Shown here piece after piece: positions 1-64,000 of a stretch of DNA of 64,000 bases (within the stretch, counting starts at the first letter, position 1; each line of letters begins with the position of its first letter). Origin of the DNA: Saprospiraceae bacterium (GTDB taxonomy: Bacteria; Bacteroidota; Bacteroidia; Chitinophagales; Saprospiraceae); NCBI GenBank assembly GCA_020629845.1, contig JAHDCQ010000002.1, positions 1 through 64,000 of the forward strand. The letters run 5' to 3'. A program made the position numbers and the translations under genes. Below the pieces are notes generated by a model. It ran no database searches. It saw nothing but the letters and a program-made list of their open reading frames with translations, and was not told the DNA's origin.

Positions 1-11
1 CATAACAAAAC

Positions 12-1355
12 ATGAGTTTACTCAAACCTACATCCGATACGCCTGCGGTATATTTCAAGGATTTGACGATTGCCAATATTCGTTGCTTCAAAGAGGAACA
101 AACGATTAACTTTACCAATGCCAAAGGTGAACCTGCACAGTGGACGGTGATTTTAGGGAATAATAATACGGGGAAGACGACTTTGTTAAGGTGTTTGTAT
201 GATTTGGAACAGATAAAACGATTAATCAGACTTCATGAATTATCAGATGGAACTATAATGATATCAGATAAATTAGAAGAACCTAGTATTGAATACCAAC
301 CTAGATTAGTAAAGACGGTAATTGATAAGCTTCCAAAATTTATTAGTCAATCTTTATATAGGGAAGCTAATTTAGCTAAGAATACATCTAGTTTTTTTAT
401 CGTACATGAAGATGATGTGCAAGAGAGTATCAAAGAAGGACATGGGATTGACTTAGCAAAAAATACTTGGAGTAGGACGTTAGAATCTATTCCAGTCTTC
501 AATATAGATGCCTATGGAATACCTAGAAGTACTAGTTTAGATATTAATTTTTTGGAAGTTGATAATCCATTGTTAGGTCTTAAATTGGTAGATTTACAAA
601 AATGGTTAATCGAAATAAATAACGCTTCAAAAAGTGAGAATAAAGAAGTAGCGCAAAAAGCAAGAAACAATCTCAATCAAATTGAAGAAATTTTAATTGA
701 TATTTTACCTGATGTTTTTAGTTTTCGGTTTCAAATTAACCTTGATTTTAAAAACTGGGTAGAGTTCAAAACGGATTATGGTTGGGTACGCCTTAAAGAT
801 TTAGGATATGGCTATCAATCTCTCATGGCTTGGATGGTAGATTTTGCAAAACGTCTTTTTGACCGCTATCCAGAAAGCAAAAGCCCACTCGCAGAACCAG
901 CCATCGCGCTAGTAGATGAGATAGATTTGCATTTACATCCCGATTGGCAGCGTAAAGTGATTAGCCATTTAAGCAAACATTTTCCTAGAACGCAGTTTAT
1001 TGTCACGGCACATAGCCCGTTAGTGATACAGTCGGCAGATGAGGTGAATGTGGTTTTACTAGAAGCGGATAAAGAAAATGGAAGAGTTCTAATCAATCAA
1101 CCTGAAATTGAGAATTATCAGGGTTGGACAGTAGAGGAAATTCTTACTGAAATCATGGGATTAGGCGATAAAGTACGCTCGGATGATTATCTGAATTTGA
1201 TGGATGCCTTTGACCAAGCCCTCGATGACGAAGATTACGATGCAGCGATGCACGCTTATGATGCTTTGGATAAAATTTTGCATCCGTATAGCAATCAACG
1301 TAAATTAATGAAACTACAACTAACAAGCATAAAACCCGTAGCAATCGCCCAATGA
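12..1355 (+). CDS. ptuA: Septu-like AAA ATPase (PtuA-like)
   Basis: 447 aa. Predicted ATPase subunit of an anti-phage pair; in Septu systems such an ATPase works with an HNH nuclease. Visible motifs are Walker A GNNNTGKT (residues 49-56), an LGYGYQS signature-like stretch (264-270), Walker B ALVDEID (299-305) and a TAHSP switch motif (332-336), the pattern of SMC/RecF/OLD-type ABC ATPases. An in-frame TAA at 3-5 supports the ATG at 12. The stop overlaps the next start codon (ATGA), so the two genes are translationally coupled. The middle third is AT-richer than the ends. The Septu call comes from family knowledge of size and gene pairing; the window starts too close upstream to exclude further genes of the system, such as a retron reverse transcriptase. 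Confidence 0.72.
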   Translation: MSLLKPTSDTPAVYFKDLTIANIRCFKEEQTINFTNAKGEPAQWTVILGNNNTGKTTLLRCLYDLEQIKRLIRLHELSDGTIMISDKLEEPSIEYQPRLVKTVIDKLPKFISQSLYREANLAKNTSSFFIVHEDDVQESIKEGHGIDLAKNTWSRTLESIPVFNIDAYGIPRSTSLDINFLEVDNPLLGLKLVDLQKWLIEINNASKSENKEVAQKARNNLNQIEEILIDILPDVFSFRFQINLDFKNWVEFKTDYGWVRLKDLGYGYQSLMAWMVDFAKRLFDRYPESKSPLAEPAIALVDEIDLHLHPDWQRKVISHLSKHFPRTQFIVTAHSPLVIQSADEVNVVLLEADKENGRVLINQPEIENYQGWTVEEILTEIMGLGDKVRSDDYLNLMDAFDQALDDEDYDAAMHAYDALDKILHPYSNQRKLMKLQLTSIKPVAIAQ

Positions 1356-2134
1356 TACAACTCGAAGCCTACCCAAAACCTGTAGAATTGACTGATGAAT
1401 TGGTAGCCGATTTAACCGCTAAATTCAAGGATGATGGCACAGCGGTTTGGAAGAAAAAGTTCATCACAGATGCTTTAGAAGCAATGTCATATCGCAAGTG
1501 TGCTTATTGCGAATGCAAACTCAATGAGGAAGGAAAATATCTTCAAGTCGAACATTTTCATCATAAGGATAAGTATAAAGACGAGGTAGTGCTTTGGAGT
1601 AATCTTCTGCCTTCTTGCAATCGCTGTAATCTAAAGAAAGGAACACATGATACGGTGCTAAAACCTCTCATTCATCCTGTCCGAGATGCTCCAAAAGAAC
1701 ATCTATCTTTTCAACAATATCGCTTTAAAGGAAAGACAGAAATCGGCGAGAGAACTATCAAAAAACTACGACTCAACGACAGAAAGCATTTACAAAACAA
1801 ACGTTATGAAATAGGCAGCAAACTTTTAGAGGAAGTAGAAGATGTCTTGGAAAAAGTAAGAGATTTTAAGCAAGGAATTAATACTTCAGTCCGTAAATTA
1901 GACAAGATAAGCGATATCTTTTGGAATCTGATGGAAGAATGTACCCCACAAGCAAGCTACGCTGCCACTACTTCTACCATTCTTTTGAATGATGACGCTT
2001 ATCCCAAAATCAAAACCTTCCTACAAACCCAAAACCTATGGAATGAAGCTTTTGAACAACTTGAAGCAGCAGTACAATATTGCGCCTTAGATTTAGCAAA
2101 CAATCGCAGCCATCCTGATACCATAATCGCTTAA
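1352..2134 (+). CDS. ptuB: HNH endonuclease (PtuB-like)
   Basis: 260 aa. Likely nuclease partner of the upstream ATPase. A Cys pair CAYC (50-53), the catalytic-type EH (67-68), a WSNLLPSC segment with Asn84 and a second Cys pair CNRC (89-92) followed by NLKKG form a zinc-bound beta-beta-alpha metal HNH fold of the H-N-N type, as in retron/Septu-associated TIGR02646 proteins. The remaining 160 residues are helical and charged, with no recognised domain. It overlaps the ATPase gene by 4 bp (ATGA), which strongly implies co-translation. I saw no terminator directly after it. Confidence 0.75.
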   Translation: MIQLEAYPKPVELTDELVADLTAKFKDDGTAVWKKKFITDALEAMSYRKCAYCECKLNEEGKYLQVEHFHHKDKYKDEVVLWSNLLPSCNRCNLKKGTHDTVLKPLIHPVRDAPKEHLSFQQYRFKGKTEIGERTIKKLRLNDRKHLQNKRYEIGSKLLEEVEDVLEKVRDFKQGINTSVRKLDKISDIFWNLMEECTPQASYAATTSTILLNDDAYPKIKTFLQTQNLWNEAFEQLEAAVQYCALDLANNRSHPDTIIA

Positions 2135-2249
2135 CAAAATCTGTTTCAACGATTTTACGACTTTATCCAAAAATGTCACCAAATATCAAGCCGTCTAAAT
2201 AGTTACTTATTTTCCCCACAAAACAATACCTTAGCCTAAAATACACATT

Positions 2250-3887
2250 ATGCGGCACGTTTTATTTCTACTCAGTCTACTCCTTTTTGCCTGCTCCGAA
2301 ACTCCTGTTGAGAAAGTAATTGTTGAAGATTCAAGCGAGTCCGACAGTCAGCTCGGCGAAGTACACTTCAAAGTGACGGGGGCGGAAGCAGCACAGCCTG
2401 CCTTTGAGCGTGGCTTGTTACTGCTGCATAGTTTTGAGTATGAAGATGCGCGGGAAGCATTCCAAGAAGCGCAGGCATTGGATTCTACTTTTGCTATGGC
2501 CTATTGGGGCGAAGCCATGACACATAATCACTCGCTTTGGCAACGCCAAGAACAAGAAAAAGCCCTCGAAGCCCTTGCCAAACTAGCACCTACGCCTGCA
2601 GAAAGAGCAGCTTTAGTGCAAACGGATTTGGAACGCGATTTCTTCGCAGCCATCGAAACCCTCTATGGCGAAGGCACAAAGTACGAGCGTGATGTAGCGT
2701 ACAAAAACAAAATGGAAGCACTAGCGCAGAAGTATCCTGACCAACACGAAGTAGCAGCATTCTACGCTATTTCTTTGCTTGGTGCATCGCGTAATGGAAG
2801 GGACGAAGACCTCTATAACAATAGTGCGAAAATAGCGAAGGGAATTATGGCAGAAAACCCCAATCACCCAGGAGCATTGCACTATTTAATACACTCGTAT
2901 GATGACCCGATGCATGCACACCTAGCACGCACGGCAGCCGACAGCTACGCTAAAGTCGCGCCTGATGCAGCACATGCGTTGCACATGCCTTCGCATATCT
3001 ATGTAGGCTTAGGGCGTTGGAATGATGTCGTAAATTCTAATATTGCCTCTTGGAATGCCAGCGTGAAGCGTATGCAAGCGAAGGATTTGGGCAAAGATGC
3101 ACGGAGTTATCATGCCTTGAATTGGTTGCAATATGGCTTGCTGCAAAGAGGAGAAGTAGAGCAAGCAACGGATATACTACAACGCATGCTAGAATACACA
3201 AAGGAAGACGAGGGTAAACGTGCACGTTCCTATCTGCTCCTTATGAAAGGAGGGCATCTAGTAGAGACGAATGATTGGGGTAGTGAATTTGCCGATATAG
3301 CAATCAATGTCTCCGATTTGAATGTATTGAATAAAGCAGAATATGCTTTTATAGAAGGTATGAAAGCCTATCATAAAAAAGATGCAGCAGCCCTGCAACT
3401 CGTGATTGAAGATATGCAAACGGCCCGCCAAACGGCAGCTTCTATCGTAGGCGATGCGGGTTTTGCAATGTGTAGCGCGGGAGGTTTTGCAGGTCGCCCA
3501 CCCAGCCAGCAAGATGTGGATATGGCGCATATTTTAGAAATGGAATTAAAAGCCTATCGCGCTGACTTAGCAGGCAAAACGACACTTGCTAATGAATGGT
3601 TTGAAAAAGGCACGGCTTTGGAAGAAACGTTGAGCTATTCCTTTGGGCCACCTGATGTGCTAAAACCTGTACATGAAGCCTATGGCGAGTACCTATTGAA
3701 GCAAAAAGAAGCGACTAAAGCTTTAACTGTATTTGATAAAGCCTTGGAAATAAATCCACGTCGGTTGCATTCTTTGAAAGGAAAACAGCAAGCCTTAAAA
3801 ATGCTAGGCGATGCAGAAAAACTCAAAAGTGTAGCACAAGACTTAGCAGTAAGCTTAGCAACTAAGGAACGTGGGGTAGTGCTTTAA
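2250..3887 (+). CDS. TPR lipoprotein
   Basis: 545 aa. Signal peptide with lipobox LLFAC places the lipidated Cys at residue 15, so the protein is probably anchored in the envelope. Tetratricopeptide-like helices are clear at about 51-92 and again near the C-terminus (about 475-525); the middle is helical with many Ala, Glu and Tyr, typical of degenerate TPRs. No catalytic motif is visible. TPR proteins usually scaffold complexes, but nothing here names the partner. It stands alone between the HNH gene and tsaB, and a 12-bp perfect hairpin lies about 50 bp after its stop. Confidence 0.8.
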   Translation: MRHVLFLLSLLLFACSETPVEKVIVEDSSESDSQLGEVHFKVTGAEAAQPAFERGLLLLHSFEYEDAREAFQEAQALDSTFAMAYWGEAMTHNHSLWQRQEQEKALEALAKLAPTPAERAALVQTDLERDFFAAIETLYGEGTKYERDVAYKNKMEALAQKYPDQHEVAAFYAISLLGASRNGRDEDLYNNSAKIAKGIMAENPNHPGALHYLIHSYDDPMHAHLARTAADSYAKVAPDAAHALHMPSHIYVGLGRWNDVVNSNIASWNASVKRMQAKDLGKDARSYHALNWLQYGLLQRGEVEQATDILQRMLEYTKEDEGKRARSYLLLMKGGHLVETNDWGSEFADIAINVSDLNVLNKAEYAFIEGMKAYHKKDAAALQLVIEDMQTARQTAASIVGDAGFAMCSAGGFAGRPPSQQDVDMAHILEMELKAYRADLAGKTTLANEWFEKGTALEETLSYSFGPPDVLKPVHEAYGEYLLKQKEATKALTVFDKALEINPRRLHSLKGKQQALKMLGDAEKLKSVAQDLAVSLATKERGVVL

Positions 3888-3938
3888 TCAGCCAAAAGCA
3901 GTAAGGAAAAACTATTGATTTAGAGCGATATTCTACTT

Positions 3939-3968
3939 GGGCAAATGCATAAACTGATGCATTTGCCC
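3939..3968 (+). terminator. Hairpin between TPR lipoprotein gene and tsaB
   Basis: Perfect 12-bp stem GGGCAAATGCAT with a 6-nt loop. It lacks a long T run, so termination is possible but not certain. A similar GGGCAAA...TTTGCCC stem occurs at 43462-43504. Confidence 0.45.
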
Positions 3969-4002
3969 TTGCCATATTATTTCAATTCTGAAACTCAAAT
4001 AG

Positions 4003-4010
4003 TACATTTG
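4003..4010 (+). promoter_or_regulatory. Candidate -7 element of tsaB promoter
   Basis: TACATTTG fits the Bacteroidota -7 consensus TAnnTTTG. Transcription would start near 4017, downstream of the more upstream possible start at 4012, which supports translation from the ATG at 4042. The -33 region (TTTC near 3979) is only a weak match. Confidence 0.45.
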
Positions 4011-4041
4011 CTTGTTGTTTAAGCAATTAGTAAAAAAGTCA

Positions 4042-4731
4042 ATGAGTATAAAATTATTATTGATAGAAACCGCCACAGAAATCTGCTCAGTAGGATTGAG
4101 CGAAGGGACGCAGGTACGCGCCTTAAAGGAATCGGATGCCCCGTATAGTCATACTGCCCAATTGACGCTGTTGATAGAAGCAGCCCTGAAGGAGTTGAAT
4201 TGGAACTTAAACGATATAGATGCCGTTGCTTTGAGTAGCGGGCCAGGTTCGTATACGGCACTTCGGGTAGGGAGTTCAGTAGCTAAAGGAATTTGTTATG
4301 CTTTACAGAAACCTCTAATAGCAATAAGTACGCTTGAAGCCATTGCCTATGCATCTAAAATGCAAGTAGAGCAAGCAAATACCCTCTATTGCCCAATGAT
4401 TGATGCTCGACGTATGGAAGTATATATGGCACTATACGATAACGATATGAACATAGTCGCGCCGACTCAAGCGTTAGTAATCGAAAAAGGTGTTTTTGAA
4501 CAGTACTTAACAGCAAATAAACGGATAGCATTTGCAGGTAATGGGGCTGGAAAATGTGCTGAATTACTTACTTCTCCACAGCATACTTTTTTAGATATAC
4601 AATGTACTGCGACGCACTTAGCTCCTTTAGCACTAGCTGCGTATAAGGCTAAGCGATTTGAGGATATTGCTTATTTTTCACCAAATTATCTGAAAGCACC
4701 TAATATTACGATACCTAAGAAAAGACTTTAG
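4042..4731 (+). CDS. tsaB: tRNA threonylcarbamoyladenosine biosynthesis protein TsaB
   Basis: 229 aa. TsaB is the non-catalytic dimer partner of TsaD in making t6A37 of ANN-decoding tRNAs. The N-terminus has the ASKHA-type start LLLIETATEICSVGL, then SHTAQL and SSGPGSYTALRVG, hallmarks of the family. Length is normal. An in-frame start 10 codons upstream (4012) is less likely, because the predicted transcription start falls after it and family members begin at the MSIKLL position. No tsaD, tsaC or tsaE lies nearby; the gene looks monocistronic. Confidence 0.93.
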   Translation: MSIKLLLIETATEICSVGLSEGTQVRALKESDAPYSHTAQLTLLIEAALKELNWNLNDIDAVALSSGPGSYTALRVGSSVAKGICYALQKPLIAISTLEAIAYASKMQVEQANTLYCPMIDARRMEVYMALYDNDMNIVAPTQALVIEKGVFEQYLTANKRIAFAGNGAGKCAELLTSPQHTFLDIQCTATHLAPLALAAYKAKRFEDIAYFSPNYLKAPNITIPKKRL

Positions 4732-4880
4732 ACATTTTTTTTAATCGTATTACAAACAAGCAATTTTTTAATATTTTAACAAGTTTAATATCATAGAAAT
4801 GTTATAGTTTTCACAAACTTCTTTGCAATAAGGAAATAATATATAATAGAAATTTGTTATTCATTGAATATTTTATTAAT

Positions 4881-4910
4881 TTTGAACGAGTAAAAGATAT
4901 AAATACCTTG
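4881..4910 (+). promoter_or_regulatory. Candidate promoter of the ArsR-type regulator
   Basis: TTTG at 4881-4884 and TACCTTG at 4904-4910 are separated by 19 bp, close to the Bacteroidota -33/-7 layout, though the -7 element is one base short of TAnnTTTG. It lies in the very AT-rich gap 4732-5019 and predicts a leader of about 100 nt. I saw no operator palindrome. Confidence 0.45.
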
Positions 4911-5019
4911 TATAAGAAAATATAAGGCGTTTGTTTTTTACTTTTTTTAACAACGAGTTATAATTCAATTTCTGTTCTATAATTGCCAGAACTGGAGTTC
5001 TTTTTGAAAAACATAGTTT

Positions 5020-5358
5020 ATGAGAAAACAGAAAAATGAAACCGTGGTACTCAAAAAAGGGAACCACGATATTCAATTAGATTACGCAGAGCTAAGAAAA
5101 GCTGTGTTAGTCCTTCGAGCAATAAATCACAAGTTACGTCAGCGCATCATAGATTTATTAGAAGAGCACAACCAAATGACCGTTACAGATATTTACATCA
5201 AGCTACGCCTAGAGCAATCAGTAGCATCGCAACATTTAGCTATTCTACGAAGAGCAGGTGTTGTTGTAACGGAGCGAAATGGAAAATATATCTATTATTC
5301 ACTCGACCAAACAAGATTATCGCAAATATCTAAATTGGTAGAAGAATTAGCTTGCTAA
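5020..5358 (+). CDS. ArsR/SmtB-type winged helix regulator
   Basis: 112 aa. Small winged helix-turn-helix protein. The recognition region reads MTVTDIYIKLRLEQSVASQHLAILRRAGVV (in pieces: MTVTDIYIKLRLEQS then VASQHLAILRRAGVV), followed by a wing with RNGKYIYYSL. It lacks the ELCVCDL-type metal site of arsenic and zinc sensors; its only Cys is the last residue, so metal sensing is doubtful. It is flanked by an AT-rich promoter region and a strong terminator, so it is transcribed alone and its targets cannot be inferred from neighbours. The arsenosugar-type genes at 51659-53130 are too far away to be linked by position. Confidence 0.85.
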   Translation: MRKQKNETVVLKKGNHDIQLDYAELRKAVLVLRAINHKLRQRIIDLLEEHNQMTVTDIYIKLRLEQSVASQHLAILRRAGVVVTERNGKYIYYSLDQTRLSQISKLVEELAC

Positions 5359-5360
5359 AG

Positions 5361-5405
5361 AAAACAGGGTTTCAGTCAAAATGATTGAAACCCTGTTCTG
5401 TTTTT
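5361..5405 (+). terminator. Rho-independent terminator after the ArsR-type gene
   Basis: 12-bp perfect stem AACAGGGTTTCA / TGAAACCCTGTT (5363-5374 and 5386-5397), followed by CTGTTTTT. Confidence 0.85.
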
Positions 5406-5820
5406 ATTGGGGTATTTCCCAAAGTGTTTTATTATGCTTATAATATGTGGTATACCGCATATGCATTTGTATGTAGATATAAGACTTTAAGATTAACATA
5501 CATAGCCGCTCCAAATTGGACTTGAAAATAGAAACTAAAAAATATCATTGCAAAATTTGGAATTCTACTTTTATATTTCCTACCTTTACACCATATTCAT
5601 ATCAAGCTTCATTTCTCTACTACCTATACATTTTAACTACTGCAGTATATAACCTACTATTATATTAAGAGTATAATTGACAATAGTTAAGTACGTAAGT
5701 TAATCAACATCTTTGTGAGTACATTCAATTGAAGTTTAGCTTTATTTCAACTATCAACTTTATAAGAATAGATCAAGTGTAACGAAGGTGTTAATCTAAT
5801 CATTCTAAAATCATTGTGTG
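5406..5820. other. AT-rich intergenic region
   Basis: No gene seen. Very AT-rich and probably the upstream region of the secreted protein gene at 5821. It contains GTACGTAAGT at 5691-5700, resembling the GTACGTAGAAT motif in the leaders of the two operons at 54386 and 58932. Confidence 0.4.
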
Positions 5821-6528
5821 ATGAGATTATCATTTACAGTATTGTGTTTCTGTGTATTTGCTATGTTAGGAGTGACTAAAGCACAAAATAGCTCTAACAT
5901 ACTAAATGCATTTCCAAAGTTTGCTCAATTAGCAACTTCCACTAATACTACAGAGCTTTTCTTTATCACGAGAAACAGCGTTGATAAGAAAACAGTAGGG
6001 AATCCTTACCTATTTGATTGGCGAGAAGCCTTTCTAGTATCCAATGAAGATGAGGTCTTCAATGTCCGTGCTCGTTACCGAGTATTTGACGATGAGTTTC
6101 AAATTATGATGAATGGTAAGGTCAAAGCAATTTATCCTCAAATGGTAAAGGGGATTATTTTTAAAGACCAAGCATTCGTGCCTGCTAAATTTGAAGTAAA
6201 TGACCGAGTAGCTTATAGCTTCTTTGAGCTATTAAGTGAAGGAGATGTTTTACTACTTAAGCGCTACGGCATGGAAGTTAAAGGTACTAAGGACGGTTTT
6301 TTAAAAATGAGTAATAAGGTTTCTAATCTGTATTATAAGTATACAGACGAAGAAAATGCTATATCAGATAAGGCAGAAGAATTAAGTTTAAAATCGAAGA
6401 ACGTCCTGCAAGCACTCGGAGAATATAAAGAAGAAATACAACAGTTTGCTAATACAAGTGGATTAGAATATTCAAAGCAAGCAGACGTAAGAAAAATATT
6501 TGACTACTACAATTCAATACAGGAGTAG
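5821..6528 (+). CDS. Secreted protein of unknown function
   Basis: 235 aa. I do not recognise the family. The ATG at 5821 gives a clean signal peptide (hydrophobic core LSFTVLCFCVFAMLGV, cleavage expected after KAQ); a GTG one codon upstream is the alternative. The mature part is mixed alpha/beta with lysine-rich segments and a helical, probably coiled C-terminal third (about 175-235). No Cys in the mature chain and no enzyme motif. The upstream region is long and AT-rich; the downstream end has overlapping hairpins shared with the convergent DUF5683 gene. Confidence 0.7.
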   Translation: MRLSFTVLCFCVFAMLGVTKAQNSSNILNAFPKFAQLATSTNTTELFFITRNSVDKKTVGNPYLFDWREAFLVSNEDEVFNVRARYRVFDDEFQIMMNGKVKAIYPQMVKGIIFKDQAFVPAKFEVNDRVAYSFFELLSEGDVLLLKRYGMEVKGTKDGFLKMSNKVSNLYYKYTDEENAISDKAEELSLKSKNVLQALGEYKEEIQQFANTSGLEYSKQADVRKIFDYYNSIQE

Positions 6529-6598
6529 TGATGATTAATTCATCCGTATGAATTTCATCGTCCTGTATTACTTTCTCACATTATACTATTTTGCACTA

Positions 6599-6630
6599 TG
6601 AGTCACTACTACTGTAGTGGCTCATTTTTA
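6599..6630 (+). terminator. Terminator between convergent genes
   Basis: 11-bp stem with one G-U pair (TGAGTCACTAC / GTAGTGGCTCA) and a TACT loop, followed by TTTTTAG. It overlaps the last codons of the minus-strand gene. A second stem, AATACAGGA / TCCTGTATT plus GATGA / TCATC, lies just before it around the stop of the plus-strand gene. Confidence 0.8.
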
Positions 6631-7320
6631 GTTAGTGTCTAAAGGAATAGATACACCAAAGCCAATCGCGGGAGCATTCGTCAATGGAACCGATTGAACA
6701 CTAGGATGTAAACGAAGACTCAAGTCATCATCTAAATCAAAATCCAATAAGTGCGCATCCACAAATGACCAAGCCGTATTAAATACTAGATGTACAGCCA
6801 CTAGTCCAATCCAAGAAAGTTGGCGTAGTTTATCAAAATCATCGCGAGTATTTTTTAAAGAAGTAGAAGTCTTTGTGCTTTGAGATTCTAAAATGCCCTG
6901 CCAATTAGGGCTGCTAAAACCATAAATGCGACCGCTCCCTGTAGTATTATTAGCGATAAAGCTAGGTGCATCAGCACAGTCCATTTCTCGAAAACTTTCA
7001 CGAACTAGAGCGTCACAATAGGCTGTTTGTAAGACCTTATAAGCCTTCGTATTTCTATCAATATAAAATATAGTTGCCCCCATTGCGGTATACACTAGAG
7101 GGGCTTTCCAGTACTTTTTATTGTAAATATGCCCTGCTCCAGGCAAACCTAAAGAAAGTAACGCTATTTGCTTAGGGTTGAGCCCCGATTCAGCAGCAAT
7201 GACCGAGTCAATCTGTACCGTCAGCGAGTCATTTAGTATTATATTTACGCTATCCTGTTGTGCATAAAGAGTTGAAAATAGTAAAAAAGAAACTGTAAAG
7301 CATAGTATTTTTAGTGACAT
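6628..7320 (-). CDS. DUF5683 domain membrane protein
   Basis: 230 aa. Signal peptide (cleavage after LYAQ) followed by the DUF5683 core: ALLSLGLPGAGHIYNKKYW (residues about 53-71), then a hydrophobic segment AMGATIFYI and a second segment SWIGLVAVHLVFNTAW near 165-180. This is a common Bacteroidota inner-membrane or envelope protein of unknown role; in the family's P-G-x-G-x-x-Y-N-x-x-Y-W motif the residues are conserved here. It is divergent from the metalloprotease gene and convergent with the secreted protein gene. Confidence 0.8.
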   Translation of the reverse strand: MSLKILCFTVSFLLFSTLYAQQDSVNIILNDSLTVQIDSVIAAESGLNPKQIALLSLGLPGAGHIYNKKYWKAPLVYTAMGATIFYIDRNTKAYKVLQTAYCDALVRESFREMDCADAPSFIANNTTGSGRIYGFSSPNWQGILESQSTKTSTSLKNTRDDFDKLRQLSWIGLVAVHLVFNTAWSFVDAHLLDFDLDDDLSLRLHPSVQSVPLTNAPAIGFGVSIPLDTN

Positions 7321-7724
7321 CTTTTTAGATTTTTCTTTAGTTTTAGCTTATAAAATGTTAAAATATATATTATTAAAATATATTTATATATCTTTGATAA
7401 TAATTATGTAACGATAAGTTACAAACTTGGCTATTTTAGCCTACTTCTGTCTACTACCTACAACGTTTCGAATACTCCATTTCGTAAACCAATTCCTTTT
7501 TTTATTTCAAAAGCAAATAGATAGCCAATGTGATTGCTAAGGCATTGGCATCAGCACACAAGTTCTGATTTATCTTTCCTGCTCAAAGGAAAGACTGTTT
7601 TTGTGTCTTAAAGCTTCCTGCTGAGTAATCCACGCGAATATAATATGTAAAAAATTATATCCTCATCTGTCTATACAGACATTTGGTGGAAATTATTTGT
7701 GGTCAACTAAAACTAAAGAGAGCT
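7321..7724. other. Divergent intergenic region
   Basis: About 400 bp between the divergent DUF5683 and metalloprotease genes. It presumably holds both promoters, but I found no full TTTG/TAnnTTTG pair on either strand. A short AAAGGAAAGA/TCTTTCC-like stem lies near 7572-7592. Confidence 0.35.
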
Positions 7725-10700
7725 GTGAAAAGAAGTTACGTACTACTAGTTGCCTTGCTTTTTGTATGGGTGCATATTAAAGCACAAAAATCAGATTCAC
7801 CGTCTATTGAAAAGCGGCGAACGGAATCCATTGTTCCTACACCAAATAAAATTGCTCAAGAGCTACTCAAGAAGCTGGAGAAAGAGCGATTTTATCCTTA
7901 TCAAGTTTTACAACTCAATCGAAAAATTGAGAAACACGCCTATAGACAGCTAGTTTCTAAAGCTATTTTTCTGGAATTAGCGCAGGATTCGCTTCAACGC
8001 ATGAAGCAAGAACAACCTGATAATATTATGTTCTATATACCAACATCAGAATCGGATATGTTGGAATTAGCACTTACTAAAGTCAATATAAAAGCAGATG
8101 ACTATCGGGTACTTACAGAGACAGGCGAGCATCACGAAAACGCTGATAATCTATTTTACAGGGGAATTGTAAAAGATGGTACAAATTCTGTTGTCGCCTT
8201 GAGTATCTTCAAAAATGAAGTGCGGCTCATGCTTTCAGATGCGCGTGGCAATTATGTGTTGGGCAATCTGCGAGAGAAGGGTGTAGCAGATTATGTATTT
8301 TATAACGATCAAGACTTAAAAATTCAGCATGATTTTGCTTGCGAAACACCCGATATGCCACTACCAAAGCTAGAGCATGAAACGCTTTCGCATCTACAAA
8401 AAAGCAATTCCAATAACTGCATAAAAGTATATATAGAGGCTACTTTTGAATTTTATCAAGATAAAGGTAGTGTAGGTAATACGCGTGATTTTATAGAGGG
8501 ACTGTTCCACGAAGTAGCCACTATTTATAGCAATGAATCGATCAATACGACTATATCTGAAATCAAGGTTTGGACATCTAATGACCCTTACAATGAGGGC
8601 AATTCTGTAACGGCTTTGCAAAGCTTCAGGAGTAATATAGGCAGCAGTTTCAATGGGGATATTGCCCATTTATTATCCACTGCAAGCAATGGAAACGGAG
8701 GTATTGCTACCGTAGACGCGCTTTGTTTCAAAAGTGTGGCGCATGCCTATAGCAATATTCGGAGTACCTTCAATACTTTTCCAACCTACTCTTGGACGGT
8801 ATCCGTATTTACTCACGAAATGGGGCATAATTTAGGCTCTAATCACACACATGCTTGTGTCTGGAATGGCAATAATACACAGATTGACGATTGCGGCAAT
8901 GTAGCAACTGTAACTCCTAATGCTCCTTGTTATAATCCAGGCAATCCCATTATACCATCGAATGGTGGGACAGTAATGAGCTACTGTCACGTGAATAGTG
9001 CGGGGATAAATTTAAGTTTAGGCTTTGGCGACCAGCCAGGCAATTTGATTAGAAATAGAATAGCTCGTGCTGCTTCTAACGGCTGTATTTCGGATGATTG
9101 TGCTGGTGGGGACGATGGTGACGAATGTTCTAATACCGCACCTACGGCTTCGCAGCTAAGTACAACAAATATTAGTACCAATACCGCAAGACTTAATAAT
9201 AGCCAAAATAATATAGATGCTACTGCTTGGCGATACCGTAGGGCAGGTACTTCTAGTTGGATACCAATAGGTGCTAATGCGAGCAACAGTCAGTCTATCT
9301 CTAATTTAGAAGCTAATACAAGCTACGAATGGCAAGCGCAGGCAGTGTGTGACGGTATAGGCGGCAATTGGTCTGCGACGGAAACATTTACTACGGATAC
9401 GGATGGAAATGCTTGTGATAATACACCACCAGCGGCATCGCAGCTTTTTGCTTCTAATATTACATTCACATCAGCCACTCTTAATAATGATAAACAAGAG
9501 GTAGATGCAACGGATTGGCGGTATCGCAGACAAGGTTTCTCTAATTGGATAAGTGCGGGTACAACAACTGCTGTTACGAAGAATATCAATAACTTAATGT
9601 CAGGAGTGCGCTATGAATGGCAGGCACAGGTGATTTGCGACGGTATTGGTGGCGGTTGGTCGGCTATAGAGTCTTTTATAACCGAGGAGGAAATGAACTG
9701 CACGACCACTACGCCAAATGTATCCCAATTATACACCACCAATATCGGTTTTACGAGTGCGACACTCAACAATAGTAAAACTGATATTGAGTCTACCAAT
9801 TGGCGATACCGCAAAGAGGGGGCATCGAATTGGATAAGTGGCGGTTCTACTCCAAATGGAAGTAAGAATATCGGAAATCTTACGTCCAATACGCGCTATC
9901 AGTGGCAGGCACAGGTCACTTGTGCAGGTGCTACAAGTAGTTGGTCGGCTACGGAAACCTTTACCACTGCGAATGATTGCTCTACGACTACTCCTTCGGC
10001 TTCGCAACTTTGGACGGATAACATTGCTAATAATTCAGCGCAACTTAACAACAGCCGTACAAATCTAGATAGAACAAATTGGCGCTATCGAAGAGAAGGT
10101 ACAAGCGGCTGGACGAATGCAGGCTCTAGTGCAAACGGTCGGCAAACTATTAGCAATTTGCAAGCCAACACCCGCTACCAATGGCAAGCACAAGCAGTTT
10201 GTGGAAATGGTAGTGGGAATTGGTCGGCTACAGAAAGTTTCACTACTACGGGTTCTACCAACAATTGCTCCCCTGAAGCCCCTGCTACCACACAACTATA
10301 CGTGACTGAAATTACAGGCAATTCTGCACGTCTAAATAGTAGACGAAGCGATGTAGATAAAACGAATTGGCGGTATCGTAAGCAAGGGGCAAGTAACTGG
10401 ATAAATACAGGTTCTACTACCGCGATTTATAAAGTCATTGGCAATTTACAAAACAACACAACTTACCAATGGCAAGCGCAATCCATTTGTGGAAATACAG
10501 CAGGCGAATGGTCATGGACAATGACCTTTTCTACCAATACATCGGGGAGCAACTGCTCCACTGCACCTCCAACGGCTTCGCAATTAAATGTAAGTGACAT
10601 TAGTACAAATTCTGCTAAACTCACTAGCAGCAAAACGAATGTTGATAAGACCAACTGGCGATTCCGTAAGGAAGGAGCAGCTAACTGGACGAATGCAGGT

Positions 10701-13214
10701 GCTACTACCAATCAGGTGAAAACGATTGGCAATCTGCAAGCCAATACGCGTTATCAATGGCAAGCACAGTCGCTGTGTGGGAATGATAGTGGCAATTGGT
10801 CATGGACGGAGACCTTCACAACGGCAGGGAATAGCTGTTCTACTTCGCCACCAACTGGAGCGCAACTAAGCACAAGTGAAATAGGTACAAATTCTGCCAA
10901 ACTCATTAGTAGCAAAACGAATGTAGATAAAACGAATTGGCGGTTCCGTAAAGAAGGCACACAGAACTGGACAAATGCAGGAGCAACTACCAATGGCTCA
11001 AAAATCATTGGCAATTTACAGTCCAATACTACCTATCAATGGCAAGCGCAGGCGATATGTGGGAATGATAGTGGAAATTGGTCGTGGACAGAGACCTTCA
11101 CAACGGCAGGGAATAGCTGCTCTACTTCGCCACCTACTGCTGCACAACTGACGACGAGTGAGATAGGCACGAATTCAGCAAAACTCAATAGTAGCAAAAC
11201 AAATGTAACAAAAACCAATTGGCGATTCCGTAAAGAAGGAACAGCCAACTGGACGAATGCAGGGTCTACGACAGGACAAATGAAAATGATTGGAAGCCTA
11301 CAGCCGAATACGCGCTATCAATGGCAAGCCCAAGCGATATGTGGGAATGAAAGTGGCAATTGGTCATGGACAGAGACCTTCACAACGGCAGGCAATAGTT
11401 GTTCCGCGTCGCCACCTACTGCTGCACAACTGACGACGAGTGAGATAGGCACGAATTCAGCAAAACTCAATAGTAGTAAAACAAATGTAGATAAGACCAA
11501 TTGGCGGTTTCGTAAAGAAGGTGCAGCAAACTGGACAAATGCGGGATCAACCACCAATGGCTCGAAAATCATTGGCAACTTACAGCCCAATACGCGCTAC
11601 CAATGGCAAGCACAAGCTGTATGTGGCAATGAAAGTGGCAGTTGGTCGTGGACAGAAAGCTTCACCACAGCGGGTAACAACTGCTCTACTAATCCACCTA
11701 CTGCTGCACAACTGACGACGAGTGAGATAGGTACGAATTCAGCCAAACTCAATAGTAGCAAAACAAATGTAGACAAGACTAATTGGCGGTTTCGTAAAGA
11801 AGGCACGACGAATTGGACAAATGCAGGTGCTACTACAAACCGTGTGAAAACGATTGGCAATTTGCAAGCCAATACCACCTACCAATGGCAAGCGCAAGCG
11901 ATATGTGGCAATGAAGGCGGCAATTGGTCATGGACAGAAAGCTTCACGACGGCGGGGTCAGGTAATAATTGCTCCACCGCACCGCCTACTACTGCACAAT
12001 TAAGTACTACTAGTATTACGAATTCTGCGGCAACGCTCAATAGTAATAAAGTGAATGTGGATAAAACCAATTGGCGATTCCGTAAAGAAGGCACGACCAA
12101 CTGGACGAATGCGGGTTCTACTACGAGTCGTATGAAAGTGATTGGTAGTCTGCAAGCGAATACGCGCTACCAATGGCAGGCGCAAGCGATATGTGGCAAT
12201 GATAGCGGCAATTGGTCTGCTACAAAAACCTTTACGACTACAGGTAGTTCAGGTGGTGGCAATTGTGCTTGCACGAACCACTTTGCCAATACGATTTGTG
12301 ATGACTTTGATCGCTATGATGAAGGAGCAATCGGGCCGCAATCAAGCTGCTGGACTACTTGGACAGGCAACGAGGGGGGCGCAGAAGATGGCTTAATCGA
12401 AAAACGGGATGGCAATCAGTATCTCGTGATTCGAGGTACAGACCCCAATGGCGGCTTGCAGGACGTGGTGTTAAAATTAGGCAATCGAGCGGATGGAATC
12501 TACGAACTTCGCTTCGATATGTGGATGTGGTCGGGCAATAAGGGTTACTTTAATCTATTGCATATTTTCAATGGCAGTGCTGGCAATAATGAATGGGCGC
12601 AAGAGGTCTTTTTCAATGGCAATGGTTCGGGTATTTTGGAAGTTGGTGGTCAAAACCATAGTTTTAGATATGGTCAAAATAAATGGCTAGATGTTCGTCA
12701 GAGCTTCAATATCAATGACAATTCCGCTTCCTTATACATTGATAATGTACTGGTACATACTTGGCCATTCAACTATCAAACACGTACTACTTCTGGCACG
12801 AAACGACTAGCTGCACTTGATTTTTATCCTTTGGATACGGATTATCTATTTTTTATAGATAATGTAGAATTTAATAAGGTCAGTAGTCTATCCGATAGTT
12901 CTATAGAGGGTAGGAGTGTGCCACCACCACCAACGGGAGCAGCTATAGTGCCTAGCACGGAAGCAATGACACTTCATATCTTCCCCAATCCGAATAATGG
13001 ACGTTTTAAGCTAGATATTCAAGCACCAACAGCTACTGCTATGCAAATTGAGGTCTTGGACGCGCTTGGGCAATTAATTACCAAGCATGAAGTGCAAGCT
13101 ACCGAAAGCGTAGAGCATCATTTCGATTTATCGAATCGAGAAAAAGGCGTGTATATCGTGCGGGTGCTATCCGAGGCAGGCGTATTGACGAAACAGGTGG
13201 TTTTGGCGCGTTAA
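7725..13214 (+). CDS. T9SS-secreted zinc metalloprotease with 11 Fn3-like repeats
   Basis: 1829 aa from a GTG start at 7725, chosen because it begins a normal signal peptide (MKRSYVLLVALLFVW); a TTG 14 codons upstream is in frame but adds a charged stretch. Architecture: signal peptide; propeptide-like region to about 230; reprolysin/metzincin catalytic domain with zinc site HEMGHNLGSNH (364-374) and a Met-turn region VMSYC (about 418); 11 tandem repeats of about 93 residues (about 470-1505) with core TNWRxRKEG...W and YQWQAQ...C; a jelly-roll-like domain (about 1515-1720); and a C-terminal T9SS type A sorting domain (last about 80 residues, ending ...VVLAR). Probably an exported adhesive or degradative protease. 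Repeats 6-11 are almost identical at DNA level. Confidence 0.88.
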   Translation: MKRSYVLLVALLFVWVHIKAQKSDSPSIEKRRTESIVPTPNKIAQELLKKLEKERFYPYQVLQLNRKIEKHAYRQLVSKAIFLELAQDSLQRMKQEQPDNIMFYIPTSESDMLELALTKVNIKADDYRVLTETGEHHENADNLFYRGIVKDGTNSVVALSIFKNEVRLMLSDARGNYVLGNLREKGVADYVFYNDQDLKIQHDFACETPDMPLPKLEHETLSHLQKSNSNNCIKVYIEATFEFYQDKGSVGNTRDFIEGLFHEVATIYSNESINTTISEIKVWTSNDPYNEGNSVTALQSFRSNIGSSFNGDIAHLLSTASNGNGGIATVDALCFKSVAHAYSNIRSTFNTFPTYSWTVSVFTHEMGHNLGSNHTHACVWNGNNTQIDDCGNVATVTPNAPCYNPGNPIIPSNGGTVMSYCHVNSAGINLSLGFGDQPGNLIRNRIARAASNGCISDDCAGGDDGDECSNTAPTASQLSTTNISTNTARLNNSQNNIDATAWRYRRAGTSSWIPIGANASNSQSISNLEANTSYEWQAQAVCDGIGGNWSATETFTTDTDGNACDNTPPAASQLFASNITFTSATLNNDKQEVDATDWRYRRQGFSNWISAGTTTAVTKNINNLMSGVRYEWQAQVICDGIGGGWSAIESFITEEEMNCTTTTPNVSQLYTTNIGFTSATLNNSKTDIESTNWRYRKEGASNWISGGSTPNGSKNIGNLTSNTRYQWQAQVTCAGATSSWSATETFTTANDCSTTTPSASQLWTDNIANNSAQLNNSRTNLDRTNWRYRREGTSGWTNAGSSANGRQTISNLQANTRYQWQAQAVCGNGSGNWSATESFTTTGSTNNCSPEAPATTQLYVTEITGNSARLNSRRSDVDKTNWRYRKQGASNWINTGSTTAIYKVIGNLQNNTTYQWQAQSICGNTAGEWSWTMTFSTNTSGSNCSTAPPTASQLNVSDISTNSAKLTSSKTNVDKTNWRFRKEGAANWTNAGATTNQVKTIGNLQANTRYQWQAQSLCGNDSGNWSWTETFTTAGNSCSTSPPTGAQLSTSEIGTNSAKLISSKTNVDKTNWRFRKEGTQNWTNAGATTNGSKIIGNLQSNTTYQWQAQAICGNDSGNWSWTETFTTAGNSCSTSPPTAAQLTTSEIGTNSAKLNSSKTNVTKTNWRFRKEGTANWTNAGSTTGQMKMIGSLQPNTRYQWQAQAICGNESGNWSWTETFTTAGNSCSASPPTAAQLTTSEIGTNSAKLNSSKTNVDKTNWRFRKEGAANWTNAGSTTNGSKIIGNLQPNTRYQWQAQAVCGNESGSWSWTESFTTAGNNCSTNPPTAAQLTTSEIGTNSAKLNSSKTNVDKTNWRFRKEGTTNWTNAGATTNRVKTIGNLQANTTYQWQAQAICGNEGGNWSWTESFTTAGSGNNCSTAPPTTAQLSTTSITNSAATLNSNKVNVDKTNWRFRKEGTTNWTNAGSTTSRMKVIGSLQANTRYQWQAQAICGNDSGNWSATKTFTTTGSSGGGNCACTNHFANTICDDFDRYDEGAIGPQSSCWTTWTGNEGGAEDGLIEKRDGNQYLVIRGTDPNGGLQDVVLKLGNRADGIYELRFDMWMWSGNKGYFNLLHIFNGSAGNNEWAQEVFFNGNGSGILEVGGQNHSFRYGQNKWLDVRQSFNINDNSASLYIDNVLVHTWPFNYQTRTTSGTKRLAALDFYPLDTDYLFFIDNVEFNKVSSLSDSSIEGRSVPPPPTGAAIVPSTEAMTLHIFPNPNNGRFKLDIQAPTATAMQIEVLDALGQLITKHEVQATESVEHHFDLSNREKGVYIVRVLSEAGVLTKQVVLAR
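9136..12240 (+). repeat. 11 tandem repeats of about 280 bp
   Basis: In-frame tandem array inside the metalloprotease gene. Each unit encodes xPPTxxQL...TNWRxRKEG...NW...YQWQAQ...CG...W..TxTFTT. Units 1-5 have diverged; units 6-11 share long identical runs, for example the segment encoding AQLTTSEIGTNSAKL in units 8-10, which indicates recent amplification by unequal recombination or slippage. Confidence 0.9.
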
Positions 13215-13224
13215 TTTTGTGCTA

Positions 13225-13403
13225 AAAATGAAAAATGGAGAATTGAGCCCTATTAATTTTGGTTCTCTGACAAATTTCGCGCCGAAGCCGAAGAAAAAGA
13301 AATCACAACACTACTTTCTGGGCGTTTTTGTGTTTTCTTTTTCTTCGTCCACGGAATTTGTCAGAGAACGTTAATTTTCAATTCTCCATTTTAGCGAAGC
13401 TCT
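13225..13403. repeat. Older palindrome interrupted by a 110-bp element
   Basis: Outer arms AAAATGGAGAATTG (left, near 13234) and CAATTCTCCATTTT (right, near 13379) would form a hairpin if the inserted element at 13261-13370 were removed. The same TTC-CAATT-CTCCATTTT type sequence recurs at 16961-17010 and 23325-23462. Confidence 0.75.
13261..13370. mobile_element. Palindromic non-autonomous element, family A (copy 1)
   Basis: 110 bp with terminal inverted repeats GGTTCTCTGACAAATT and AATTTGTCAGAGAACG; the interior is also largely self-complementary (GAAGAAAAAGAAA / TTTCTTTTTCTTC). It is flanked by an exact 8-bp direct repeat TTAATTTT (13253-13260 and 13371-13378), the mark of a transposition event. 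No coding capacity. Copy 2 is inverted at 44047-44156, and a 32-bp internally deleted form is at 53143-53174. Confidence 0.85.
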
Positions 13404-16400
13404 AATTCAAATAATTCGCCTCAAAGAATGCTTTATAATCTTCTAAGTTCTTATTCTTCAGCACCTCGCGGTAGTTTGTCTGCGTGATAGGGAACATTTC
13501 GTATTGTATATCCTGAATAAAATCGCGCTTATTGTTCTCTACACTACGATAGTACTTCATTACTTCCTCTTCCGTCTTAAAGCGGCGTACTACGACTAGC
13601 GGCGTACGTTCACCGCCTGTATTATCTAAGTAAATATTAGAAATCCGCAGTTTATCCTGGCTATAATACTTACGATTGAAATCCGAGACATTGATTTTCA
13701 CATCATTCAGCACAGCAGAAGGTGGCAGCTTTATCACTAAGTAGTGTAGCTTTTCTGGCTCGTACTTATAGCGTTCGCCATCGGTCACATCTGCGCCACC
13801 TGGCACAGTGCTAATGCTTGCCCCTAGCAAACGCAAAATTTCCTTAGCCCTACGCTGCTCATCGGTATTCGGATATTTTGCTACTACATCTTTCAAGGAA
13901 CGCACATAGGCATCTTTGCCTTCTATTTTGCCAAGTGTCATGGCAGCTAATAGTGCAAAACGAGGCTGTAAAGGATTGGTCGCTCCAAAGCGCGCTTCCA
14001 CTTGCTGCAAGCTATCATAAGCCAACTGATAATTATCGGCTGTAAAGTTGGCGTAGACGGCATTATAGTAGTTGGTCAAGCGCATTTCTTCAGCATTAAT
14101 TTTTGCTAAATAATTCGGGTCAGTCAGCACTTGCGTGTAAATGCTTTCAGGAAATTCGCGCACCAATTGGTCGCGGTAGCCTTGTGCTTTAGCCGTTTCT
14201 CCCAAATCACTACAAGACAAATATAAATAATACAAAGCCTCTGCTTTACGTGCATTATCAGGGAAACGTTCCAGTAAATCCTCGAAGGTATCTACGGATT
14301 TCTTATAGTTTTTCAGTCGCTCTCGATAGAGTACACCTAACTCAAACATAGCATCGGCTAGGCTATTTTCTGCACCTTCAATCTGCTTTTGCGATTGTGG
14401 TACACCGCGTAGAATATTGGCTACCTCTTCGTCGCCAAGACGGTTAGAAGCCAACTCTGCTTCCCGCGCAGCTTCATCAAAGTTGCCACTGCTTTGGCGG
14501 TTCGAGCGTCGCCAATCATCTTCTAGCTTTCGGTTGTCGCCCCAAGCACGCTCAAAGGCACGTTTGCCACGCTTTACTGCTCTATCATCATACGCAAAAA
14601 ACGAACTCTTTGCCGCACCTGCCCCTGAAACATTTGGAAGCGCGCCTCTTGTATTTACACTAGAACGTCCTCTTGGCCCAAGTTTCGAGTTAATATCTCG
14701 TACATTTTTCTTGCGTGCTTCTTCTTGTTGTTGGCGAATCTGGAAGGCGATTTCTCGCTTTTCATCATTGCTCATACGGCTGATACCTAGCAAGCTGTCT
14801 TGTAAAGCAATGGCTTCTATATTCCGCGCCACATCCGCTAAGGTATTATTGAGGCGTTCGATGTCATCATAGCGTTCATCCGTTCTTGGAAGCAGACTCA
14901 AGGCTTCCCCAAAGTAATTTTTCGCCTTCACATAATCTTCTTCTTGGTAGAAAAGGTAGGCTAGTTTTACCAGTGCTTCTGCTTTTTGAGCATTATTGCC
15001 ACCGCCTTCTTTCAGGGCTTTTTTCAGGTATTCCACCCCTTTTTCTTCCTCGCCGCTTTTCAGATAAATTTCTGCCATTGCAAAATAAATGCGGTCTTTG
15101 TAATCCACATTTTTTTCGTCTTTTAGCATTTTTTCTAGCGATTTTATCGCCTTATCCGTACCTGCGCCGCCTGAGTGATAATCGCTCAAAGTCATACTTA
15201 AACGCGCACTAAATTCCATCTCGTAATCAGGGCGCAATTTTACCACCTCCTCAAAGTGCGTAAGGGCTGCTGTAGTACTCCCTTTTTGCTCATGTATTTG
15301 TGCTAAAATATAGGCTAATCGTGCCTTATTGTTGCGTTTCTTAGCCGTCTCCTTTGCTTCTTCTAGCATTGGAATAGCTTGCTCCATTTGCTTCCGCTTA
15401 ATAAAGTAATGCGCTTTTACTGCCGCCAATTCACTAGCAATATCCTTATATAAATTGGGATTGCGCTCTAAGTTTTCAATCAAATAACTAGCTTGATCGT
15501 ACTTATCTCGTTCAATATAGGTGCGTGCCAACCAAAGCTGCCCTTCCTGATAAGCGGAGCGGTGCTTGAACGGGCGATCTTTCTCCCCGCGTTCTATTTC
15601 TTTCTTGAGCTTTTCTTCTTTTTCACGCTGTGCTGCTTCCTCTTTTGCTTTCTTAGCAGCGTCTTCAATCGTCTTTTTAGTATCCTTATCTGGAGTTGTT
15701 TCTTCTGGCGTATCATCACCTACCACCTCTGTACTACGGCGCACAGGGCGTTCGCCTCGTTTTCGAGCCTTCCGCCTTGCTTTCAGTTCTTTTTCGCGCT
15801 CTTTCTTGCGCTTGTTGTAGGCTTTTTTCTTTTCTTTTTGCTGTTGCTTGCGGCTTTTTGCCTTGTCTTTGCGCTCTGTTTCACGTTCTTTCTGCACTTG
15901 TTCGCGTTCGCGCTGTTGTGCTTTCTTTTCAGCACTTGTTTTAGGTCTGCTTGCTTTCTTTTTGCCAGTCTTCTTTTTACGACTCTTCTTTAGCTTGGCA
16001 TCAGGACTAAATTCATCCACCAAGTAGCGTAGTGTTTCCTCTGCGGATTCATAGTCTTGCTTTAAAAATTGTGCTTTACCCGCCATTAGGTAGCAATCAT
16101 CAATCCAATGACTGGGTTCGTGGAGTGCGCGTATTACAGTCACCTTCTTAATTGCTTCATCCATATCTGGCGCGACTGCTTCTGGATTGTCCGATGCTAT
16201 ATACGTATATATAGGTAGCAGTTTATTATAATTATCGGAATACTCTTGATCTAGTGCGAGCAAGGATGCTTCATAGAGTTCATTGGCATTGAAGTAGCCA
16301 TTGAATTCTGAATTGAGGTCGTGGTTGAACTTTTTGAGCGGGGAAACATCGCTTCTACTTTTCGTCGTAACACAAGCGGCCGCCAATAAAATTACAGCCG

Positions 16401-16422
16401 TTAGAATGAATATTTTCTTCAT
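13402..16422 (-). CDS. porW: T9SS periplasmic lipoprotein PorW/SprE-like, TPR-rich
   Basis: 1006 aa. PorW/SprE proteins are needed for type IX secretion and gliding in Bacteroidota, probably at the periplasmic side of the translocon. Lipobox LLAAAC (Cys17). The N-terminal motif FNGYFNANELYEASL (about 39-53) is typical of the family. TPR helices run through 300-560 and 690-860. Residues about 140-280 form an extremely Lys/Glu/Arg-rich insert, longer than I would expect, probably a helical or disordered spacer. The C-terminal part (about 890-1000) is a conserved cap with YLVIKLPP. Its product would serve the T9SS cargo encoded here, including the neighbouring metalloprotease. No other por genes are adjacent. 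Confidence 0.82.
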   Translation of the reverse strand: MKKIFILTAVILLAAACVTTKSRSDVSPLKKFNHDLNSEFNGYFNANELYEASLLALDQEYSDNYNKLLPIYTYIASDNPEAVAPDMDEAIKKVTVIRALHEPSHWIDDCYLMAGKAQFLKQDYESAEETLRYLVDEFSPDAKLKKSRKKKTGKKKASRPKTSAEKKAQQREREQVQKERETERKDKAKSRKQQQKEKKKAYNKRKKEREKELKARRKARKRGERPVRRSTEVVGDDTPEETTPDKDTKKTIEDAAKKAKEEAAQREKEEKLKKEIERGEKDRPFKHRSAYQEGQLWLARTYIERDKYDQASYLIENLERNPNLYKDIASELAAVKAHYFIKRKQMEQAIPMLEEAKETAKKRNNKARLAYILAQIHEQKGSTTAALTHFEEVVKLRPDYEMEFSARLSMTLSDYHSGGAGTDKAIKSLEKMLKDEKNVDYKDRIYFAMAEIYLKSGEEEKGVEYLKKALKEGGGNNAQKAEALVKLAYLFYQEEDYVKAKNYFGEALSLLPRTDERYDDIERLNNTLADVARNIEAIALQDSLLGISRMSNDEKREIAFQIRQQQEEARKKNVRDINSKLGPRGRSSVNTRGALPNVSGAGAAKSSFFAYDDRAVKRGKRAFERAWGDNRKLEDDWRRSNRQSSGNFDEAAREAELASNRLGDEEVANILRGVPQSQKQIEGAENSLADAMFELGVLYRERLKNYKKSVDTFEDLLERFPDNARKAEALYYLYLSCSDLGETAKAQGYRDQLVREFPESIYTQVLTDPNYLAKINAEEMRLTNYYNAVYANFTADNYQLAYDSLQQVEARFGATNPLQPRFALLAAMTLGKIEGKDAYVRSLKDVVAKYPNTDEQRRAKEILRLLGASISTVPGGADVTDGERYKYEPEKLHYLVIKLPPSAVLNDVKINVSDFNRKYYSQDKLRISNIYLDNTGGERTPLVVVRRFKTEEEVMKYYRSVENNKRDFIQDIQYEMFPITQTNYREVLKNKNLEDYKAFFEANYLN

Positions 16423-17062
16423 GAGTCCGTTTGCTTCTGCTTGATTTAGATAGAGGTGAGGTATTAGATTTTAGCTCCATGCCTAAACACTAATCTCTTC
16501 ATTTTACTAAATCAGATGTCACTACACTGGTGGTTTTATCATTAGGCAGTTGGTTTTTGCTATTGGCTAATAGCCTGATTTGCCAATAGCTAATAGCCAA
16601 AAGCCGATAGCTAAATTGATACACTATGAACTAAAGAATCGCAAATTTATTTTATTCGTTCGGCTTTTCTTGAAAAGGAGTGAATTTTCCTGTAAAAAAC
16701 CCTCATTTAATGCACTAGACAAAGGGATTGTGATGCTTTGTGGAAGCAAAAAGCTATATCGAAAAATAGGTCAGCGAGCCAGCCTTACATTTATTACTTT
16801 AATCCAAGCCTTCCTTTTTTGTGGAAACGCTAAATTCTCTGTACTTTTCGCTTTAATTTTGAATTGTCGAGTACTTAGTCATTATTATAATTTACTCGCC
16901 AAATTGGAAATTTGTAAAATATAGGATAGGTAATGAATTGTTGATGAGAGGTTTATATAACGAATTTGTCAATTTTTAATTTTCCATTTTCAATTATCCA
17001 TTTGGCGAACATATTATATTGAACTCGTCCATAATAATTGCTCATTCAAATCACATCTCAAT
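16423..17062. other. Gene-poor intergenic region with repeat fragments
   Basis: No convincing gene. 16551-16615 holds an imperfect inverted repeat built of GCTATTGGCTAATAGC-like units, a motif that recurs at 39570-39583. 16961-17010 carries half of the CCATTTTCAATT/TTTGGCGAA palindromic repeat also found at 23325-23462. The open frame across 16580-16924 starts inside the first repeat and shows no protein-like features. Confidence 0.5.
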
Positions 17063-17935
17063 ATGAGAGCATTATTGGTCTTTTTGTTGTTTTTGATCTT
17101 TGCGGTTTTTGCACGCTGGTGGTATGTGTGCGAATATAAAGGCTTGTGTGGCGAACAAAAGAGCGAACGCCCCATGACCCTCAGCCTCATGGATGGCGAT
17201 GAAAAAATATTGGAAGGCTTCGAGCAGTTTCAGTTCGATGCGACGCGTATTTCACCGAACTTAACGGGAAACAACAAGGAATACCTAAATAAAGTAGCCG
17301 CTTATATGCGGGCAAATCCGGATAAACACTTAAGCATAACGGGCTACTTTCGTCCGAGCGAAGCGGATTTTAGTTCGGGCTTTTTTGAAAATATAGGCAT
17401 TGCACGGGCTGATAGAATTCGAGGACTATTGGTACGAAATGGTATTGACGAAGAACGCATTACACTAGATTATAAGCAAAGTCCTAGTGAAGAATTGACT
17501 GAACCAATGGCGTTTAGTACCTATCTTCCAACGCCCGATGACTTTGATAAAATAGCGTTTACCTTCACGAATATGACCTACTCGGATGCTAATTTTGAAT
17601 ATAATTCAGCGAAGTTTCAGCCAGGTACGCAACTGAAATCGTATGCCGATTCGGTGAAGACCTTCTTGGAGTTGAATCCAGGGAAAATGCTTCGGATTAT
17701 TGGACATACGGATAGTATTGGAAGCGATGCTTTTAATAATAATTTGGGCTTGAAACGTGCTGAAGAAGCGCGTAACTATTTCAAGGGTTTGGGGGTAGCA
17801 TCAGAAATTGAAGTAGGCACAGCAGGCAAAACGAGACCAGTAGCCGCCAACTCAAAAATGAGTGGTGAAGACAATCCCGAAGGGCGGCAGAAAAACCGTC
17901 GAGTGAATTTTATAATTGAAGATAATAAAGAGTAA
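17063..17935 (+). CDS. OmpA-family protein with two OmpA-like domains
   Basis: 290 aa. An N-terminal hydrophobic segment (about 1-20, ALLVFLLFLIFAVFARWW) acts as signal or membrane anchor. A first, degenerate OmpA-like domain covers about 58-145 (FDATRISPNL...ITGYFRPSE...RADRIRGLL). A canonical OmpA_C peptidoglycan-binding domain covers about 170-285, with FEYNSAKFQPG, IIGHTDSIGSD, NLGLKRAEEARNYF and the closing NRRVNF. OmpA domains bind meso-diaminopimelate of peptidoglycan, so the protein likely sits in the periplasm tethered to the membrane. The first copy lacks a clear GHTD motif and may not bind. Confidence 0.85.
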   Translation: MRALLVFLLFLIFAVFARWWYVCEYKGLCGEQKSERPMTLSLMDGDEKILEGFEQFQFDATRISPNLTGNNKEYLNKVAAYMRANPDKHLSITGYFRPSEADFSSGFFENIGIARADRIRGLLVRNGIDEERITLDYKQSPSEELTEPMAFSTYLPTPDDFDKIAFTFTNMTYSDANFEYNSAKFQPGTQLKSYADSVKTFLELNPGKMLRIIGHTDSIGSDAFNNNLGLKRAEEARNYFKGLGVASEIEVGTAGKTRPVAANSKMSGEDNPEGRQKNRRVNFIIEDNKE

Positions 17936-17936
17936 A

Positions 17937-18012
17937 ATGTATTAGGTATTAGGTACTAGGTATTAAGTTGATTTTACACTTTACACCTATGTACTTAATA
18001 CTTAATACCTCA
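17937..18012. repeat. TATTAGGTATTAGG-type inverted repeat
   Basis: Repeated TATTAGGTA units on the left (ATTAGGTACTAGGTATTAAG) face GTACTTAATACTTAATACC on the right, forming a hairpin just upstream of the next gene. The same sequences make up the ends of the element at 63455-63593, so this is probably a related, degenerate copy. Confidence 0.6.
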
Positions 18013-18022
18013 ATAGATTTAT

Positions 18023-19252
18023 ATGGAAAATTTTCAAGTTTCTAACCTATTGGATATGCTATCGCATGAGGTAAGTCTTGCCTTGATAGCGATTATGTTG
18101 CTTTCATTTTTGTTTGGCATGTTGTTTGGTTTGGTGTCAAGAGGTAGAAGACTGCGCCAATTGAAGCGTGAAATCAAGCTGCAAGCAGAAACGATTGAAG
18201 AGTTAAAAAAAAAAGTAGAAGAGCTTACTGAGGAAGTGGATTTGAAAGAGGCAGATTTGCAAAAAGCACGCTTTGAAATTGATGACTTGCGGGCAAAAAT
18301 GCAACGTATCGAAAATGAAAATAATCAGTTGTCTGCCGAAATGAATACAGCGAAAGATACGATTAGTAAGTTGCGGAACACCAACCAAACCTATGCGGAC
18401 ACGATAGAAGGAATGACGCAAGAAGTAAACGAACTCAAAGCACAAAATTCGCAGCTATCTACCCATGTCACGCAAGGTGAAGAAGCCCTATCGAATATTG
18501 CAGTGATGCAAAGCATGTATGGCGCAACCCAACAAAAGCTAAGTGAGTTGGAACAGAAAATCAACCGCCTAGAAATTGAAAATGACGGACTAAAATCACA
18601 AATCGGTAGCGCAGTAGTGACGAGTACAAGCAGCAGCCCCGCAGAAACTGCTATAGATGACATCGCGCCTGATAGTTTTGATGATAGAGCCTTCCAAACT
18701 ACACGCGACTCGGCTAAAGCAGGCGAACGACTCATTAGTACGCGCAGCGAAAAGGATGATTTGACCTTGATAAATGGTATCGGGCCATTCATAGAACAAA
18801 AACTAAATGAAGCAGGCGTGCATACCTATGACGAAATCAGCCGTTGGGATAATACGACTATTGCACAAATCACGAAGCAAATACAGTTCTTCCCAGGGCG
18901 TATAGAGGACGATAACTGGGTGGAGCAAGCAGCACGACTTTCACAAATGAAATTGGATAATCCAGAGGCATTCTCACGGCAAGGTGGTACACCATCTAAC
19001 CCAAAGGATTTGAAAATTATTGAAGGAATAGGTGCGAAAATAGAAGAACTTTTACGCACCAAAGGCATTCGGACTTGGGTAGAGCTTGCTGGTACGGATG
19101 TAGAGACACTTCGCAATACGCTCCGCGAAGCAGGAACTGGGTTTAATAGCATAGACCCTACTTCTTGGCCAGAGCAAGCCCGCCTAGCAGCCAATGGCGA
19201 GTGGGAAAAACTACGACAATATCAGAACTATCTAGGCAAAGGAAAGTCGTAA
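18023..19252 (+). CDS. Membrane-anchored coiled-coil protein with two HhH domains
   Basis: 409 aa. One transmembrane helix (about 14-36), a basic flank RGRRLRQLKRE, a long coiled coil (about 40-200), a Ser/Thr/Asp linker, then two copies of a helix-hairpin-helix domain: DDLTLINGIGPFIEQKLNEAG (248-268; read as DDLTLINGIGPF plus IEQKLNEAG) and DLKIIEGIGAKIEELLRTKG (about 332-351). This matches COG3743-type proteins, annotated as predicted 5' DNA nuclease-like but without demonstrated activity; the HhH pairs resemble those of polymerase and RuvA-type DNA binders. No nuclease residues are evident. It could tether DNA or a complex to the membrane. Confidence 0.78.
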   Translation: MENFQVSNLLDMLSHEVSLALIAIMLLSFLFGMLFGLVSRGRRLRQLKREIKLQAETIEELKKKVEELTEEVDLKEADLQKARFEIDDLRAKMQRIENENNQLSAEMNTAKDTISKLRNTNQTYADTIEGMTQEVNELKAQNSQLSTHVTQGEEALSNIAVMQSMYGATQQKLSELEQKINRLEIENDGLKSQIGSAVVTSTSSSPAETAIDDIAPDSFDDRAFQTTRDSAKAGERLISTRSEKDDLTLINGIGPFIEQKLNEAGVHTYDEISRWDNTTIAQITKQIQFFPGRIEDDNWVEQAARLSQMKLDNPEAFSRQGGTPSNPKDLKIIEGIGAKIEELLRTKGIRTWVELAGTDVETLRNTLREAGTGFNSIDPTSWPEQARLAANGEWEKLRQYQNYLGKGKS

Positions 19253-19408
19253 TTGCGCGTGTAACAGTTTAAAGGGATTTCTTATAGAATTGAAATGTAG
19301 CTTGAAAGTATTTTTATAAGAAATCCCTTCATCAGTTTATCGGTGTGCATAACACATTGCACTTTTTCGCCTGAAAAATTTACAATGTATGTTTTTGCAT
19401 ACGTCCCT

Positions 19409-19471
19409 CACCAATGAATTGGTGGGCTAAAACTATTTCGTGATGAAATTCAGCCCACCAATTCATTGGTG
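19409..19471. repeat. REP-like double palindrome
   Basis: Arms CACCAATGAATTGGTGGGCT (19409-19428) and AGCCCACCAATTCATTGGTG (19452-19471) are perfect inverted copies, and each arm is itself nearly palindromic (CACCAATgAATTGGTG). The single-strand structure could be one long hairpin or two small ones. Only this copy is seen in the window. Confidence 0.75.
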
Positions 19472-19550
19472 GGAGAAGCAAATCATACAATTGCGTAATT
19501 TGTTGCACATACAGTTTATCAAACTCCAATCTTCAAAACAAAAAATCCTG

Positions 19551-19558
19551 TATCTTCG
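19551..19558 (+). promoter_or_regulatory. Candidate -7 element for the 19575 lipoprotein operon
   Basis: TATCTTCG resembles TAnnTTTG, placing transcription start near 19565 and supporting translation from ATG 19575 rather than the longer upstream frame, which runs through the REP-like palindrome. The -33 part is not clear. Confidence 0.35.
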
Positions 19559-19574
19559 CGCCAAAATTTCAATC

Positions 19575-20342
19575 ATGTTAGCACGTTTTATTACGTTCAC
19601 ATTTCTAAGTATCTGTTTATTAATAGCTTGCCAATCAGAGCAAACAGCAAGTGCAGAAAACAATAATAGTGCAGCGAATGCCACTCCTGCGTCTAGCGAC
19701 GTAAAGCAAGAAGCAGCGGACGAGGTGTATAGAAAATCCACGAAGCCGCTATTTGTACGCTTTTTGGTACGTTATTTGGAGCGGGATAAACGCTTAAAAT
19801 CAACGGTTAATTTTTATCAGCAAGCCAATGGCATGCGAACCCCCATCAAATTAGAGAATGATGCTAAAATAGAAGGACGCAATATGCGTTTTAAGAATTT
19901 AAACGACCAAGAATTGCGTTACGAAGACCTATACGATGTGGAAATACAAGACCAATATAGTTTCCAATTCAATGCGCTAGATGGTCAGACACATACCTAT
20001 CCAGTCAAAATGCCTATTGTAAAGAACTTTGCTATCGAAGGCAAGTTGAAAAAATCGGAAGGTGGCACGATTACTACAGAAAGCGAAGCCCTCACGAATC
20101 GTGAAATGCTGATAGTAATGTTTACGGATAGCGAACGACATACCGAAAATATCAGTCTTTTTGGCCCGCTCGACTTGAGTAATATTCCTCTAAGTGCGGC
20201 ACAACTGAAAAACTTGACAGTTGGGCGCAATGAAATACGTATGGTTCGTAAAAGCAGCCTTCAAGTGAAAGAAAAGACCTATGCAGGTGAGTGTAATGCA
20301 GAATACTATAGTGAACCTATTATTGTAGAGGTGGTAGATTAA
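19575..20342 (+). CDS. Lipoprotein of unknown function
   Basis: 255 aa. I do not recognise the family. Start at 19575 gives a short signal peptide and lipobox LLIAC; a longer frame back to 19440 would begin in a palindromic repeat. After a low-complexity Ser/Ala/Asn linker the chain looks like beta-sandwich material, with alternating hydrophobics and no enzyme motif. Only 2 bp separate its stop from the LuxR-type gene, so the two are almost surely co-transcribed. The lipoprotein could be a sensor or target partner of that regulator; this is inference from position only. Confidence 0.72.
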   Translation: MLARFITFTFLSICLLIACQSEQTASAENNNSAANATPASSDVKQEAADEVYRKSTKPLFVRFLVRYLERDKRLKSTVNFYQQANGMRTPIKLENDAKIEGRNMRFKNLNDQELRYEDLYDVEIQDQYSFQFNALDGQTHTYPVKMPIVKNFAIEGKLKKSEGGTITTESEALTNREMLIVMFTDSERHTENISLFGPLDLSNIPLSAAQLKNLTVGRNEIRMVRKSSLQVKEKTYAGECNAEYYSEPIIVEVVD

Positions 20343-20344
20343 AA

Positions 20345-21427
20345 ATGCGATACAAAACTCTAGTACTCCTATTGCTTGTCAGTAACACCACTTGGGCGTA
20401 TACCATCAAGGGACGCGTCAATATTGGTGATGAATGGCAAGCACAAATCTACATGGCGGCGATTGAGAAATTGAGCGATTATTATCGAGCAAGTGCCGAT
20501 TTAATCATCAATGTGGCGGCAGTGCAAGCGGATGGAAGCTTTGTGCTAGAGGGTGACAATTTGCCAGATGAACCGCTATTTTATCGCCTCTACCTCATGA
20601 AGGAGCAAAATACAGAATACGATGCTTGTCTTTATGTAGGTGGAGATGACCACAACTTCATTCATGTTATTTTGGACAATGATGGAGTGCTGGAAATTGT
20701 AGCAGATTCTTCTTTTTATTCTCCCTTTGGCAACTATCGCATGGAAGGCAGCCGCGATAATGCTTTGATGCGCGAATTGGCGCGGATAGTGTATCCGAGT
20801 TTTAATTTCTACAAGATCAAATTTCCTACTGAATTGCGTCTTTCAGAGGAAAAATTGCATCAAGATTTAAGGCATTTCATTGATAGCACCGACCTTATTT
20901 TACCGACTTTAGCCGCTATCAATAACACGAATTTCGATGAATTTTTTGAGCAGGATAGCGATTTCTACATCCGCTATGGCGAACGCCTGAAGGCTGCGCT
21001 TCCCAATAGTAGCTATACCAAGCATTATCTGCGCAAATTGAGCTATTACAGCTACGAAGAGGGTAGTGCCACGCCTCTGTGGATGAAAGTACTACTTGCC
21101 CTATTGAGTGGCTTGCTGCTGTTTGCTTTGTTTGTTATTTCGCGCCTACAGGCTGCTTTGAAACAAGCCCAACAGCAGCAAGCTGAAAAAGAAGCAATAC
21201 CACCTCCAGTCACTACTAAGGAAGCGGATATCTTTGACCGCCTCACCCTAAAAGAGCGCGAAATTCTAACACTCATTCGAGCAGGCAAATCGAATAAAGA
21301 AATTGCGAGTGAATTATTTGTAGAAGTCAGCACCGTGAAATCCCATATCAATAAATTGTATACCAAACTACAAGTCTCCAATCGGAAAGAAGCCATGAAG
21401 AAAGCTTTGGAATTGGAGCAGTTGTAA
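20345..21427 (+). CDS. Membrane-anchored LuxR-type transcription regulator
   Basis: 360 aa. Signal peptide (1-18, ends TTWA), a periplasmic sensor-like domain (about 19-240), one transmembrane helix (about 247-267), a short Gln-rich coiled stretch, and a C-terminal LuxR/GerE helix-turn-helix (about 300-360: LTLKEREILTLIRAGKSNKE and IASELFVEVSTVKSHINKL). The layout suggests direct transmembrane signalling from the periplasm to DNA without a phosphorelay, a pattern seen in several Bacteroidota regulators. The sensor domain is not recognised. Co-transcribed with the upstream lipoprotein gene (2-bp gap). Confidence 0.85.
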   Translation: MRYKTLVLLLLVSNTTWAYTIKGRVNIGDEWQAQIYMAAIEKLSDYYRASADLIINVAAVQADGSFVLEGDNLPDEPLFYRLYLMKEQNTEYDACLYVGGDDHNFIHVILDNDGVLEIVADSSFYSPFGNYRMEGSRDNALMRELARIVYPSFNFYKIKFPTELRLSEEKLHQDLRHFIDSTDLILPTLAAINNTNFDEFFEQDSDFYIRYGERLKAALPNSSYTKHYLRKLSYYSYEEGSATPLWMKVLLALLSGLLLFALFVISRLQAALKQAQQQQAEKEAIPPPVTTKEADIFDRLTLKEREILTLIRAGKSNKEIASELFVEVSTVKSHINKLYTKLQVSNRKEAMKKALELEQL

Positions 21428-21826
21428 TAGTGATGAGTGATGAATTATGAGCTATGAATTATGAGCTATGAGTGATGAGCGATAAGTTACTCAGGTAAAC
21501 GCACGAAAATTCTCGTTTTTGTATGTTGCCTAAGTGTACTATTCACGATAAAATCTGGCAGTTGCTTTATTCCTTACTATACAATTTATTTATGGATAAA
21601 ATCGGTGATTTCCTTGTATTATCAAGGGTCTAAAACCCGTTTTAGACCCTTTTTCCACTCCGTTTTCAGGCTTTTATCCACCTTGTTTTTCTGGGTTTTT
21701 GCATAGGCTGCCCCTAGTTTTGTGGCAATGATTTTAAAACGTCTTTAGCATCGGATTCATTTGGTTTTAGAAAAAATGAATCAAAGATTGAAGACTTAAT
21801 TTTTACACAAAACTTTAATTTAAGAC
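21428..21826. other. Intergenic region with simple repeats and terminator
   Basis: 21430-21487 is a run of TGATGAGTGATGAATTATGAGCTATGA-like units (in pieces TGATGAGTGATGAATTATG and AGCTATGA), resembling 52738-52790. A strong terminator follows at 21626-21655. TAGTTTTG at 21715-21722 fits a -7 element for the thioredoxin-like gene but lacks a spaced -33. Confidence 0.5.
21626..21655 (+). terminator. Rho-independent terminator
   Basis: 11-bp perfect stem GGGTCTAAAAC / GTTTTAGACCC followed by TTTTTCC, about 200 bp after the LuxR-type gene. The mirrored A run is short, so it acts mainly on plus-strand transcripts. Confidence 0.85.
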
Positions 21827-22363
21827 ATGAAAAAGTCACCGATTTTTTTCGCCTTTGCCCTAGTAGCAATTTTGGGAAGTATGTATGCTTTTCGCACAGC
21901 AAATGTAGTCGCACCTGTAGAAGAAACACCTGCTTTTAAATGGTACACCCTAGAAGAAGCGATGCAAGCCAATGAAAAAACACCAAAGAAATTCTTCATT
22001 GATGTGTATACAGATTGGTGTCGTTGGTGTAAAGTGATGGACAGCCAAACTTTTTCGCAAGAGGAAGTAAAAAACTATCTCGCCGAGCATTTTTATCCTG
22101 TAAAATTGGACGCTGAACAGCAGGAAGCGATTACCTTCAATGGAAAGGAATATAAGTACTTGGAAGGAACTGGACGACGCGGTATCCACCAATTGGCACT
22201 AGAGCTTTTGAAAGGACGACCGAGCTATCCGACGATTGTGTATTTGGATGAGCAACTAAAACCTGTACATTACACGAATGGCTTTAAAAAGCCTGCGCAA
22301 CTACAGCCAGAATTGAAATTCGTGGCAGAGGAGAGTTACAAAAAGGTAAGTGCGAAACGCTAA
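21827..22363 (+). CDS. Exported thioredoxin-fold protein (CRWC)
   Basis: 178 aa. N-terminal signal or anchor (about 5-22), then a thioredoxin fold with FFIDVYTDWCRWCKVMD (active-site CRWC at 65-68), cis-Pro region RPSYPTIVYLDE near 150, and an insert NGKEYKYLEGTGRRGIHQLA between them. Related to the DUF255/thioredoxin_7 group; a periplasmic disulfide reductase or repair role is likely. A paralogue with CDDC and the same insert pattern (GKxWKY...GxGGYHQLA) is the lipoprotein at 53448. Confidence 0.85.
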   Translation: MKKSPIFFAFALVAILGSMYAFRTANVVAPVEETPAFKWYTLEEAMQANEKTPKKFFIDVYTDWCRWCKVMDSQTFSQEEVKNYLAEHFYPVKLDAEQQEAITFNGKEYKYLEGTGRRGIHQLALELLKGRPSYPTIVYLDEQLKPVHYTNGFKKPAQLQPELKFVAEESYKKVSAKR

Positions 22364-22369
22364 GACATA

Positions 22370-22424
22370 AAAGAAAAGGTTGTAAGTAAGTTTAGTACAC
22401 CTACTCACGACCTTTTCTTTTTTT
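22370..22424. terminator. Bidirectional terminator
   Basis: Stem AAAGAAAAGGT / ACCTTTTCTTT (22370-22380 and 22410-22420) with additional GT-AGTA pairing, followed by T run. It lies between the convergent thioredoxin-like and DUF58 genes and can serve both. Confidence 0.8.
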
Positions 22425-22429
22425 GCAAA

Positions 22430-23299
22430 TTACCCACTTCTTCGCCTAAAGAATTGGTGCAAGGCTTTTTCATAGGAATCATCCGTACGAATGGAGATAG
22501 TGTCCGCGCCACTTTTTAAGAAATTGGAACGGAAGTAATCATGATTTTCCGCGAACCAATTCCCATAATCTTCACGTACTTTTCGGATGGAGGTATCTAT
22601 CCAAGTCACCTTACCCGTTTCTGCATCTAAGGCTTGAATAAGTCCAACATTCGGCAAGGTACGTTCACGTTCATCGAAGATATGCATGCCAATAATATCA
22701 TGCTTGCGAGCTGCGATACGAAGCGGGTTTTCATAGCCTTGCGTCATAAAATCAGATAGCACAAAACAAATGCTACGCTTCTTAATAACATTAGTGAAAA
22801 ACTCCAAAGCTACACTCAAGTCCGTACCCGTACCGTTGGGCGTAAAATGGATTAATTCGCGGATAATTCGCAGAATATGCTGGCGGCCTTTTTTGGGGGG
22901 AATATATTTTTCAATTTTGTTAGAGAAGAAAATGACCCCTACTTTATCGTTATTTTGCGTAGCAGAAAAAGAAAGCACTGCGCTCAACTCTGTAAGGATT
23001 TCGTTCTTCATTTGCTTATTGGTGCCAAAGTAAGAGGATTGGCTCACATCAATTAGCAAAATTACAGTGAGTTCGCGTTCTTCCTCAAATATCTTCACAT
23101 GCGGACTGCCTGTGCGCGCGGTCACATTCCAATCAATATTACGTACATCATCGCCGTATTGATAGTCGCGCACCTCGCTAAAGGACATGCCGCGCCCCTT
23201 GAACGCACTCTGATACTCCCCAGAAAAGATATGCTTGCTCAAGCCCTTCGTCTTGATTTCTATCTTCCGAACTTTTTTGAGTAAGTCTGCGGTTTCCAT
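22430..23299 (-). CDS. DUF58 / von Willebrand-like protein
   Basis: 289 aa from ATG at 23299, preferred because the family begins METADLLKKVRKIEIKTKG; an ATG 11 codons upstream is also in frame. The family signature KGRGMSFSEVRDYQYGDDVR (about 38-57) and IDWNVTARTG follow, then a vWA-like domain with VILLIDVSQSSYFG and VCFVLSDFMTQG-like strand. DUF58 proteins are usually encoded beside MoxR AAA ATPases and BatA/BatB in Bacteroidota and are linked to envelope and stress functions; no MoxR gene is present here, so the gene stands apart from its usual partners. The palindromic repeat at 23325-23462 sits directly upstream. Confidence 0.88.
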   Translation of the reverse strand: METADLLKKVRKIEIKTKGLSKHIFSGEYQSAFKGRGMSFSEVRDYQYGDDVRNIDWNVTARTGSPHVKIFEEERELTVILLIDVSQSSYFGTNKQMKNEILTELSAVLSFSATQNNDKVGVIFFSNKIEKYIPPKKGRQHILRIIRELIHFTPNGTGTDLSVALEFFTNVIKKRSICFVLSDFMTQGYENPLRIAARKHDIIGMHIFDERERTLPNVGLIQALDAETGKVTWIDTSIRKVREDYGNWFAENHDYFRSNFLKSGADTISIRTDDSYEKALHQFFRRRSG

Positions 23300-23324
23300 T
23301 TTTTGTACTACTTTACTTAAAGTG

Positions 23325-23462
23325 TTCGTCAAATTGAAAATTAAAAATGGATAATTGAAAAATTAATAAAACACGAGATATGTAGATAATTATTAATGTA
23401 TATTATAAAATATCCGTTTTGCCAATTTTCAATTTTTAATTCTCCATTTTCAATTTGGCGAA
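23325..23462. repeat. Long imperfect inverted repeat (about 138 bp)
   Basis: Left end TTCGTCAAATTGAAAA and right end TTTTCAATTTGGCGAA form arms that continue imperfectly for about 39 bp on each side, with an AT-rich centre. It lies in the 5' region of the DUF58 gene. The half copy at 16961-17010 and the disrupted copy around 13225-13403 belong to the same family. Confidence 0.75.
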
Positions 23463-23541
23463 GATATTGCTGCTGTTGTATTATTTTATTGTCTTAGTAT
23501 GCCTAAAAATATGGCAATAAGACAATAAAACCATAGCAAAA

Positions 23542-24546
23542 TTACTTTTCCCGCTCCGTCACATAGCGCACCAAATCCTCAATAGCCGTGCGCGACTCGG
23601 ATGCAGGGAATTCATGTAATATCTCAAAGGCTTCTTCGCGGTAGCGATACATGGCTTGTTTGGTGTATTCAATGCCTCCGCTCGTGATGACATAGTCAAT
23701 CACCTCTTGTACTTTTTTCTTATCCGTATTGTGGCGTTTCACAATATTGATGAGTCGTCGTCGGTCGCTGCGCGAGGCATTTTGTAAGGCATAAATCAAA
23801 GGTAAAGTCATTTTCTTTTCCTTAATGTCAATGCCGAGTGGTTTACCTACATCTGCTGTGCCGTAGTCGAATAAATCGTCGCGGATTTGGAAAGCAATTC
23901 CGATTTTTTCTCCGAAAAGGCGCATTTTTTCAATGGTGTTTTCATCTTTCGTAGTGGAAGCTGCGCCTGCCGCACAAGCCGCTGCAATTAGCGATGCCGT
24001 TTTGCCACGAATAATTTCGTAATAAACACTTTCTTGAATATCCAAGCGACGTGCTTTTTCAATCTGTAGCAATTCGCCTTCACTCATTGCTTGCACTGCT
24101 TCCGATATGATTTCGAGCATGCCATATTGCTTGTTTTTCAGTGCAATCAATAAGCCCTTCGAAAATAAATAATCGCCTACTAGTACCGCCACTTTTTTCT
24201 GCCAAAGTGCGTTGATGGAAAAGAAGCCACGTCGCTCATAGGAGTCATCTACTACATCATCATGCACTAAAGTAGCAGTATGCAACAGTTCCACCATAGA
24301 GGCCGCCACATAGGTACGGTCATTGAGTTCGCCACATACTTTCGCACTCAAAAATACAAACATTGGGCGCATTTGCTTTCCACGGCGGCGCACAATATAA
24401 TAGGTGACACGATCCAGCAAAGGGACTTTGCTTCGCATCGAATCCCTAAAGTAGGACTGAAAATGCGCCAACTCTTTTTCTATTGGTGCTTTTATTGTGC
24501 GTAGGGAGTTGCCCATAAGTTCTCTTTTCGGTGTGGCTGTCTTCAT
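23542..24546 (-). CDS. ispB: Polyprenyl diphosphate synthase (IspB-like)
   Basis: 334 aa. Condenses isopentenyl diphosphate onto allylic diphosphates to make the side chain of menaquinone. First aspartate-rich motif DDVVDD (96-101) and the second DDLFD near residue 220 (FQIRDDLFDY) are intact, with RRGKQMRP upstream as expected for chain-length enzymes. Length is usual. A second ATG 10 codons in (24516) is an equally good start, because a CAAACCTA (minus-strand TAGGTTTG) -7-like element at 24558-24565 would put transcription start very close to 24546. Chain length cannot be read with certainty. Confidence 0.88.
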   Translation of the reverse strand: MKTATPKRELMGNSLRTIKAPIEKELAHFQSYFRDSMRSKVPLLDRVTYYIVRRRGKQMRPMFVFLSAKVCGELNDRTYVAASMVELLHTATLVHDDVVDDSYERRGFFSINALWQKKVAVLVGDYLFSKGLLIALKNKQYGMLEIISEAVQAMSEGELLQIEKARRLDIQESVYYEIIRGKTASLIAAACAAGAASTTKDENTIEKMRLFGEKIGIAFQIRDDLFDYGTADVGKPLGIDIKEKKMTLPLIYALQNASRSDRRRLINIVKRHNTDKKKVQEVIDYVITSGGIEYTKQAMYRYREEAFEILHEFPASESRTAIEDLVRYVTEREK

Positions 24547-24702
24547 ATTTAGTTAACCAAACCTAACTTTCAAAAGTTTTTTTAAAAATTGAAAGTTTAG
24601 AATAAATTATGTGGCAATATACAGCAAATCCGAAAAGTTAGGGGTAAAATAGCGGGAAATGTGGATGGAAAGTTAAGTAACAAGGGAAAGAGGCTAAACA
24701 AA

Positions 24703-24740
24703 AAAGGACTTTTCAAATGAAGCATCTGAAAAGTCCTGTA
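24703..24740 (-). terminator. Second terminator of the HipA-like operon
   Basis: 11-bp stem AGGACTTTTCA / TGAAAAGTCCT; on the minus strand it is followed by TTTTTTG. Confidence 0.75.
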
Positions 24741-24859
24741 AATTTGACTCATTAGGATTTTGAAATCCTTTTGTAACTCCTTGTGAAATAGTGATTTATT
24801 GCCAATGGTGAGGGATGTGAGCTAAGAAAGCAGCAAAAAATAGCTTTCTAAATAATAAA

Positions 24860-24902
24860 AAAAGCCTAACTGGAATATCATTTCATCCAACTAGGCTTTT
24901 AT
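24860..24902 (-). terminator. First terminator of the HipA-like operon
   Basis: On the minus strand AAAGCCTA...TTGGA pairs with TTCCA...TAGGCTTT, then TTTTATT. It begins 20 bp after the stop of the small gene. Confidence 0.8.
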
Positions 24903-24921
24903 TGTGAACACACTCGAACTG

Positions 24922-25335
24922 TTAAGAAACAGCATGAAGTAAGAAAGGATTAGAAATAGAACGCACTCCAAACAACTTCAATAACGCTACCTCATTTGTA
25001 CTATCTATCTTCTTTGCTCGAATTACCTTTTGTACTTTTGGTTGTTTCATACTTGGAATACGGTGTACGAAGAAAGGATATAATTCTTCGCTACTATATT
25101 CTTTATCGAGACTAGGAAAGTCTGACAAGGGTAAAATTTCACTTTGAAGTTTGAACGCATCAGAATAAGCGAAGCTCCAAACACCCTTTTCTAGCTTTAA
25201 CCATCCTATGAGCAAGTCTTTGTATTTCAGTTCAAAAACAACAGTTTCATTTAACGGTGTAATAATATTTTCTTGCTCCTCTGTCTTCCATAATTTCCGA
25301 GTATTGCCTACAACTTTTAAGAATCGCTGTAACAT
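24922..25335 (-). CDS. HipA N-terminal-like domain protein (HipS-like)
   Basis: 137 aa. Matches the pattern of the HipA N-subdomain-1 (Couple_hipA): VVFELKYKDLLIGWLKLEKG with FAYSDAFKLQ, then LPLSDFPS, Y-x-SEELYPFFVHRIPS and a closing LLKLFGVRS. In split HipBST-type systems this domain is a free protein, HipS, that acts as antitoxin to the HipT kinase. It follows the kinase gene by 6 bp, so they form one operon, but in the reverse order of the described hipB-hipS-hipT arrangement. The first about 25 residues are extra. Function as antitoxin is inference. Confidence 0.68.
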   Translation of the reverse strand: MLQRFLKVVGNTRKLWKTEEQENIITPLNETVVFELKYKDLLIGWLKLEKGVWSFAYSDAFKLQSEILPLSDFPSLDKEYSSEELYPFFVHRIPSMKQPKVQKVIRAKKIDSTNEVALLKLFGVRSISNPFLLHAVS

Positions 25336-25341
25336 AGCATA

Positions 25342-26427
25342 CTAGGTTTTACAAACATTAGTAAGATGTTCAAAACGTTTTTTCAAACACGCTACTATCA
25401 ATCTATAACGATTATTTGAAAAAAATAGTTTGAACTCAGCATCAATCAAATGCAAAATGGACTGCAAAGCTACGGGCTTCAACAATTTTTCGCAAGTTTT
25501 TCTATGAATAGGATATGCCTTATATATGTTTTCAATCAGTTGTAAGTGATTGATTTCAGCCTTTCCTTTCCAATTCTTCCATCCTATCTTTGGACGTGAT
25601 GATTGGATATAAGTTTCTAAACGGGGTGTCTTTATATTTCCTTTTTCATAGAATTTTCGTTCGATAGTGCTTTCAGAAATATTCCAAAACAGACCTCTTG
25701 CGGAATCATAGATTGGGGAAAAAGTAGGTATTTTTCGACCTTTCAAATCAGTAATAATAGCCCAGTTATAAAAATGTCTATCATTATTGCCTGTGATTGC
25801 ATCAAAGACCAATAATTCAACTAAAGCAGTCATTATATTTTCATGCTCCTTTGGGAAAACAAATTCTATGGCTTCATTTGTGAATTGAAAACTAAAGAGT
25901 TTTCTTGTTAAATTTCTTCTCTCAATTTCATCAACAAGTTTAGTGTCATTTTGAAGTAGATAGCTTGAATAGATTTGCGCTCCGTGCATCATAATTTCAT
26001 CCGCTTGGAGAAAATATTTGCTCAAAAATCGGATTTGTTCATCTGCTAATCGTAATTGTGCTTCTGCCATACAAAGCCCTAATACTTCGCCAATTCGATT
26101 GAGTAAGTACTCTGATATACTCTCTAAAGGATACCACTTATGGCCTATCTTTGCGATATGTCTTTGCCATTGCTTGTTAGGGCTTTCTCCCTTTTTATAT
26201 TCGTAGACACTTATAAAATCCTTTGGTGCGTCCCCTCCTACTGGAAAGTCTAGAATTTTATAATGCTTTGGTCTTAGAGTTTTTATCAAACCATGAATTT
26301 CCCGAATTGAACGACCACCACTAAGATTGAGAATATAAACTCCATCGGGTTCTTCTTTACGAGATAGTTGACCGTCTTTATATTCATACTGATTAGTTTT
26401 GTAAGGTAATCGTTCTAACTTTTGCAT
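25342..26427 (-). CDS. HipA/HipT-like serine-threonine kinase
   Basis: 361 aa. Kinase-like protein related to the HipA C-terminal domain. Catalytic loop NNDRHFYNW (214-222, with Asp216 and Asn221) and metal-binding DSARG (241-245, in place of DFG) are preserved, as is QIRFLSKYFL (131-140) upstream. It lacks the N-terminal HipA subdomain, which is supplied by the next gene. HipA-type kinases phosphorylate aminoacyl-tRNA synthetases and cause dormancy; the substrate here is unknown. No HTH antitoxin gene (HipB) occurs upstream; the next feature is tRNA-Gln, 270 bp away. Confidence 0.75.
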   Translation of the reverse strand: MQKLERLPYKTNQYEYKDGQLSRKEEPDGVYILNLSGGRSIREIHGLIKTLRPKHYKILDFPVGGDAPKDFISVYEYKKGESPNKQWQRHIAKIGHKWYPLESISEYLLNRIGEVLGLCMAEAQLRLADEQIRFLSKYFLQADEIMMHGAQIYSSYLLQNDTKLVDEIERRNLTRKLFSFQFTNEAIEFVFPKEHENIMTALVELLVFDAITGNNDRHFYNWAIITDLKGRKIPTFSPIYDSARGLFWNISESTIERKFYEKGNIKTPRLETYIQSSRPKIGWKNWKGKAEINHLQLIENIYKAYPIHRKTCEKLLKPVALQSILHLIDAEFKLFFSNNRYRLIVACLKKRFEHLTNVCKT

Positions 26428-26650
26428 ATTGAACCAAAGATTATTCAGCTAAGGTAAGTAAATCGTTCTAAGTGCTATATAAAAACGGCAATTTCACCGC
26501 TTTTAAAATCCTCCCTTATTCATCGAAAAACAAAATAATCTTTTGCCGAAAAGTTCAAAAAATCGTTGGTGGAGCTGCCATGACGACGGAGCAGGGCGAT
26601 TCGATAGGGAAGAACGTTTTTTAGTAGGAAAGTAAGCTTAATTTAAAATT

Positions 26651-26692
26651 AAAAATCGCAAAATACCAATAAGCAGTATTTTACGATTTTTA
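26651..26692 (-). terminator. Terminator of tRNA-Gln
   Basis: Near-perfect stem AAAAATCGCAAAATAC / GTATTTTACGATTTTT with loop CAATAAGCA, 4 bp beyond the tRNA 3' end on the minus strand, ending in a T run. Confidence 0.85.
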
Positions 26693-26695
26693 AAG

Positions 26696-26766
26696 TTGAC
26701 CCACTAGGACTCGAACCTAGAACGAAGGTACCAAAAACCTTTGTGTTACCATTACACCATGGGTCA
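26696..26766 (-). tRNA. tRNA-Gln (UUG)
   Basis: 71 nt. On the minus strand: acceptor TGACCCA / TGGGTCA with discriminator A73, D arm GTGTAATGGTAACAC, anticodon stem AAGGT / ACCTT enclosing loop TTTTGGT (anticodon TTG, read as UUG), and T arm with TTCGAGTC. CCA is not encoded. Decodes CAA (and CAG by wobble). Confidence 0.93.
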
Positions 26767-26782
26767 ATCCGTAAATGGAACG

Positions 26783-26813
26783 CAAATATAAGGCAAAAGC
26801 CAAATTTATGCAA
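26783..26813 (-). promoter_or_regulatory. Promoter of tRNA-Gln
   Basis: On the minus strand TTG (26811-26813), 20 bp, TATATTTG (26783-26790). This is a clean match to the Bacteroidota -33/-7 promoter and predicts a start about 10 nt before the mature tRNA. Confidence 0.75.
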
Positions 26814-26850
26814 TGCTTACACTTCAATTTTTTTAAAAAAAAGAAAAATT

Positions 26851-27699
26851 TTAGGATTCGGTGGCTGTTTCCAGTTGAGTAGCTAGTTTTTCATAGAGGC
26901 TATCATCATTCAAAATGTCATAAAGTTCCTCATGGTATTCGGAGTAGGAGGGCAGGTTGTTGTGCCCACCACCTTCGATAGCGATAAGTGCGCTGTGGTC
27001 GGGGATAAGTTCGTGTAGCATTTTGCCTTGTTTGAATGAAATCAAACGATCGCGTGTCCCATGAATGATGAAGACAGGTGCAGTTACTTTTTTAATATAT
27101 TGGTCGCTGCGAATTTGGTAACGCAATATCCACTTAAGCGGTAGCCAAAATCCATAACGTTGAATTTGGTAAAGGAAACTATAATAAGGCGAATCGAGAA
27201 TCAGCATTCTAGGTTTATTCCAAGAAGCAATGCGGGTGGCGATACCACTCCCTAACGAACGCCCATAAATGGTGATTTTTTCTTCTGGGCATTGCGTACT
27301 GAGCCATTTATAGACGGTTTGGGCATCATTGAAGAGGGTAGTCTGATTGCGTTTGCCCGAACTTTTTCCAAACCCTCGATAGTCAATCATAAAAAAGTCA
27401 TAGCCTTTGCCTATGAAATCGCGGGCGAACTTTGCCCAACCTTTCACAGAACGCGAGTTGCCCTTGAAATAGCAAATTACCCCCTTTGCATTAGGAACTT
27501 TAAAGTGTAAGCCATTAATTTCGCCACCGTCTTCCATTTCAAAATTCACTTCATCGAAGGGGAAAGGGTATTTATACTCGAAGTGTTTCGGCAATATTTC
27601 GGGGCGAAAAAAGAAATAATGTTGAAAAAAGTAAAATACAATACACAGCACTACATAAGTAATAATAAGGTAAAGTAGTATTTGTAGTGCTAAAGGCAT
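26851..27699 (-). CDS. Alpha/beta hydrolase with N-terminal membrane segment
   Basis: 282 aa. One transmembrane helix (about 5-27) followed by a hydrolase_4/YqiA-like fold of the serine hydrolase class. Nucleophile elbow GRSLGSG (146-152, Ser148), a DYRGFGKSSG motif at 106-115 typical of BEM46/Hydrolase_4 proteins, acid candidate in HGTRDRLI and histidine in EGGGHNN near 244. Substrate unknown; probably an esterase or depalmitoylase-like enzyme held in the inner membrane. It is divergent from the PLP decarboxylase gene. Confidence 0.85.
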   Translation of the reverse strand: MPLALQILLYLIITYVVLCIVFYFFQHYFFFRPEILPKHFEYKYPFPFDEVNFEMEDGGEINGLHFKVPNAKGVICYFKGNSRSVKGWAKFARDFIGKGYDFFMIDYRGFGKSSGKRNQTTLFNDAQTVYKWLSTQCPEEKITIYGRSLGSGIATRIASWNKPRMLILDSPYYSFLYQIQRYGFWLPLKWILRYQIRSDQYIKKVTAPVFIIHGTRDRLISFKQGKMLHELIPDHSALIAIEGGGHNNLPSYSEYHEELYDILNDDSLYEKLATQLETATES

Positions 27700-27805
27700 A
27701 AAAATAAAATTGCTGTTTTGTGTTTGAATTGGCTTGTAAAATCGGAAAAAAAATGGAAAGACAAAATTTTTATAGAGATTTCACACTCAACTAGTATAAA
27801 ACGAC

Positions 27806-29257
27806 ATGAAAGAACAGTTAAAGGCATTAGAAAATTTAGCGCGCCAGTTAGAAACCACACCAGAGCAACGAACTACATTAAATAATGCGATTGCTAACTA
27901 CGCTGACCAGTTTATAAGTAGTCTTTCCAAGCGAAATGCGTACGACCTCCAAGAAGATGAAGGCAAGGCGATTAGCGATTTGAAAATTGATACGACAGCT
28001 CGGTCGCTGGAAACTATCTTAGTAGCGTATCAAAAAAACGTAGATAGTGTGGGTATCAATCCCGCATCGGGGCGACACTTTGGCTATATTCCAGGTGGTG
28101 GTCTATTTCATACCGCGATAGGGGATTATATGGCAGCCATCGGCAATCGTTATGCAGGCATGTACTTTCCGAGTCCTGGCGCAGTACGTATTGAGAATGA
28201 GGTGATTCGTTGGTTATGTTCTTTAATCGGTTATCAGGAAGAAAAGGCATTTGGTGTGCTACTTTCAGGTGGGTCATTAGCAAATTTAGCCGCAATAACT
28301 GCTGCTAGAGATGATAAAAACATCCGTTCCCAAGAGGTGGAACGTTCGGTAGTGTACCTTACACAACAGGTGCATCATTGCGTATTGAAAGCCTTAAGAA
28401 TTGCAGGTTTAGGAGAAGTTATCGTGCGACAAATTCCTATGGATGCCTATTTCAAAATGCGCCCAGATGCTTTAGCCGAACAAATTGAGAGGGACAAATC
28501 AGCGCAACTCAATCCTTTTTTAGTAGTTGCTTCGGCAGGTAGCACAGATGTGGGCGTAATTGACCCTTTGGCGGCTATTGCGGAAGTGGCGCAGGCACAT
28601 GAACTTTGGTTTCATGTAGATGCGGCTTATGGTGGCGCGTTTCTATTGGCAGAGGTTCAAAACGAAGACGGTTCGACTGTGAAGGAAGCGTTTAAGGGCA
28701 TCGAACAAGCGGATAGTGTGACCATTGACCCACATAAAGGCTTTTTTGTATCCTATGGCTTAGGCGCGCTATTGGTAAAAGATATAAATACCCTCTACAA
28801 AACCAATTATTATCAAGCCAGCTATTTACAGGATGCAGAACACATCAATGAAGCCAATCCTAGCGACTTATCTCCTGAACTCACGAAACACTTTAGAGGC
28901 TTGCGGATGTGGTTGCCCTTGCAATTGTTAGGTACTCAACCATTTGTGGCCGCTTTGAGTGAAAAGATTTTGCTCACCCGCTATTTTTATGAACAAGTAC
29001 AACAACTGGGCTTTGAGGTCGGCAATTATCCAGAACTTTCAGTGATGATTTATCGCTATATGCCTGAGGAAGGCGACGCGAATAGCTACAATGAAAAGCT
29101 AGTGCAACAGATTTGGCAAGATGGGCGTTTCTTTGTTTCCACTACTACTATTGAGGGCGTATATTGGTTGCGATTGGCGGTAGTGAGTTTTCGGACACAC
29201 CTGAAAGAAATAGAGGATTATTTGCAGTTTTTACAACTATTGACTAATCAAGTTTAG
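27806..29257 (+). CDS. Group II PLP-dependent decarboxylase
   Basis: 483 aa. Belongs to the aromatic-L-amino-acid/glutamate decarboxylase family (fold-type I). The PLP lysine is Lys311 in TIDPHKGFF; upstream are GGSLANLAAITAARD (about 152-166), a QVHHCVLKALRI cofactor-stacking His segment and HVDAAYGGAFLL (the aspartate that binds the pyridine nitrogen). Substrate cannot be assigned; aromatic amino acids, 2,4-diaminobutyrate and others are possible. No transporter or pathway genes adjoin. Length is typical. Confidence 0.9.
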   Translation: MKEQLKALENLARQLETTPEQRTTLNNAIANYADQFISSLSKRNAYDLQEDEGKAISDLKIDTTARSLETILVAYQKNVDSVGINPASGRHFGYIPGGGLFHTAIGDYMAAIGNRYAGMYFPSPGAVRIENEVIRWLCSLIGYQEEKAFGVLLSGGSLANLAAITAARDDKNIRSQEVERSVVYLTQQVHHCVLKALRIAGLGEVIVRQIPMDAYFKMRPDALAEQIERDKSAQLNPFLVVASAGSTDVGVIDPLAAIAEVAQAHELWFHVDAAYGGAFLLAEVQNEDGSTVKEAFKGIEQADSVTIDPHKGFFVSYGLGALLVKDINTLYKTNYYQASYLQDAEHINEANPSDLSPELTKHFRGLRMWLPLQLLGTQPFVAALSEKILLTRYFYEQVQQLGFEVGNYPELSVMIYRYMPEEGDANSYNEKLVQQIWQDGRFFVSTTTIEGVYWLRLAVVSFRTHLKEIEDYLQFLQLLTNQV

Positions 29258-29263
29258 CAGAAG

Positions 29264-29295
29264 TTTGTTCTATTATCGAAATTAGTTTACTTTTG
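29264..29295 (+). promoter_or_regulatory. Promoter of the hybrid histidine kinase gene
   Basis: TTTG (29264-29267), 20 bp, TACTTTTG (29288-29295). Predicted leader about 75 nt. Confidence 0.65.
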
Positions 29296-29375
29296 AGACT
29301 TGTCTAAATCATCTATTTACCTTTCCTGTTTATAAATTAATTACTTTCATTCTGTAAATACTCCATTGTAGGTGT

Positions 29376-31859
29376 ATGACTAAATTTTTGCAATATACCA
29401 TTCTTATACTATTTGGCTTCATCGCTAAAGGCCCACTTCTTGCCCAAGATTATAAACTGATTGTTGATAGTTTGATGCGTCAAAATGATACGATGGAGCT
29501 TTCTCCTCAAAAAGTGAAATTGCTCAATAAAATAGCATTCAATCATCGTCGGTTAGTGCCAGACACGATGCTGTATTATGCCGAAAAAGCCTATGAATTG
29601 GCAGAGATTATTGACGATAAGGCGGGACAAACCGAAGCTTTAAAAAATATTGGAATCGCCCATTATAAAAAATCCTCTCCTGTAGATACGATAGTACAAT
29701 ACTATAAGAATGCTAGTATACTTGCTGCGCATATTGAAGACTTTTACACAGAAGCCGCTTGCAATAACAACATTGCGCTAGTGTATATGCAGCAAAATGA
29801 GTTAGATAAGTCCTTGGGATATTTTCTAGAGGCATTGGATGTTTTTAATACAAAATATAAAAAGCCTCATGCCCTTAAAGCAAAAATACTTGGAAATAGC
29901 GGAACGATTTACGCTGAACAGGGCGACCATGAGCAAGCATTGACATACCTTACGGAGGCTATTCGATATGCTAAAGTGAATAATTTCGATCGGGCAAGGG
30001 TGATGTATATGGATAATTTGGGCGTAGAATTGTATGAGAAGGGGGATACATTGGCTGCAATTGAGATGATAGAAGAAGCACTCGTATTGCAACGTAAACT
30101 CGGCGACGTACAATCCATCACGCAGACATTAGTAGCTTATGCAGGGGTTTTACTGAAGGAAAATGAGCTAGAAAAAGCTACTGCCTACGCTGAAGAAGCA
30201 CTACAATTAGCAAAGAAGAATAAGCTAAAGATAGAAATATGCAAAGCTCTGGAGCAATGTAGCCGAATCGCATTACATCAAGAAAAATCAGATGAAGCCT
30301 TGATACATGCTAGTGAAGCTTTGAGCACTGCCACGGAAATGGGGAATTTGCGTTTTCAAGTAGATGCATTAAAAACCCTAGTAGATATTTACTCTTACAA
30401 AGAAGACTTTGAAAATGCATACATGCTCACAGAACGCATCAAAATACTAGAAGATAGTACCCGTGAAGAACTAGTACGGGCCAGAGATTTGCAAACAAAA
30501 TATGACTTGAGAGAGCGTCAACGTGCATTAGATAGCTTGACCAATGCAACAGCCTTGAACGCAGAGGTAAATCAAAGAAAAAAGCTAGAAGAGCAACAAC
30601 AACACACTCGCTCCTTATTACTCATTTCTAGTATATTATCTATTTTGTTTTTCTCAGCTTTGTTTTGGGCGGTTTCTAATAATAGAAAATTGCGTGAGAA
30701 AAATAAGCAGCTTGATATTGCCCGCCAACAAGCCGAAGAAGCTTCCCGCATAAAGCAAGAATTTTTATCTACGATGAGCCACGAAATCCGAACACCTATG
30801 AATGCAGTTATAGGATTTACGGATATTTTGCTAGAAGATGCCCCCAAACAATCGCAAGTATCCATGCTGAGCAACCTCAAAGTATCAGGTCAGCATTTGC
30901 TAAATCTTATTAATGACATTCTTGACTTGTCCAAGTTGGAAGCAGGTAAGATAGAGCTGGAGGCAATTGCTTTTGATTTGAAGAAGACACTTCAAGAACT
31001 TATTACCATTTTTGATATCACTAAAGAAAATGATGCTATAACACTATTGCTAGATTGGCAAGGAGAGGAACTATCTCGTTATGTTATTGGCGATTCTGTT
31101 CGGCTCACGCAGGTATTATCGAACTTGATTAGTAATGCGATTAAATTTACGCCCAAAGGCAATGTGATTTTACGGGTGCTAGTAGGGGAGTCAGAAAAAG
31201 ATATACAACATCTACGTTTTGAGGTAGAGGATTCGGGCATTGGTATACCAAAGGAAAAACAGCAACTCATTTTTGAAAATTTCTCCCAAGCTTCGAGTTC
31301 TATTACAAGGGAGTTTGGTGGTACAGGTTTGGGGCTTGCCATTACGAAGCAGATACTAGAGCTACAAGATAGCACAATTGAATTGGAGAGTGAAGTCGGT
31401 AAAGGCAGTACATTTAGATTTAATTTGACCTTAGGATTAGGCATACCACTTAGCGAAGGCAAAACGGAAGCACCGTTTGATTATGCAAAACATAGGCTCG
31501 ATGGCGTTCGAATTCTACTTGCAGAAGATAATCTATTTAGTCAAAAAATAGCTACTCGACTTTTAAAAGGTTTTGGAGCAGAATTAACAGTCGTAGGCGA
31601 TGGTGCAAGTGTGTTGCAACAGGTGCAAGAGCAGACCTTTGATCTTGTATTGATGGACATTCATATGCCTAAAGTCAATGGTTTAGAAGCCATCGAACGC
31701 ATGCAGATCGAAGGCATGACCATCCCGATTGTTGCACTTACCGCAGAGGTGATAGGTAAAGTGATAGAGGAACTTGAAGCCAAAAATGTCCCTTATATTG
31801 GAAAACCGTTTCGACCAGAAAGTTTATATCAAATCATAAAGGATAACCTTAATATCTAA
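29376..31859 (+). CDS. TPR-type hybrid sensor histidine kinase / response regulator
   Basis: 827 aa. Signal peptide (ends LLAQ), a periplasmic or extracytoplasmic TPR region (about 40-390, with repeated ALE-Y motifs), a transmembrane helix near 408-430, a short coiled coil, HisKA with phospho-acceptor His469 in STMSHEIRTPMNAVIGF, HATPase with NLISNAIKFTPKG, DSGIGIP and GGTGLGLAI, and a C-terminal receiver with Asp761 in LVLMDIHMP. Such TPR hybrid kinases are frequent in Bacteroidota. No output DNA-binding domain is fused, so a phosphotransfer to another regulator is expected. It appears to be monocistronic. Confidence 0.9.
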   Translation: MTKFLQYTILILFGFIAKGPLLAQDYKLIVDSLMRQNDTMELSPQKVKLLNKIAFNHRRLVPDTMLYYAEKAYELAEIIDDKAGQTEALKNIGIAHYKKSSPVDTIVQYYKNASILAAHIEDFYTEAACNNNIALVYMQQNELDKSLGYFLEALDVFNTKYKKPHALKAKILGNSGTIYAEQGDHEQALTYLTEAIRYAKVNNFDRARVMYMDNLGVELYEKGDTLAAIEMIEEALVLQRKLGDVQSITQTLVAYAGVLLKENELEKATAYAEEALQLAKKNKLKIEICKALEQCSRIALHQEKSDEALIHASEALSTATEMGNLRFQVDALKTLVDIYSYKEDFENAYMLTERIKILEDSTREELVRARDLQTKYDLRERQRALDSLTNATALNAEVNQRKKLEEQQQHTRSLLLISSILSILFFSALFWAVSNNRKLREKNKQLDIARQQAEEASRIKQEFLSTMSHEIRTPMNAVIGFTDILLEDAPKQSQVSMLSNLKVSGQHLLNLINDILDLSKLEAGKIELEAIAFDLKKTLQELITIFDITKENDAITLLLDWQGEELSRYVIGDSVRLTQVLSNLISNAIKFTPKGNVILRVLVGESEKDIQHLRFEVEDSGIGIPKEKQQLIFENFSQASSSITREFGGTGLGLAITKQILELQDSTIELESEVGKGSTFRFNLTLGLGIPLSEGKTEAPFDYAKHRLDGVRILLAEDNLFSQKIATRLLKGFGAELTVVGDGASVLQQVQEQTFDLVLMDIHMPKVNGLEAIERMQIEGMTIPIVALTAEVIGKVIEELEAKNVPYIGKPFRPESLYQIIKDNLNI

Positions 31860-31923
31860 GTCCTCAAGTCTTGCGGAAATTTGGCAAAACTTGTAATTTT
31901 TGAATGACCAATTTTGAATGCGA

Positions 31924-31980
31924 TAATGATAGAATGCGATAATGATTCAAATACTGTAGCAGTATCGCATTCTATCATTA
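31924..31980. terminator. Hairpin between convergent genes
   Basis: 18-bp perfect inverted repeat TAATGATAGAATGCGATA (31924-31941 and 31963-31980) with a 21-nt loop, located between the hybrid kinase and recJ stops. There is no T run, so it is only a possible bidirectional terminator; the first half is also partly repeated just upstream (ATTTTGAATGCGATAATGA). Confidence 0.55.
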
Positions 31981-32009
31981 AAGAATTATGGTACTGGCTT
32001 TGCCAGGTT

Positions 32010-33707
32010 CTAAGCCATCCGAATATCCTTCACCATCAACTGCAAATACTTCTTCTCCTTCCAGCGATTTTCATGGATAGAATAGCAAATATCAAAGGGC
32101 TTTCCGGTCTTTACTTGCTCGTAAAAATCACCCATCCCAAACGCAATACCATAAAACATATCGGATTTCCCTTGCCGAATCGCTAAGCGCAAATGATTGC
32201 CGCGCAGCACTTTCGTATAGCCCGCATCACGCACGCCCTTACTCACGAATACAGGATTGCGATTCTTCGGGCCAAAAGGGGCAAATTGCTTCAAAATGCG
32301 CCAAAAAGCAGCCGTGAGTGCTTCCAGTTGTAGTTCGGTATTTACACGAATTTCAGGCACTAAGGCTTGTTCTTCGATAGTAGTACTAACGGTGGCTTCA
32401 AAACGATCTTGAAAAGCAGGCACATTTTCAGGATAAAGGGTGAGTCCTGCAGCATGCGTGTGTCCACCAAAATTAATAAGCAAATCCGAGCAATGTTCAA
32501 TAGCTGCATGCACATCAAAATTCCGTACCGAGCGCGCCGAACCCACTACTTTTCCATTCGATTCTGTGAGAATGATACTCGGACGATAAAATTGCTCCAC
32601 CATGCGCGAAGCCGTAATGCCCACCACGCCCTTATGCCAATGCGGACTGTACAGCACGACGCTTTTGCGCGCTTCCCAATCGGGGAGTTGCTGAAATTGT
32701 TCCTTTGCTTCGCGGGAAATACGTTCGTCAAATTCGCGTCGCATTTTATTCCGCAATTCCAGTATATTCGCTAAGTCTGCCGCGCCTTGTTTCGTATTTG
32801 CCAAGAGTAGCCGTACTGCCTGTTCTGCATCCGCAAGCCTACCTGCTGCATTCACAATAGGCGCAATGCCAAACACAATATCACTAATAGAAAGCGGGAA
32901 CGTTTTGCCTCCTTTTCCAGCCAAAGCCCGTAACCCAATTCGTTCTGTCCGATTCAATTGTTGCAAGCCAAAATGCGCCAATACCCGATTTTCACCTGTA
33001 ATAGGAACAATATCTGCCGCAATACTAATAACTAGAAAGTCCATCAATTCCAGCCAGCGTTCATCGGGCAAACTCAAGCGTTGGCATAAGGCTTGCACCA
33101 GCTTGAAACCTACGCCACAGCCGCTTAATTCCTTATAGGGATATTCACAGTCTACTTGTTTTGGGTCAAGTATTGCATAAGCGGGGGGTAATTCGGTATC
33201 AGGTATATGATGGTCGCAAACAATGACATCTATGCCTTCATGTTGGGCTAATTTTATTTCTTGTATTGCTCGAATGCCACAATCTATGGTAATAAGTACA
33301 CCCACGTCTTTCTGCTTGGCGTATTCAATGCCTTGATAGGAAACGCCATAGCCTTCCTTGTAGCGGTCAGGGATGTAATAATCTAAGTGCTTATGAACGC
33401 CAGAAAGGAAACTATACAGTAGTGCCACAGAAGTAGTGCCATCTACATCATAATCACCATAAATTAGAATTTTCTCCTTTCGCTCTATTGCTTGCTGTAT
33501 GCGTTGCACCGCGCGTTCCATACCCAGCATCAAAAATGGGTCATGCAAGGCATCAAGACTAGGGCGAAAGTAAGTGCGCGCTGCTTCAAATTCTGTAATA
33601 CCGCGCTGCACCAATAGCTCGCAAAAGATTGGATGAATACCAAGTGCAGCTTGGAGTCTCTCGGTTGCTTGTTGGTCGGTGCTGATGTGTTTCCAGTGTT
33701 TTTGCAT
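32010..33707 (-). CDS. recJ: Single-stranded-DNA-specific exonuclease RecJ
   Basis: 565 aa. 5'-3' ssDNA exonuclease of recombination and mismatch repair. DHH-family motifs are intact: GDYDVDG (84-90), ITIDCGI (about 139-145), VCDHH (163-167) and the DHHA1 motif NFGGHTHAAG near 415. The C-terminal OB-like domain is present. Length is normal for the family. Divergent from rimP across a 347-bp gap. Confidence 0.94.
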   Translation of the reverse strand: MQKHWKHISTDQQATERLQAALGIHPIFCELLVQRGITEFEAARTYFRPSLDALHDPFLMLGMERAVQRIQQAIERKEKILIYGDYDVDGTTSVALLYSFLSGVHKHLDYYIPDRYKEGYGVSYQGIEYAKQKDVGVLITIDCGIRAIQEIKLAQHEGIDVIVCDHHIPDTELPPAYAILDPKQVDCEYPYKELSGCGVGFKLVQALCQRLSLPDERWLELMDFLVISIAADIVPITGENRVLAHFGLQQLNRTERIGLRALAGKGGKTFPLSISDIVFGIAPIVNAAGRLADAEQAVRLLLANTKQGAADLANILELRNKMRREFDERISREAKEQFQQLPDWEARKSVVLYSPHWHKGVVGITASRMVEQFYRPSIILTESNGKVVGSARSVRNFDVHAAIEHCSDLLINFGGHTHAAGLTLYPENVPAFQDRFEATVSTTIEEQALVPEIRVNTELQLEALTAAFWRILKQFAPFGPKNRNPVFVSKGVRDAGYTKVLRGNHLRLAIRQGKSDMFYGIAFGMGDFYEQVKTGKPFDICYSIHENRWKEKKYLQLMVKDIRMA

Positions 33708-34054
33708 TGGTCTTTTTTTATGTGAATGCTATTGTGATTAAGTAAATTTCGATTGTTGCCGAAGTAAATAATGAGCAAGTATAATATTCGCCAATACGCA
33801 TAGTCTCACTATCTACTTTATCGCAAAATACATAAAACTTGAATATTTAGCTGAATATCCGTACTTTTGCAACAGCCAAAGACAAAAAAAAGAGGAAGCG
33901 GTATCGTGCTTCCTCTTTTTTTGTGGCATTTATTGAAGTAAATACCAAGCGGTGCTTGGTACATGACGCGTAGGTAAAGCAACGTACAGCGTGTCCCGAA
34001 CCCGCCTGACTGGAATGGGCAGGCATCGCTCGGCAATTACAACTAAAAACAGCA
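33708..34054. promoter_or_regulatory. Structured leader region of rimP-nusA
   Basis: No gene. In order on the plus strand: TTG (33839-33841), 20 bp, TACTTTTG (33862-33869) as promoter; a terminator-like hairpin (33884-33922) only about 10 nt into the transcript; hairpin TACCAAGC / GCTTGGTA (33943-33961); and a GC-rich stem containing CCCGCCTG...GGGCAGG (34001-34023). Together these suggest a regulated or attenuated leader of about 180 nt. Confidence 0.55.
33884..33922 (+). terminator. Promoter-proximal terminator (possible attenuator) of rimP-nusA
   Basis: A run AAAAAAA, then AGAGGAAGC / GCTTCCTCT with an 8-nt loop, then TTTTTTT. It stands between the predicted promoter and rimP, so it would have to be read through or regulated for the operon to be expressed. 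It could also end a short RNA of about 45 nt. Confidence 0.75.
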
Positions 34055-34525
34055 ATGGAGCATAAAATAGAAGCCCTGGTCATCGAAAAATTCGAGGAAG
34101 AGGGCTGGGAAGATTGTTTTGTAGTAGATATTAAACACCACACCAATAATAAGTTGGAGGTGTTCATAGATAGCGACTCGAGCCTTTCCTTTGATAAGTG
34201 CAGAAAAGTAAGCCGCCATATCGAAGCAGTACTCGATGAGCAGCTTTGGTTGGGCGAAAAATACACGCTCGAAGTGTCATCACCAGGTGTAGGGAGACCC
34301 TTGCAGTTGCAGCGTCAATATGTGAAAAACATCGGACGCACCTTAGCTATCAAGCTAGAAGAGCGGAAAGAACAAGGCAAGCTAACATCCGTACAAGAGG
34401 ATAGTATTACGATCGAAAAAGAGGTAGTAATAAAGGAAGGCAAAAAAAAGCGCAAAGAATTAGTTGAGATAAATATTCCTTTTGCTGACATCAAGGAAGC
34501 GAAGGTGAAAATAAGTTTTAAGTAG
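34055..34525 (+). CDS. rimP: Ribosome maturation factor RimP
   Basis: 156 aa. Assists 30S subunit assembly. The N-terminal domain contains VFIDSDSSLSFDKCRKVSRHIE (in pieces VFIDSDSSLSFD and KCRKVSRHIE) and the hallmark LEVSSPGVGRPL near 82-93; the C-terminal SH3-like domain is Lys-rich (KEGKKKRKE). Length is normal. It precedes nusA by 69 bp, with a hairpin between. Confidence 0.93.
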   Translation: MEHKIEALVIEKFEEEGWEDCFVVDIKHHTNNKLEVFIDSDSSLSFDKCRKVSRHIEAVLDEQLWLGEKYTLEVSSPGVGRPLQLQRQYVKNIGRTLAIKLEERKEQGKLTSVQEDSITIEKEVVIKEGKKKRKELVEINIPFADIKEAKVKISFK

Positions 34526-34535
34526 GAACAGTAAG

Positions 34536-34574
34536 AGCAGACTTTTGAGGTTTTCAAAACTTCAAAAGTCTGCT
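34536..34574. repeat. Intercistronic hairpin repeat, family D (copy 1)
   Basis: 13-bp perfect stem AGCAGACTTTTGA / TCAAAAGTCTGCT between rimP and nusA. The core AGACTNTTGANG...CAAAACTTCAANAGTCT is repeated at 43424-43456. It has no T run and may adjust mRNA stability or be a REP-like element. Confidence 0.7.
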
Positions 34575-34594
34575 ATGTTGTTAAACCGACCACT

Positions 34595-36220
34595 ATGATA
34601 AATTTAGTAGAAACATTTTCGGAATTTAAAACCACCAAAAGTATAGATCGCCCTACGATGGTGCGCGTACTAGAGGATGTATTCCGAACATTAATAAAGA
34701 AAAAATATGGCTCGGACGAAAATTTCGATGTCATCGTAAATACAACCAAAGGGGACTTGGAATTGTGGCGTGTACGTGAAATCGTGCCAGACGGTGAGGT
34801 AACGGATGACCGTAGCCAAATCTCTATTTCGGAAGCTCTATCCATTGATGAAGATTATGAAATAGGGGAAGAATGCTATGAGCAACTTTCGCTGGCTGAT
34901 TTTGGTCGCCGTTCCATCATGGCAGCGCGCCAAACCCTGATTTCGAGAATTATGGAACTCGAAAAAGACGAAATCTTCAAGCGGTATTCTGAGCAAATAG
35001 GCACTATCATTACAGGCGAAATCCACCAGATATTGAAGCGCGAACTATTCGTGCTAGATGATGCGACGGGCAACGAAGTAGTGATGCCCCGCAACGAAAT
35101 GATTAAAGGCGATTACTTCCGCAAGGGCGACATCGTGCGTGGAATCATCAAGCGCGTGGATATGCGAAACAATAATCCAATGGTAGTGATGTCGCGTACG
35201 GATAGCACATTCCTAGAAAAGCTCCTAGAGCAAGAAGTGCCTGAAATCGAGGATGGTCTCATAGTGGTGCGTCGCATCCAACGCTTACCAGGCGAACGCG
35301 CGAAAGTAGCCGTAGAATCCTACGATGATCGCATTGATCCAGTAGGAGCATGTGTAGGGATGAAAGGTTCGCGTATTCATGGTATCGTGCGGGAATTGCG
35401 AAATGAGAACATTGATATTGTAAACTTCACCAATAACGAAGCCCTCTTCATACAACGTTCTTTAACTCCTGCCCGCGTGACCAGTATCGTATTGGCAGAT
35501 GATGAAAAACGGGCTTCTGTCTATCTAGAGCCTGACCAGGTTTCTTTGGCAATTGGGAAAGGCGGTAGCAATATCAAATTAGCAAGTCGCTTGACGGGCT
35601 TTGAAATTGATGTATTCCGCAACCAAGAAGAATACGAAATTGATGACGTAGAATTAGAAGAATTCTCGGATGAAATAGAAGATTGGATTATCGAAGAATT
35701 GAAGTCTATTGGCTGCGATACGGCGCGTAGTGTATTGGCATTGAATAAAAAAGAATTGCTACGTAGAACCGATTTAGAGGAAGAAACGATAGATGAAATT
35801 CTGAATATCCTCGAATCGGAATTTGAGGAAAATAAAGAGGATGGCGCACCTTCAAGAGGAAATTCACGCTCACAAGCTGCGTCATCGAAGCCAGCAGCAT
35901 CGAAAGAAAAAAAGGAAGTTGCAACAGATGAGGTAGCACCAGAAACTGCTGAAGTAGCAGCAGCGAAAGAAGCAGATGGAACAGAAGAACCAACTGCCGA
36001 AGTAGCTAAAGCAGAAGAAGCAGAAGCCACCCCCGCGGAGGCAGCTACTGAAACAGCAGCAAAACCAGAACAAACTGTTGCTGAAACAACGGAAGAGATA
36101 GCGACTGAAACAGCAGAAGAAGCTGTAGAGGAAACTGTTGCCGAAGCAACAGAAGAGTCGACTGCTGAGTCCGAAACAACGGAGGAAGCTGCAAATGATG
36201 CTACTACTGAAGAGGAATAA
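34595..36220 (+). CDS. nusA: Transcription factor NusA with long acidic tail
   Basis: 541 aa. Controls pausing, termination and antitermination on RNA polymerase. N-terminal domain, S1 domain and two KH domains occupy about 1-345; RIDPVGACVGMKGSRI (near 248-263) and SLAIGKGGSNIKLAS (near 315-329) are the KH signatures. A helix-hairpin-helix-like segment (about 355-410) follows. The last about 130 residues are low-complexity, rich in Glu, Ala and Thr (repeated ETAEE/EATAE units), probably disordered. infB, the usual next gene, is absent; a terminator follows and the Crp-type gene lies on the other strand. Confidence 0.93.
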   Translation: MINLVETFSEFKTTKSIDRPTMVRVLEDVFRTLIKKKYGSDENFDVIVNTTKGDLELWRVREIVPDGEVTDDRSQISISEALSIDEDYEIGEECYEQLSLADFGRRSIMAARQTLISRIMELEKDEIFKRYSEQIGTIITGEIHQILKRELFVLDDATGNEVVMPRNEMIKGDYFRKGDIVRGIIKRVDMRNNNPMVVMSRTDSTFLEKLLEQEVPEIEDGLIVVRRIQRLPGERAKVAVESYDDRIDPVGACVGMKGSRIHGIVRELRNENIDIVNFTNNEALFIQRSLTPARVTSIVLADDEKRASVYLEPDQVSLAIGKGGSNIKLASRLTGFEIDVFRNQEEYEIDDVELEEFSDEIEDWIIEELKSIGCDTARSVLALNKKELLRRTDLEEETIDEILNILESEFEENKEDGAPSRGNSRSQAASSKPAASKEKKEVATDEVAPETAEVAAAKEADGTEEPTAEVAKAEEAEATPAEAATETAAKPEQTVAETTEEIATETAEEAVEETVAEATEESTAESETTEEAANDATTEEE

Positions 36221-36272
36221 AAATTTTGGATAAATAAGTAGTCATCTTATTTTTGTCTGACTACTTAAATAC

Positions 36273-36320
36273 AAAGCGATTGCAAAGCCTGCTAGAGGTT
36301 TAGCAATCGCTTTCTTTTTT
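36273..36320 (+). terminator. Terminator of rimP-nusA
   Basis: 11-bp stem AAAGCGATTGC / GCAATCGCTTT, followed by CTTTTTT. Confidence 0.85.
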
Positions 36321-36449
36321 GTGAGAGAAGTAAGTATTTTGTAAGTGTAAAATTTTGCAAATGCCTCCAATGGAACACGTTCCATTGGGATAAGCCATTG
36401 AAAAATATAAAATTATTTTTTGCAAAAATTGTCAAAGAGCCATATTTTC

Positions 36450-36507
36450 CTCATCTCTCATCTCTCATCTCTCATCTCTCATCTCTCATCTCTCATCTCT
36501 CATCTCT
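36450..36507. repeat. Heptamer microsatellite (CATCTCT)n
   Basis: About eight tandem copies of CATCTCT, reaching the stop codon of the minus-strand Crp-type gene. Length variation here could alter the gene's 3' end or 3' UTR. Confidence 0.9.
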
Positions 36508-37054
36508 ATTTCGCACTTGCCTTAATCCGCGAAAGCGTCTCAGGAGTCATCCGAAGATAAGCCGCAATATATTTGCTTGGAATTTCCTGAAATAACTGCG
36601 GACTACGCGCAAACACCCGCTTATATCGCTCCAAAGGGGAAGCCGTGAGCAAATCTATTTCCCGCTCAAGTTGGTCACAAAGGAGTTGGTCTTTGATGCT
36701 ATTCCAAAGCCGAGCATGTAAGGCATCACTTTCCATAAATTCCAAAAAGCGACTTTTTTGCATCACGCTAATAGCACACCCCTTAATCGCCTGAATATAA
36801 AATTCCGAAGGGGTTTCTTGAATAAAAGAATCCAATGCGACCAGAAAAGAACCAGCGTAGCCAAATCGAATCGTATGTTCCTCCCATTCATCTTCTATAA
36901 AAATCCGCAAACTTCCACGCCTCACATAGTAGATATTCGTATCTACACTACCGCGCACTTTCAGGAACTCGTTGCGTTTCAGTTGCACTTCCTTATGCCA
37001 AAGTGGAGTAGGGGAGGCATCCATTTTTGCCTTTAGTACTTGTATTGGATTCAT
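36506..37054 (-). CDS. Crp/Fnr-family regulator (cyclic nucleotide-binding fold)
   Basis: 182 aa. cNMP-binding beta-roll (about 20-125; KVRGSVDTNIYYVRRGSLRI and SFLVALDSFIQETPSEFYIQ) and a short C-terminal HTH ending IAAYLRMTPETLSRI. This is the short Bacteroidota type with 180-190 residues, in which ligand binding is often not demonstrated. The start codon abuts a 96-bp palindromic element (family B), so that element occupies its promoter or leader. Probably regulated through that region. Targets unknown. Confidence 0.88.
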   Translation of the reverse strand: MNPIQVLKAKMDASPTPLWHKEVQLKRNEFLKVRGSVDTNIYYVRRGSLRIFIEDEWEEHTIRFGYAGSFLVALDSFIQETPSEFYIQAIKGCAISVMQKSRFLEFMESDALHARLWNSIKDQLLCDQLEREIDLLTASPLERYKRVFARSPQLFQEIPSKYIAAYLRMTPETLSRIKASAK

Positions 37055-37149
37055 AAGTAGTTAAGTCTATCTATTTCCCATTTTTAGCAAGTTGATTTTT
37101 TTGAAAAGCAGCCCGATAAAAATGGAAAATAGATAGACTTAACTACTTA
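37054..37149. repeat. 96-bp palindromic element, family B (copy 1)
   Basis: 33-nt arms (37054-37086 and 37117-37149), complementary except for one position, around a core holding AGTTGATTTTTTTGAA and GCAGCC. It abuts the start codon of the Crp-type gene and lies upstream of the acidic lipoprotein gene. Copy 2, same length, inverted core, is at 53311-53406. No target-site duplication is visible, so a regulatory role or old insertion are both possible. Confidence 0.8.
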
Positions 37150-37357
37150 ACGTTAAAGAAAAAGAATTTTTTTGAAAAAAAATGCCTTTCGTGCAGCGTT
37201 AAGCCTATTATTAGCAAATAATAAAAATAGAAGTCTTGTTTTAAGACACATAAACAGATTTGTATATTTATTGCTAAATGAGAAAAACAGGATGGAGATA
37301 AGGAGTTCGAAAATAAGGAATTATAAATCTCACATCTCATATCTAATTCAATAATCA

Positions 37358-39562
37358 ATGAATACATTCAAAACGTGGCTTGGTATTTTTATCCTAGCGT
37401 CCATATTCTTAAGCAGTTGTCAAAAAGACAATTTTGACCTCATAGAAGCCGAAAAAGAGGAACTAAAACCAGAAATAAACGGCTTTAATGACCTTACCAA
37501 TCGTATGTTGCCCGATGAAATGGGGGACGGCATTAAGTTGGGGTGCTTTATGATAGAAACACCCTTCGATGTAGTAGATGAGGAAGGTGTTACGCATACC
37601 ATCAACGAGAAGGAAGACCTTCTTAATCTTCGTCAAGAACGCATACGAGTCAAAGATTTTGTATACCCACTTCAAATTACGTATGAAGATGGTGAAGCAC
37701 GTGCAATTGAAGATGCCGCAGCCTTAGGTCGTGCATTCGCGGCTTGCTTGCCGGGGGGCGATTTTGATTTTGATTATTTCCCCGCTTATGCTATCAATTT
37801 TGACAATTCTTGTCTTACTATAAAGTATCCGATTACAGTAATGAAGATGGATAGTAGTGAGGTAGAAATCGAAGATGAAGCCACCTTGAGCGCGCTTTTG
37901 GCAGCCGAGGAAGATAAGGTGTTTTTCACTTTCCCAATGGAACTCTACGATGAAGAAGAGAATATCAAAACAGCCAATTCAGCAGGCGAACTAAAGCGAT
38001 TGCTACTAGAGTGCAATGAAGGCGATAGAGACTATGATGACTGGGATGGAGATTTCTCTGGTTTGCGTTGCTATGACTTAGTGTTTCCGTTAGAAGTAGT
38101 ACTTATCAATGGAGAAATAAAAGAAGTAGAAGAGCCAGAAGATTTGCGCCGCTTACTGTTTTACGGCAAAGTGAAAGAATTCGTATACCCATTGGCATTA
38201 TTAACCCAAGAAGGCGAAGAGTTTGAAGTAGCATCTAGAGAGGAACTCAAAGCCGCGCTAGAGGAATGTGAAGGCTGGCACGACCGCGATGGTGGCTGGG
38301 ATGTAGGCGTATTATTCTTCGGAGGTATGGAGTGTTTTGAGATTGCATTTCCTATTGAAGTAAAAGCCTATAATGAGCGTAGAGAAGAGCGTGATGCGAC
38401 AATTAATAATATGGAAGAATTTGCACGCTTCCTTCGCAATGAAAATATTGTACATAGCGAATTAATCTATCCTGTCACGATTGTACTTGATGAAGAAGAG
38501 CTGGTACTAGAAGATGCCGATATGCTAAAAGCTGCCTTTGAAGACTGCGAGGGCAGATGGCAAGATGAGGATAGAGATTGGGATTGGGACAGAGACCGAG
38601 ATAGAGAACATGACCGCTTTTGGGATGTAGGAGCATTACTTTTGGGAGCAGAATTTTGCTATGAAATTGTTTATCCAATAGAAATAGTGGCTTATAACCG
38701 AAATCGGGAGGAGGAAATCCTTAACATTAACAATGAAGAGGAGCTAAAACGCCTCATTCGTAGCCGCGATTTTGTATTCACTAAACTAGTATATCCAGTA
38801 ACAGTAACTGCTGAATGGGTAGATACGCCCATCGAAATAGATAATGCAGAGGCACTTTGGGGACTCCTAGAACGCTGCGGAGAACTACGCGACGATGACG
38901 ATGATGATAATGATGACAACGATGATGAAGAGGATGATGCAGGTTGGGGTTTTTTGTCCCTATACAGAGGTGCTGAACGAGAATGTTATGCTATCAATTT
39001 TCCAATAGAAGTAGTGAGCTACAACTGGCGAGGCGAGGAACGTTCCATAGAGATAGAAGATATGGAGCAATATGAGCGAGTGATTAGAAATAATGCTTTC
39101 AGAGTGGTCAAATTGATTTATCCAGTAAGCGTTCGTACAGAAGATGGCGAGTTGGAATTAGAAAGTGCTGAAATGCTAGGAAGACTCCTAGAGGGATGTA
39201 GAGGCGACCGTGATGATGACGAAGATGACCACGACGACGACGATGATGAGGATGAAGACGACGACGACGATGACGACGAGGGTGAAGATAGAGCCGAAAC
39301 CGATACAGCACTACTCTACAAAGGAGCATTGGAATGTTACACTATCAATTTCCCAATAGATGTGAAAACATATAACGAGCAGCGAGAAGAAAGTACTGTA
39401 AGCATCAACGACATGGACGAACTCGCGGCACTGCTTGAAGATGAAACAATCGTATTTAGCCGTTTGGTCTATCCAATTGATATTGTTTGGACAGAGGGCG
39501 AGCGTGAAATTCGCATTCAAGGGCCAATTATGCTATTTGGTCTGATAGAACGTTGTTTCTAG
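37358..39562 (+). CDS. Acidic lipoprotein with seven two-cysteine repeats
   Basis: 734 aa; I do not recognise the family. Lipobox FLSSC (Cys21), then seven repeats of about 70 residues, each opened and closed by one Cys: 63/130, 152/219, 238/304, 326/397, 434/507, 543/614, 660/733. Apart from Cys21 there are no other Cys. Each repeat has two similar halves: C(Y/F)xIxFPIxV...(E/D)(E/D)L..LL and LxYPVxV...GExxxxxxxxLxxLLxxC. Linkers lengthen toward the C-terminus and become Asp runs (for example DDDDDDNDDNDDEEDD near 512-527). One disulfide per repeat and calcium or cation binding by the linkers are inference. Just 31 bp before the ECF sigma gene. Confidence 0.82.
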   Translation: MNTFKTWLGIFILASIFLSSCQKDNFDLIEAEKEELKPEINGFNDLTNRMLPDEMGDGIKLGCFMIETPFDVVDEEGVTHTINEKEDLLNLRQERIRVKDFVYPLQITYEDGEARAIEDAAALGRAFAACLPGGDFDFDYFPAYAINFDNSCLTIKYPITVMKMDSSEVEIEDEATLSALLAAEEDKVFFTFPMELYDEEENIKTANSAGELKRLLLECNEGDRDYDDWDGDFSGLRCYDLVFPLEVVLINGEIKEVEEPEDLRRLLFYGKVKEFVYPLALLTQEGEEFEVASREELKAALEECEGWHDRDGGWDVGVLFFGGMECFEIAFPIEVKAYNERREERDATINNMEEFARFLRNENIVHSELIYPVTIVLDEEELVLEDADMLKAAFEDCEGRWQDEDRDWDWDRDRDREHDRFWDVGALLLGAEFCYEIVYPIEIVAYNRNREEEILNINNEEELKRLIRSRDFVFTKLVYPVTVTAEWVDTPIEIDNAEALWGLLERCGELRDDDDDDNDDNDDEEDDAGWGFLSLYRGAERECYAINFPIEVVSYNWRGEERSIEIEDMEQYERVIRNNAFRVVKLIYPVSVRTEDGELELESAEMLGRLLEGCRGDRDDDEDDHDDDDDEDEDDDDDDDEGEDRAETDTALLYKGALECYTINFPIDVKTYNEQREESTVSINDMDELAALLEDETIVFSRLVYPIDIVWTEGEREIRIQGPIMLFGLIERCF

Positions 39563-39593
39563 CTAAGGGCTAATAGCCAATCCACGATAATTA

Positions 39594-40202
39594 TTGGGAA
39601 AGGTTAAAGTCGAGCTAAGTAGGACGCATACTAATTACATATTGGAAATCAATCAGCACATAATAGAGCGATGCCAAAATAAAGACGAAGCGGCGTATAG
39701 GATGGTTTATCAGTCCTATGCGCCCTACTTGTATGCTATTGTGAAGAATTATTTCAAGGGACAGGAAGAGCGAAAAGATGTGTTGCAAGAAATATTTGCA
39801 CAAATTTTTACCTCTATCCATCGCTTTGATGCTACGAAAGGTGCTTTCAAATCGTGGATAAGTAAAATAGCCGTCAATCAATGTGCATATCACCTACGGA
39901 AGCGAAGCAAACTACATATCGTATTTTCGATAGATGAAGTAAATGAACAGGCAGAAGTAGTATTGCCACATTTAGAAGGATTAGATAAACACACCCTTGA
40001 GCAATTACTGCATCAAATGCCAGAGGGCTACCGGACTGTTTTTTTGCTGCATGTGGTAGATGGCTACAAGCATAAAGAGATTAGTGAACGATTAGGAATC
40101 AAGGAACAAAGCTCGCGCTCGCAATTGGCGCGCGCTATTAAGTGGATACGGCAGAACACACAGGTACAGCAGCAATTATTGAGCTTAATAAGTCTTAGCT
40201 AA
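39594..40202 (+). CDS. ECF-type RNA polymerase sigma factor
   Basis: About 202 aa from a TTG; no ATG is available early in the frame, and a TTG at 39641 (MEINQHIIERC) is a more usual beginning for this family. Sigma-2 region: AAYRMVYQSYAPYLYAIVKN and DVLQEIFAQIFTSIHRFD; sigma-4 region: LLHQMPEGYRTVFLLHVVDG followed by GYKHKEISERLGIKEQSSRS. It lies between an acidic lipoprotein gene (31 bp) and a membrane protein gene (1-bp overlap), and thus is likely part of a three-gene operon in which the downstream product is a candidate anti-sigma or signal transducer. Confidence 0.88.
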   Translation: MGKVKVELSRTHTNYILEINQHIIERCQNKDEAAYRMVYQSYAPYLYAIVKNYFKGQEERKDVLQEIFAQIFTSIHRFDATKGAFKSWISKIAVNQCAYHLRKRSKLHIVFSIDEVNEQAEVVLPHLEGLDKHTLEQLLHQMPEGYRTVFLLHVVDGYKHKEISERLGIKEQSSRSQLARAIKWIRQNTQVQQQLLSLISLS

Positions 40203-41569
40203 TGGAATACGATAATACACATATCCGACAGCAACTCCGCCAAGAGGAAGCCCTACCCGAAGGCTTTGCTTGGGATGATATGCGTACGGGCATACTCGCG
40301 GAGATAGATGCCTTAGAACAGGATGATGAGCCTACTATCATTCCTGCTTGGTTGTATTGGAAAGAAACTGCTGGCTTATTGGCAACAACTTTATTATTGC
40401 TTACATATTATTGCTACCAATATGCATCGAATAGTGAAATACAGCTAGAAGAATATGCTATTGTCCCAAGTGATGACCAATCTAAGAGAGAGCATACAAT
40501 AAAAACATTAGAATTAGAGGTACCAAACACTCATCTATCAGAAGTAGTAACTAAAACTACAACTACCGGGGAAGCGGATGTAGGCAAGCAACTAATGCTT
40601 GTGACGCATAAAGAGCATTTAGGTACGCAAACCATTACTCGAGATGCTTCTACGGACAAGCATATCCATCCTTCTGCTCATTCGCAGGAGGTGGATATTG
40701 TTTTTGAAAAATTGGAATCATCCGCTTCAACATCCGCTATAAAAACAAATGCTCCTCAAGCACAGTTAGATGCAAATCGCCTCCTACCAATAGTGCCAAT
40801 GCTTAGTCCTAAAGTATTGAGCTTATCCACTCAACAACAAGTTTTGCTTTTATCTTCCACTCCTAGCCAGCCATCGAAAAAAGCAGGGGAGTTTGCCTTA
40901 GCTCTTAGTGGTGGTAGTAATATTTGGACAGCTAACTATAAGAATACGGTACGTGAAGATTTGGAAGCTGTAATTTTGGGAGCTCAAGTAGGTATAGCAG
41001 CTACTTATCGCTTGCCCAAGCAGTTTTTTGCTAGTGCAGGTGTACAATGGCAGCAGTTACAAAGTCAATTTAAATACGAAAGCTCTCAATTGGCAAGCGT
41101 AGAAGAGCGCAGTGCCTTAGTACGTTTGGATATTAACCTCATTTCTAACGACACTACTTTTGTCTACATGGATACGACCATTAATGTGATAGAAACAAGA
41201 ATGGTGCGGCACGCCAATCAGCATCAAGTGTGGAATATTCCAGTAGTGTTGGGGTATGAATGGCAAACAGAACGCTTCCGTTTTGGACTCGGTGCAGGCG
41301 GCGTATTAGCGATTCAAAGCAAAGCCAATGGTCGCACATGGAATGGTACAGATATTATTGCCTACGATGAAAATACGCCCATCTATTCAACAAATTATGG
41401 CGCAGGTATCATCGCGCAAGCAAGCCTAGATTATAAGTTGAATAAGGATTTTTACATTGGGGCATCGCTGTCAAATACAAGCTGGCTGAAAAATTGGAGT
41501 ATAGAAGAGGGCGTTCAGGCAAAGCCTAATGTAACCGCTTTATCTCTTGCCGTAGGAAAGACATTTTAG
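40202..41569 (+). CDS. Membrane protein with anti-sigma-like N-terminus and beta-barrel-like C-terminus
   Basis: 455 aa. Starts within the sigma gene's stop (TAATG, 1-bp overlap). The N-terminal about 55 residues are acidic and cytoplasmic (LPEGFAWDDMRTGILAEIDA), resembling small anti-sigma domains; a single transmembrane helix follows (about 60-78), then a Ser/Thr-rich linker (about 80-225) and a C-terminal region (about 230-455) with alternating hydrophobic strands and GVQWQQLQSQFKYESSQLA-like turns that looks like an outer-membrane beta-barrel (PorT-like). Such one-TM plus barrel-like proteins after ECF sigma genes are common in Saprospiria-type genomes, and it is unclear how one chain could span both membranes. 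Confidence 0.72.
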   Translation: MEYDNTHIRQQLRQEEALPEGFAWDDMRTGILAEIDALEQDDEPTIIPAWLYWKETAGLLATTLLLLTYYCYQYASNSEIQLEEYAIVPSDDQSKREHTIKTLELEVPNTHLSEVVTKTTTTGEADVGKQLMLVTHKEHLGTQTITRDASTDKHIHPSAHSQEVDIVFEKLESSASTSAIKTNAPQAQLDANRLLPIVPMLSPKVLSLSTQQQVLLLSSTPSQPSKKAGEFALALSGGSNIWTANYKNTVREDLEAVILGAQVGIAATYRLPKQFFASAGVQWQQLQSQFKYESSQLASVEERSALVRLDINLISNDTTFVYMDTTINVIETRMVRHANQHQVWNIPVVLGYEWQTERFRFGLGAGGVLAIQSKANGRTWNGTDIIAYDENTPIYSTNYGAGIIAQASLDYKLNKDFYIGASLSNTSWLKNWSIEEGVQAKPNVTALSLAVGKTF

Positions 41570-41589
41570 TGGTAATGGCTAATTTATTT

Positions 41590-42501
41590 TTAGATTAAAA
41601 TATCTCCAAAACGCTGATTAAATCCTCGAATACCCTGCAAGCCTCCCGTATGGATAGCAAGTATGCGCGAGCCTTTGGGAAAGTAATCGTGCTGTACTAA
41701 ATCCAGAATGCCATAAAGCATTTTGCCTGTATAAATCGGCTCTAGCGGAATGCCTTGTGTTTGTTTGAAGTCATTTATAAAATCAATTAATGCAGGTTTA
41801 AATTTGGCATAGCCACCAAAATGATAGTCGGTATTAATTGTCCAATTAGTATAAGTTTGACTTAATAACGTACGGACTTCCGCTTTTAAAAAATCGCCTT
41901 TCAAAGCGGAAAACCCAAGTACTTGTGCCTTGCCCTGCAAGCCCTCTATCACGCCTGCTATAGTACCGCCTGTGCCACAAGCAAGTGCGTAATAATCAGG
42001 CTGTTCTTCTAGTTGGTGCTGCGTTTCTTTCACTATTTCCATACAACCTTTTATAGCTAAATGATTCGTGCCGCCCTCAGGGATAAAATAGAAGGGCTGC
42101 GGATAGAGCGATTGTGCTAATGCCAAGCGATCAGGTGTACGATACGTCGCTCTATCCACAAAATGGAATTGCATGCCATAGTCGTGGGCAAGTTGTAGAG
42201 TGGGGTTGAGGGGCAACACAGCTTCACCGCGTATGATACCAATAGTTTGGAAACCAAATGCTTTACCTGCTGCTGCTGTAGCTGCGATATGATTAGAAAA
42301 CGCGCCACCAAAAGTAACGAGTGTAGATAATTTTCGTGCTTTAGCTTCTGCTAGGTTGTACTTAAGTTTGCGCCATTTATTGCCAGCTATTTTAGGGTGT
42401 ATTTCGTCGTCGCGCTTTATAAAAAGCCGAATGCCTTTGGTGTCTAGCAAAGGCATTCGAATCGTTTGTATATGAGTAGGTGTCGCGGTCTTTTTAAACA
42501 T
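41590..42501 (-). CDS. PLP enzyme of the ACC deaminase/D-cysteine desulfhydrase family
   Basis: 303 aa. Fold-type II PLP enzyme. PLP-binding Lys42 in GNKWRKLKY, the phosphate-cup motif FGGAFSNHIAATAA near 64-77, and ACGTGGTIAG near 182 are intact. Family members act as 1-aminocyclopropane-1-carboxylate deaminase or D-cysteine desulfhydrase; the substrate cannot be read from sequence, and D-cysteine desulfhydrase is more common in bacteria lacking plant contact. Overlaps the upstream gene by 8 bp. Confidence 0.87.
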   Translation of the reverse strand: MFKKTATPTHIQTIRMPLLDTKGIRLFIKRDDEIHPKIAGNKWRKLKYNLAEAKARKLSTLVTFGGAFSNHIAATAAAGKAFGFQTIGIIRGEAVLPLNPTLQLAHDYGMQFHFVDRATYRTPDRLALAQSLYPQPFYFIPEGGTNHLAIKGCMEIVKETQHQLEEQPDYYALACGTGGTIAGVIEGLQGKAQVLGFSALKGDFLKAEVRTLLSQTYTNWTINTDYHFGGYAKFKPALIDFINDFKQTQGIPLEPIYTGKMLYGILDLVQHDYFPKGSRILAIHTGGLQGIRGFNQRFGDILI

Positions 42502-43099
42502 CCGTATCTTTATTACGACTTTTATATTTGTCAGATTTGCCCCAAGAGAAGCCGAATTTAAACTTCAGTTCTCCAAAAAAGCCTGATAAATTTTCATCGT
42601 TTAAAATAGTCAGTTCACTGCCTGTAACATAGCGATAGCCGCCCGTTGCACCAATTCTGAACCAGCGCAAGACATTGATTTCACCACCAACAGCAGGCTG
42701 AATAACCCAAGCACGGTCGTCAATGCTATTGAAACTGGCTTTTCCTGTGCCTGCTAATACCAAAAAGCTTGGATGAATCACCTTATGGGCAGCAGGCGTA
42801 TAGCCTAATACTAAGCCATTATAATCAAAATCTGGATTACTAAAATTATCATCGAGTGTTGGTAGGTCAATAGTCGCGCCGCCCCAACCTACGAAGAATT
42901 CTTTATTAAATTCGATGCCACCATAGCCACCTGCTACGGTTGCACTTTCCCCCTCAAAATTCGTAATACCAAGCGTCGGGCCACCCCAAGCACCAGTGAT
43001 GCGTAAGCTTGTTTTGCTTAATACGGTTTCATCGCGCTGTGCGGAAAGTGTAAGGCTGGCAAGGAGGGCAAAAATGAATACAAAAGTTAGCTTTTTCAT
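42494..43099 (-). CDS. Outer-membrane beta-barrel-like protein
   Basis: 201 aa from ATG 43099, selected because it begins a signal peptide MKKLTFVFIFALLASLTLS with cleavage after SAQ; a longer frame to 43165 adds no signal. Mature chain has beta-strand alternation with many Gly and aromatic residues (GGYGGIEFNKEFFVGWGG; FGELKFKFGFSWG), typical of an 8-strand outer-membrane barrel. Function unknown. It overlaps the PLP enzyme by 8 bp and is transcribed with it. Confidence 0.75.
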   Translation of the reverse strand: MKKLTFVFIFALLASLTLSAQRDETVLSKTSLRITGAWGGPTLGITNFEGESATVAGGYGGIEFNKEFFVGWGGATIDLPTLDDNFSNPDFDYNGLVLGYTPAAHKVIHPSFLVLAGTGKASFNSIDDRAWVIQPAVGGEINVLRWFRIGATGGYRYVTGSELTILNDENLSGFFGELKFKFGFSWGKSDKYKSRNKDTDV

Positions 43100-43420
43100 G
43101 CAGATTTTTAATTGATGAAAGCCAATATACGAGAATAGTGCAGCAGAAGCAAAATTGAGTACCACACTAACGTTTCTTTAGGAAAAATCTTAAGGTGCTT
43201 AACAGACTACGGTATGCACACCAATGGTAGATAAATCCCAAAGGGATGAAATTTTTATAGCAAACGTATTTTTGTTCTATCTCTAGCCCTGAAAGGGGCG
43301 GTATTTTTGGTCTAAATAATGCCATCCCTCTGGGATTGAACGATGATGCACATGGATATACTATAATCATGTCGTCCCGATGGGACTTTTTATACACTTG
43401 TGTGTATCCCGTAGGTGTTT
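43100..43420. repeat. Region of ATCCC...GGGAT motifs
   Basis: No gene. It contains a series of short units: AATCCCAAAGGGATGAAAT (43226 area), GCCCTGAAAGGGGCGG, CCATCCCTCTGGGATTGAA, GTCGTCCCGATGGGACTTT and GTATCCCGTAGGTGTTT. Such (A/G)TCCCNNNGGGA units in loose tandem are frequent in Bacteroidota intergenic DNA. Likely a decayed repeat cluster. Confidence 0.6.
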
Positions 43421-43423
43421 AAC

Positions 43424-43456
43424 AGACTATTGAAGCTGTCAAAACTTCAATAGTCT
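43424..43456. repeat. Hairpin repeat, family D (copy 2)
   Basis: 12-bp perfect stem AGACTATTGAAG / CTTCAATAGTCT with loop CTGTCAAAA; homologous to 34536-34574. Confidence 0.75.
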
Positions 43457-43461
43457 CATAA

Positions 43462-43504
43462 TTATTATAGGGCAAAAGCATTTCATGCGTTTGCCCTATA
43501 ATAA
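43462..43504 (-). terminator. Terminator of the DUF1761 gene
   Basis: Near-perfect 19-bp stem TTATTATAGGGCAAAAGCA / TGCGTTTGCCCTATAATAA with a 5-nt loop, 11 bp beyond the minus-strand stop. Confidence 0.7.
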
Positions 43505-43514
43505 TTTAAGAACG

Positions 43515-44018
43515 CTACGCATATTGCAAAGTCGCGCAGAGTAATCCACCTATTAGTGCCAAGCAAATCATCCAATAGACCGCATGAATCAAAATATACG
43601 ACCAGCCTCTCCGTTCAAAGAGTGCATTAATAGCAATGATGGGCAGCACGAAAAAGATAGCGGTAAACAAGCCATGTATAGCACCATGCCAAAACGTACG
43701 ATCTTTAGTACCGTACTGTTCCATCAATTCATTGAATTGTTGTTGGGTAGCACTCCCAGCTTCTAGTACATCGGGCATCATCATAGAGAATACGGACGTT
43801 TGATGAATCACCATACTCGTTAAAAAGAAGGACAGTAGCACCGAAAATACATAAGATAGCCCAAAGATAAGTGGCATATTCGCGCCTTCTAAATCCTTTT
43901 CTGCAAAGCCATTTGCTTTCATCCAAGCCTTACCCATGACATTCGGATTATAATAGACAAATCCAACAAGCATAGGAATCAAGCCTGCTACAAAGTACAT
44001 ATAGAAATTCGTTGGCAT
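43515..44018 (-). CDS. DUF1761 membrane protein
   Basis: 167 aa from ATG 44018 (MPTNFYMYFVAGLIPML). The open frame continues upstream, but that extension is a translation of the palindromic element at 44047-44156, so it must not be counted. Four hydrophobic segments: about 6-24, 45-68, 105-130 and 140-165, with the family motif GFVYYNPNVMGKAWMKANG. DUF1761 proteins are small inner-membrane proteins of unknown role. Confidence 0.82.
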   Translation of the reverse strand: MPTNFYMYFVAGLIPMLVGFVYYNPNVMGKAWMKANGFAEKDLEGANMPLIFGLSYVFSVLLSFFLTSMVIHQTSVFSMMMPDVLEAGSATQQQFNELMEQYGTKDRTFWHGAIHGLFTAIFFVLPIIAINALFERRGWSYILIHAVYWMICLALIGGLLCATLQYA

Positions 44019-44046
44019 AGCGTATGTTTTGTTTGTTAATAATTTA

Positions 44047-44156
44047 CGTTCTCTGACAAATTCCGTGGCCGAAGAAAAAGAAAACACAAAAACGTCCAGA
44101 AAGTAGTGTTGTGATTTCTTTTTCTTCGGCTTCGTCACGGGATTTGCCAGAGAACC
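44047..44156. mobile_element. Palindromic non-autonomous element, family A (copy 2, inverted)
   Basis: 110 bp; its reverse complement matches 13261-13370 at about 95% by eye. Ends CGTTCTCTGACAAATT and GATTTGCCAGAGAACC. Flanks ATAATTTA and AAAATTCA match at 6 of 8, consistent with a decayed 8-bp duplication. It stands upstream of the DUF1761 gene and creates a false N-terminal extension for it. Confidence 0.83.
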
Positions 44157-44227
44157 AAAATTCACATGTCGAAATTATAGATTTTGTTTTTAAATTCAAA
44201 ATTTAAAACAAAAATGTTTTGTTTTTA

Positions 44228-44250
44228 ACCACCAAAATTGCCAGAGAACC
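44228..44250. mobile_element. Half copy of the family A short form
   Basis: CCACCAAAATTGCCAGAGAACC matches the right half of the 32-bp form at 53143-53174 (CCACCAAAGTTGTCAGAGAACG); the left terminal repeat is missing. It follows an AT-rich palindrome AAAACAAAAATGTTTTGTTT. Confidence 0.6.
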
Positions 44251-44324
44251 AAATGTTCTAGTATTTATTTACAATCCTATTCGATAAAAAGGGCGCTTAG
44301 TTTGTTATTTTACAAAAGCTGACT

Positions 44325-45002
44325 ATGTACATCCATGAATTAACATTATACACTCCAAACTTAGCGAAGCAAGTGAAATTTTACACCAATGTATTAGGGC
44401 TAACTTGTACGCAAACTTCCACAAAAGAAGCAGTCATTCAGATGGGCAGTTCTCACTTACGCTTTATAGAGCGGGCTACTAATTTGCCTTATCATTTTGC
44501 CATTAATATTCCCTCCAATCAAGAAGAGGAAGCCTTACAATGGCTAAAAAATCGTGTAGAAATCTTAAAAGAGGGAGACACGGAACTCCATGATTTTGAC
44601 TTTTGGAATGCCAAAGCTATCTACTTCTACGATGCGGATGGTAATATTCTAGAGTTTATTGCGCGCAAAAACCTAAATATTACATCCGAACAAGCCTTTG
44701 GTGCCGATAGCCTATTGCATATCTCTGAAATGGGAGTACCTACCAGCAAAAACATCTCCGCTCTTTATGATTTTTTGCATAGCACCTTAGGTGTTAGTCT
44801 ATTCAGCGGCAATTTAGAAGGTTTTGCTGCCATAGGCGAAGAAACGGCATTGTTCATTTGCATTCCAGCATCCAGAACATGGTTTCCAAAAAGTGACCCT
44901 TCTCCACCCGCAGACTTTAGTATCGTATTGCAAGCAGGAAAAAATAGGCATGAATTAGAATATGATTCGGAGACCTGCCAATTCATCCTGCGACGGGATT
45001 AA
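44325..45002 (+). CDS. VOC-family (glyoxalase-like) protein
   Basis: 225 aa. The first half has the betaalphabetabetabeta VOC pattern (MYIHELTLYTPNLAKQVKFY and YFYDADGNILEFIAR at about 105-119), the second half (about 135-225) appears to be a second, degenerate module. Metal ligands H4 and E115 (LEF) are suggested but incomplete, and the activity is unknown: dioxygenase, glyoxalase or resistance proteins share the fold. Its stop overlaps the 3' end of the convergent gene by 4 bp. Confidence 0.82.
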   Translation: MYIHELTLYTPNLAKQVKFYTNVLGLTCTQTSTKEAVIQMGSSHLRFIERATNLPYHFAINIPSNQEEEALQWLKNRVEILKEGDTELHDFDFWNAKAIYFYDADGNILEFIARKNLNITSEQAFGADSLLHISEMGVPTSKNISALYDFLHSTLGVSLFSGNLEGFAAIGEETALFICIPASRTWFPKSDPSPPADFSIVLQAGKNRHELEYDSETCQFILRRD

Positions 45003-45601
45003 GGTCTCTTCTTTCGTCGTCCTTTTTCAGGCAATCGCATATTCAGGTAGATGGCAACAGGGGGGATAAACTCAAATACGACCCCGCTGAAATCGCCCAC
45101 CGCTGCGCCGAGCAGTAAGGATGTTTCTGTGCCTACGTTTACCATTGTATTGATAGCATACTGTATGCCCCAAGTTGGGCCAATGGCAAGTTTTATGCCA
45201 TCTTGATCTTTTGAACCAGCTAGATTTAAGTCACCTAATGAGGCAGTAATATCGAAAGTGCTTAGAAAGGCGAAGCGTTCGTGCATTAGGCGGCGTTTGC
45301 CCCAGCCAAAGCGTACATTGAAATGCGATTGTGTACCATCAAATTCTATATCACCAAGGTCGACACCAATTGCACTACGGAAAAATTTATTATCCTTATA
45401 GCGGTGAAATTTCATCATGTATGGCCCGACTAGTTTAGGATTACTTCTATTAAAAGGCACTAACATAGTGGCTAAAGGAGTCATATTAAGCCCTACCTCT
45501 CGATAGCTCCCAGTTGGGAAATAATCAGAGGAATCGAGCCATTTTTGAGCATTCAATTGGCTAATAAAAACAAAGCATAGAAACAGAAAAAAGTATCTCA
45601 T
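44999..45601 (-). CDS. Exported beta-barrel-like protein (paralogue 1)
   Basis: 200 aa. Signal peptide (MRYFFLFLCFVFISQLNAQ). Mature part: YREVGLNMTPLATMLVPFNR, KFFRSAIGVDLG, NVRFGWGKRRLM and many alternating hydrophobics, ending in Arg/Lys. It resembles the next upstream gene (45763-46395) in layout and in the motif (K/R)NKFFR-xG, so the two are paralogues. Function unknown. No barrel-closing aromatic signal is evident, since it ends in RRKKRP. Confidence 0.68.
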   Translation of the reverse strand: MRYFFLFLCFVFISQLNAQKWLDSSDYFPTGSYREVGLNMTPLATMLVPFNRSNPKLVGPYMMKFHRYKDNKFFRSAIGVDLGDIEFDGTQSHFNVRFGWGKRRLMHERFAFLSTFDITASLGDLNLAGSKDQDGIKLAIGPTWGIQYAINTMVNVGTETSLLLGAAVGDFSGVVFEFIPPVAIYLNMRLPEKGRRKKRP

Positions 45602-45604
45602 CGT

Positions 45605-45756
45605 GTAATTATTTAGAAGCGAGAGCAGACCCGCCTGCCGTCGGGCAGGGATGAGAGAGCGGAGACTTAAAACATATAGATTCTCATCATATTTTCTCTC
45701 TCCTCTCTCAATGAGCGAAGCGAAAGTTCTCTTATCTCTGCTCTACTAGATAGTCA
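45605..45756. mobile_element. Palindromic element, family C (copy 1) with nested mini-palindrome
   Basis: Arms related to ATTTAGnAnnGAGAGCAGA, with interior TAGATTCTCATCATATTTTC and CAATGAGCGAAGCGAA. A 20-base mini-palindrome CCCGCCTGCCGTCGGGCAGG is embedded in the left arm (45630-45649). Lies between the two paralogous exported protein genes. Copy 2 is inverted at 47041-47179. Confidence 0.78.
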
Positions 45757-45762
45757 TTTCAT

Positions 45763-46395
45763 TTAGAAGCTAAAATTAAAGTAAAGTGAATTTGGTATCA
45801 TCGGGCTTAAAGTGAAGGAGACAGGATTTTGCCGCTCCACGCCATCTATACCTGCGGCCTCTACACGCCCTGTAGTGTAAATGCCATACATAGCTGCTTC
45901 GGTGGAAAGGTACATCCGTTCATTTATCACAAAAGCGATACCCATCACAGGGCCGCCGCCGCCACCTATTGACTGGCTTTTGAGTATAACAGGGACGCTA
46001 CTGCTAAAGCGACTTTCTGTAGACTCAAAAGTGTATTGCACAATGCCATCTATACCCCAATGCATCCGAAATCGCTCTGTGATAGGAATGCGGCGTTCAA
46101 AGCCGAGACGAATATTGTAGTCCTGCTCTTTGGTGACAATGCTCGTAGTGAAATCGAGTGGGCGAGAATTGGAGATATTAAAAGTCGCGCCCATGCGGAA
46201 GAAGCGGTTTTTTCGTCCTGTTTTAAGGCTGATAATATAGGGATCAATTGCGGTTTCGCCACCACTATTGAAGAAACCCGCCAGCGTAGTAGTGACATTT
46301 AAGCCAAGTTCGGTAGTCCGTTTTTTGGAAGATTGTGCGGAAAGTTGCCCTAATAGGCAAATAATGCACAAAAAGCAGAGGATGTAGGTTCTCAT
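45763..46395 (-). CDS. Exported beta-barrel-like protein (paralogue 2)
   Basis: 210 aa from ATG 46395 (signal peptide MRTYILCFLCIICLLGQLSA); the frame open to 46452 is not needed. Motifs TELGLNVTTTLAGFFNSGGE, GRKNRFFRMGATFNIS and a C-terminal NSLYFNFSF, the last a typical beta-barrel end. Related to the gene at 44999-45601. Function unknown. Its stop lies 7 bp beyond the family C element. Confidence 0.7.
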   Translation of the reverse strand: MRTYILCFLCIICLLGQLSAQSSKKRTTELGLNVTTTLAGFFNSGGETAIDPYIISLKTGRKNRFFRMGATFNISNSRPLDFTTSIVTKEQDYNIRLGFERRIPITERFRMHWGIDGIVQYTFESTESRFSSSVPVILKSQSIGGGGGPVMGIAFVINERMYLSTEAAMYGIYTTGRVEAAGIDGVERQNPVSFTLSPMIPNSLYFNFSF

Positions 46396-46495
46396 ACTGG
46401 ATGTTTGTTTATAGATATTACCAATATTACGATTTGAATAGCATAAACGCAACGTCCTGCACCTTAAAATCTTGCCTTTGATGGAGTTTTAATTG

Positions 46496-46530
46496 CAAAA
46501 AGTCCTACCCAATAAGAGCAGGACTTTTAG
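46496..46530 (-). terminator. Terminator of the DUF1569 gene
   Basis: Stem AAAAGTCCT / AGGACTTTT, on the minus strand followed by TTGCAATT. Located 25 bp after the stop. Confidence 0.65.
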
Positions 46531-46554
46531 AGCAATCTATTTTAAAACAGCTTC

Positions 46555-47007
46555 TTATACCCCAAACTGCCGCAGATGATGGTCAATGTGTTTGTATGCA
46601 AAGCGACTGACTTGTTCGCTATTCATTTTGCCAAAAAATGGATGAATGAACCCAACGTAATCACTTGCTTTTTTCGTCAGGTAGTTATCCAAAAGCGACA
46701 TCCAGAGCTGCTTTTCTGTTTCTACATCGCCATTGCCTGTGATTTTTAGGTCTGGATGCGTAGGGTCATTTTTGCTCAATGGTGCATCATCTTTGATATT
46801 GGAGCGTAAGGCCATTTTCCCGAATATTCGCCCTAAAAATACTCGACTGAAGTGCTTTTCGCGCAGCATCAATTTTTCATTCTCGGTGCAATGCTTCAGC
46901 ATTTGATACACATTCATTTTTCCCCATTGTGCTTGTGCATCGCTATTGATATTTTGGATTCTTGTCTTAAGGTCTGCTATTGTCTGTGGATGGAATATAT
47001 CTCTCAT
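46555..47007 (-). CDS. DUF1569 (DinB-like) protein
   Basis: 150 aa. Four-helix DinB-like fold is suggested by WGKMNVYQMLKHCTENEKLM (about 28-47), the HPFFGKM segment (121-127) and YKHIDHHLRQFG at the end. Conserved His in these positions are metal ligands in the superfamily (His38, His121, His136/138 region). DinB-like proteins include thiol-dependent transferases; the actual activity is unknown. Upstream lies the family C element (copy 2). Confidence 0.82.
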   Translation of the reverse strand: MRDIFHPQTIADLKTRIQNINSDAQAQWGKMNVYQMLKHCTENEKLMLREKHFSRVFLGRIFGKMALRSNIKDDAPLSKNDPTHPDLKITGNGDVETEKQLWMSLLDNYLTKKASDYVGFIHPFFGKMNSEQVSRFAYKHIDHHLRQFGV

Positions 47008-47040
47008 GTCTAATTCGATTTTTTTTAATTTAAAAAGGAT

Positions 47041-47179
47041 AACTATTTAGTAGAGCAGACCCGCCTGCCGTCGGGCAGAGATGAGAGACCATTCGCTTCG
47101 CTCATTGAGAGAGGAGAGAGAAAATATGATGAGAATCTATTTTTTCCCTCCTCTCTGCGCTCTATTCTAAATAATTATA
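47041..47179. mobile_element. Palindromic element, family C (copy 2, inverted)
   Basis: 139 bp; its reverse complement aligns with 45605-45756. It is flanked by AAAAAGGAT on both sides (47032-47040 and 47180-47188), a probable 9-bp target duplication, though A-rich. The mini-palindrome CCCGCCTGCCGTCGGGCAG is at 47060-47078, in the opposite arm compared with copy 1. Confidence 0.78.
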
Positions 47180-47197
47180 AAAAAGGATGATTTTAAA

Positions 47198-47226
47198 GAA
47201 AGTCCTGTCCGTCATGCAGGACTTTC
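47198..47226 (-). terminator. Terminator of the YCII gene
   Basis: 10-bp perfect stem GAAAGTCCTG / CAGGACTTTC with loop TCCGTCATG, 20 bp after the stop. Confidence 0.7.
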
Positions 47227-47245
47227 AAGATACGTTACAGGGCGA

Positions 47246-47590
47246 TTACTGTTCAAAAACCATTACATCGCGGATTTCAACTTTGCCCCCGTCTTCTAAT
47301 ACTGGACAACCTTGAGCGAGCTGTACGGCTTCGTCTAGGTCTGCTGCCTTTACTATAATGTAGCCACCCACTATTTCCTTTGCTTCTGCATAAGGTCCAT
47401 CGGTGACAACTGTATTTTTGGTGATGGTTCTGCCTTCATAGCCAAGTGCATCCGATTTTACGAATTTGCCTTGTGCTGCAATGCCACCAATCCAGTCATT
47501 CCATCTTTTCACTTCTGCTTGTACGGCTTCTGAATTTGCAAATTCTTCCATGTTGGCTTCGTCTCTAAATAGCATCATAAATTCTTTCAT
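47246..47590 (-). CDS. YCII/DGPF-family protein
   Basis: 114 aa. The YCII-related motif DGPYAEAKEIVGGYIIVKA (about 69-87) and LAQGCPVL (92-99) are the DGPF/PhnB-like hallmark. These small proteins are often paired with ECF sigma factors or have weak dehydratase folds; no sigma gene adjoins. Length is normal. Confidence 0.88.
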   Translation of the reverse strand: MKEFMMLFRDEANMEEFANSEAVQAEVKRWNDWIGGIAAQGKFVKSDALGYEGRTITKNTVVTDGPYAEAKEIVGGYIIVKAADLDEAVQLAQGCPVLEDGGKVEIRDVMVFEQ

Positions 47591-48043
47591 TGGTATTAAT
47601 TTTTAAGGGGATTGGAAATAAATAAGCTACGTAAATTTTTAAGATTTATCGTTGTTTGCTGCTAGGCGCGAAGAAGGAACATAGCCTTCGCTACGTAACT
47701 GATGAGCAACGAAGCAGCACACAAGGAGAAAATTAAAAATGCGTAGATTATTTTTTGCCAAAGCCCTAAGTTTGTTTATAATCAAAATTCACCCCCATGA
47801 CGAATGAGGGACATCGAATTGGACATATGAGATCGATTTTTTTTATTTTTTTTGAAAATAATTTTTCGTAAAGTTAATAAGGTGTTTATTATCAATGGGT
47901 TATATGTGAAATTTTTTTTTAGGAAAAATAAAAAAGCGCAATAACTCTACTTGAATTATTGCGCCTTTTATTTTCGACTAGTGCATCACCTCATAAATAC
48001 CTTTTAAATTTATGGGCTGATGTATTAGCTTGCGGAAGCTGCT
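47591..48043. other. Intergenic region with palindromic element and terminator
   Basis: No gene. 47627-47746 is a 120-bp imperfect inverted repeat (outer CTACGTAAATTTTTAA / AATTAAAAATGCGTAG, inner TTGTTTGCTGCT / AGCAGCACACAA), without a visible target duplication. 47930-47970 is a terminator (GCGCAATAA / TTATTGCGC with T run on both sides). The rest is AT-rich. Confidence 0.6.
47930..47970 (-). terminator. Terminator of the vWA gene
   Basis: 9-bp perfect stem GCGCAATAA / TTATTGCGC, flanked by A run and T run, so it is bidirectional. Confidence 0.8.
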
Positions 48044-49447
48044 TTATAAACCTGCTACACTAGAGCGTACTTGTAGTGTAGTATCAATTTTTAGTGGTGG
48101 CAGTAGGAGTTGTTCTTCATTGATGAATTGGTAGTCGCTTTCTTGTATGGTATCATCTGCATTCATGCTAGATAGCGTGCCGCCTGTGGTAGCTGCCATG
48201 CAGGTATAGCTCGAATATTCCTCTGGATGTACTTTTTCTTCCAAAAAACTCAATACATGCAGGGTGATATTTTCACTACCAAGCCAAGCGGCTAGCCGAC
48301 AGGTCTCGTTTGGGTCGCAACTTTCCATACCATCGGTGATTAGGATAATACCTTTCTTGTTCTTCTTGTTGCGGAACAATTCTGGTACTATCAGTATTGC
48401 GTCATTGATAGGCGTATGCCCATCTACTCGTACATTGTTGATAGCTGTGGCGAGTTCGCTACGGTTGTTACGCTCCACTTTCCTGCGAAGGCTCGGCTGA
48501 TTGCCGCAATCGCCGCCTACACTCACTACACCCATACGTGTTTTGTCCTCCATCTTGTCTAATAAATAGCAAGTTAGATTTTTCATCACATCGAAGCGGG
48601 TGCGTTCTACTCCTTGTTTTAGCGGTACGCGCATCGAACCCGACACATCTATCATCAGTAGCAATTCATCATAGTGTTCTGCTTGTTCTAGTAAAGAACC
48701 CATTTCCTCGGGCAGCAAATCTTCATTATATATAATATCCGTAGTAGCTGCTGCCTCCTGTAAGCTTTCGTCAATACCTCTTGTCTCAAATTGATTCGGC
48801 TGGTAAGGTGAAATCATATTGGGCGACATGTCCAATAGCTGATTTACCTTGTTGTAGTTCGTAAATGCACTAGCATTTTGTGTGTTGTATTTTAATGCCT
48901 CTTCAAACATAATACGCGAACGCTCTAACACATTCGCGTGGGTCAGTACATAGCCCTCGCTTTTGCGATTCTGATTCTGGATAACATTTAGGTAGCCCAT
49001 TGCATTATAGCAGCGTGCTAGTACCGAAAAATTCGGATTTTCCACATCATAGGCATTTCGGATGAGTTGCTCTAGATAGCTGCGTGCGGCATCATGTCGC
49101 TCCAGTAAGATATTGAGATGTGCTAAGTAGTAGTTATGTTCTAATTGTGTTCGATCGCTATTGGTATTGGCTAAGTGTTCGAGCATACGCGCGGCCTTTT
49201 GTTCTTGGCCAGCCGCTAGGTGTAGCTTGATGAGGGCTAGGCAGGCAGCGTTATGTTTAGGATTTTCCCGAAGTACGCGCTTAAATTGACGCACGGCATT
49301 CCCCATATTTCCGCGCTTCAAGGACGAAATACCTTTATAGTAAGTCAGATTAGCTTTTACAGTAGATTGGGCCGACAGGCTGTTCGACGGAATGCAAAGC
49401 AAACACCAACACAGACATATCAGAACCGATTTTTGAATAGTGTGCAT
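48044..49447 (-). CDS. TPR plus von Willebrand factor A protein
   Basis: 467 aa. Signal peptide (ends SLSAQ), TPR helices (about 30-205), then a vWA domain (about 255-430) with MIDAS motif DVSGS (267-271) and HTPIND as the second MIDAS element, and TDGMESCDP as the third. MIDAS domains bind Mg and partner proteins. The combination suggests a secreted or periplasmic complex assembly factor; no BatA-BatE gene cluster is adjacent. The C-terminal 40 residues include VHPEEYSSYTCMAATTGGTL, and four Cys are present. Confidence 0.8.
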   Translation of the reverse strand: MHTIQKSVLICLCWCLLCIPSNSLSAQSTVKANLTYYKGISSLKRGNMGNAVRQFKRVLRENPKHNAACLALIKLHLAAGQEQKAARMLEHLANTNSDRTQLEHNYYLAHLNILLERHDAARSYLEQLIRNAYDVENPNFSVLARCYNAMGYLNVIQNQNRKSEGYVLTHANVLERSRIMFEEALKYNTQNASAFTNYNKVNQLLDMSPNMISPYQPNQFETRGIDESLQEAAATTDIIYNEDLLPEEMGSLLEQAEHYDELLLMIDVSGSMRVPLKQGVERTRFDVMKNLTCYLLDKMEDKTRMGVVSVGGDCGNQPSLRRKVERNNRSELATAINNVRVDGHTPINDAILIVPELFRNKKNKKGIILITDGMESCDPNETCRLAAWLGSENITLHVLSFLEEKVHPEEYSSYTCMAATTGGTLSSMNADDTIQESDYQFINEEQLLLPPLKIDTTLQVRSSVAGL

Positions 49448-49799
49448 ATTTCGCCGTCTTTTTTATGAGCAATAATATTTATGCACTTCCATATGCGAAA
49501 GTGAAAAACGACTGAAATAGCAATTATGTAAAGGAAAGTTGAATGGCTTGAGTTATGATAATGCTAGTGTTTTTAAATCAACTTACCCTATTCTCTCTTT
49601 TTGAACTTTGAAAACAAGAAATCAAATATATGAAATACTTTATATAAATAAAGAATGCTATATGAACTTTAAGATTTCTTCATCCTTATGGATTACGAAA
49701 GTATTTGGTTTTCGTTGCGTTTTTTTGGACAAAACCGCTTGAAACTGGAATTGTACTATCACTTTTGAGTAGTCAGTACTAGTTTTATATCAAAAAACG
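49448..49799. other. AT-rich divergent intergenic region
   Basis: 352 bp between the vWA gene and the amidohydrolase gene, presumably with both promoters. No complete promoter match or hairpin found by eye. Confidence 0.3.
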
Positions 49800-50780
49800 A
49801 TGCGAATACCAATATTGCTATTTACACTTTTACTGTTAGCGGCTTGCGGAAGCAAAAAAAGCTTAGTCATCTTGGATGAAAGTCCACCAATTTATGATAC
49901 GCATGTCCATATTATGAGCGATGACTTGGTGCGAGAATGGCAAGCTATGGGCATACCATTTTCCAAAGCAGCAGCTTATTATGCAGACATAGATACTATC
50001 CTAAACTACTTGGGCGCGAATAAGGTAGACCTTATAGGAATGGGCTATGTGTATGGCAATCCTGAATTTTATCAAGGCTCGGATGCCTATCAGCGACTTC
50101 GGCAAGAGAATGACTATTTACATGCTGCTGCCAAGCAATATCCTAAGCGCGTACGTCCATTTTTTGCTATTGATCCGCTAAAAGATTATGCAATGAAAGA
50201 ACTGCGTCGCTGCGTGGATTTCGACACTAAAAAAGGACTCAAAATGCACTTTAGCGCATCTGGGGTTTACTTGACAGTGCCTGAGCATTTAGCAAAAGTA
50301 CGCCCCATTTTTCGCTACGCTGCTGAACAGCAACTCCCCATCTTATTACACTTCGATAATTGGCATCCGAAATTCGGGCCACGTGATATGAACATTCTGG
50401 TAGATTCCATCTTACAAGATATTCCTGCTGTGGAATTGCGTATCGCTCATTTTGGTACATCGGGTGGTTTCAATGATAAAACACGGCGGTTTCTAGATGA
50501 AAGTGTCCGACTTTTTGAAGCTCAAAAAATTCCTGAACGCCACCAAATTTGGTTCGATATTTCCGCAGTAGCACTGGATAAAGATAGCGAAGGCGTAACT
50601 AAATTGAGTACTGCCGATTTTGAAAATCTTAAAACGTATATCCAAAAACTAGGCGTAGATAAGGTGGTGTTCGGTACAGATTATCCGCTTTATCGAGCGC
50701 GAGAATACTATAACATTTTGAAGGAAAAAGTTGGCTTGAGCGAGGCAGAAATGAATACGATTTTGGAGAATAGTAATTGA
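49800..50780 (+). CDS. Amidohydrolase-family lipoprotein (TIM-barrel metal hydrolase)
   Basis: 326 aa. Lipobox LLLAAC (Cys16) anchors it in the envelope. The barrel carries DTHVH (33-37), HFDNWHPKFGP (about 180-190), LRIAHFG (about 215) and FGTDYPLYRARE (about 289-300), the ligands of the amidohydrolase_2 group. The substrate is unknown; enzymes in this group are decarboxylases or lactonases. Single gene, followed by a 275-bp gap. Confidence 0.82.
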   Translation: MRIPILLFTLLLLAACGSKKSLVILDESPPIYDTHVHIMSDDLVREWQAMGIPFSKAAAYYADIDTILNYLGANKVDLIGMGYVYGNPEFYQGSDAYQRLRQENDYLHAAAKQYPKRVRPFFAIDPLKDYAMKELRRCVDFDTKKGLKMHFSASGVYLTVPEHLAKVRPIFRYAAEQQLPILLHFDNWHPKFGPRDMNILVDSILQDIPAVELRIAHFGTSGGFNDKTRRFLDESVRLFEAQKIPERHQIWFDISAVALDKDSEGVTKLSTADFENLKTYIQKLGVDKVVFGTDYPLYRAREYYNILKEKVGLSEAEMNTILENSN

Positions 50781-51055
50781 TAAAAGTTGAGGATTAAGGA
50801 AATCTAATGTATATAGAACTAGTGGCAAAATCAAGCGAATTTGCTTGTGAGGATATACTGCACAGTCGTTTTTTCTACAAATCTCCCAATTTGTGTTTTC
50901 TGACTAAAACCATCTATATATTTTTTAGTTAAAATCACATTTATTTTGTCACACTCTTCAAGTTTTGAACTTATACCTGTGAATAAGAGCTAATGCTGCA
51001 ACTTTGGCGAGCACAGCAAAAGCTCTAATCATTAATTACTTAATCATACAAATTT

Positions 51056-51598
51056 ATGAAAATTACTAGAAATTTATTGTTGTTGTGTGCTTTTTTAGTG
51101 AGTATCTATGCATGTGAGCAGGATACTTTGGATGTAGTTACAGATGTTCTTACGGAAGAACAAGTAGAACAATATCTACAAGAATACCAAGGAGATTTAA
51201 AAATTGATTATGTAAGTCTAGAAGAACTTAATGCAGAATATGCTGAAATAGGTTTACCTCCAGTAACATTAGAAGACCTTGGAGTAAGTCAGGAAGCATA
51301 TGACGCGGCTCAAACAAGCATTAGCGAAGGAATCGAAAGCCGGTGCGATGCACAATATTTAACATTAGGAGATTATGACCAAAATGGTACATTGACAGGA
51401 TTTGACTCCTATTTAGCTCATTTAGTTATCATTGGATCTATTCCTAAAAATCCGAATTCTAATAGATTCGGCTTGTTATCTACTTATGCTTCGCAAAATG
51501 CAGGAACTCCTAATCATGGAGGCAATACTTTGACTACTTATGATCGTACTATTCACGCATACGCTCGTTTAGGACTTATATGTGACTCAGGTATGTAA
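51056..51598 (+). CDS. Small lipoprotein with dockerin-like calcium loop
   Basis: 180 aa. Lipobox VSIYAC (Cys20). An acidic helical segment (25-95) is followed by LGDYDQNGTLTGFDSYLAHL (about 103-122), resembling the calcium loop of dockerin/EF-hand repeats, where DxNG(x)LTxFD gives Asp and Asn ligands. Only one loop is present, whereas dockerins have two. The C-terminal 50 residues have NAGTPNHGGNTLTTYDRTIH with no known motif. Function unknown. Confidence 0.7.
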   Translation: MKITRNLLLLCAFLVSIYACEQDTLDVVTDVLTEEQVEQYLQEYQGDLKIDYVSLEELNAEYAEIGLPPVTLEDLGVSQEAYDAAQTSISEGIESRCDAQYLTLGDYDQNGTLTGFDSYLAHLVIIGSIPKNPNSNRFGLLSTYASQNAGTPNHGGNTLTTYDRTIHAYARLGLICDSGM

Positions 51599-51599
51599 A

Positions 51600-51659
51600 A
51601 ATTATTTTCGAAAATATCAGCTATCTACTTTAGGTAGTTGATATTTTCAAGAATAATTT
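51600..51659. terminator. Bidirectional terminator between convergent genes
   Basis: 18-nt arms GAAAATATCAGCTATCTA and TAGGTAGTTGATATTTTC with two G-U pairs and a CTT loop; outer AAATTATT / AATAATTT extend the stem. Spans the gap between the lipoprotein gene and arsS. Confidence 0.8.
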
Positions 51660-52729
51660 CACGCAATCTCCCCACCACAACTCGAACCCGCGCCTGCTGT
51701 ACAACCATAGCAATGCTGATTCAGTACAATGGGACGGTTTTGCAAGCTTGCTATGTCAAAATCATTCAAATGTTGTCCCTTGGCTGCCACTTTTAGGTCA
51801 AGCATCTGATTGAAATCACAATCATAGAGATAGCCATCCCAACTTACGGAAATCGTATTGCGGCACATCAATCCATCTACCGTAGCAGGATTGTAGGCTT
51901 CCACCAGCTTTTCCATGTATTCCGCATAATTGCCTGATTGCAATAAATAGTCCAAAAAGCGACTAATCGGTAGATTCGTAATCGCATATAGACTATTAAA
52001 ATCAATGGCATATTTGCGTTTCAATTGCCGTTTAAATTCCGCTTGCAAGGTCTCTTGCGAAGCAGGCAAGAATGCCCCCGAAGGGTTATAAACTAAGTCC
52101 AGCGTTAGCCCTGTGCCTTCCTTGCCATAGCCTACTGCATTCAGCATTTTTAGAGCTTGAATAGAAGCCTCAAAAACACCATCACCGCGCTGACTATCAG
52201 TGCGACTTTTGCTAAAGTAGGGTAGAGAGGATACCACTTGCACCTGATGCTGCGCTAAAAAATCAGGCAAATCATGGTACTTTTTATTGGCGACTACAAT
52301 CGTCAAATTGCAGCGATCAATCACTTTTTTGCCGAGTTTTCGTACCTCTGCCACAAACCAGCGAAAATGCGGATTCATTTCTGGCGCGCCACCCGTAATA
52401 TCTACGGTGTGGATGCTTGGCACGCTTGCTATGATATCCAAGCAGCGTTCTAGTGTGGCTTTATCCATATTTTCCTCCTTGCGATCAGGCCCCGCATCTA
52501 CATGACAGTGCGCGCAAGTCTGATTGCAGAGCTTACCAATATTGATTTGGAAAATCTCTAGTGGTACTGGTTTTAAGTCTGTATAGCCATTCGAGGCAAT
52601 AGTGTCCACAAATTTTGGAAATTGGGCATCGGTAGCTTGTTTCCCATTCAGTACTTGAAGCTGAAAAAACGTATCCGACAGTCCATCACCTCTCGATTTC
52701 AGCGATTTACTACGTTGCTTAATTGCCAT
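51659..52729 (-). CDS. arsS: Radical SAM protein of the arsenosugar biosynthesis (ArsS) family
   Basis: 356 aa. ArsS is thought to attach the deoxyadenosyl group to methylated arsenic in arsenosugar synthesis. The radical-SAM cluster motif is CNQTCAHC (Cys68, Cys72, Cys75), followed by ITGGAPEMNPHF and the C-terminal SPASM-like cluster with CRNTISVSWDGYLYDCDFNQ and CYGCTAGAGSSCGG. In some relatives the last Cys is selenocysteine; here all are Cys codons. It is followed on the same strand by the peroxidase-like gene upstream (52795-53130). ArsM, the methyltransferase of that pathway, is not in the window. Confidence 0.85.
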   Translation of the reverse strand: MAIKQRSKSLKSRGDGLSDTFFQLQVLNGKQATDAQFPKFVDTIASNGYTDLKPVPLEIFQINIGKLCNQTCAHCHVDAGPDRKEENMDKATLERCLDIIASVPSIHTVDITGGAPEMNPHFRWFVAEVRKLGKKVIDRCNLTIVVANKKYHDLPDFLAQHQVQVVSSLPYFSKSRTDSQRGDGVFEASIQALKMLNAVGYGKEGTGLTLDLVYNPSGAFLPASQETLQAEFKRQLKRKYAIDFNSLYAITNLPISRFLDYLLQSGNYAEYMEKLVEAYNPATVDGLMCRNTISVSWDGYLYDCDFNQMLDLKVAAKGQHLNDFDIASLQNRPIVLNQHCYGCTAGAGSSCGGEIA

Positions 52730-52734
52730 GCTTT

Positions 52735-52793
52735 TTGAATGATGAGCTATGAATGATGAGTAATTTTATTCATCACTCATCATTCATCACTCG
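52735..52793. repeat. Simple GATGAGCTATGAATGATGAG repeat
   Basis: Tandem-like ATGATGAG and its reverse complement CATCACTCATCATTCATCACT, between the two arsenosugar-type genes. It resembles 21430-21487. Confidence 0.65.
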
Positions 52794-52794
52794 T

Positions 52795-53130
52795 TTACAT
52801 ACTTAATTTCTTCACATGATTCATCATCTGTACACCATTCACGAGAGTTGCGCCGCCTTTTATGGCTGCTGCTACGTGTATGGCTTCCATCATTTGCTCC
52901 TCATCTGCGCCTTTTTCTAGGCAAGTAGAAGAATAGGCATCAATGCAGTAGGGGCAAGCCTCGGCATGTGCTACGGCTAGTGCGATAAGTGCTTTTTCGC
53001 GCTCCGTGAGTGCGCCTTCCTTGAATACCTCTCCGTACCAATCGAAGAATTTTTTGCCCATTGCTTCCTGCCATTCGGTGATATTTCCGAATTTTTTTAA
53101 ATCGGCAGGGTCGAAATATTTTTTTTCCAT
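52795..53130 (-). CDS. Arsenosugar-associated carboxymuconolactone-decarboxylase-like protein
   Basis: 111 aa from ATG 53130 (MEKKYFDPADLKKFG); the frame is open beyond it only because it crosses a mobile element. The AhpD/CMD fold shows a redox-type CPYC (EACPYCIDAYSS) and a helical tail KGGATLVNGVQMMNHV. Members adjacent to arsS are annotated as arsenosugar biosynthesis-associated peroxidase-like proteins. Lies 65 bp upstream of arsS on the same strand. The element at 53143-53174 with its duplicated flanks sits 4 bp before the start codon. Confidence 0.82.
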   Translation of the reverse strand: MEKKYFDPADLKKFGNITEWQEAMGKKFFDWYGEVFKEGALTEREKALIALAVAHAEACPYCIDAYSSTCLEKGADEEQMMEAIHVAAAIKGGATLVNGVQMMNHVKKLSM

Positions 53131-53142
53131 ACTGGATAATTT

Positions 53143-53174
53143 GGTTCTCTGACCACCAAAGTTGTCAGAGAACG
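53143..53174. mobile_element. Short form of family A element with 8-bp duplication
   Basis: 32 bp: GGTTCTCTGAC, a CACCAAAG spacer and TTGTCAGAGAACG, i.e. the two ends of the family A element without the 78-bp interior. It is flanked by exact GATAATTT (53135-53142 and 53175-53182). The element stands 4 bp upstream of the CMD-like start codon and so inside its leader. Confidence 0.8.
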
Positions 53175-53310
53175 GATAATTTTTGCACAATAGTACGCTT
53201 ATTTGCTTTATTCTGTTGGTCTTTTTGAGGACAGCTTGTAGAGATTGTATCCAAATTGGTGCTATATTCAGCGTAAACCTAGGATAAATAGCTGCTCCTT
53301 TTTGATAGAA

Positions 53311-53406
53311 TAGGTAGTTAAGTGTAAATACTTTCCGCTACTATTGGCTGCCATTCAAAAAAATCAACTCAATAGCAACAGGAAATTATTTATACTCGAC
53401 TACTTA
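53311..53406. repeat. 96-bp palindromic element, family B (copy 2, inverted)
   Basis: Same length as 37054-37149; its reverse complement shares TAAGTAGT, ATTTCC, AGTTGATTTTTTTGAA, GCAGCC, GGAAA and CTTAACTAC in the same order. The arms have diverged, but pairing remains. Placed upstream of the thioredoxin-like lipoprotein gene. Confidence 0.75.
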
Positions 53407-53447
53407 CAATATATTCGCGTACAATTTTTTACCAAATCTGTATCATT

Positions 53448-54014
53448 ATGCTTCCTGTGAAAGTGCTATTTAGAGGCTTATTTTTTACTGCTATTGTACT
53501 GTCTTTACTCATCAATTGTAATAGTCAAATTGCTCCAAAAAGGGTGAATTGGGTGGATTGGAACGATTGGGCCGCTAAAGAAGCCCTCGGCAATAAGAAA
53601 GGATTCGTCTGGATTCATTCGCCTGAGTGCGATGATTGTAAAGAAATGGGACGCACTACTTTTGGGCATCCAGTAATCATTGATTATTTGAATGAACATT
53701 ATCATGCCGCAAAATTAGACGTGCATTTTGAAGGAGATATAAATACCAAAGGGAAGACATGGAAGTATATCAACAATATTGGCGCTGGTGGTTATCATCA
53801 GTTGGCTGCGTCGCTCTTAGGTAGGCAGTTTGGAGAACAAATTAGCTACCCTTCCGTTGTGTTTCTAGATGAAAACTTCAACTCCATAGTACCTATCAGC
53901 CAACAACTCACAACCGAAGAACTAGAGCTATTACTGGTTTTCGTAGAGGAAGAACACTTCAAAACAATGGATATAGAGCAGTTCAAACAGCAATTTGTAT
54001 CTAAGATTAAATAA
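53448..54014 (+). CDS. Thioredoxin-fold lipoprotein (CDDC)
   Basis: 188 aa. Lipobox LLINC (Cys24). Thioredoxin motif PECDDCKEMG with active-site CDDC (61-64), insert KGKTWKYINNIGAGGYHQLA and cis-Pro region ISYPSVVFLDEN. Shares the insert pattern with the CRWC protein at 21827, so the pair is paralogous. CDDC with two aspartates is uncommon and would shift redox properties. Probably an envelope disulfide reductase or isomerase; monocistronic. Confidence 0.82.
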   Translation: MLPVKVLFRGLFFTAIVLSLLINCNSQIAPKRVNWVDWNDWAAKEALGNKKGFVWIHSPECDDCKEMGRTTFGHPVIIDYLNEHYHAAKLDVHFEGDINTKGKTWKYINNIGAGGYHQLAASLLGRQFGEQISYPSVVFLDENFNSIVPISQQLTTEELELLLVFVEEEHFKTMDIEQFKQQFVSKIK

Positions 54015-54036
54015 ATATATTTTTTATTAATATTAA

Positions 54037-54068
54037 TTTTGTGTTTTTATAATCCCTTTTTATATTTG
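54037..54068 (+). promoter_or_regulatory. Promoter of the 54386 operon
   Basis: TTTTG (54037-54041), 19 bp, TATATTTG (54061-54068), an exact Bacteroidota layout. It gives a leader of about 310 nt with motif GTACGTAGAAT at 54083-54093. The leader has no ORF and no clear terminator. Matches the promoter at 58560-58590. Confidence 0.75.
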
Positions 54069-54385
54069 CAATTAGGTATAGGGTACGTAGAATAAATTTA
54101 GAAGTCAACAAACAAAGCTCATCACACACATCCTTACCTTAATATTTTTAATTCAAATTCATTTTTATAGCTCTCTCTATTCAATTCTGTATTTTCTGTA
54201 TGATTTATCTCATACAATAACACTAGCCGTTTTACTTAACCTATCTGCTACTATTTAGACTGGAAATTTCAAATATTAAATACACTTATATGTATTGTCT
54301 GCTATCAGTTTTGCTGATGCATACAACGCTATTTATATGGTGCATTATAGTCATGTTGGTGTGCTATACATAAATCATAAATCTT
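54069..54385 (+). promoter_or_regulatory. Long 5' leader of the first twin operon
   Basis: About 310 nt, AT-rich, no gene. It begins with GGGTACGTAGAATAAATTTAG (54081-54101), a sequence matched in the 58590-58931 leader. Later parts differ. It may carry RNA-level control; none can be assigned. Confidence 0.45.
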
Positions 54386-54745
54386 ATGAAGAAAATATTC
54401 TCTTTAGCTGTGTTCTTGTTTGCATTGGGAGTATACACTAATGCTCAGAACACTATCAGAACACCTGATGCAATTGCGAGGACTTCAATTAATCTTGCTG
54501 AGGTCACACCTGATCAGCTACAGGCAATTGCACAACGCTCTAATATATTGCAAGCAGGTGAACTTTCAGGCGATTTGTCAAATGCTGGACTCAAAAATAA
54601 TGATGAGATGCGCCAATTGCGTAGAAATGAGCAGTATTGGGCAGAGCAAGTGGAGACACTAGAAAACGGTAGTGTAGCGTATTACCGTGCTGCGGAGATG
54701 CTCCATTTAGTAAGAACAAGAATGGAGCGTATTGAAAATAAATAA
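54386..54745 (+). CDS. Small secreted helical protein (twin operon 1)
   Basis: 119 aa; unknown family. Signal peptide (MKKIFSLAVFLFALGVYTNA) and a mature part of about 98 residues. The C-terminal half (about 70-119) is a predicted coiled coil rich in Glu, Arg and Leu (MRQLRRNEQYWAEQVETLEN; LHLVRTRMERIENK). It precedes a large T9SS cargo gene by 18 bp, so it is co-expressed; the layout is repeated at 58932/59367. A role as chaperone or partner of the cargo is inference. Confidence 0.7.
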   Translation: MKKIFSLAVFLFALGVYTNAQNTIRTPDAIARTSINLAEVTPDQLQAIAQRSNILQAGELSGDLSNAGLKNNDEMRQLRRNEQYWAEQVETLENGSVAYYRAAEMLHLVRTRMERIENK

Positions 54746-54763
54746 AAAGCAATCAAGAATAAT

Positions 54764-56476
54764 TTGACAATGAAAAAACTACTACTATACTCACTTTTGC
54801 TTAGCTGTTTCGCAATTCCTGCGAACTCTTTTGCACAGTGTGCTGCTACTTGTGCGGCTGCGATGGGTGGAGGCTGCAATTTTGCAGAATTTCCAACTGG
54901 AATGCCGCCAGCTACCTATGAAGACATTCAGATGGCAGGTGGTGAAAATACCTTCCCAGCTATTGATGTATCTGGTGGTGCTGTATCAGTAACACAGTGC
55001 TTCGAATATACCCATACTGCGAGTACAGCCGTATTTACGGTATTGACAGGCACTTCTACTACAGAGGTAGGTGATATGGATATGATGAATGAATGTGGCA
55101 GTACCATTACAGAAGTAGAGATATTTGATGCTGCTTGTACATCACTATCTACAGGTTCAGCTAGTTTTGGAGGTGCTACTATGGGGACTACTTATATTAT
55201 TTGTGTGACAGCGGAAGCAGATAATGGCACCGCAGAAGGTATGTGCGAATTTAATGCAATGGCACCTTCTGTAACACCAGTAGCTTGTGCTACTACCGAA
55301 GCTTCGGTAGATGCTGTTTGTACGGATGATCCCTTTACTGTAGATTTAATGAATTGTACCGCTAATGATGATCCACAGGAATCATTCCTATTGGTATACG
55401 ATTTTGATTTTAATACACCAGAGACAGCACAGGAAATATATGATGATATAGTAGGGGCAGTTGACGATCCAGATTTAGTTTTTGCTGGTGATATTTCTGG
55501 TTGTGATGGTGCAGGTTTTACACTTTTACAAGGCTTTACTGTAGATAACTGTTTCGGAGCAATTGTTGATTTATATCTAGTACCTGCTGATTTAGACTTG
55601 GGGCAAGTTGATAGAGGTTGCCCTATTACAGGTCCTGTATCTTTATTAGTACTTTCGGATGCTTCTGCTTTTTCTGTGACGACTACTGCACCAGTATGTG
55701 ACGGTACACCAGGGCAGGCACAACTTATTGCACCAGATGGTATGACGGTATGTGCTACCGTAGATGGTACAGCAGGTACTGACCAACCAGTAGGTTGTAT
55801 GACAGATATGGATGCGGTACTAGCTTGGGACTTTACGACTTACTTCGATGACTGGACTGCAGCAGGTGTAAGCTGTGATATAGAACCTGCCAATGTATCA
55901 GGTATGTTGATGGATGACTGTGTATGCGTACCCGTAGAACTACTCTATGTGAAAGCAGAAGAGCAGGGGGTAACTAACCTAATCACTTGGGCAACAGCTA
56001 CCGAGCTAGACAATAGCCACTTTGAGGTGGAACGTTCAGTAGATGGACAGAAGTACGAACCAATTGGTAAAGTAGATGGTGCAGGGACTACTGTGGAAGA
56101 GCAGCGTTATGAATTCGTAGATGCAAATCCATCTGCTCTAGCTTACTATCGCTTGAAGCAAGTAGATTTCGCTGGTACGTTCGAGTATTCGGATGTAGTA
56201 GTAGTGGATAGAAAAAATGCTGGCAAAGGTATCGTGGAAGTTTATCCTGTACCTACTGCCGATGACTTAAATGTACAATACGAAGTGAATCAGAGCAGAG
56301 ATGTAGTCTTCACGCTCACGGATGTACTGGGGCGCGTATTAAGTCGTCAAGTAGTAGAAGCTAATCAAGGTTTGAACTACCTAAGCTTTGATATGACACA
56401 ACAAACAACAGGATTATACTTCTTGACATACAGCGACGGCATTACAGAACAAACCCGTCGCGTATTGAAGAATTAA
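54764..56476 (+). CDS. T9SS cargo protein with C-terminal sorting domain (twin operon 1)
   Basis: 570 aa. Signal peptide (ends SFAQ), Cys-rich beta-sandwich-like region with Thr/Asp repeats (about 25-390), linker CVPVELLYVKAEE, a Fn3-like/PKD-type segment (NLITWATATELDNSHFEVER, YRLKQVDFAGTFEYSD), and a T9SS type A sorting domain (about 490-570: VEVYPVPT...VVFTLTDVLGRVLS...GLYFLTYSDG). Its C-terminal about 180 residues are nearly the same as in the 59367 gene. Secreted or cell-surface; the N-terminal function is unknown. Confidence 0.85.
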   Translation: MTMKKLLLYSLLLSCFAIPANSFAQCAATCAAAMGGGCNFAEFPTGMPPATYEDIQMAGGENTFPAIDVSGGAVSVTQCFEYTHTASTAVFTVLTGTSTTEVGDMDMMNECGSTITEVEIFDAACTSLSTGSASFGGATMGTTYIICVTAEADNGTAEGMCEFNAMAPSVTPVACATTEASVDAVCTDDPFTVDLMNCTANDDPQESFLLVYDFDFNTPETAQEIYDDIVGAVDDPDLVFAGDISGCDGAGFTLLQGFTVDNCFGAIVDLYLVPADLDLGQVDRGCPITGPVSLLVLSDASAFSVTTTAPVCDGTPGQAQLIAPDGMTVCATVDGTAGTDQPVGCMTDMDAVLAWDFTTYFDDWTAAGVSCDIEPANVSGMLMDDCVCVPVELLYVKAEEQGVTNLITWATATELDNSHFEVERSVDGQKYEPIGKVDGAGTTVEEQRYEFVDANPSALAYYRLKQVDFAGTFEYSDVVVVDRKNAGKGIVEVYPVPTADDLNVQYEVNQSRDVVFTLTDVLGRVLSRQVVEANQGLNYLSFDMTQQTTGLYFLTYSDGITEQTRRVLKN

Positions 56477-56514
56477 AGCTTCATAAGATATATAGTTTTT
56501 TATAGCAATAATAT

Positions 56515-56556
56515 TGAGCCGCTTTGTGTATGTACATGAAGCGGCTTTTAATTTTT
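56515..56556 (+). terminator. Terminator of twin operon 1
   Basis: Stem AGCCGCTT / AAGCGGCT (56517-56524, 56539-56546) with additional TGTA/TACA pairing, followed by TTTAATTTTTT. Confidence 0.8.
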
Positions 56557-56582
56557 TGCGCGTAAATTAACGTATTCAATTA

Positions 56583-56612
56583 TTGCCCAAGAATGGCATT
56601 GCTGTATATTTG
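56583..56612 (+). promoter_or_regulatory. Promoter of the arylsulfotransferase-like gene
   Basis: TTG (56583-56585), 19 bp, TATATTTG (56605-56612), leader about 15 nt. Confidence 0.6.
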
Positions 56613-56632
56613 CTCCATAAAATTAATAGTCT

Positions 56633-58312
56633 ATGAAACATATTATTAGTACAGTTTTCGCTTTTATACTATCAGCTACTTGTTTACTTGCCCAGAACAC
56701 CGTAGGCTTACTCTCTTATCAGCCTGCCCAAACCTACGATGGCTATAATCTCGTCTATCCGCATAATCAGCCCAATGTTTATTTATTGGATAATTGCGGC
56801 GAAGTGGTACATAGCTGGGAGTCCGACGCTGACCGTCGGCCAGGCAATATGGCATACCTACGCGAAGATGGTCGTATTGTGATGACTTCCCGCGATAGGA
56901 CAGTGGCAAACGACCCGATATGGGCAGGTGGTGGTGGTGCGACCATCGAAATTCGGGATTGGGATAATAATGTAGAATGGAGCTATACCCTCAATGATTC
57001 CTTGCGTCGGCTGCATCACGATATAGCCTTAATAGAAAAGGAAGACGGATTTAATGTTTTAGCCATTGCATGGGAAAAGAAAAACCTAACAGAAGTAATA
57101 GCCGTCGGCCGCGATACCGCAGTGCTGGAACAAGCCGAAATGTGGCCCGACTATATTTTTGAAATCAATCCTGACACCGATGAAATCGTATGGGAATGGC
57201 ACGCTTGGGATCACTTGGTGCAAGACTTTGATGACACCAAACCCAACTTTGGTGAGATCGCTGAACATCCCAACCGTATCAATATCAATTACGATTTTTC
57301 GGGTACAGGCGATCCCGATTGGATGCACTCCAACGCGCTAGACTATGATCCTGTCAATCGGCACATACTGCTCTGTGTACCCACTTTCCATGAAGTTTGG
57401 GTGATAGATCATACTACTACCACCGAGCAGGCAGCGAGTGACCGAGGTGGCTTTGGCGGACGTGGCGGCGATTTGCTTTATCGTTGGGGCAACCCCGCGG
57501 CTTATAATAGTGGCACTGCCGAAGACCAACGCTTATTCTATCCGCACGATGCGCATTTTATAGATGATTTCATTGATTTTTTCGACCCCAATTATGGTAA
57601 AATAGCAGTATTCAACAATCGAGTAGGAGCAAACTTCTCGACCGTCAATATTTTTAATCCCAATTTTGATATGTATGAAGGAGCGTTCCCTTTTGAAGCG
57701 GGTAAATACCTACCCAATGAGTTCTCCCGAACCGAAGTACATCCCATAGATTCCAGCCTCATGTGGTCTACGGGACTTTCTAGTGTACAGTACCTTCCCA
57801 ATAGTAACTTACTGATATGCGTAGGTCGCTTTGGCTATACCTTCGAGCTGACACCCGATGGCGAAATCGTGTGGGAATACAAAACCCCCATCCGCATGGG
57901 CGGCTTCGTGGAGCAAGGCGATTCTTTGGAGATAAACAACAACCTCACCTTCCGCCTCAAACGCCTTCCTACGGACTATGCCGCTTTCGAGGGGCGCGAA
58001 CTGAGTCCGAAAGGCTGGCTAGAGCGCAATCCAGATAGCCTTTTCTGTGAGCAGATTCTACCTGTTGAGGACTTATTAGAAAACTATGGCTTGCAACTAT
58101 ACCCCAATCCCGCTAATGAGATGCTTACCCTCGAATGGGATGCGGGACTCTATATAGACCTAGAAATTTTTGACCTGATGGGCCGCCCTGTAGTGCAAGC
58201 CATGCGCCTCACAGGAGGGCGTAAATATATTGATACTTCTTCCTTTGTGGCAGGCATGTATTTTATTCGTATCAATCAGAAAGAGGCTGGACGGTTTTTG
58301 GTCACACATTAA
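56633..58312 (+). CDS. Aryl-sulfate sulfotransferase-like protein with T9SS domain
   Basis: 559 aa. Signal peptide (ends LLAQ), a beta-propeller of the ASST type with DNCGEVVHSWESD (about 53-65), GRIVMTSRDRT, HHDIALIEKEDG and NALDYDPVNRHILL, and a C-terminal T9SS sorting domain (about 480-559: LQLYPNPANEMLTLEWD). ASST enzymes transfer sulfate between phenols through an active-site His; several His are candidates (HHDI near 126-129; HDAHF near 305). Transport by T9SS places it outside the cell. Single gene between the twin operons. Confidence 0.83.
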   Translation: MKHIISTVFAFILSATCLLAQNTVGLLSYQPAQTYDGYNLVYPHNQPNVYLLDNCGEVVHSWESDADRRPGNMAYLREDGRIVMTSRDRTVANDPIWAGGGGATIEIRDWDNNVEWSYTLNDSLRRLHHDIALIEKEDGFNVLAIAWEKKNLTEVIAVGRDTAVLEQAEMWPDYIFEINPDTDEIVWEWHAWDHLVQDFDDTKPNFGEIAEHPNRININYDFSGTGDPDWMHSNALDYDPVNRHILLCVPTFHEVWVIDHTTTTEQAASDRGGFGGRGGDLLYRWGNPAAYNSGTAEDQRLFYPHDAHFIDDFIDFFDPNYGKIAVFNNRVGANFSTVNIFNPNFDMYEGAFPFEAGKYLPNEFSRTEVHPIDSSLMWSTGLSSVQYLPNSNLLICVGRFGYTFELTPDGEIVWEYKTPIRMGGFVEQGDSLEINNNLTFRLKRLPTDYAAFEGRELSPKGWLERNPDSLFCEQILPVEDLLENYGLQLYPNPANEMLTLEWDAGLYIDLEIFDLMGRPVVQAMRLTGGRKYIDTSSFVAGMYFIRINQKEAGRFLVTH

Positions 58313-58931
58313 ATTAAGTTTTAATTTGATGTTATTAACATAACATTTTCTACATAAATGCAAGCTATATTAGAGTTATAGTTTGCATTTATGTTTTACT
58401 ACAAATAAATTTATTCAAAAAAATATATTGATAAAATTTAATTATATAATAATTTGGTTATTAGTTTTTTTATCTCATTTTAATTTACTTATTTCTGTAT
58501 AAGAAACTACAAACCAATGATTTATAAAAATAAAAATATGTTCTAACTCCTAAAATCTCTTTGTAGTGACATCCATATACTATATATTTGCCCGTAAGAG
58601 TACGTGGGATTATACTATAGAGAGTACGTAGAATTTATATTAGAAAGGAGCATAAAGTCAGTAAGTCTATTAAAAACTTCACTTCTTTTCCAAACCTCTC
58701 TTCAATTTTCCTGCACCATTTTTTTTCAAGGATAACTTTATTTTGATTGGCATGTATGTATAGCACTTGTGGCTATCCTTGTATTCGTTTTACGCCTACT
58801 TGCACATAACCGATTATATTTCATTGATTATTCGCATATCTTAAATGATGGTTTAAGATGTGCCTAAAATACGTTTGACTATAGTGTCATTCAAATTATA
58901 TTATTTTCTCACTATCACATTTTTAAAGTTC
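58313..58931 (+). promoter_or_regulatory. Promoter and long 5' leader of the second twin operon
   Basis: TTTG (58560-58563), 19 bp, TATATTTG (58583-58590), matching 54037-54068. GTACGTGGGAT at 58600-58610 and GTACGTAGAAT at 58624-58634 are a direct repeat; a leader of about 335 nt follows without a gene. 58313-58559 is AT-rich with nothing recognised, apart from a short TTTGCATTTATG / CATAAATGCAAG-like inverted pair near 58355-58396. Confidence 0.6.
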
Positions 58932-59327
58932 ATGAAAAAGAATATTTCATTGCTTTTGAAGTATGTGGTTGCCATAGTCGCAATTACACTTTATTTCTCC
59001 GCAGAGACACAAGCACAAACTAAGCAATCAGGTGCTACGCCTAGTACATCTACATATGCTGAATCAACTTCTCCTGTTGTTAGTAAGTCTGTGAGTTCTG
59101 CTGCTACTGCACCAAGTAGTGAATCAACAACTATAGCTACGCCTAAAGGAAATTACCCTGCTGGAACAAGCAAAATCATGGGTACAGGTCCTGGCCTTGT
59201 TGATGACATTGAGCAATTACAAAGTCAGCTAGAGAGGGTAAATGCTAAAATTGCTAGAAATGCAGATAATACAAAATTACTAGCAGAAAGAAATCGCTTA
59301 GAAGCATTAATAGCAGCAAAGCAATAA
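58932..59327 (+). CDS. Small secreted helical protein (twin operon 2)
   Basis: 131 aa from ATG 58932 (signal peptide MKKNISLLLKYVVAIVAITL, cleavage after TQAQ); the frame extends to 58860 but has no signal. Mature part: Ser/Thr/Ala-rich linker (about 30-90) followed by a coiled coil DIEQLQSQLERVNAKIARNA / NTKLLAERNRLEALIAAKQ. Like the protein at 54386 in size, position and helical C-terminus, but not obviously homologous by sequence. 39 bp before the large cargo gene. Confidence 0.68.
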   Translation: MKKNISLLLKYVVAIVAITLYFSAETQAQTKQSGATPSTSTYAESTSPVVSKSVSSAATAPSSESTTIATPKGNYPAGTSKIMGTGPGLVDDIEQLQSQLERVNAKIARNADNTKLLAERNRLEALIAAKQ

Positions 59328-59366
59328 GAACTATCATAATTCTCACTTTTAAAACGTAAGTCAAAA

Positions 59367-62153
59367 ATGAAATTTAAACATTTACTAATATTATTGTGTA
59401 TTTGCCTCTTTGCCATAGGAGGAATACAAGCACAAACTTGTTTTGGAAATCACGCCTTAACAGATGCTGATGGCATCGCCATTGATAATACAGATGGTCT
59501 TTCTAGCGCATGTTTAACTTTTCCAGCAGGCCCTGCTGCTTGTGCCGCAGGCGGAGTTTCTTGGATTAGTTTAACATTCGACCATCCTTTCATAGGTGAT
59601 GTTCAGATTACGATTTCAGACGGGACTACTACGGTTGACTTGCATAATCAAACTGGTGGTGGCGCTGACGCTGAAGGAACGGCTTCTATTTCAGATGCAG
59701 GGGGTACTCTTTCGGATATTTCAGATGGAGAGACATCGCAACCTGTTTCTGGTACACTAGCTTCATTAGATGCCAGCATGCCCCTTACAGTATGTTTTAA
59801 TGATTTTGGAGCAGGAGATGTTTACACTAATTTTGGTGCAATGCAAATTGAGTATTGTGACGGTTCTACTTGTACTTTAGTACCTACAGGGGGGACTCAA
59901 CCTGCTAATGACGATATTTGTAATGCAACTACTCTGATGTCAGATACGCAAGCTAATGGCGGTGCAGATAACGGAGGTACTACACTAAATGCAGGCTGGA
60001 CATCTGGTGAACCAATAGGAGATGAGTTCAATGGTGAACCTGCTAGTAATTTCAATACATGTGCAGGAGCTCCATTTACGACTCCTGGTAATCCGGGACC
60101 TACCGTTTGGTATGAGTTTACAGCCACTACTTCTGGACAACACTGTTTCGCGGAAACAACAGGTTTTGTTGTAGATGAGCAAATGGCATTATATGAATCT
60201 AGTGGCAGTCCATGTGGCGATTACTCTGCATTGACACAAATTGCATCTAGTGATGATGATGACGATGGTACAGGTACTTTTGTGTCAGGTTGTTCGCGCC
60301 CATACTCTAATGGAGATGCAGATGATAATGTAATTGGTGCTGCTCAGAGTTCAGGTGATGCTGCATTTTGTGTTAGCCTTACTGCAGGAACTACTTATTA
60401 TTTGCAAGTTTCAACAGTATCATTATATAAAAATCCAGGCTGTTCATCTTCAGAGTGCGATGATTGTTTTGCACAGTTTACTATTGGTACTACATTTAAC
60501 ATTAACGTAGTAGAACCAAATCCATGTGCATCTACTTGCGCAGAGGCAGCTACTAACGATTGTAACCATTGGGAAACACCACCTAATGATATTTCTGATA
60601 CATATAATGATACAGCAAATAACGGTGGAGAAAACCCAGCATTTGATATACCGCTACCAGCAGACGGAACACCAGTACAAGTAACTACATGTACAGAGTA
60701 CACACATACTGATGCTAACTCTTGTTGGATTGGTATTGGTTCTGGACGCTCTTATTTTGAAGATAATTCTACAAATGGTGTTACAGATTGTAGTGGTAAT
60801 ATGGTGTCTTATGAGGTTTATGATGCTGCTTGTGGTGTTTTATTACCTACTACTGCTGCTACTAGTGACCTTGCTACGGCACAACCATTCGGACCAGTTG
60901 AAGTTGGAACAACTTATACTATATGTGTAACGAATCAGGCAATGGATGATATGGTAGATGGAAAATGCTTCTTACGAGCTACTATTATTGATATTACCCC
61001 AGTACAGTGTGCTGTAGCAACACCTACCGTTGCTCCAACAAGTGCATGTCCTTCTACGCCATTTACTATCACATTAAATAGCTGCTTCGTGCCAACGAAT
61101 GTAGATATTCCTGGAGGTTTAACAAATCAGTTCTTAGTAGTATATGATACGGATAATACTACTGTGCCTACAAATGAAGAACTTTATGACGGCTTGACAG
61201 GCGGCGCTATGGATCCAGGCGATATCGTTCAATTTGGAGAAGTGGCAACTACTTGTGCAGGTACAGAATTGGTAGATTTAGCAAACTTTATGAATACAGG
61301 TTGTGACCCAATTATGACAGATATTTATCTAGTACCAACTATTGACGGTGCTACAATAGATCGAAATTGTAAGCCACAAGGTCCAGTTACACTCACTACC
61401 TTGCCTGAGCCACAGATGCCTTCTGTAGCCGCAGATCAAATGTGTGGTAGTGTAGAATTTACAACTATTTGTCCTACTGACGTAGTGATGATTACTGGAG
61501 GTATGCTACCTACGGATCCGAGTGACCCTACTGGGTCTGTGATGGTAAGTGTAACTAATGGAAGTGGTTGTACGGAAACCTTTACTGTACCGTTTCCAGT
61601 CTGTGTACCAGTAGAATTGCTTTACTTCACAGCAGAGGCAGATAATGATGCGAACTTATTGGAATGGGCAACAGCTACAGAGCTAGAGAATAGCCACTTC
61701 GAAGTAGAGCGTTCTATTGACGGCAATAAGTTTGAAGCTATTGGTAAGGTAGACGGTGCAGGGACTACTGTAGAGGAACAACGTTATTCATTTGTAGATG
61801 CTAGTCCATTAGCAGTATCTTACTACCGCTTGAAGCAAGTAGACTTCGATGGTACATATGAGTACACAGACGTTGTAGTAGTTAATCGTAAGGAAGCAGG
61901 CAAGGGAATCGTAGAAGTATTCCCAATTCCTACGGATAATGAAGTAACCGTACAGTACGAAGTAGCAGCAAATACAGATGTTACTTTCACATTAACAGAT
62001 GTACTAGGTCGTGTAGTAAGCCAGCAGACTATAGAAGCAAATGCTGGTGTGAACTATCACGCTATAGATATGACAAATCAATCAACTGGTTTGTACTTCA
62101 TTACCTTCAGTGATGGTAAGACGGAGCAAACTAGACGCATAGTGAAAAACTAG
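59367..62153 (+). CDS. T9SS cargo protein with P-domain-like N-terminus (twin operon 2)
   Basis: 928 aa. Signal peptide (ends GIQAQ), a proprotein-convertase P-domain-like module (about 45-165: WISLTFDHPFIGDVQITISD, MPLTVCFNDFGAGDVYTNF), a Cys-rich beta region with pre-peptidase C-like features (about 180-390: PTVWYEFTATTSGQHCF, QVSTVSLY), further Cys-rich modules and a C-terminal T9SS sorting domain (about 850-928) almost identical to that of the 54764 gene. Surface or secreted; no protease active site visible. Co-transcribed with the small gene. Confidence 0.85.
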   Translation: MKFKHLLILLCICLFAIGGIQAQTCFGNHALTDADGIAIDNTDGLSSACLTFPAGPAACAAGGVSWISLTFDHPFIGDVQITISDGTTTVDLHNQTGGGADAEGTASISDAGGTLSDISDGETSQPVSGTLASLDASMPLTVCFNDFGAGDVYTNFGAMQIEYCDGSTCTLVPTGGTQPANDDICNATTLMSDTQANGGADNGGTTLNAGWTSGEPIGDEFNGEPASNFNTCAGAPFTTPGNPGPTVWYEFTATTSGQHCFAETTGFVVDEQMALYESSGSPCGDYSALTQIASSDDDDDGTGTFVSGCSRPYSNGDADDNVIGAAQSSGDAAFCVSLTAGTTYYLQVSTVSLYKNPGCSSSECDDCFAQFTIGTTFNINVVEPNPCASTCAEAATNDCNHWETPPNDISDTYNDTANNGGENPAFDIPLPADGTPVQVTTCTEYTHTDANSCWIGIGSGRSYFEDNSTNGVTDCSGNMVSYEVYDAACGVLLPTTAATSDLATAQPFGPVEVGTTYTICVTNQAMDDMVDGKCFLRATIIDITPVQCAVATPTVAPTSACPSTPFTITLNSCFVPTNVDIPGGLTNQFLVVYDTDNTTVPTNEELYDGLTGGAMDPGDIVQFGEVATTCAGTELVDLANFMNTGCDPIMTDIYLVPTIDGATIDRNCKPQGPVTLTTLPEPQMPSVAADQMCGSVEFTTICPTDVVMITGGMLPTDPSDPTGSVMVSVTNGSGCTETFTVPFPVCVPVELLYFTAEADNDANLLEWATATELENSHFEVERSIDGNKFEAIGKVDGAGTTVEEQRYSFVDASPLAVSYYRLKQVDFDGTYEYTDVVVVNRKEAGKGIVEVFPIPTDNEVTVQYEVAANTDVTFTLTDVLGRVVSQQTIEANAGVNYHAIDMTNQSTGLYFITFSDGKTEQTRRIVKN

Positions 62154-62196
62154 TTTTTATATAGAGACACAGCTTTTATAAGTTGAAGTAAATTAT

Positions 62197-62235
62197 AGCC
62201 GCTTTGAGGAATTGTCCTTAAAGCGGCTTTTATTA
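62197..62235 (+). terminator. Terminator of twin operon 2
   Basis: Stem AGCCGCTTT / AAAGCGGCT with inner AGGA / TCCT, followed by TTTTATT. Same stem core as the terminator at 56515-56556. Confidence 0.85.
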
Positions 62236-62256
62236 TCCTATATTCTCAATTCTCAA

Positions 62257-63309
62257 TTACCCTCCCGAACTCTGCCGAAATTCCTTCTGGAAAATCAAAT
62301 CAATATTTTGGTAGACCACATCACCCATACTCTCGCAACTATCAAAGCTCTTCGTATTATGATGTTCTGCCAATTCCGTTCGTAGTTGCTGTATTTTAGT
62401 AGGGGTGGAGATGCGGTCGTGCTGCATCACTTCTATCAGGTCTTCAAAGCGACGTTTTTCGGCTTTTATGCGGGCAGCTATCATACTGCGCTCTTCCAAT
62501 TGGTATTGAAACATCGTTTCGGGCGACATGTGCTTAATGCCTAGAAAAATAATGGGATTATTTTCTTTAAAATATTTCGGCAAATAAAAACTCTTACGCC
62601 CATCGTAGGATTGTTGGTCGAAATCAATTGCTCGAATACGAAATTGCGAACCTTCTATATCGGGCGTTACATCCACCACATAGTTGTAGGCGCGCATATC
62701 GCCGAGCAAGCGCACAAAGCAGCGTTCATTGAATTTTACAAACTCCTTCGCTATTCGAATTTGATTGAATTCATCTTCCGTTTTCAGGTAATTGCCCACA
62801 AAATCATCGCCTGGAATGCCTGCCACATGTTCCTCTATCAAGGTGTTGCCATCCACCAAATACACCAGTCGTTCAGGCGAGAGGATGTATTCCAATTCTA
62901 AGCCATATACCCGCGAAGCATCGGCGCGTTTCACATAAAAATGGTCGTAGTTATCATTCAAACGATTGATAATCCTCACACGAAAAGGTTGCGTATTTCC
63001 GAAGGTACAAAAGTCAATACGCGCTACAGTGAGGTGGTCGAGTACATTGATATTTCCGTCGGTTTTCAGCAAGGCATATATTTGCTTTAGTGCCTGCGTG
63101 ATTTCCTGCATATCCTGTGGGCTGTAATAGACCGTTTCCCAAAGCGTATCTTCCCCATTTGCATCGAGTAGGGCAGTGGAGTTGGTATAGCGCAGCAAAT
63201 CTTCATACTCTATCGAGAGCGAAGTATGTCGTCCGTAAGCACTTAAGTAGAAAGAGAGTGCTTGCTGAATCTTATAAGGTGTTTTTTTCCGCGATGGTGC
63301 ATCAGGCAT
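62257..63309 (-). CDS. Divergent kinase-like protein of unknown family
   Basis: 350 aa from ATG 63309; TTG at 63336 is an alternative. No family recognised, but the order of motifs fits a protein-kinase-like/APH fold: HFYVKRAD (123-130; Lys127 as ATP-binding lysine), YGLELE (135-140), EEHVAGIPGD (159-168; hinge and lid), LGDMRAYNYVVD (202-213; Asp204 and Asn209 as HGDxxxxN-like catalytic loop, His replaced by Leu) and AIDFDQQ (227-233; DFD as metal-binding). The N-terminal about 115 residues and C-terminal about 110 helical residues are unique. No neighbour explains it. Confidence 0.55.
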   Translation of the reverse strand: MPDAPSRKKTPYKIQQALSFYLSAYGRHTSLSIEYEDLLRYTNSTALLDANGEDTLWETVYYSPQDMQEITQALKQIYALLKTDGNINVLDHLTVARIDFCTFGNTQPFRVRIINRLNDNYDHFYVKRADASRVYGLELEYILSPERLVYLVDGNTLIEEHVAGIPGDDFVGNYLKTEDEFNQIRIAKEFVKFNERCFVRLLGDMRAYNYVVDVTPDIEGSQFRIRAIDFDQQSYDGRKSFYLPKYFKENNPIIFLGIKHMSPETMFQYQLEERSMIAARIKAEKRRFEDLIEVMQHDRISTPTKIQQLRTELAEHHNTKSFDSCESMGDVVYQNIDLIFQKEFRQSSGG

Positions 63310-63927
63310 AATGAATAGATTTATGATTGAGTCCAAGTATACATACTTTTATTGATTTGCTGCGCTGGAGTACCGATTTTGTGCTAGTTTTTTGTACTTT
63401 CACCCTACGGACACATAGCATATCGCAATATCTACTCTTCATTAGACTTTATTCGTTACTACTCGGTATTAGGTACAAGGTATTAAGTATTAGGTATTTT
63501 TGAGTTAAACCTGATGTGCTTGGCAAGCAAAAAATCTTATTTCAGGCTTTTTTCACTCTTGTTTGTACCTAATACTTAATACCGAGTAGTAACCTTTATT
63601 CACAAATTTTGTGAATAAAGTCTATTACATACCTACTCTGATTTCGGAATATGTCGTGAAAAAGCATATAAAGGTTACATCTAACTGATAGTCAAGCTTT
63701 CACATGGCTTATATGGCGGCGAAATACTAAAATTAGTGGCAAAATTCAAATCCATTTAGATATTATCCTGTATTTTTGCGCATAGAAATCGTTGAAGTGT
63801 GTAAAGTTTCAAGCACTATTATTACAGTAAATAACGTTTAGCAAAAGCTATTTCAAAAGAATAGTGCCAAGCAAAGAGGGCAGTTCTATATTTGGACTGC
63901 CTCAGCCATACAAAACCTTCTTTTACT
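63310..63927. other. Intergenic region with nested mobile element
   Basis: No gene. Carries the 139-bp element 63455-63593 (listed), its interrupted palindromic target, and candidate -7 elements for the following gene (TATTTTTG 63771-63778 and TATATTTG 63887-63894, neither with a good -33). A hairpin GGCAGT / ACTGCC surrounds the second. Confidence 0.55.
63455..63593. mobile_element. 139-bp non-autonomous element with 8-bp target duplication
   Basis: 17-bp perfect terminal inverted repeats GTTACTACTCGGTATTA / TAATACCGAGTAGTAAC. Flanked by exact CTTTATTC (63447-63454 and 63594-63601). Removing the element and one duplicate restores a 35-bp perfect palindrome with arms TAGACTTTATTCACAAA. No coding capacity. 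Interior shares TATTAGGTAC/TAATACTTAATACC units with 17937-18012. Confidence 0.88.
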
Positions 63928-64000
63928 ATGAGTTTACAAACGTGTAATACAATTTTGGATGCGATAGGAAGTACGCCCTTAGTGCGGCTCAACCATGTCG
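63928..64000 (+). CDS. Cysteine synthase/cystathionine beta-synthase family protein (partial)
   Basis: Only the first 24 codons are in the window. The translation MSLQTCNTILDAIGSTPLV followed by RLNHV matches the conserved start of fold-type II PLP enzymes of the O-acetylserine sulfhydrylase / cystathionine beta-synthase family, where the IGxTPLV(R/K)L motif forms part of the N-terminal strand. The rest is cut off at the window end. Confidence 0.75.
   Translation, partial: MSLQTCNTILDAIGSTPLVRLNHV

Follow-up and report, generated by a model that had tools for sequence, protein, structure and literature searches.

Das/Dma pairs are a kind of ECF sigma factor circuit described since 2024. The Dma anti-sigma factors, which are encoded beside an ECF21 sigma factor, are built from an anti-sigma domain, a TM helix, a disordered tether, and a C-terminal barrel (PMC13088901). 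When dma2 is deleted in B. thetaiotaomicron, das2 and the genes next to it go up by log2 4.5-6, and dma1 works via the lipoprotein-like NigD1. Dma anti-sigma factors are still a young class, and the questions about them concern the cue that they sense and the purpose that they serve. Another type of circuit, FecI/FecR, joins an ECF sigma factor to FecR and a TonB-plug receptor. The locus described here, in which a repeat-containing lipoprotein is encoded in front of an ECF sigma factor and a membrane-spanning partner, can be compared with both.

The locus lies in a window of 64,000 nucleotides (the whole stretch of DNA that was analysed) from a Saprospiraceae bacterium, GenBank assembly GCA_020629845.1, contig JAHDCQ010000002.1, and comprises three genes on one strand:

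37358..39562, + strand: lipoprotein of 734 aa with seven predicted disulfide-repeat units (open reading frame, Cys map, homologues)
39594..40202, + strand: ECF sigma factor, Das-like (Pfam; alignment favours a TTG start at 39642)
40202..41569, + strand: gene 3, predicted Dma-like anti-sigma protein of 455 aa (homologues, structure model)

The second gene is identified by Pfam matches to Sigma70_r2 (3e-16) and Sigma70_r4_2 (8e-17). Base 40202 is common to its stop codon and to the ATG of gene 3, which is the 1-bp overlap reported in the original prediction; the corresponding overlap in homologues is 8-32 bp, apart from one bigger value with an uncertain start. The 31-bp gap given there between lipoprotein and sigma genes is right for a start at TTG 39594 but not for the start that homology favours, as the sigma homologues align from TTG 39642 and the gap then becomes 79 bp. 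A search for terminator-like sites between the module genes found none. Divergent from the lipoprotein gene is a gene for a Crp/Fnr-like protein (cNMP_binding; 36506-37054, - strand), and its start is abutted by an imperfect inverted repeat at 37054-37149 with 46-nt arms, 87% complementarity, and a 4-nt loop. A second copy of this repeat is present in the window at 53311-53406, partial copies occur on three other contigs, and the repeat looks like a dispersed palindromic element.

Conservation of the gene order across related genomes indicates that these genes belong together. A search that used only the lipoprotein found relatives in 28 of 100 related genomes, the window's own genome not counted, and in eight long relatives the lipoprotein gene is followed immediately by homologous sigma and barrel genes. 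An alignment scan of named genomes, a collection in which the single lipoprotein sequence had found no match, gave 18 lipoprotein loci, each of them belonging either to Saprospiraceae or to a Chitinophagales MAG. Lipoprotein, sigma, and barrel genes follow one another in one order and on one strand at all 16 of these loci with enough contig; at the other two the contig ends at or just behind the lipoprotein gene. Four of the 16 are contigs already in the first set, and with L122, from another family, and the window itself the distinct loci come to 21, with the order unbroken in 21/21 testable cases. The operon is kept across these loci at 13-36% amino-acid identity, with identities to the window proteins of 24-34% for the lipoprotein, 36-48% for the sigma factor, and 14-28% for gene 3. 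Because these identities are low, recent descent alone does not explain the kept gene order, and because the search used the lipoprotein only, the linkage is not an artefact of how the loci were found. By this comparison the three genes are a real conserved operon; chance or an annotation artefact is ruled out by conservation across diverged genomes. The original prediction, which had treated the three genes as one module and proposed a gene-neighbourhood search as a check, is borne out in Saprospiraceae and relatives.

A resemblance to known systems lies in gene 3. A structure model built from 17 homologues, together with motif and hydropathy evidence, divides the protein into four predicted regions:

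40202..40345, + strand: cytoplasmic anti-sigma region with helices at residues 5-12 and 24-39 (motif; model pLDDT about 50)
40346..40429, + strand: inner-membrane TM helix, residues 49-76 (model, hydropathy)
40430..40879, + strand: disordered periplasmic tether, residues 77-226 (pLDDT mostly 25-38)
40880..41566, + strand: outer-membrane beta-barrel, residues 227-455 (pLDDT mostly 80-97; OmpA match)

Model confidence in the N-terminal region is low; a LPxxFxWxxMxxGI motif is conserved there in nine of the first nine homologues. The TM helix has pLDDT values of 78-85 across most of its length, and the tether of ~150 residues stays below 50 throughout. For the barrel, the top PDB match is the TM domain of OmpA (E 1e-8, TM-score 0.73 by target length); the OMP_b-brl_2 family is detected in 8 of the 17 homologues, the window copy being below the cut-off. 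A domain scan of gene 3 for FecR or Plug domains gave no match. Model and fold match agree with the earlier description of a barrel-like protein with one TM helix. As gene 3 shows the Dma anatomy, genes 2 and 3 look like a Das/Dma-like pair, a likeness drawn from the modelled anatomy and the adjacent ECF gene. From the same anatomy it is very probable that, as had been proposed, the membrane protein transmits to the sigma factor. The statement in the original prediction that no described system has this set of genes holds for the whole set but not for genes 2 and 3, which match Das/Dma (PMC13088901). Elsewhere in the same genome (L170, contig C249), another ECF sigma gene is followed by a gene for a one-TM protein of 456 aa, with a fasciclin-like lipoprotein encoded divergently, a possible second circuit pairing an ECF sigma factor with a surface lipoprotein.

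The lipoprotein represents the unfamiliar part of the operon. Exactly 14 Cys residues follow Cys21, in seven pairs (63/130, 152/219, 238/304, 326/397, 434/507, 543/614, and 660/733), so that the Cys map agrees with the predicted two Cys per repeat at a spacing of 66-73 residues and gives seven units:

37358..37420, + strand: lipoprotein signal peptide, lipobox ...LSSC21 followed by QKDN (sequence, family composition)
37544..37747, + strand: unit 1, residues 63-130 (Cys map)
37811..38014, + strand: unit 2, residues 152-219 (Cys map)
38069..38269, + strand: unit 3, residues 238-304 (Cys map; model of units 3-4)
38333..38548, + strand: unit 4, residues 326-397 (Cys map; model of units 3-4)
38657..38878, + strand: unit 5, residues 434-507 (Cys map)
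38879..38983, + strand: acidic linker between units 5 and 6, 49% D/E, GAT/GAC triplet array (composition, DNA)
38984..39199, + strand: unit 6, residues 543-614 (Cys map)
39200..39334, + strand: acidic linker between units 6 and 7, 62% D/E, GAT/GAC triplet array (composition, DNA)
39335..39556, + strand: unit 7, residues 660-733 (Cys map)

According to a profile over 211 units, every Cys-Cys unit itself consists of a ~33-residue element in duplicate, with the consensus C-FEIVYPITLVDPDGTTVTVNSEEELEDLLE / DFVYPITVLEDGETVTVNSEEELFELLEE-C. A tandem model of units 3-4 (54 rows, mean pLDDT 93.3) has strand-strand-strand-helix twice in each unit. As one Cys stands at either end of the unit and the pairs are near-invariant in every unit, we infer that each pair forms a disulfide. 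No fold match to the units was found in PDB or BFVD at E<=0.001 (Foldseek being weak at such domain size), no sequence relative of the unit was found in PDB, and the 22 lipoprotein relatives scanned have no Pfam or NCBIfam family in common; the unit thus defines an unnamed domain family and is perhaps also a new fold. DUF7767 is above the cut-off in one distant relative only and is not claimed as the identity of the unit, and a domain scan of the lipoprotein for NigD, DUF4943, and DUF4858 gave no match.

In the window lipoprotein, linkers lengthen from 18-21 to 35-45 residues, and the last two are the Asp-rich linkers that had been noted toward the C terminus. Linkers in the other Dma-type relatives are 5-35% D/E, and acidic linkers are scattered in other members of the family, where 13 of the 142 linkers with 15 or more residues are at least 50% acidic. 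Because they recur in scattered members, the acidic linkers look like repeated independent gains, and Asp triplet arrays of this kind can expand by slippage. Unit number also varies, from 4 to 7 among Dma-type lipoproteins. With regard to location, the surface-export signal of Capnocytophaga lipoproteins is C-X-K-(D/E)2-X, and the consensus after the lipobox Cys of the repeat-lipoprotein family, Q/T-K-(D/E)-(E/N/D), is like that of Bacteroidota surface lipoproteins carrying this signal (PMC5080379). The QKDN of the window protein lacks one of the two acidic residues that the minimal K-(D/E)2 requires, and since it does not strictly meet the signal, surface exposure of this lipoprotein is only likely.

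A candidate promoter precedes the lipoprotein gene:

37192..37223, + strand: predicted ECF-type operon promoter, TGCAGCG-N18-AATAATA (gapless motif; own-genome pattern search)

This site, TGCAGCGTTAAGCCTATTATTAGCAAATAATA, ends 134 bp before the ATG, further than at most loci, and is off by one core base from the family consensus TGCAACG-N17/18-AATAnTA, which is found upstream of the lipoprotein gene at 20-21 of 21 loci. The full TGCAACG occurs in 16 of the 21 upstream regions (a set that includes the near copies L080 and L082) against 0.16 expected from first-order Markov sequences; the shorter TGCARC occurs in 20 against 1.5 expected, the last region having TGCATCG. In a gapless alignment, AATAnTA stands 17-18 bases downstream of the first element in nearly all regions. 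TGCAACG is likewise found upstream of the sigma/barrel-pair locus L122, and TGCAAC is absent from 13 intergenic regions of divergent-ECF relatives. The motif search that had been suggested for promoters of the sigma factor thus yielded a candidate; a search of Bacteroidota ECF papers turned up none with a matching TGCAAC promoter motif.

The set of sites appears to be narrow. After a first wide scan proved too strict, recovering two of eight known module sites, a looser pattern was applied to four genomes and gave 29 matches, compared with 27 for a reversed control. For 24 of these, the site is within a gene or is not followed by a gene start in the next 300 bp; the module lipoprotein accounts for four of the five intergenic matches upstream of a gene. 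A strict scan of the window's own genome gave four sites, two of them inside genes and one without an open reading frame of 60 aa. A broad regulon was rejected, given that upstream-of-gene matches in the four genomes are almost confined to the module lipoprotein. The simplest reading of these patterns is that the module sigma factor, which would read the TGCAACG/AATAnTA motif, has its own operon as target and not much more.

Repeat lipoproteins also occur outside operons of this type. In a sample of 70 distinct genes from the wider family, which leaves the window out, 20 are followed by a sigma and barrel pair. Another 27 are encoded divergently to an ECF gene, directly beside it in 24 cases; 6 have an ECF gene no more than three genes away but otherwise arranged; and 17 are without a nearby ECF gene, several of these being cut by contig ends. 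The divergent system at L138 consists of ECF, FecR, and a CarbopepD_reg_2/Plug protein and that at L053 of ECF, a small lipoprotein, and FecR; position and length suggest FecR in the remaining divergent loci. When a tree is built from the first two units, the Dma-type label needs 3 changes compared with 18 in shuffles, and Dma-type lipoproteins fall on one side of a branch along with L033 and L040, the only two rows on that side that lack the pair, both of them contig ends. This deepest split has support of just 97/66, and L122 is long-branched. Homologous lipoproteins without the sigma pair, which the original prediction regarded as evidence against itself, do therefore exist, but they lie across the lipoprotein tree from the Dma-type members.

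Other variations on the repeat architecture are evident in the sample. The short two-unit relatives at L051, L053, L054, and L127 have a divergent ECF gene followed by a ~155-aa lipoprotein and a FecR-like gene, and the ~155-aa lipoprotein of L053 has weak metallopeptidase matches (PF18894/PF06114). At L045:594-2204 and L052:5896-7695, the repeat units follow an N-terminal DUF4382 domain within one fused protein. The window's own genome encodes two short paralogues (L059:5965-6720 and L058:7199-7894), of which one has a 67% acidic linker and lacks a nearby ECF gene and the other is located 284 bases from the end of a contig.

By comparison and prediction from the conserved operon, the Dma-like anatomy, the promoter motif, the narrow site set, and the unit architecture, the best explanation, to which we assign a probability of about 0.7, is a Das/Dma-like circuit in one autoregulated operon with the lipoprotein as its dedicated output. 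Gene 3 would span both membranes, its N terminus presumably binding the sigma factor and holding it at the inner membrane, its disordered tether crossing the periplasm, and its OmpA-like barrel sitting in the outer membrane. Some event that affects the barrel at the outer membrane, perhaps a partner being lost or blocked, stress, or a shortage of lipoprotein, would free the sigma factor for transcription from the TGCAACG/AATAnTA promoter before the lipoprotein gene, and firing of this promoter would produce more lipoprotein, more sigma factor, and more anti-sigma factor. The lipoprotein would string together rigid disulfide-closed units. It is probably located on or in the outer membrane, where it would act as a structural element, a spacer, or a binding protein, and it may feed back on the barrel. 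As it shares one conserved operon with the sigma factor and the Dma-like protein, it is probably what the sigma switch exists to control. By analogy, the logic of such a circuit has direct precedent in the rise of das2 and its neighbouring genes upon dma2 deletion and in the action of dma1 via NigD1. An autoregulated envelope lipoprotein, which the original prediction gave as its alternative, is thus the better supported half of that prediction, given a motif of fixed spacing at nearly every locus.

The strict gene linkage would also be compatible with a lipoprotein that serves as sensor input, binding a ligand or touching the Dma barrel and so gating sigma release, and this possibility, which we hold to be considerably less probable, gains something from same-family relatives adjoining an ECF gene with FecR and a TonB-plug receptor, as though the lipoprotein were what the two settings have in common. 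However, the promoter motif makes the lipoprotein an output anyway, even if input and output can coexist, and variation in unit number among Dma-type members would be odd for a fixed contact. The surface cation or redox sensor proposed in the original prediction, in which Asp linkers bind Ca2+ or Mg2+ or the Cys pairs act as a switch, with gene 3 as the transmitter, is brought to mind by two linkers that are 49-62% acidic and by the seven Cys pairs, but it now seems very improbable. Cation-binding Asp linkers are ruled out as a module trait, since the acidic linkers are particular to the window copy and the much less acidic linkers of other Dma-type members place the trait outside the conserved module; the Asp runs are, moreover, slippage-expandable triplet arrays. 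Near-invariant Cys pairs in each unit are expected of structural disulfides, which they fit at least as well as redox sensing.

It is similarly hard to credit that the lipoprotein is purely structural and merely adjoins an unrelated ECF/anti-sigma pair. The 17 wider-family members without a nearby ECF gene would accord with such independence, although several are at contig ends; intact linkage at all 21 testable Dma-type loci at low identity, a promoter motif that these loci have in common ahead of the lipoprotein gene, and the lack of any terminator-like site found between the genes argue against it. More tentatively, and going beyond the output circuit preferred here, the repeat domain might be a signalling-associated envelope module of Bacteroidota, the lipoprotein being both sole output and sensed ligand for at least two sensor types. 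If that were true for both the Dma barrel and FecR with its TonB receptor, the cell would be measuring the state of its own lipoprotein coat.

How much of this is new can be stated only as far as our searches reach. The kind of circuit is known from Das/Dma; the lipoprotein family with its disulfide-repeat domain, the operon with the lipoprotein in fixed first place, and the promoter motif appear to be undescribed. Outside Bacteroides, nearly the entire regulon seems to consist of one undescribed, probably surface-exposed lipoprotein, which narrows the Dma question to one barrel, one sigma factor, one promoter, and one lipoprotein, and the motif offers a testable element. The unnamed repeat family, with 70 distinct genes besides the window, is in turn associated with two types of ECF system that differ in their sensor.

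Compared with Das/Dma systems (PMC13088901; PNAS 2024;121:e2321910121), the module shares an ECF sigma factor adjoining a protein with an anti-sigma N terminus (predicted for the module), a TM helix, a long disordered tether, and a C-terminal beta-barrel; it shares the operon itself as a target, on the module side as predicted from the motif; and it shares, again as predicted, targets that are lipoproteins or of unknown function, represented in Das/Dma by nigD1 and BT_1556/BT_1557. It differs in placing the lipoprotein gene first in the operon and in drawing that lipoprotein from an unnamed disulfide-repeat family. Compared with FecI/FecR, relatives of the repeat lipoprotein divergently adjoin such systems in Bacteroidota, whereas the window module, without FecR and without a TonB receptor, has the barrel-tethered gene 3 in their place.
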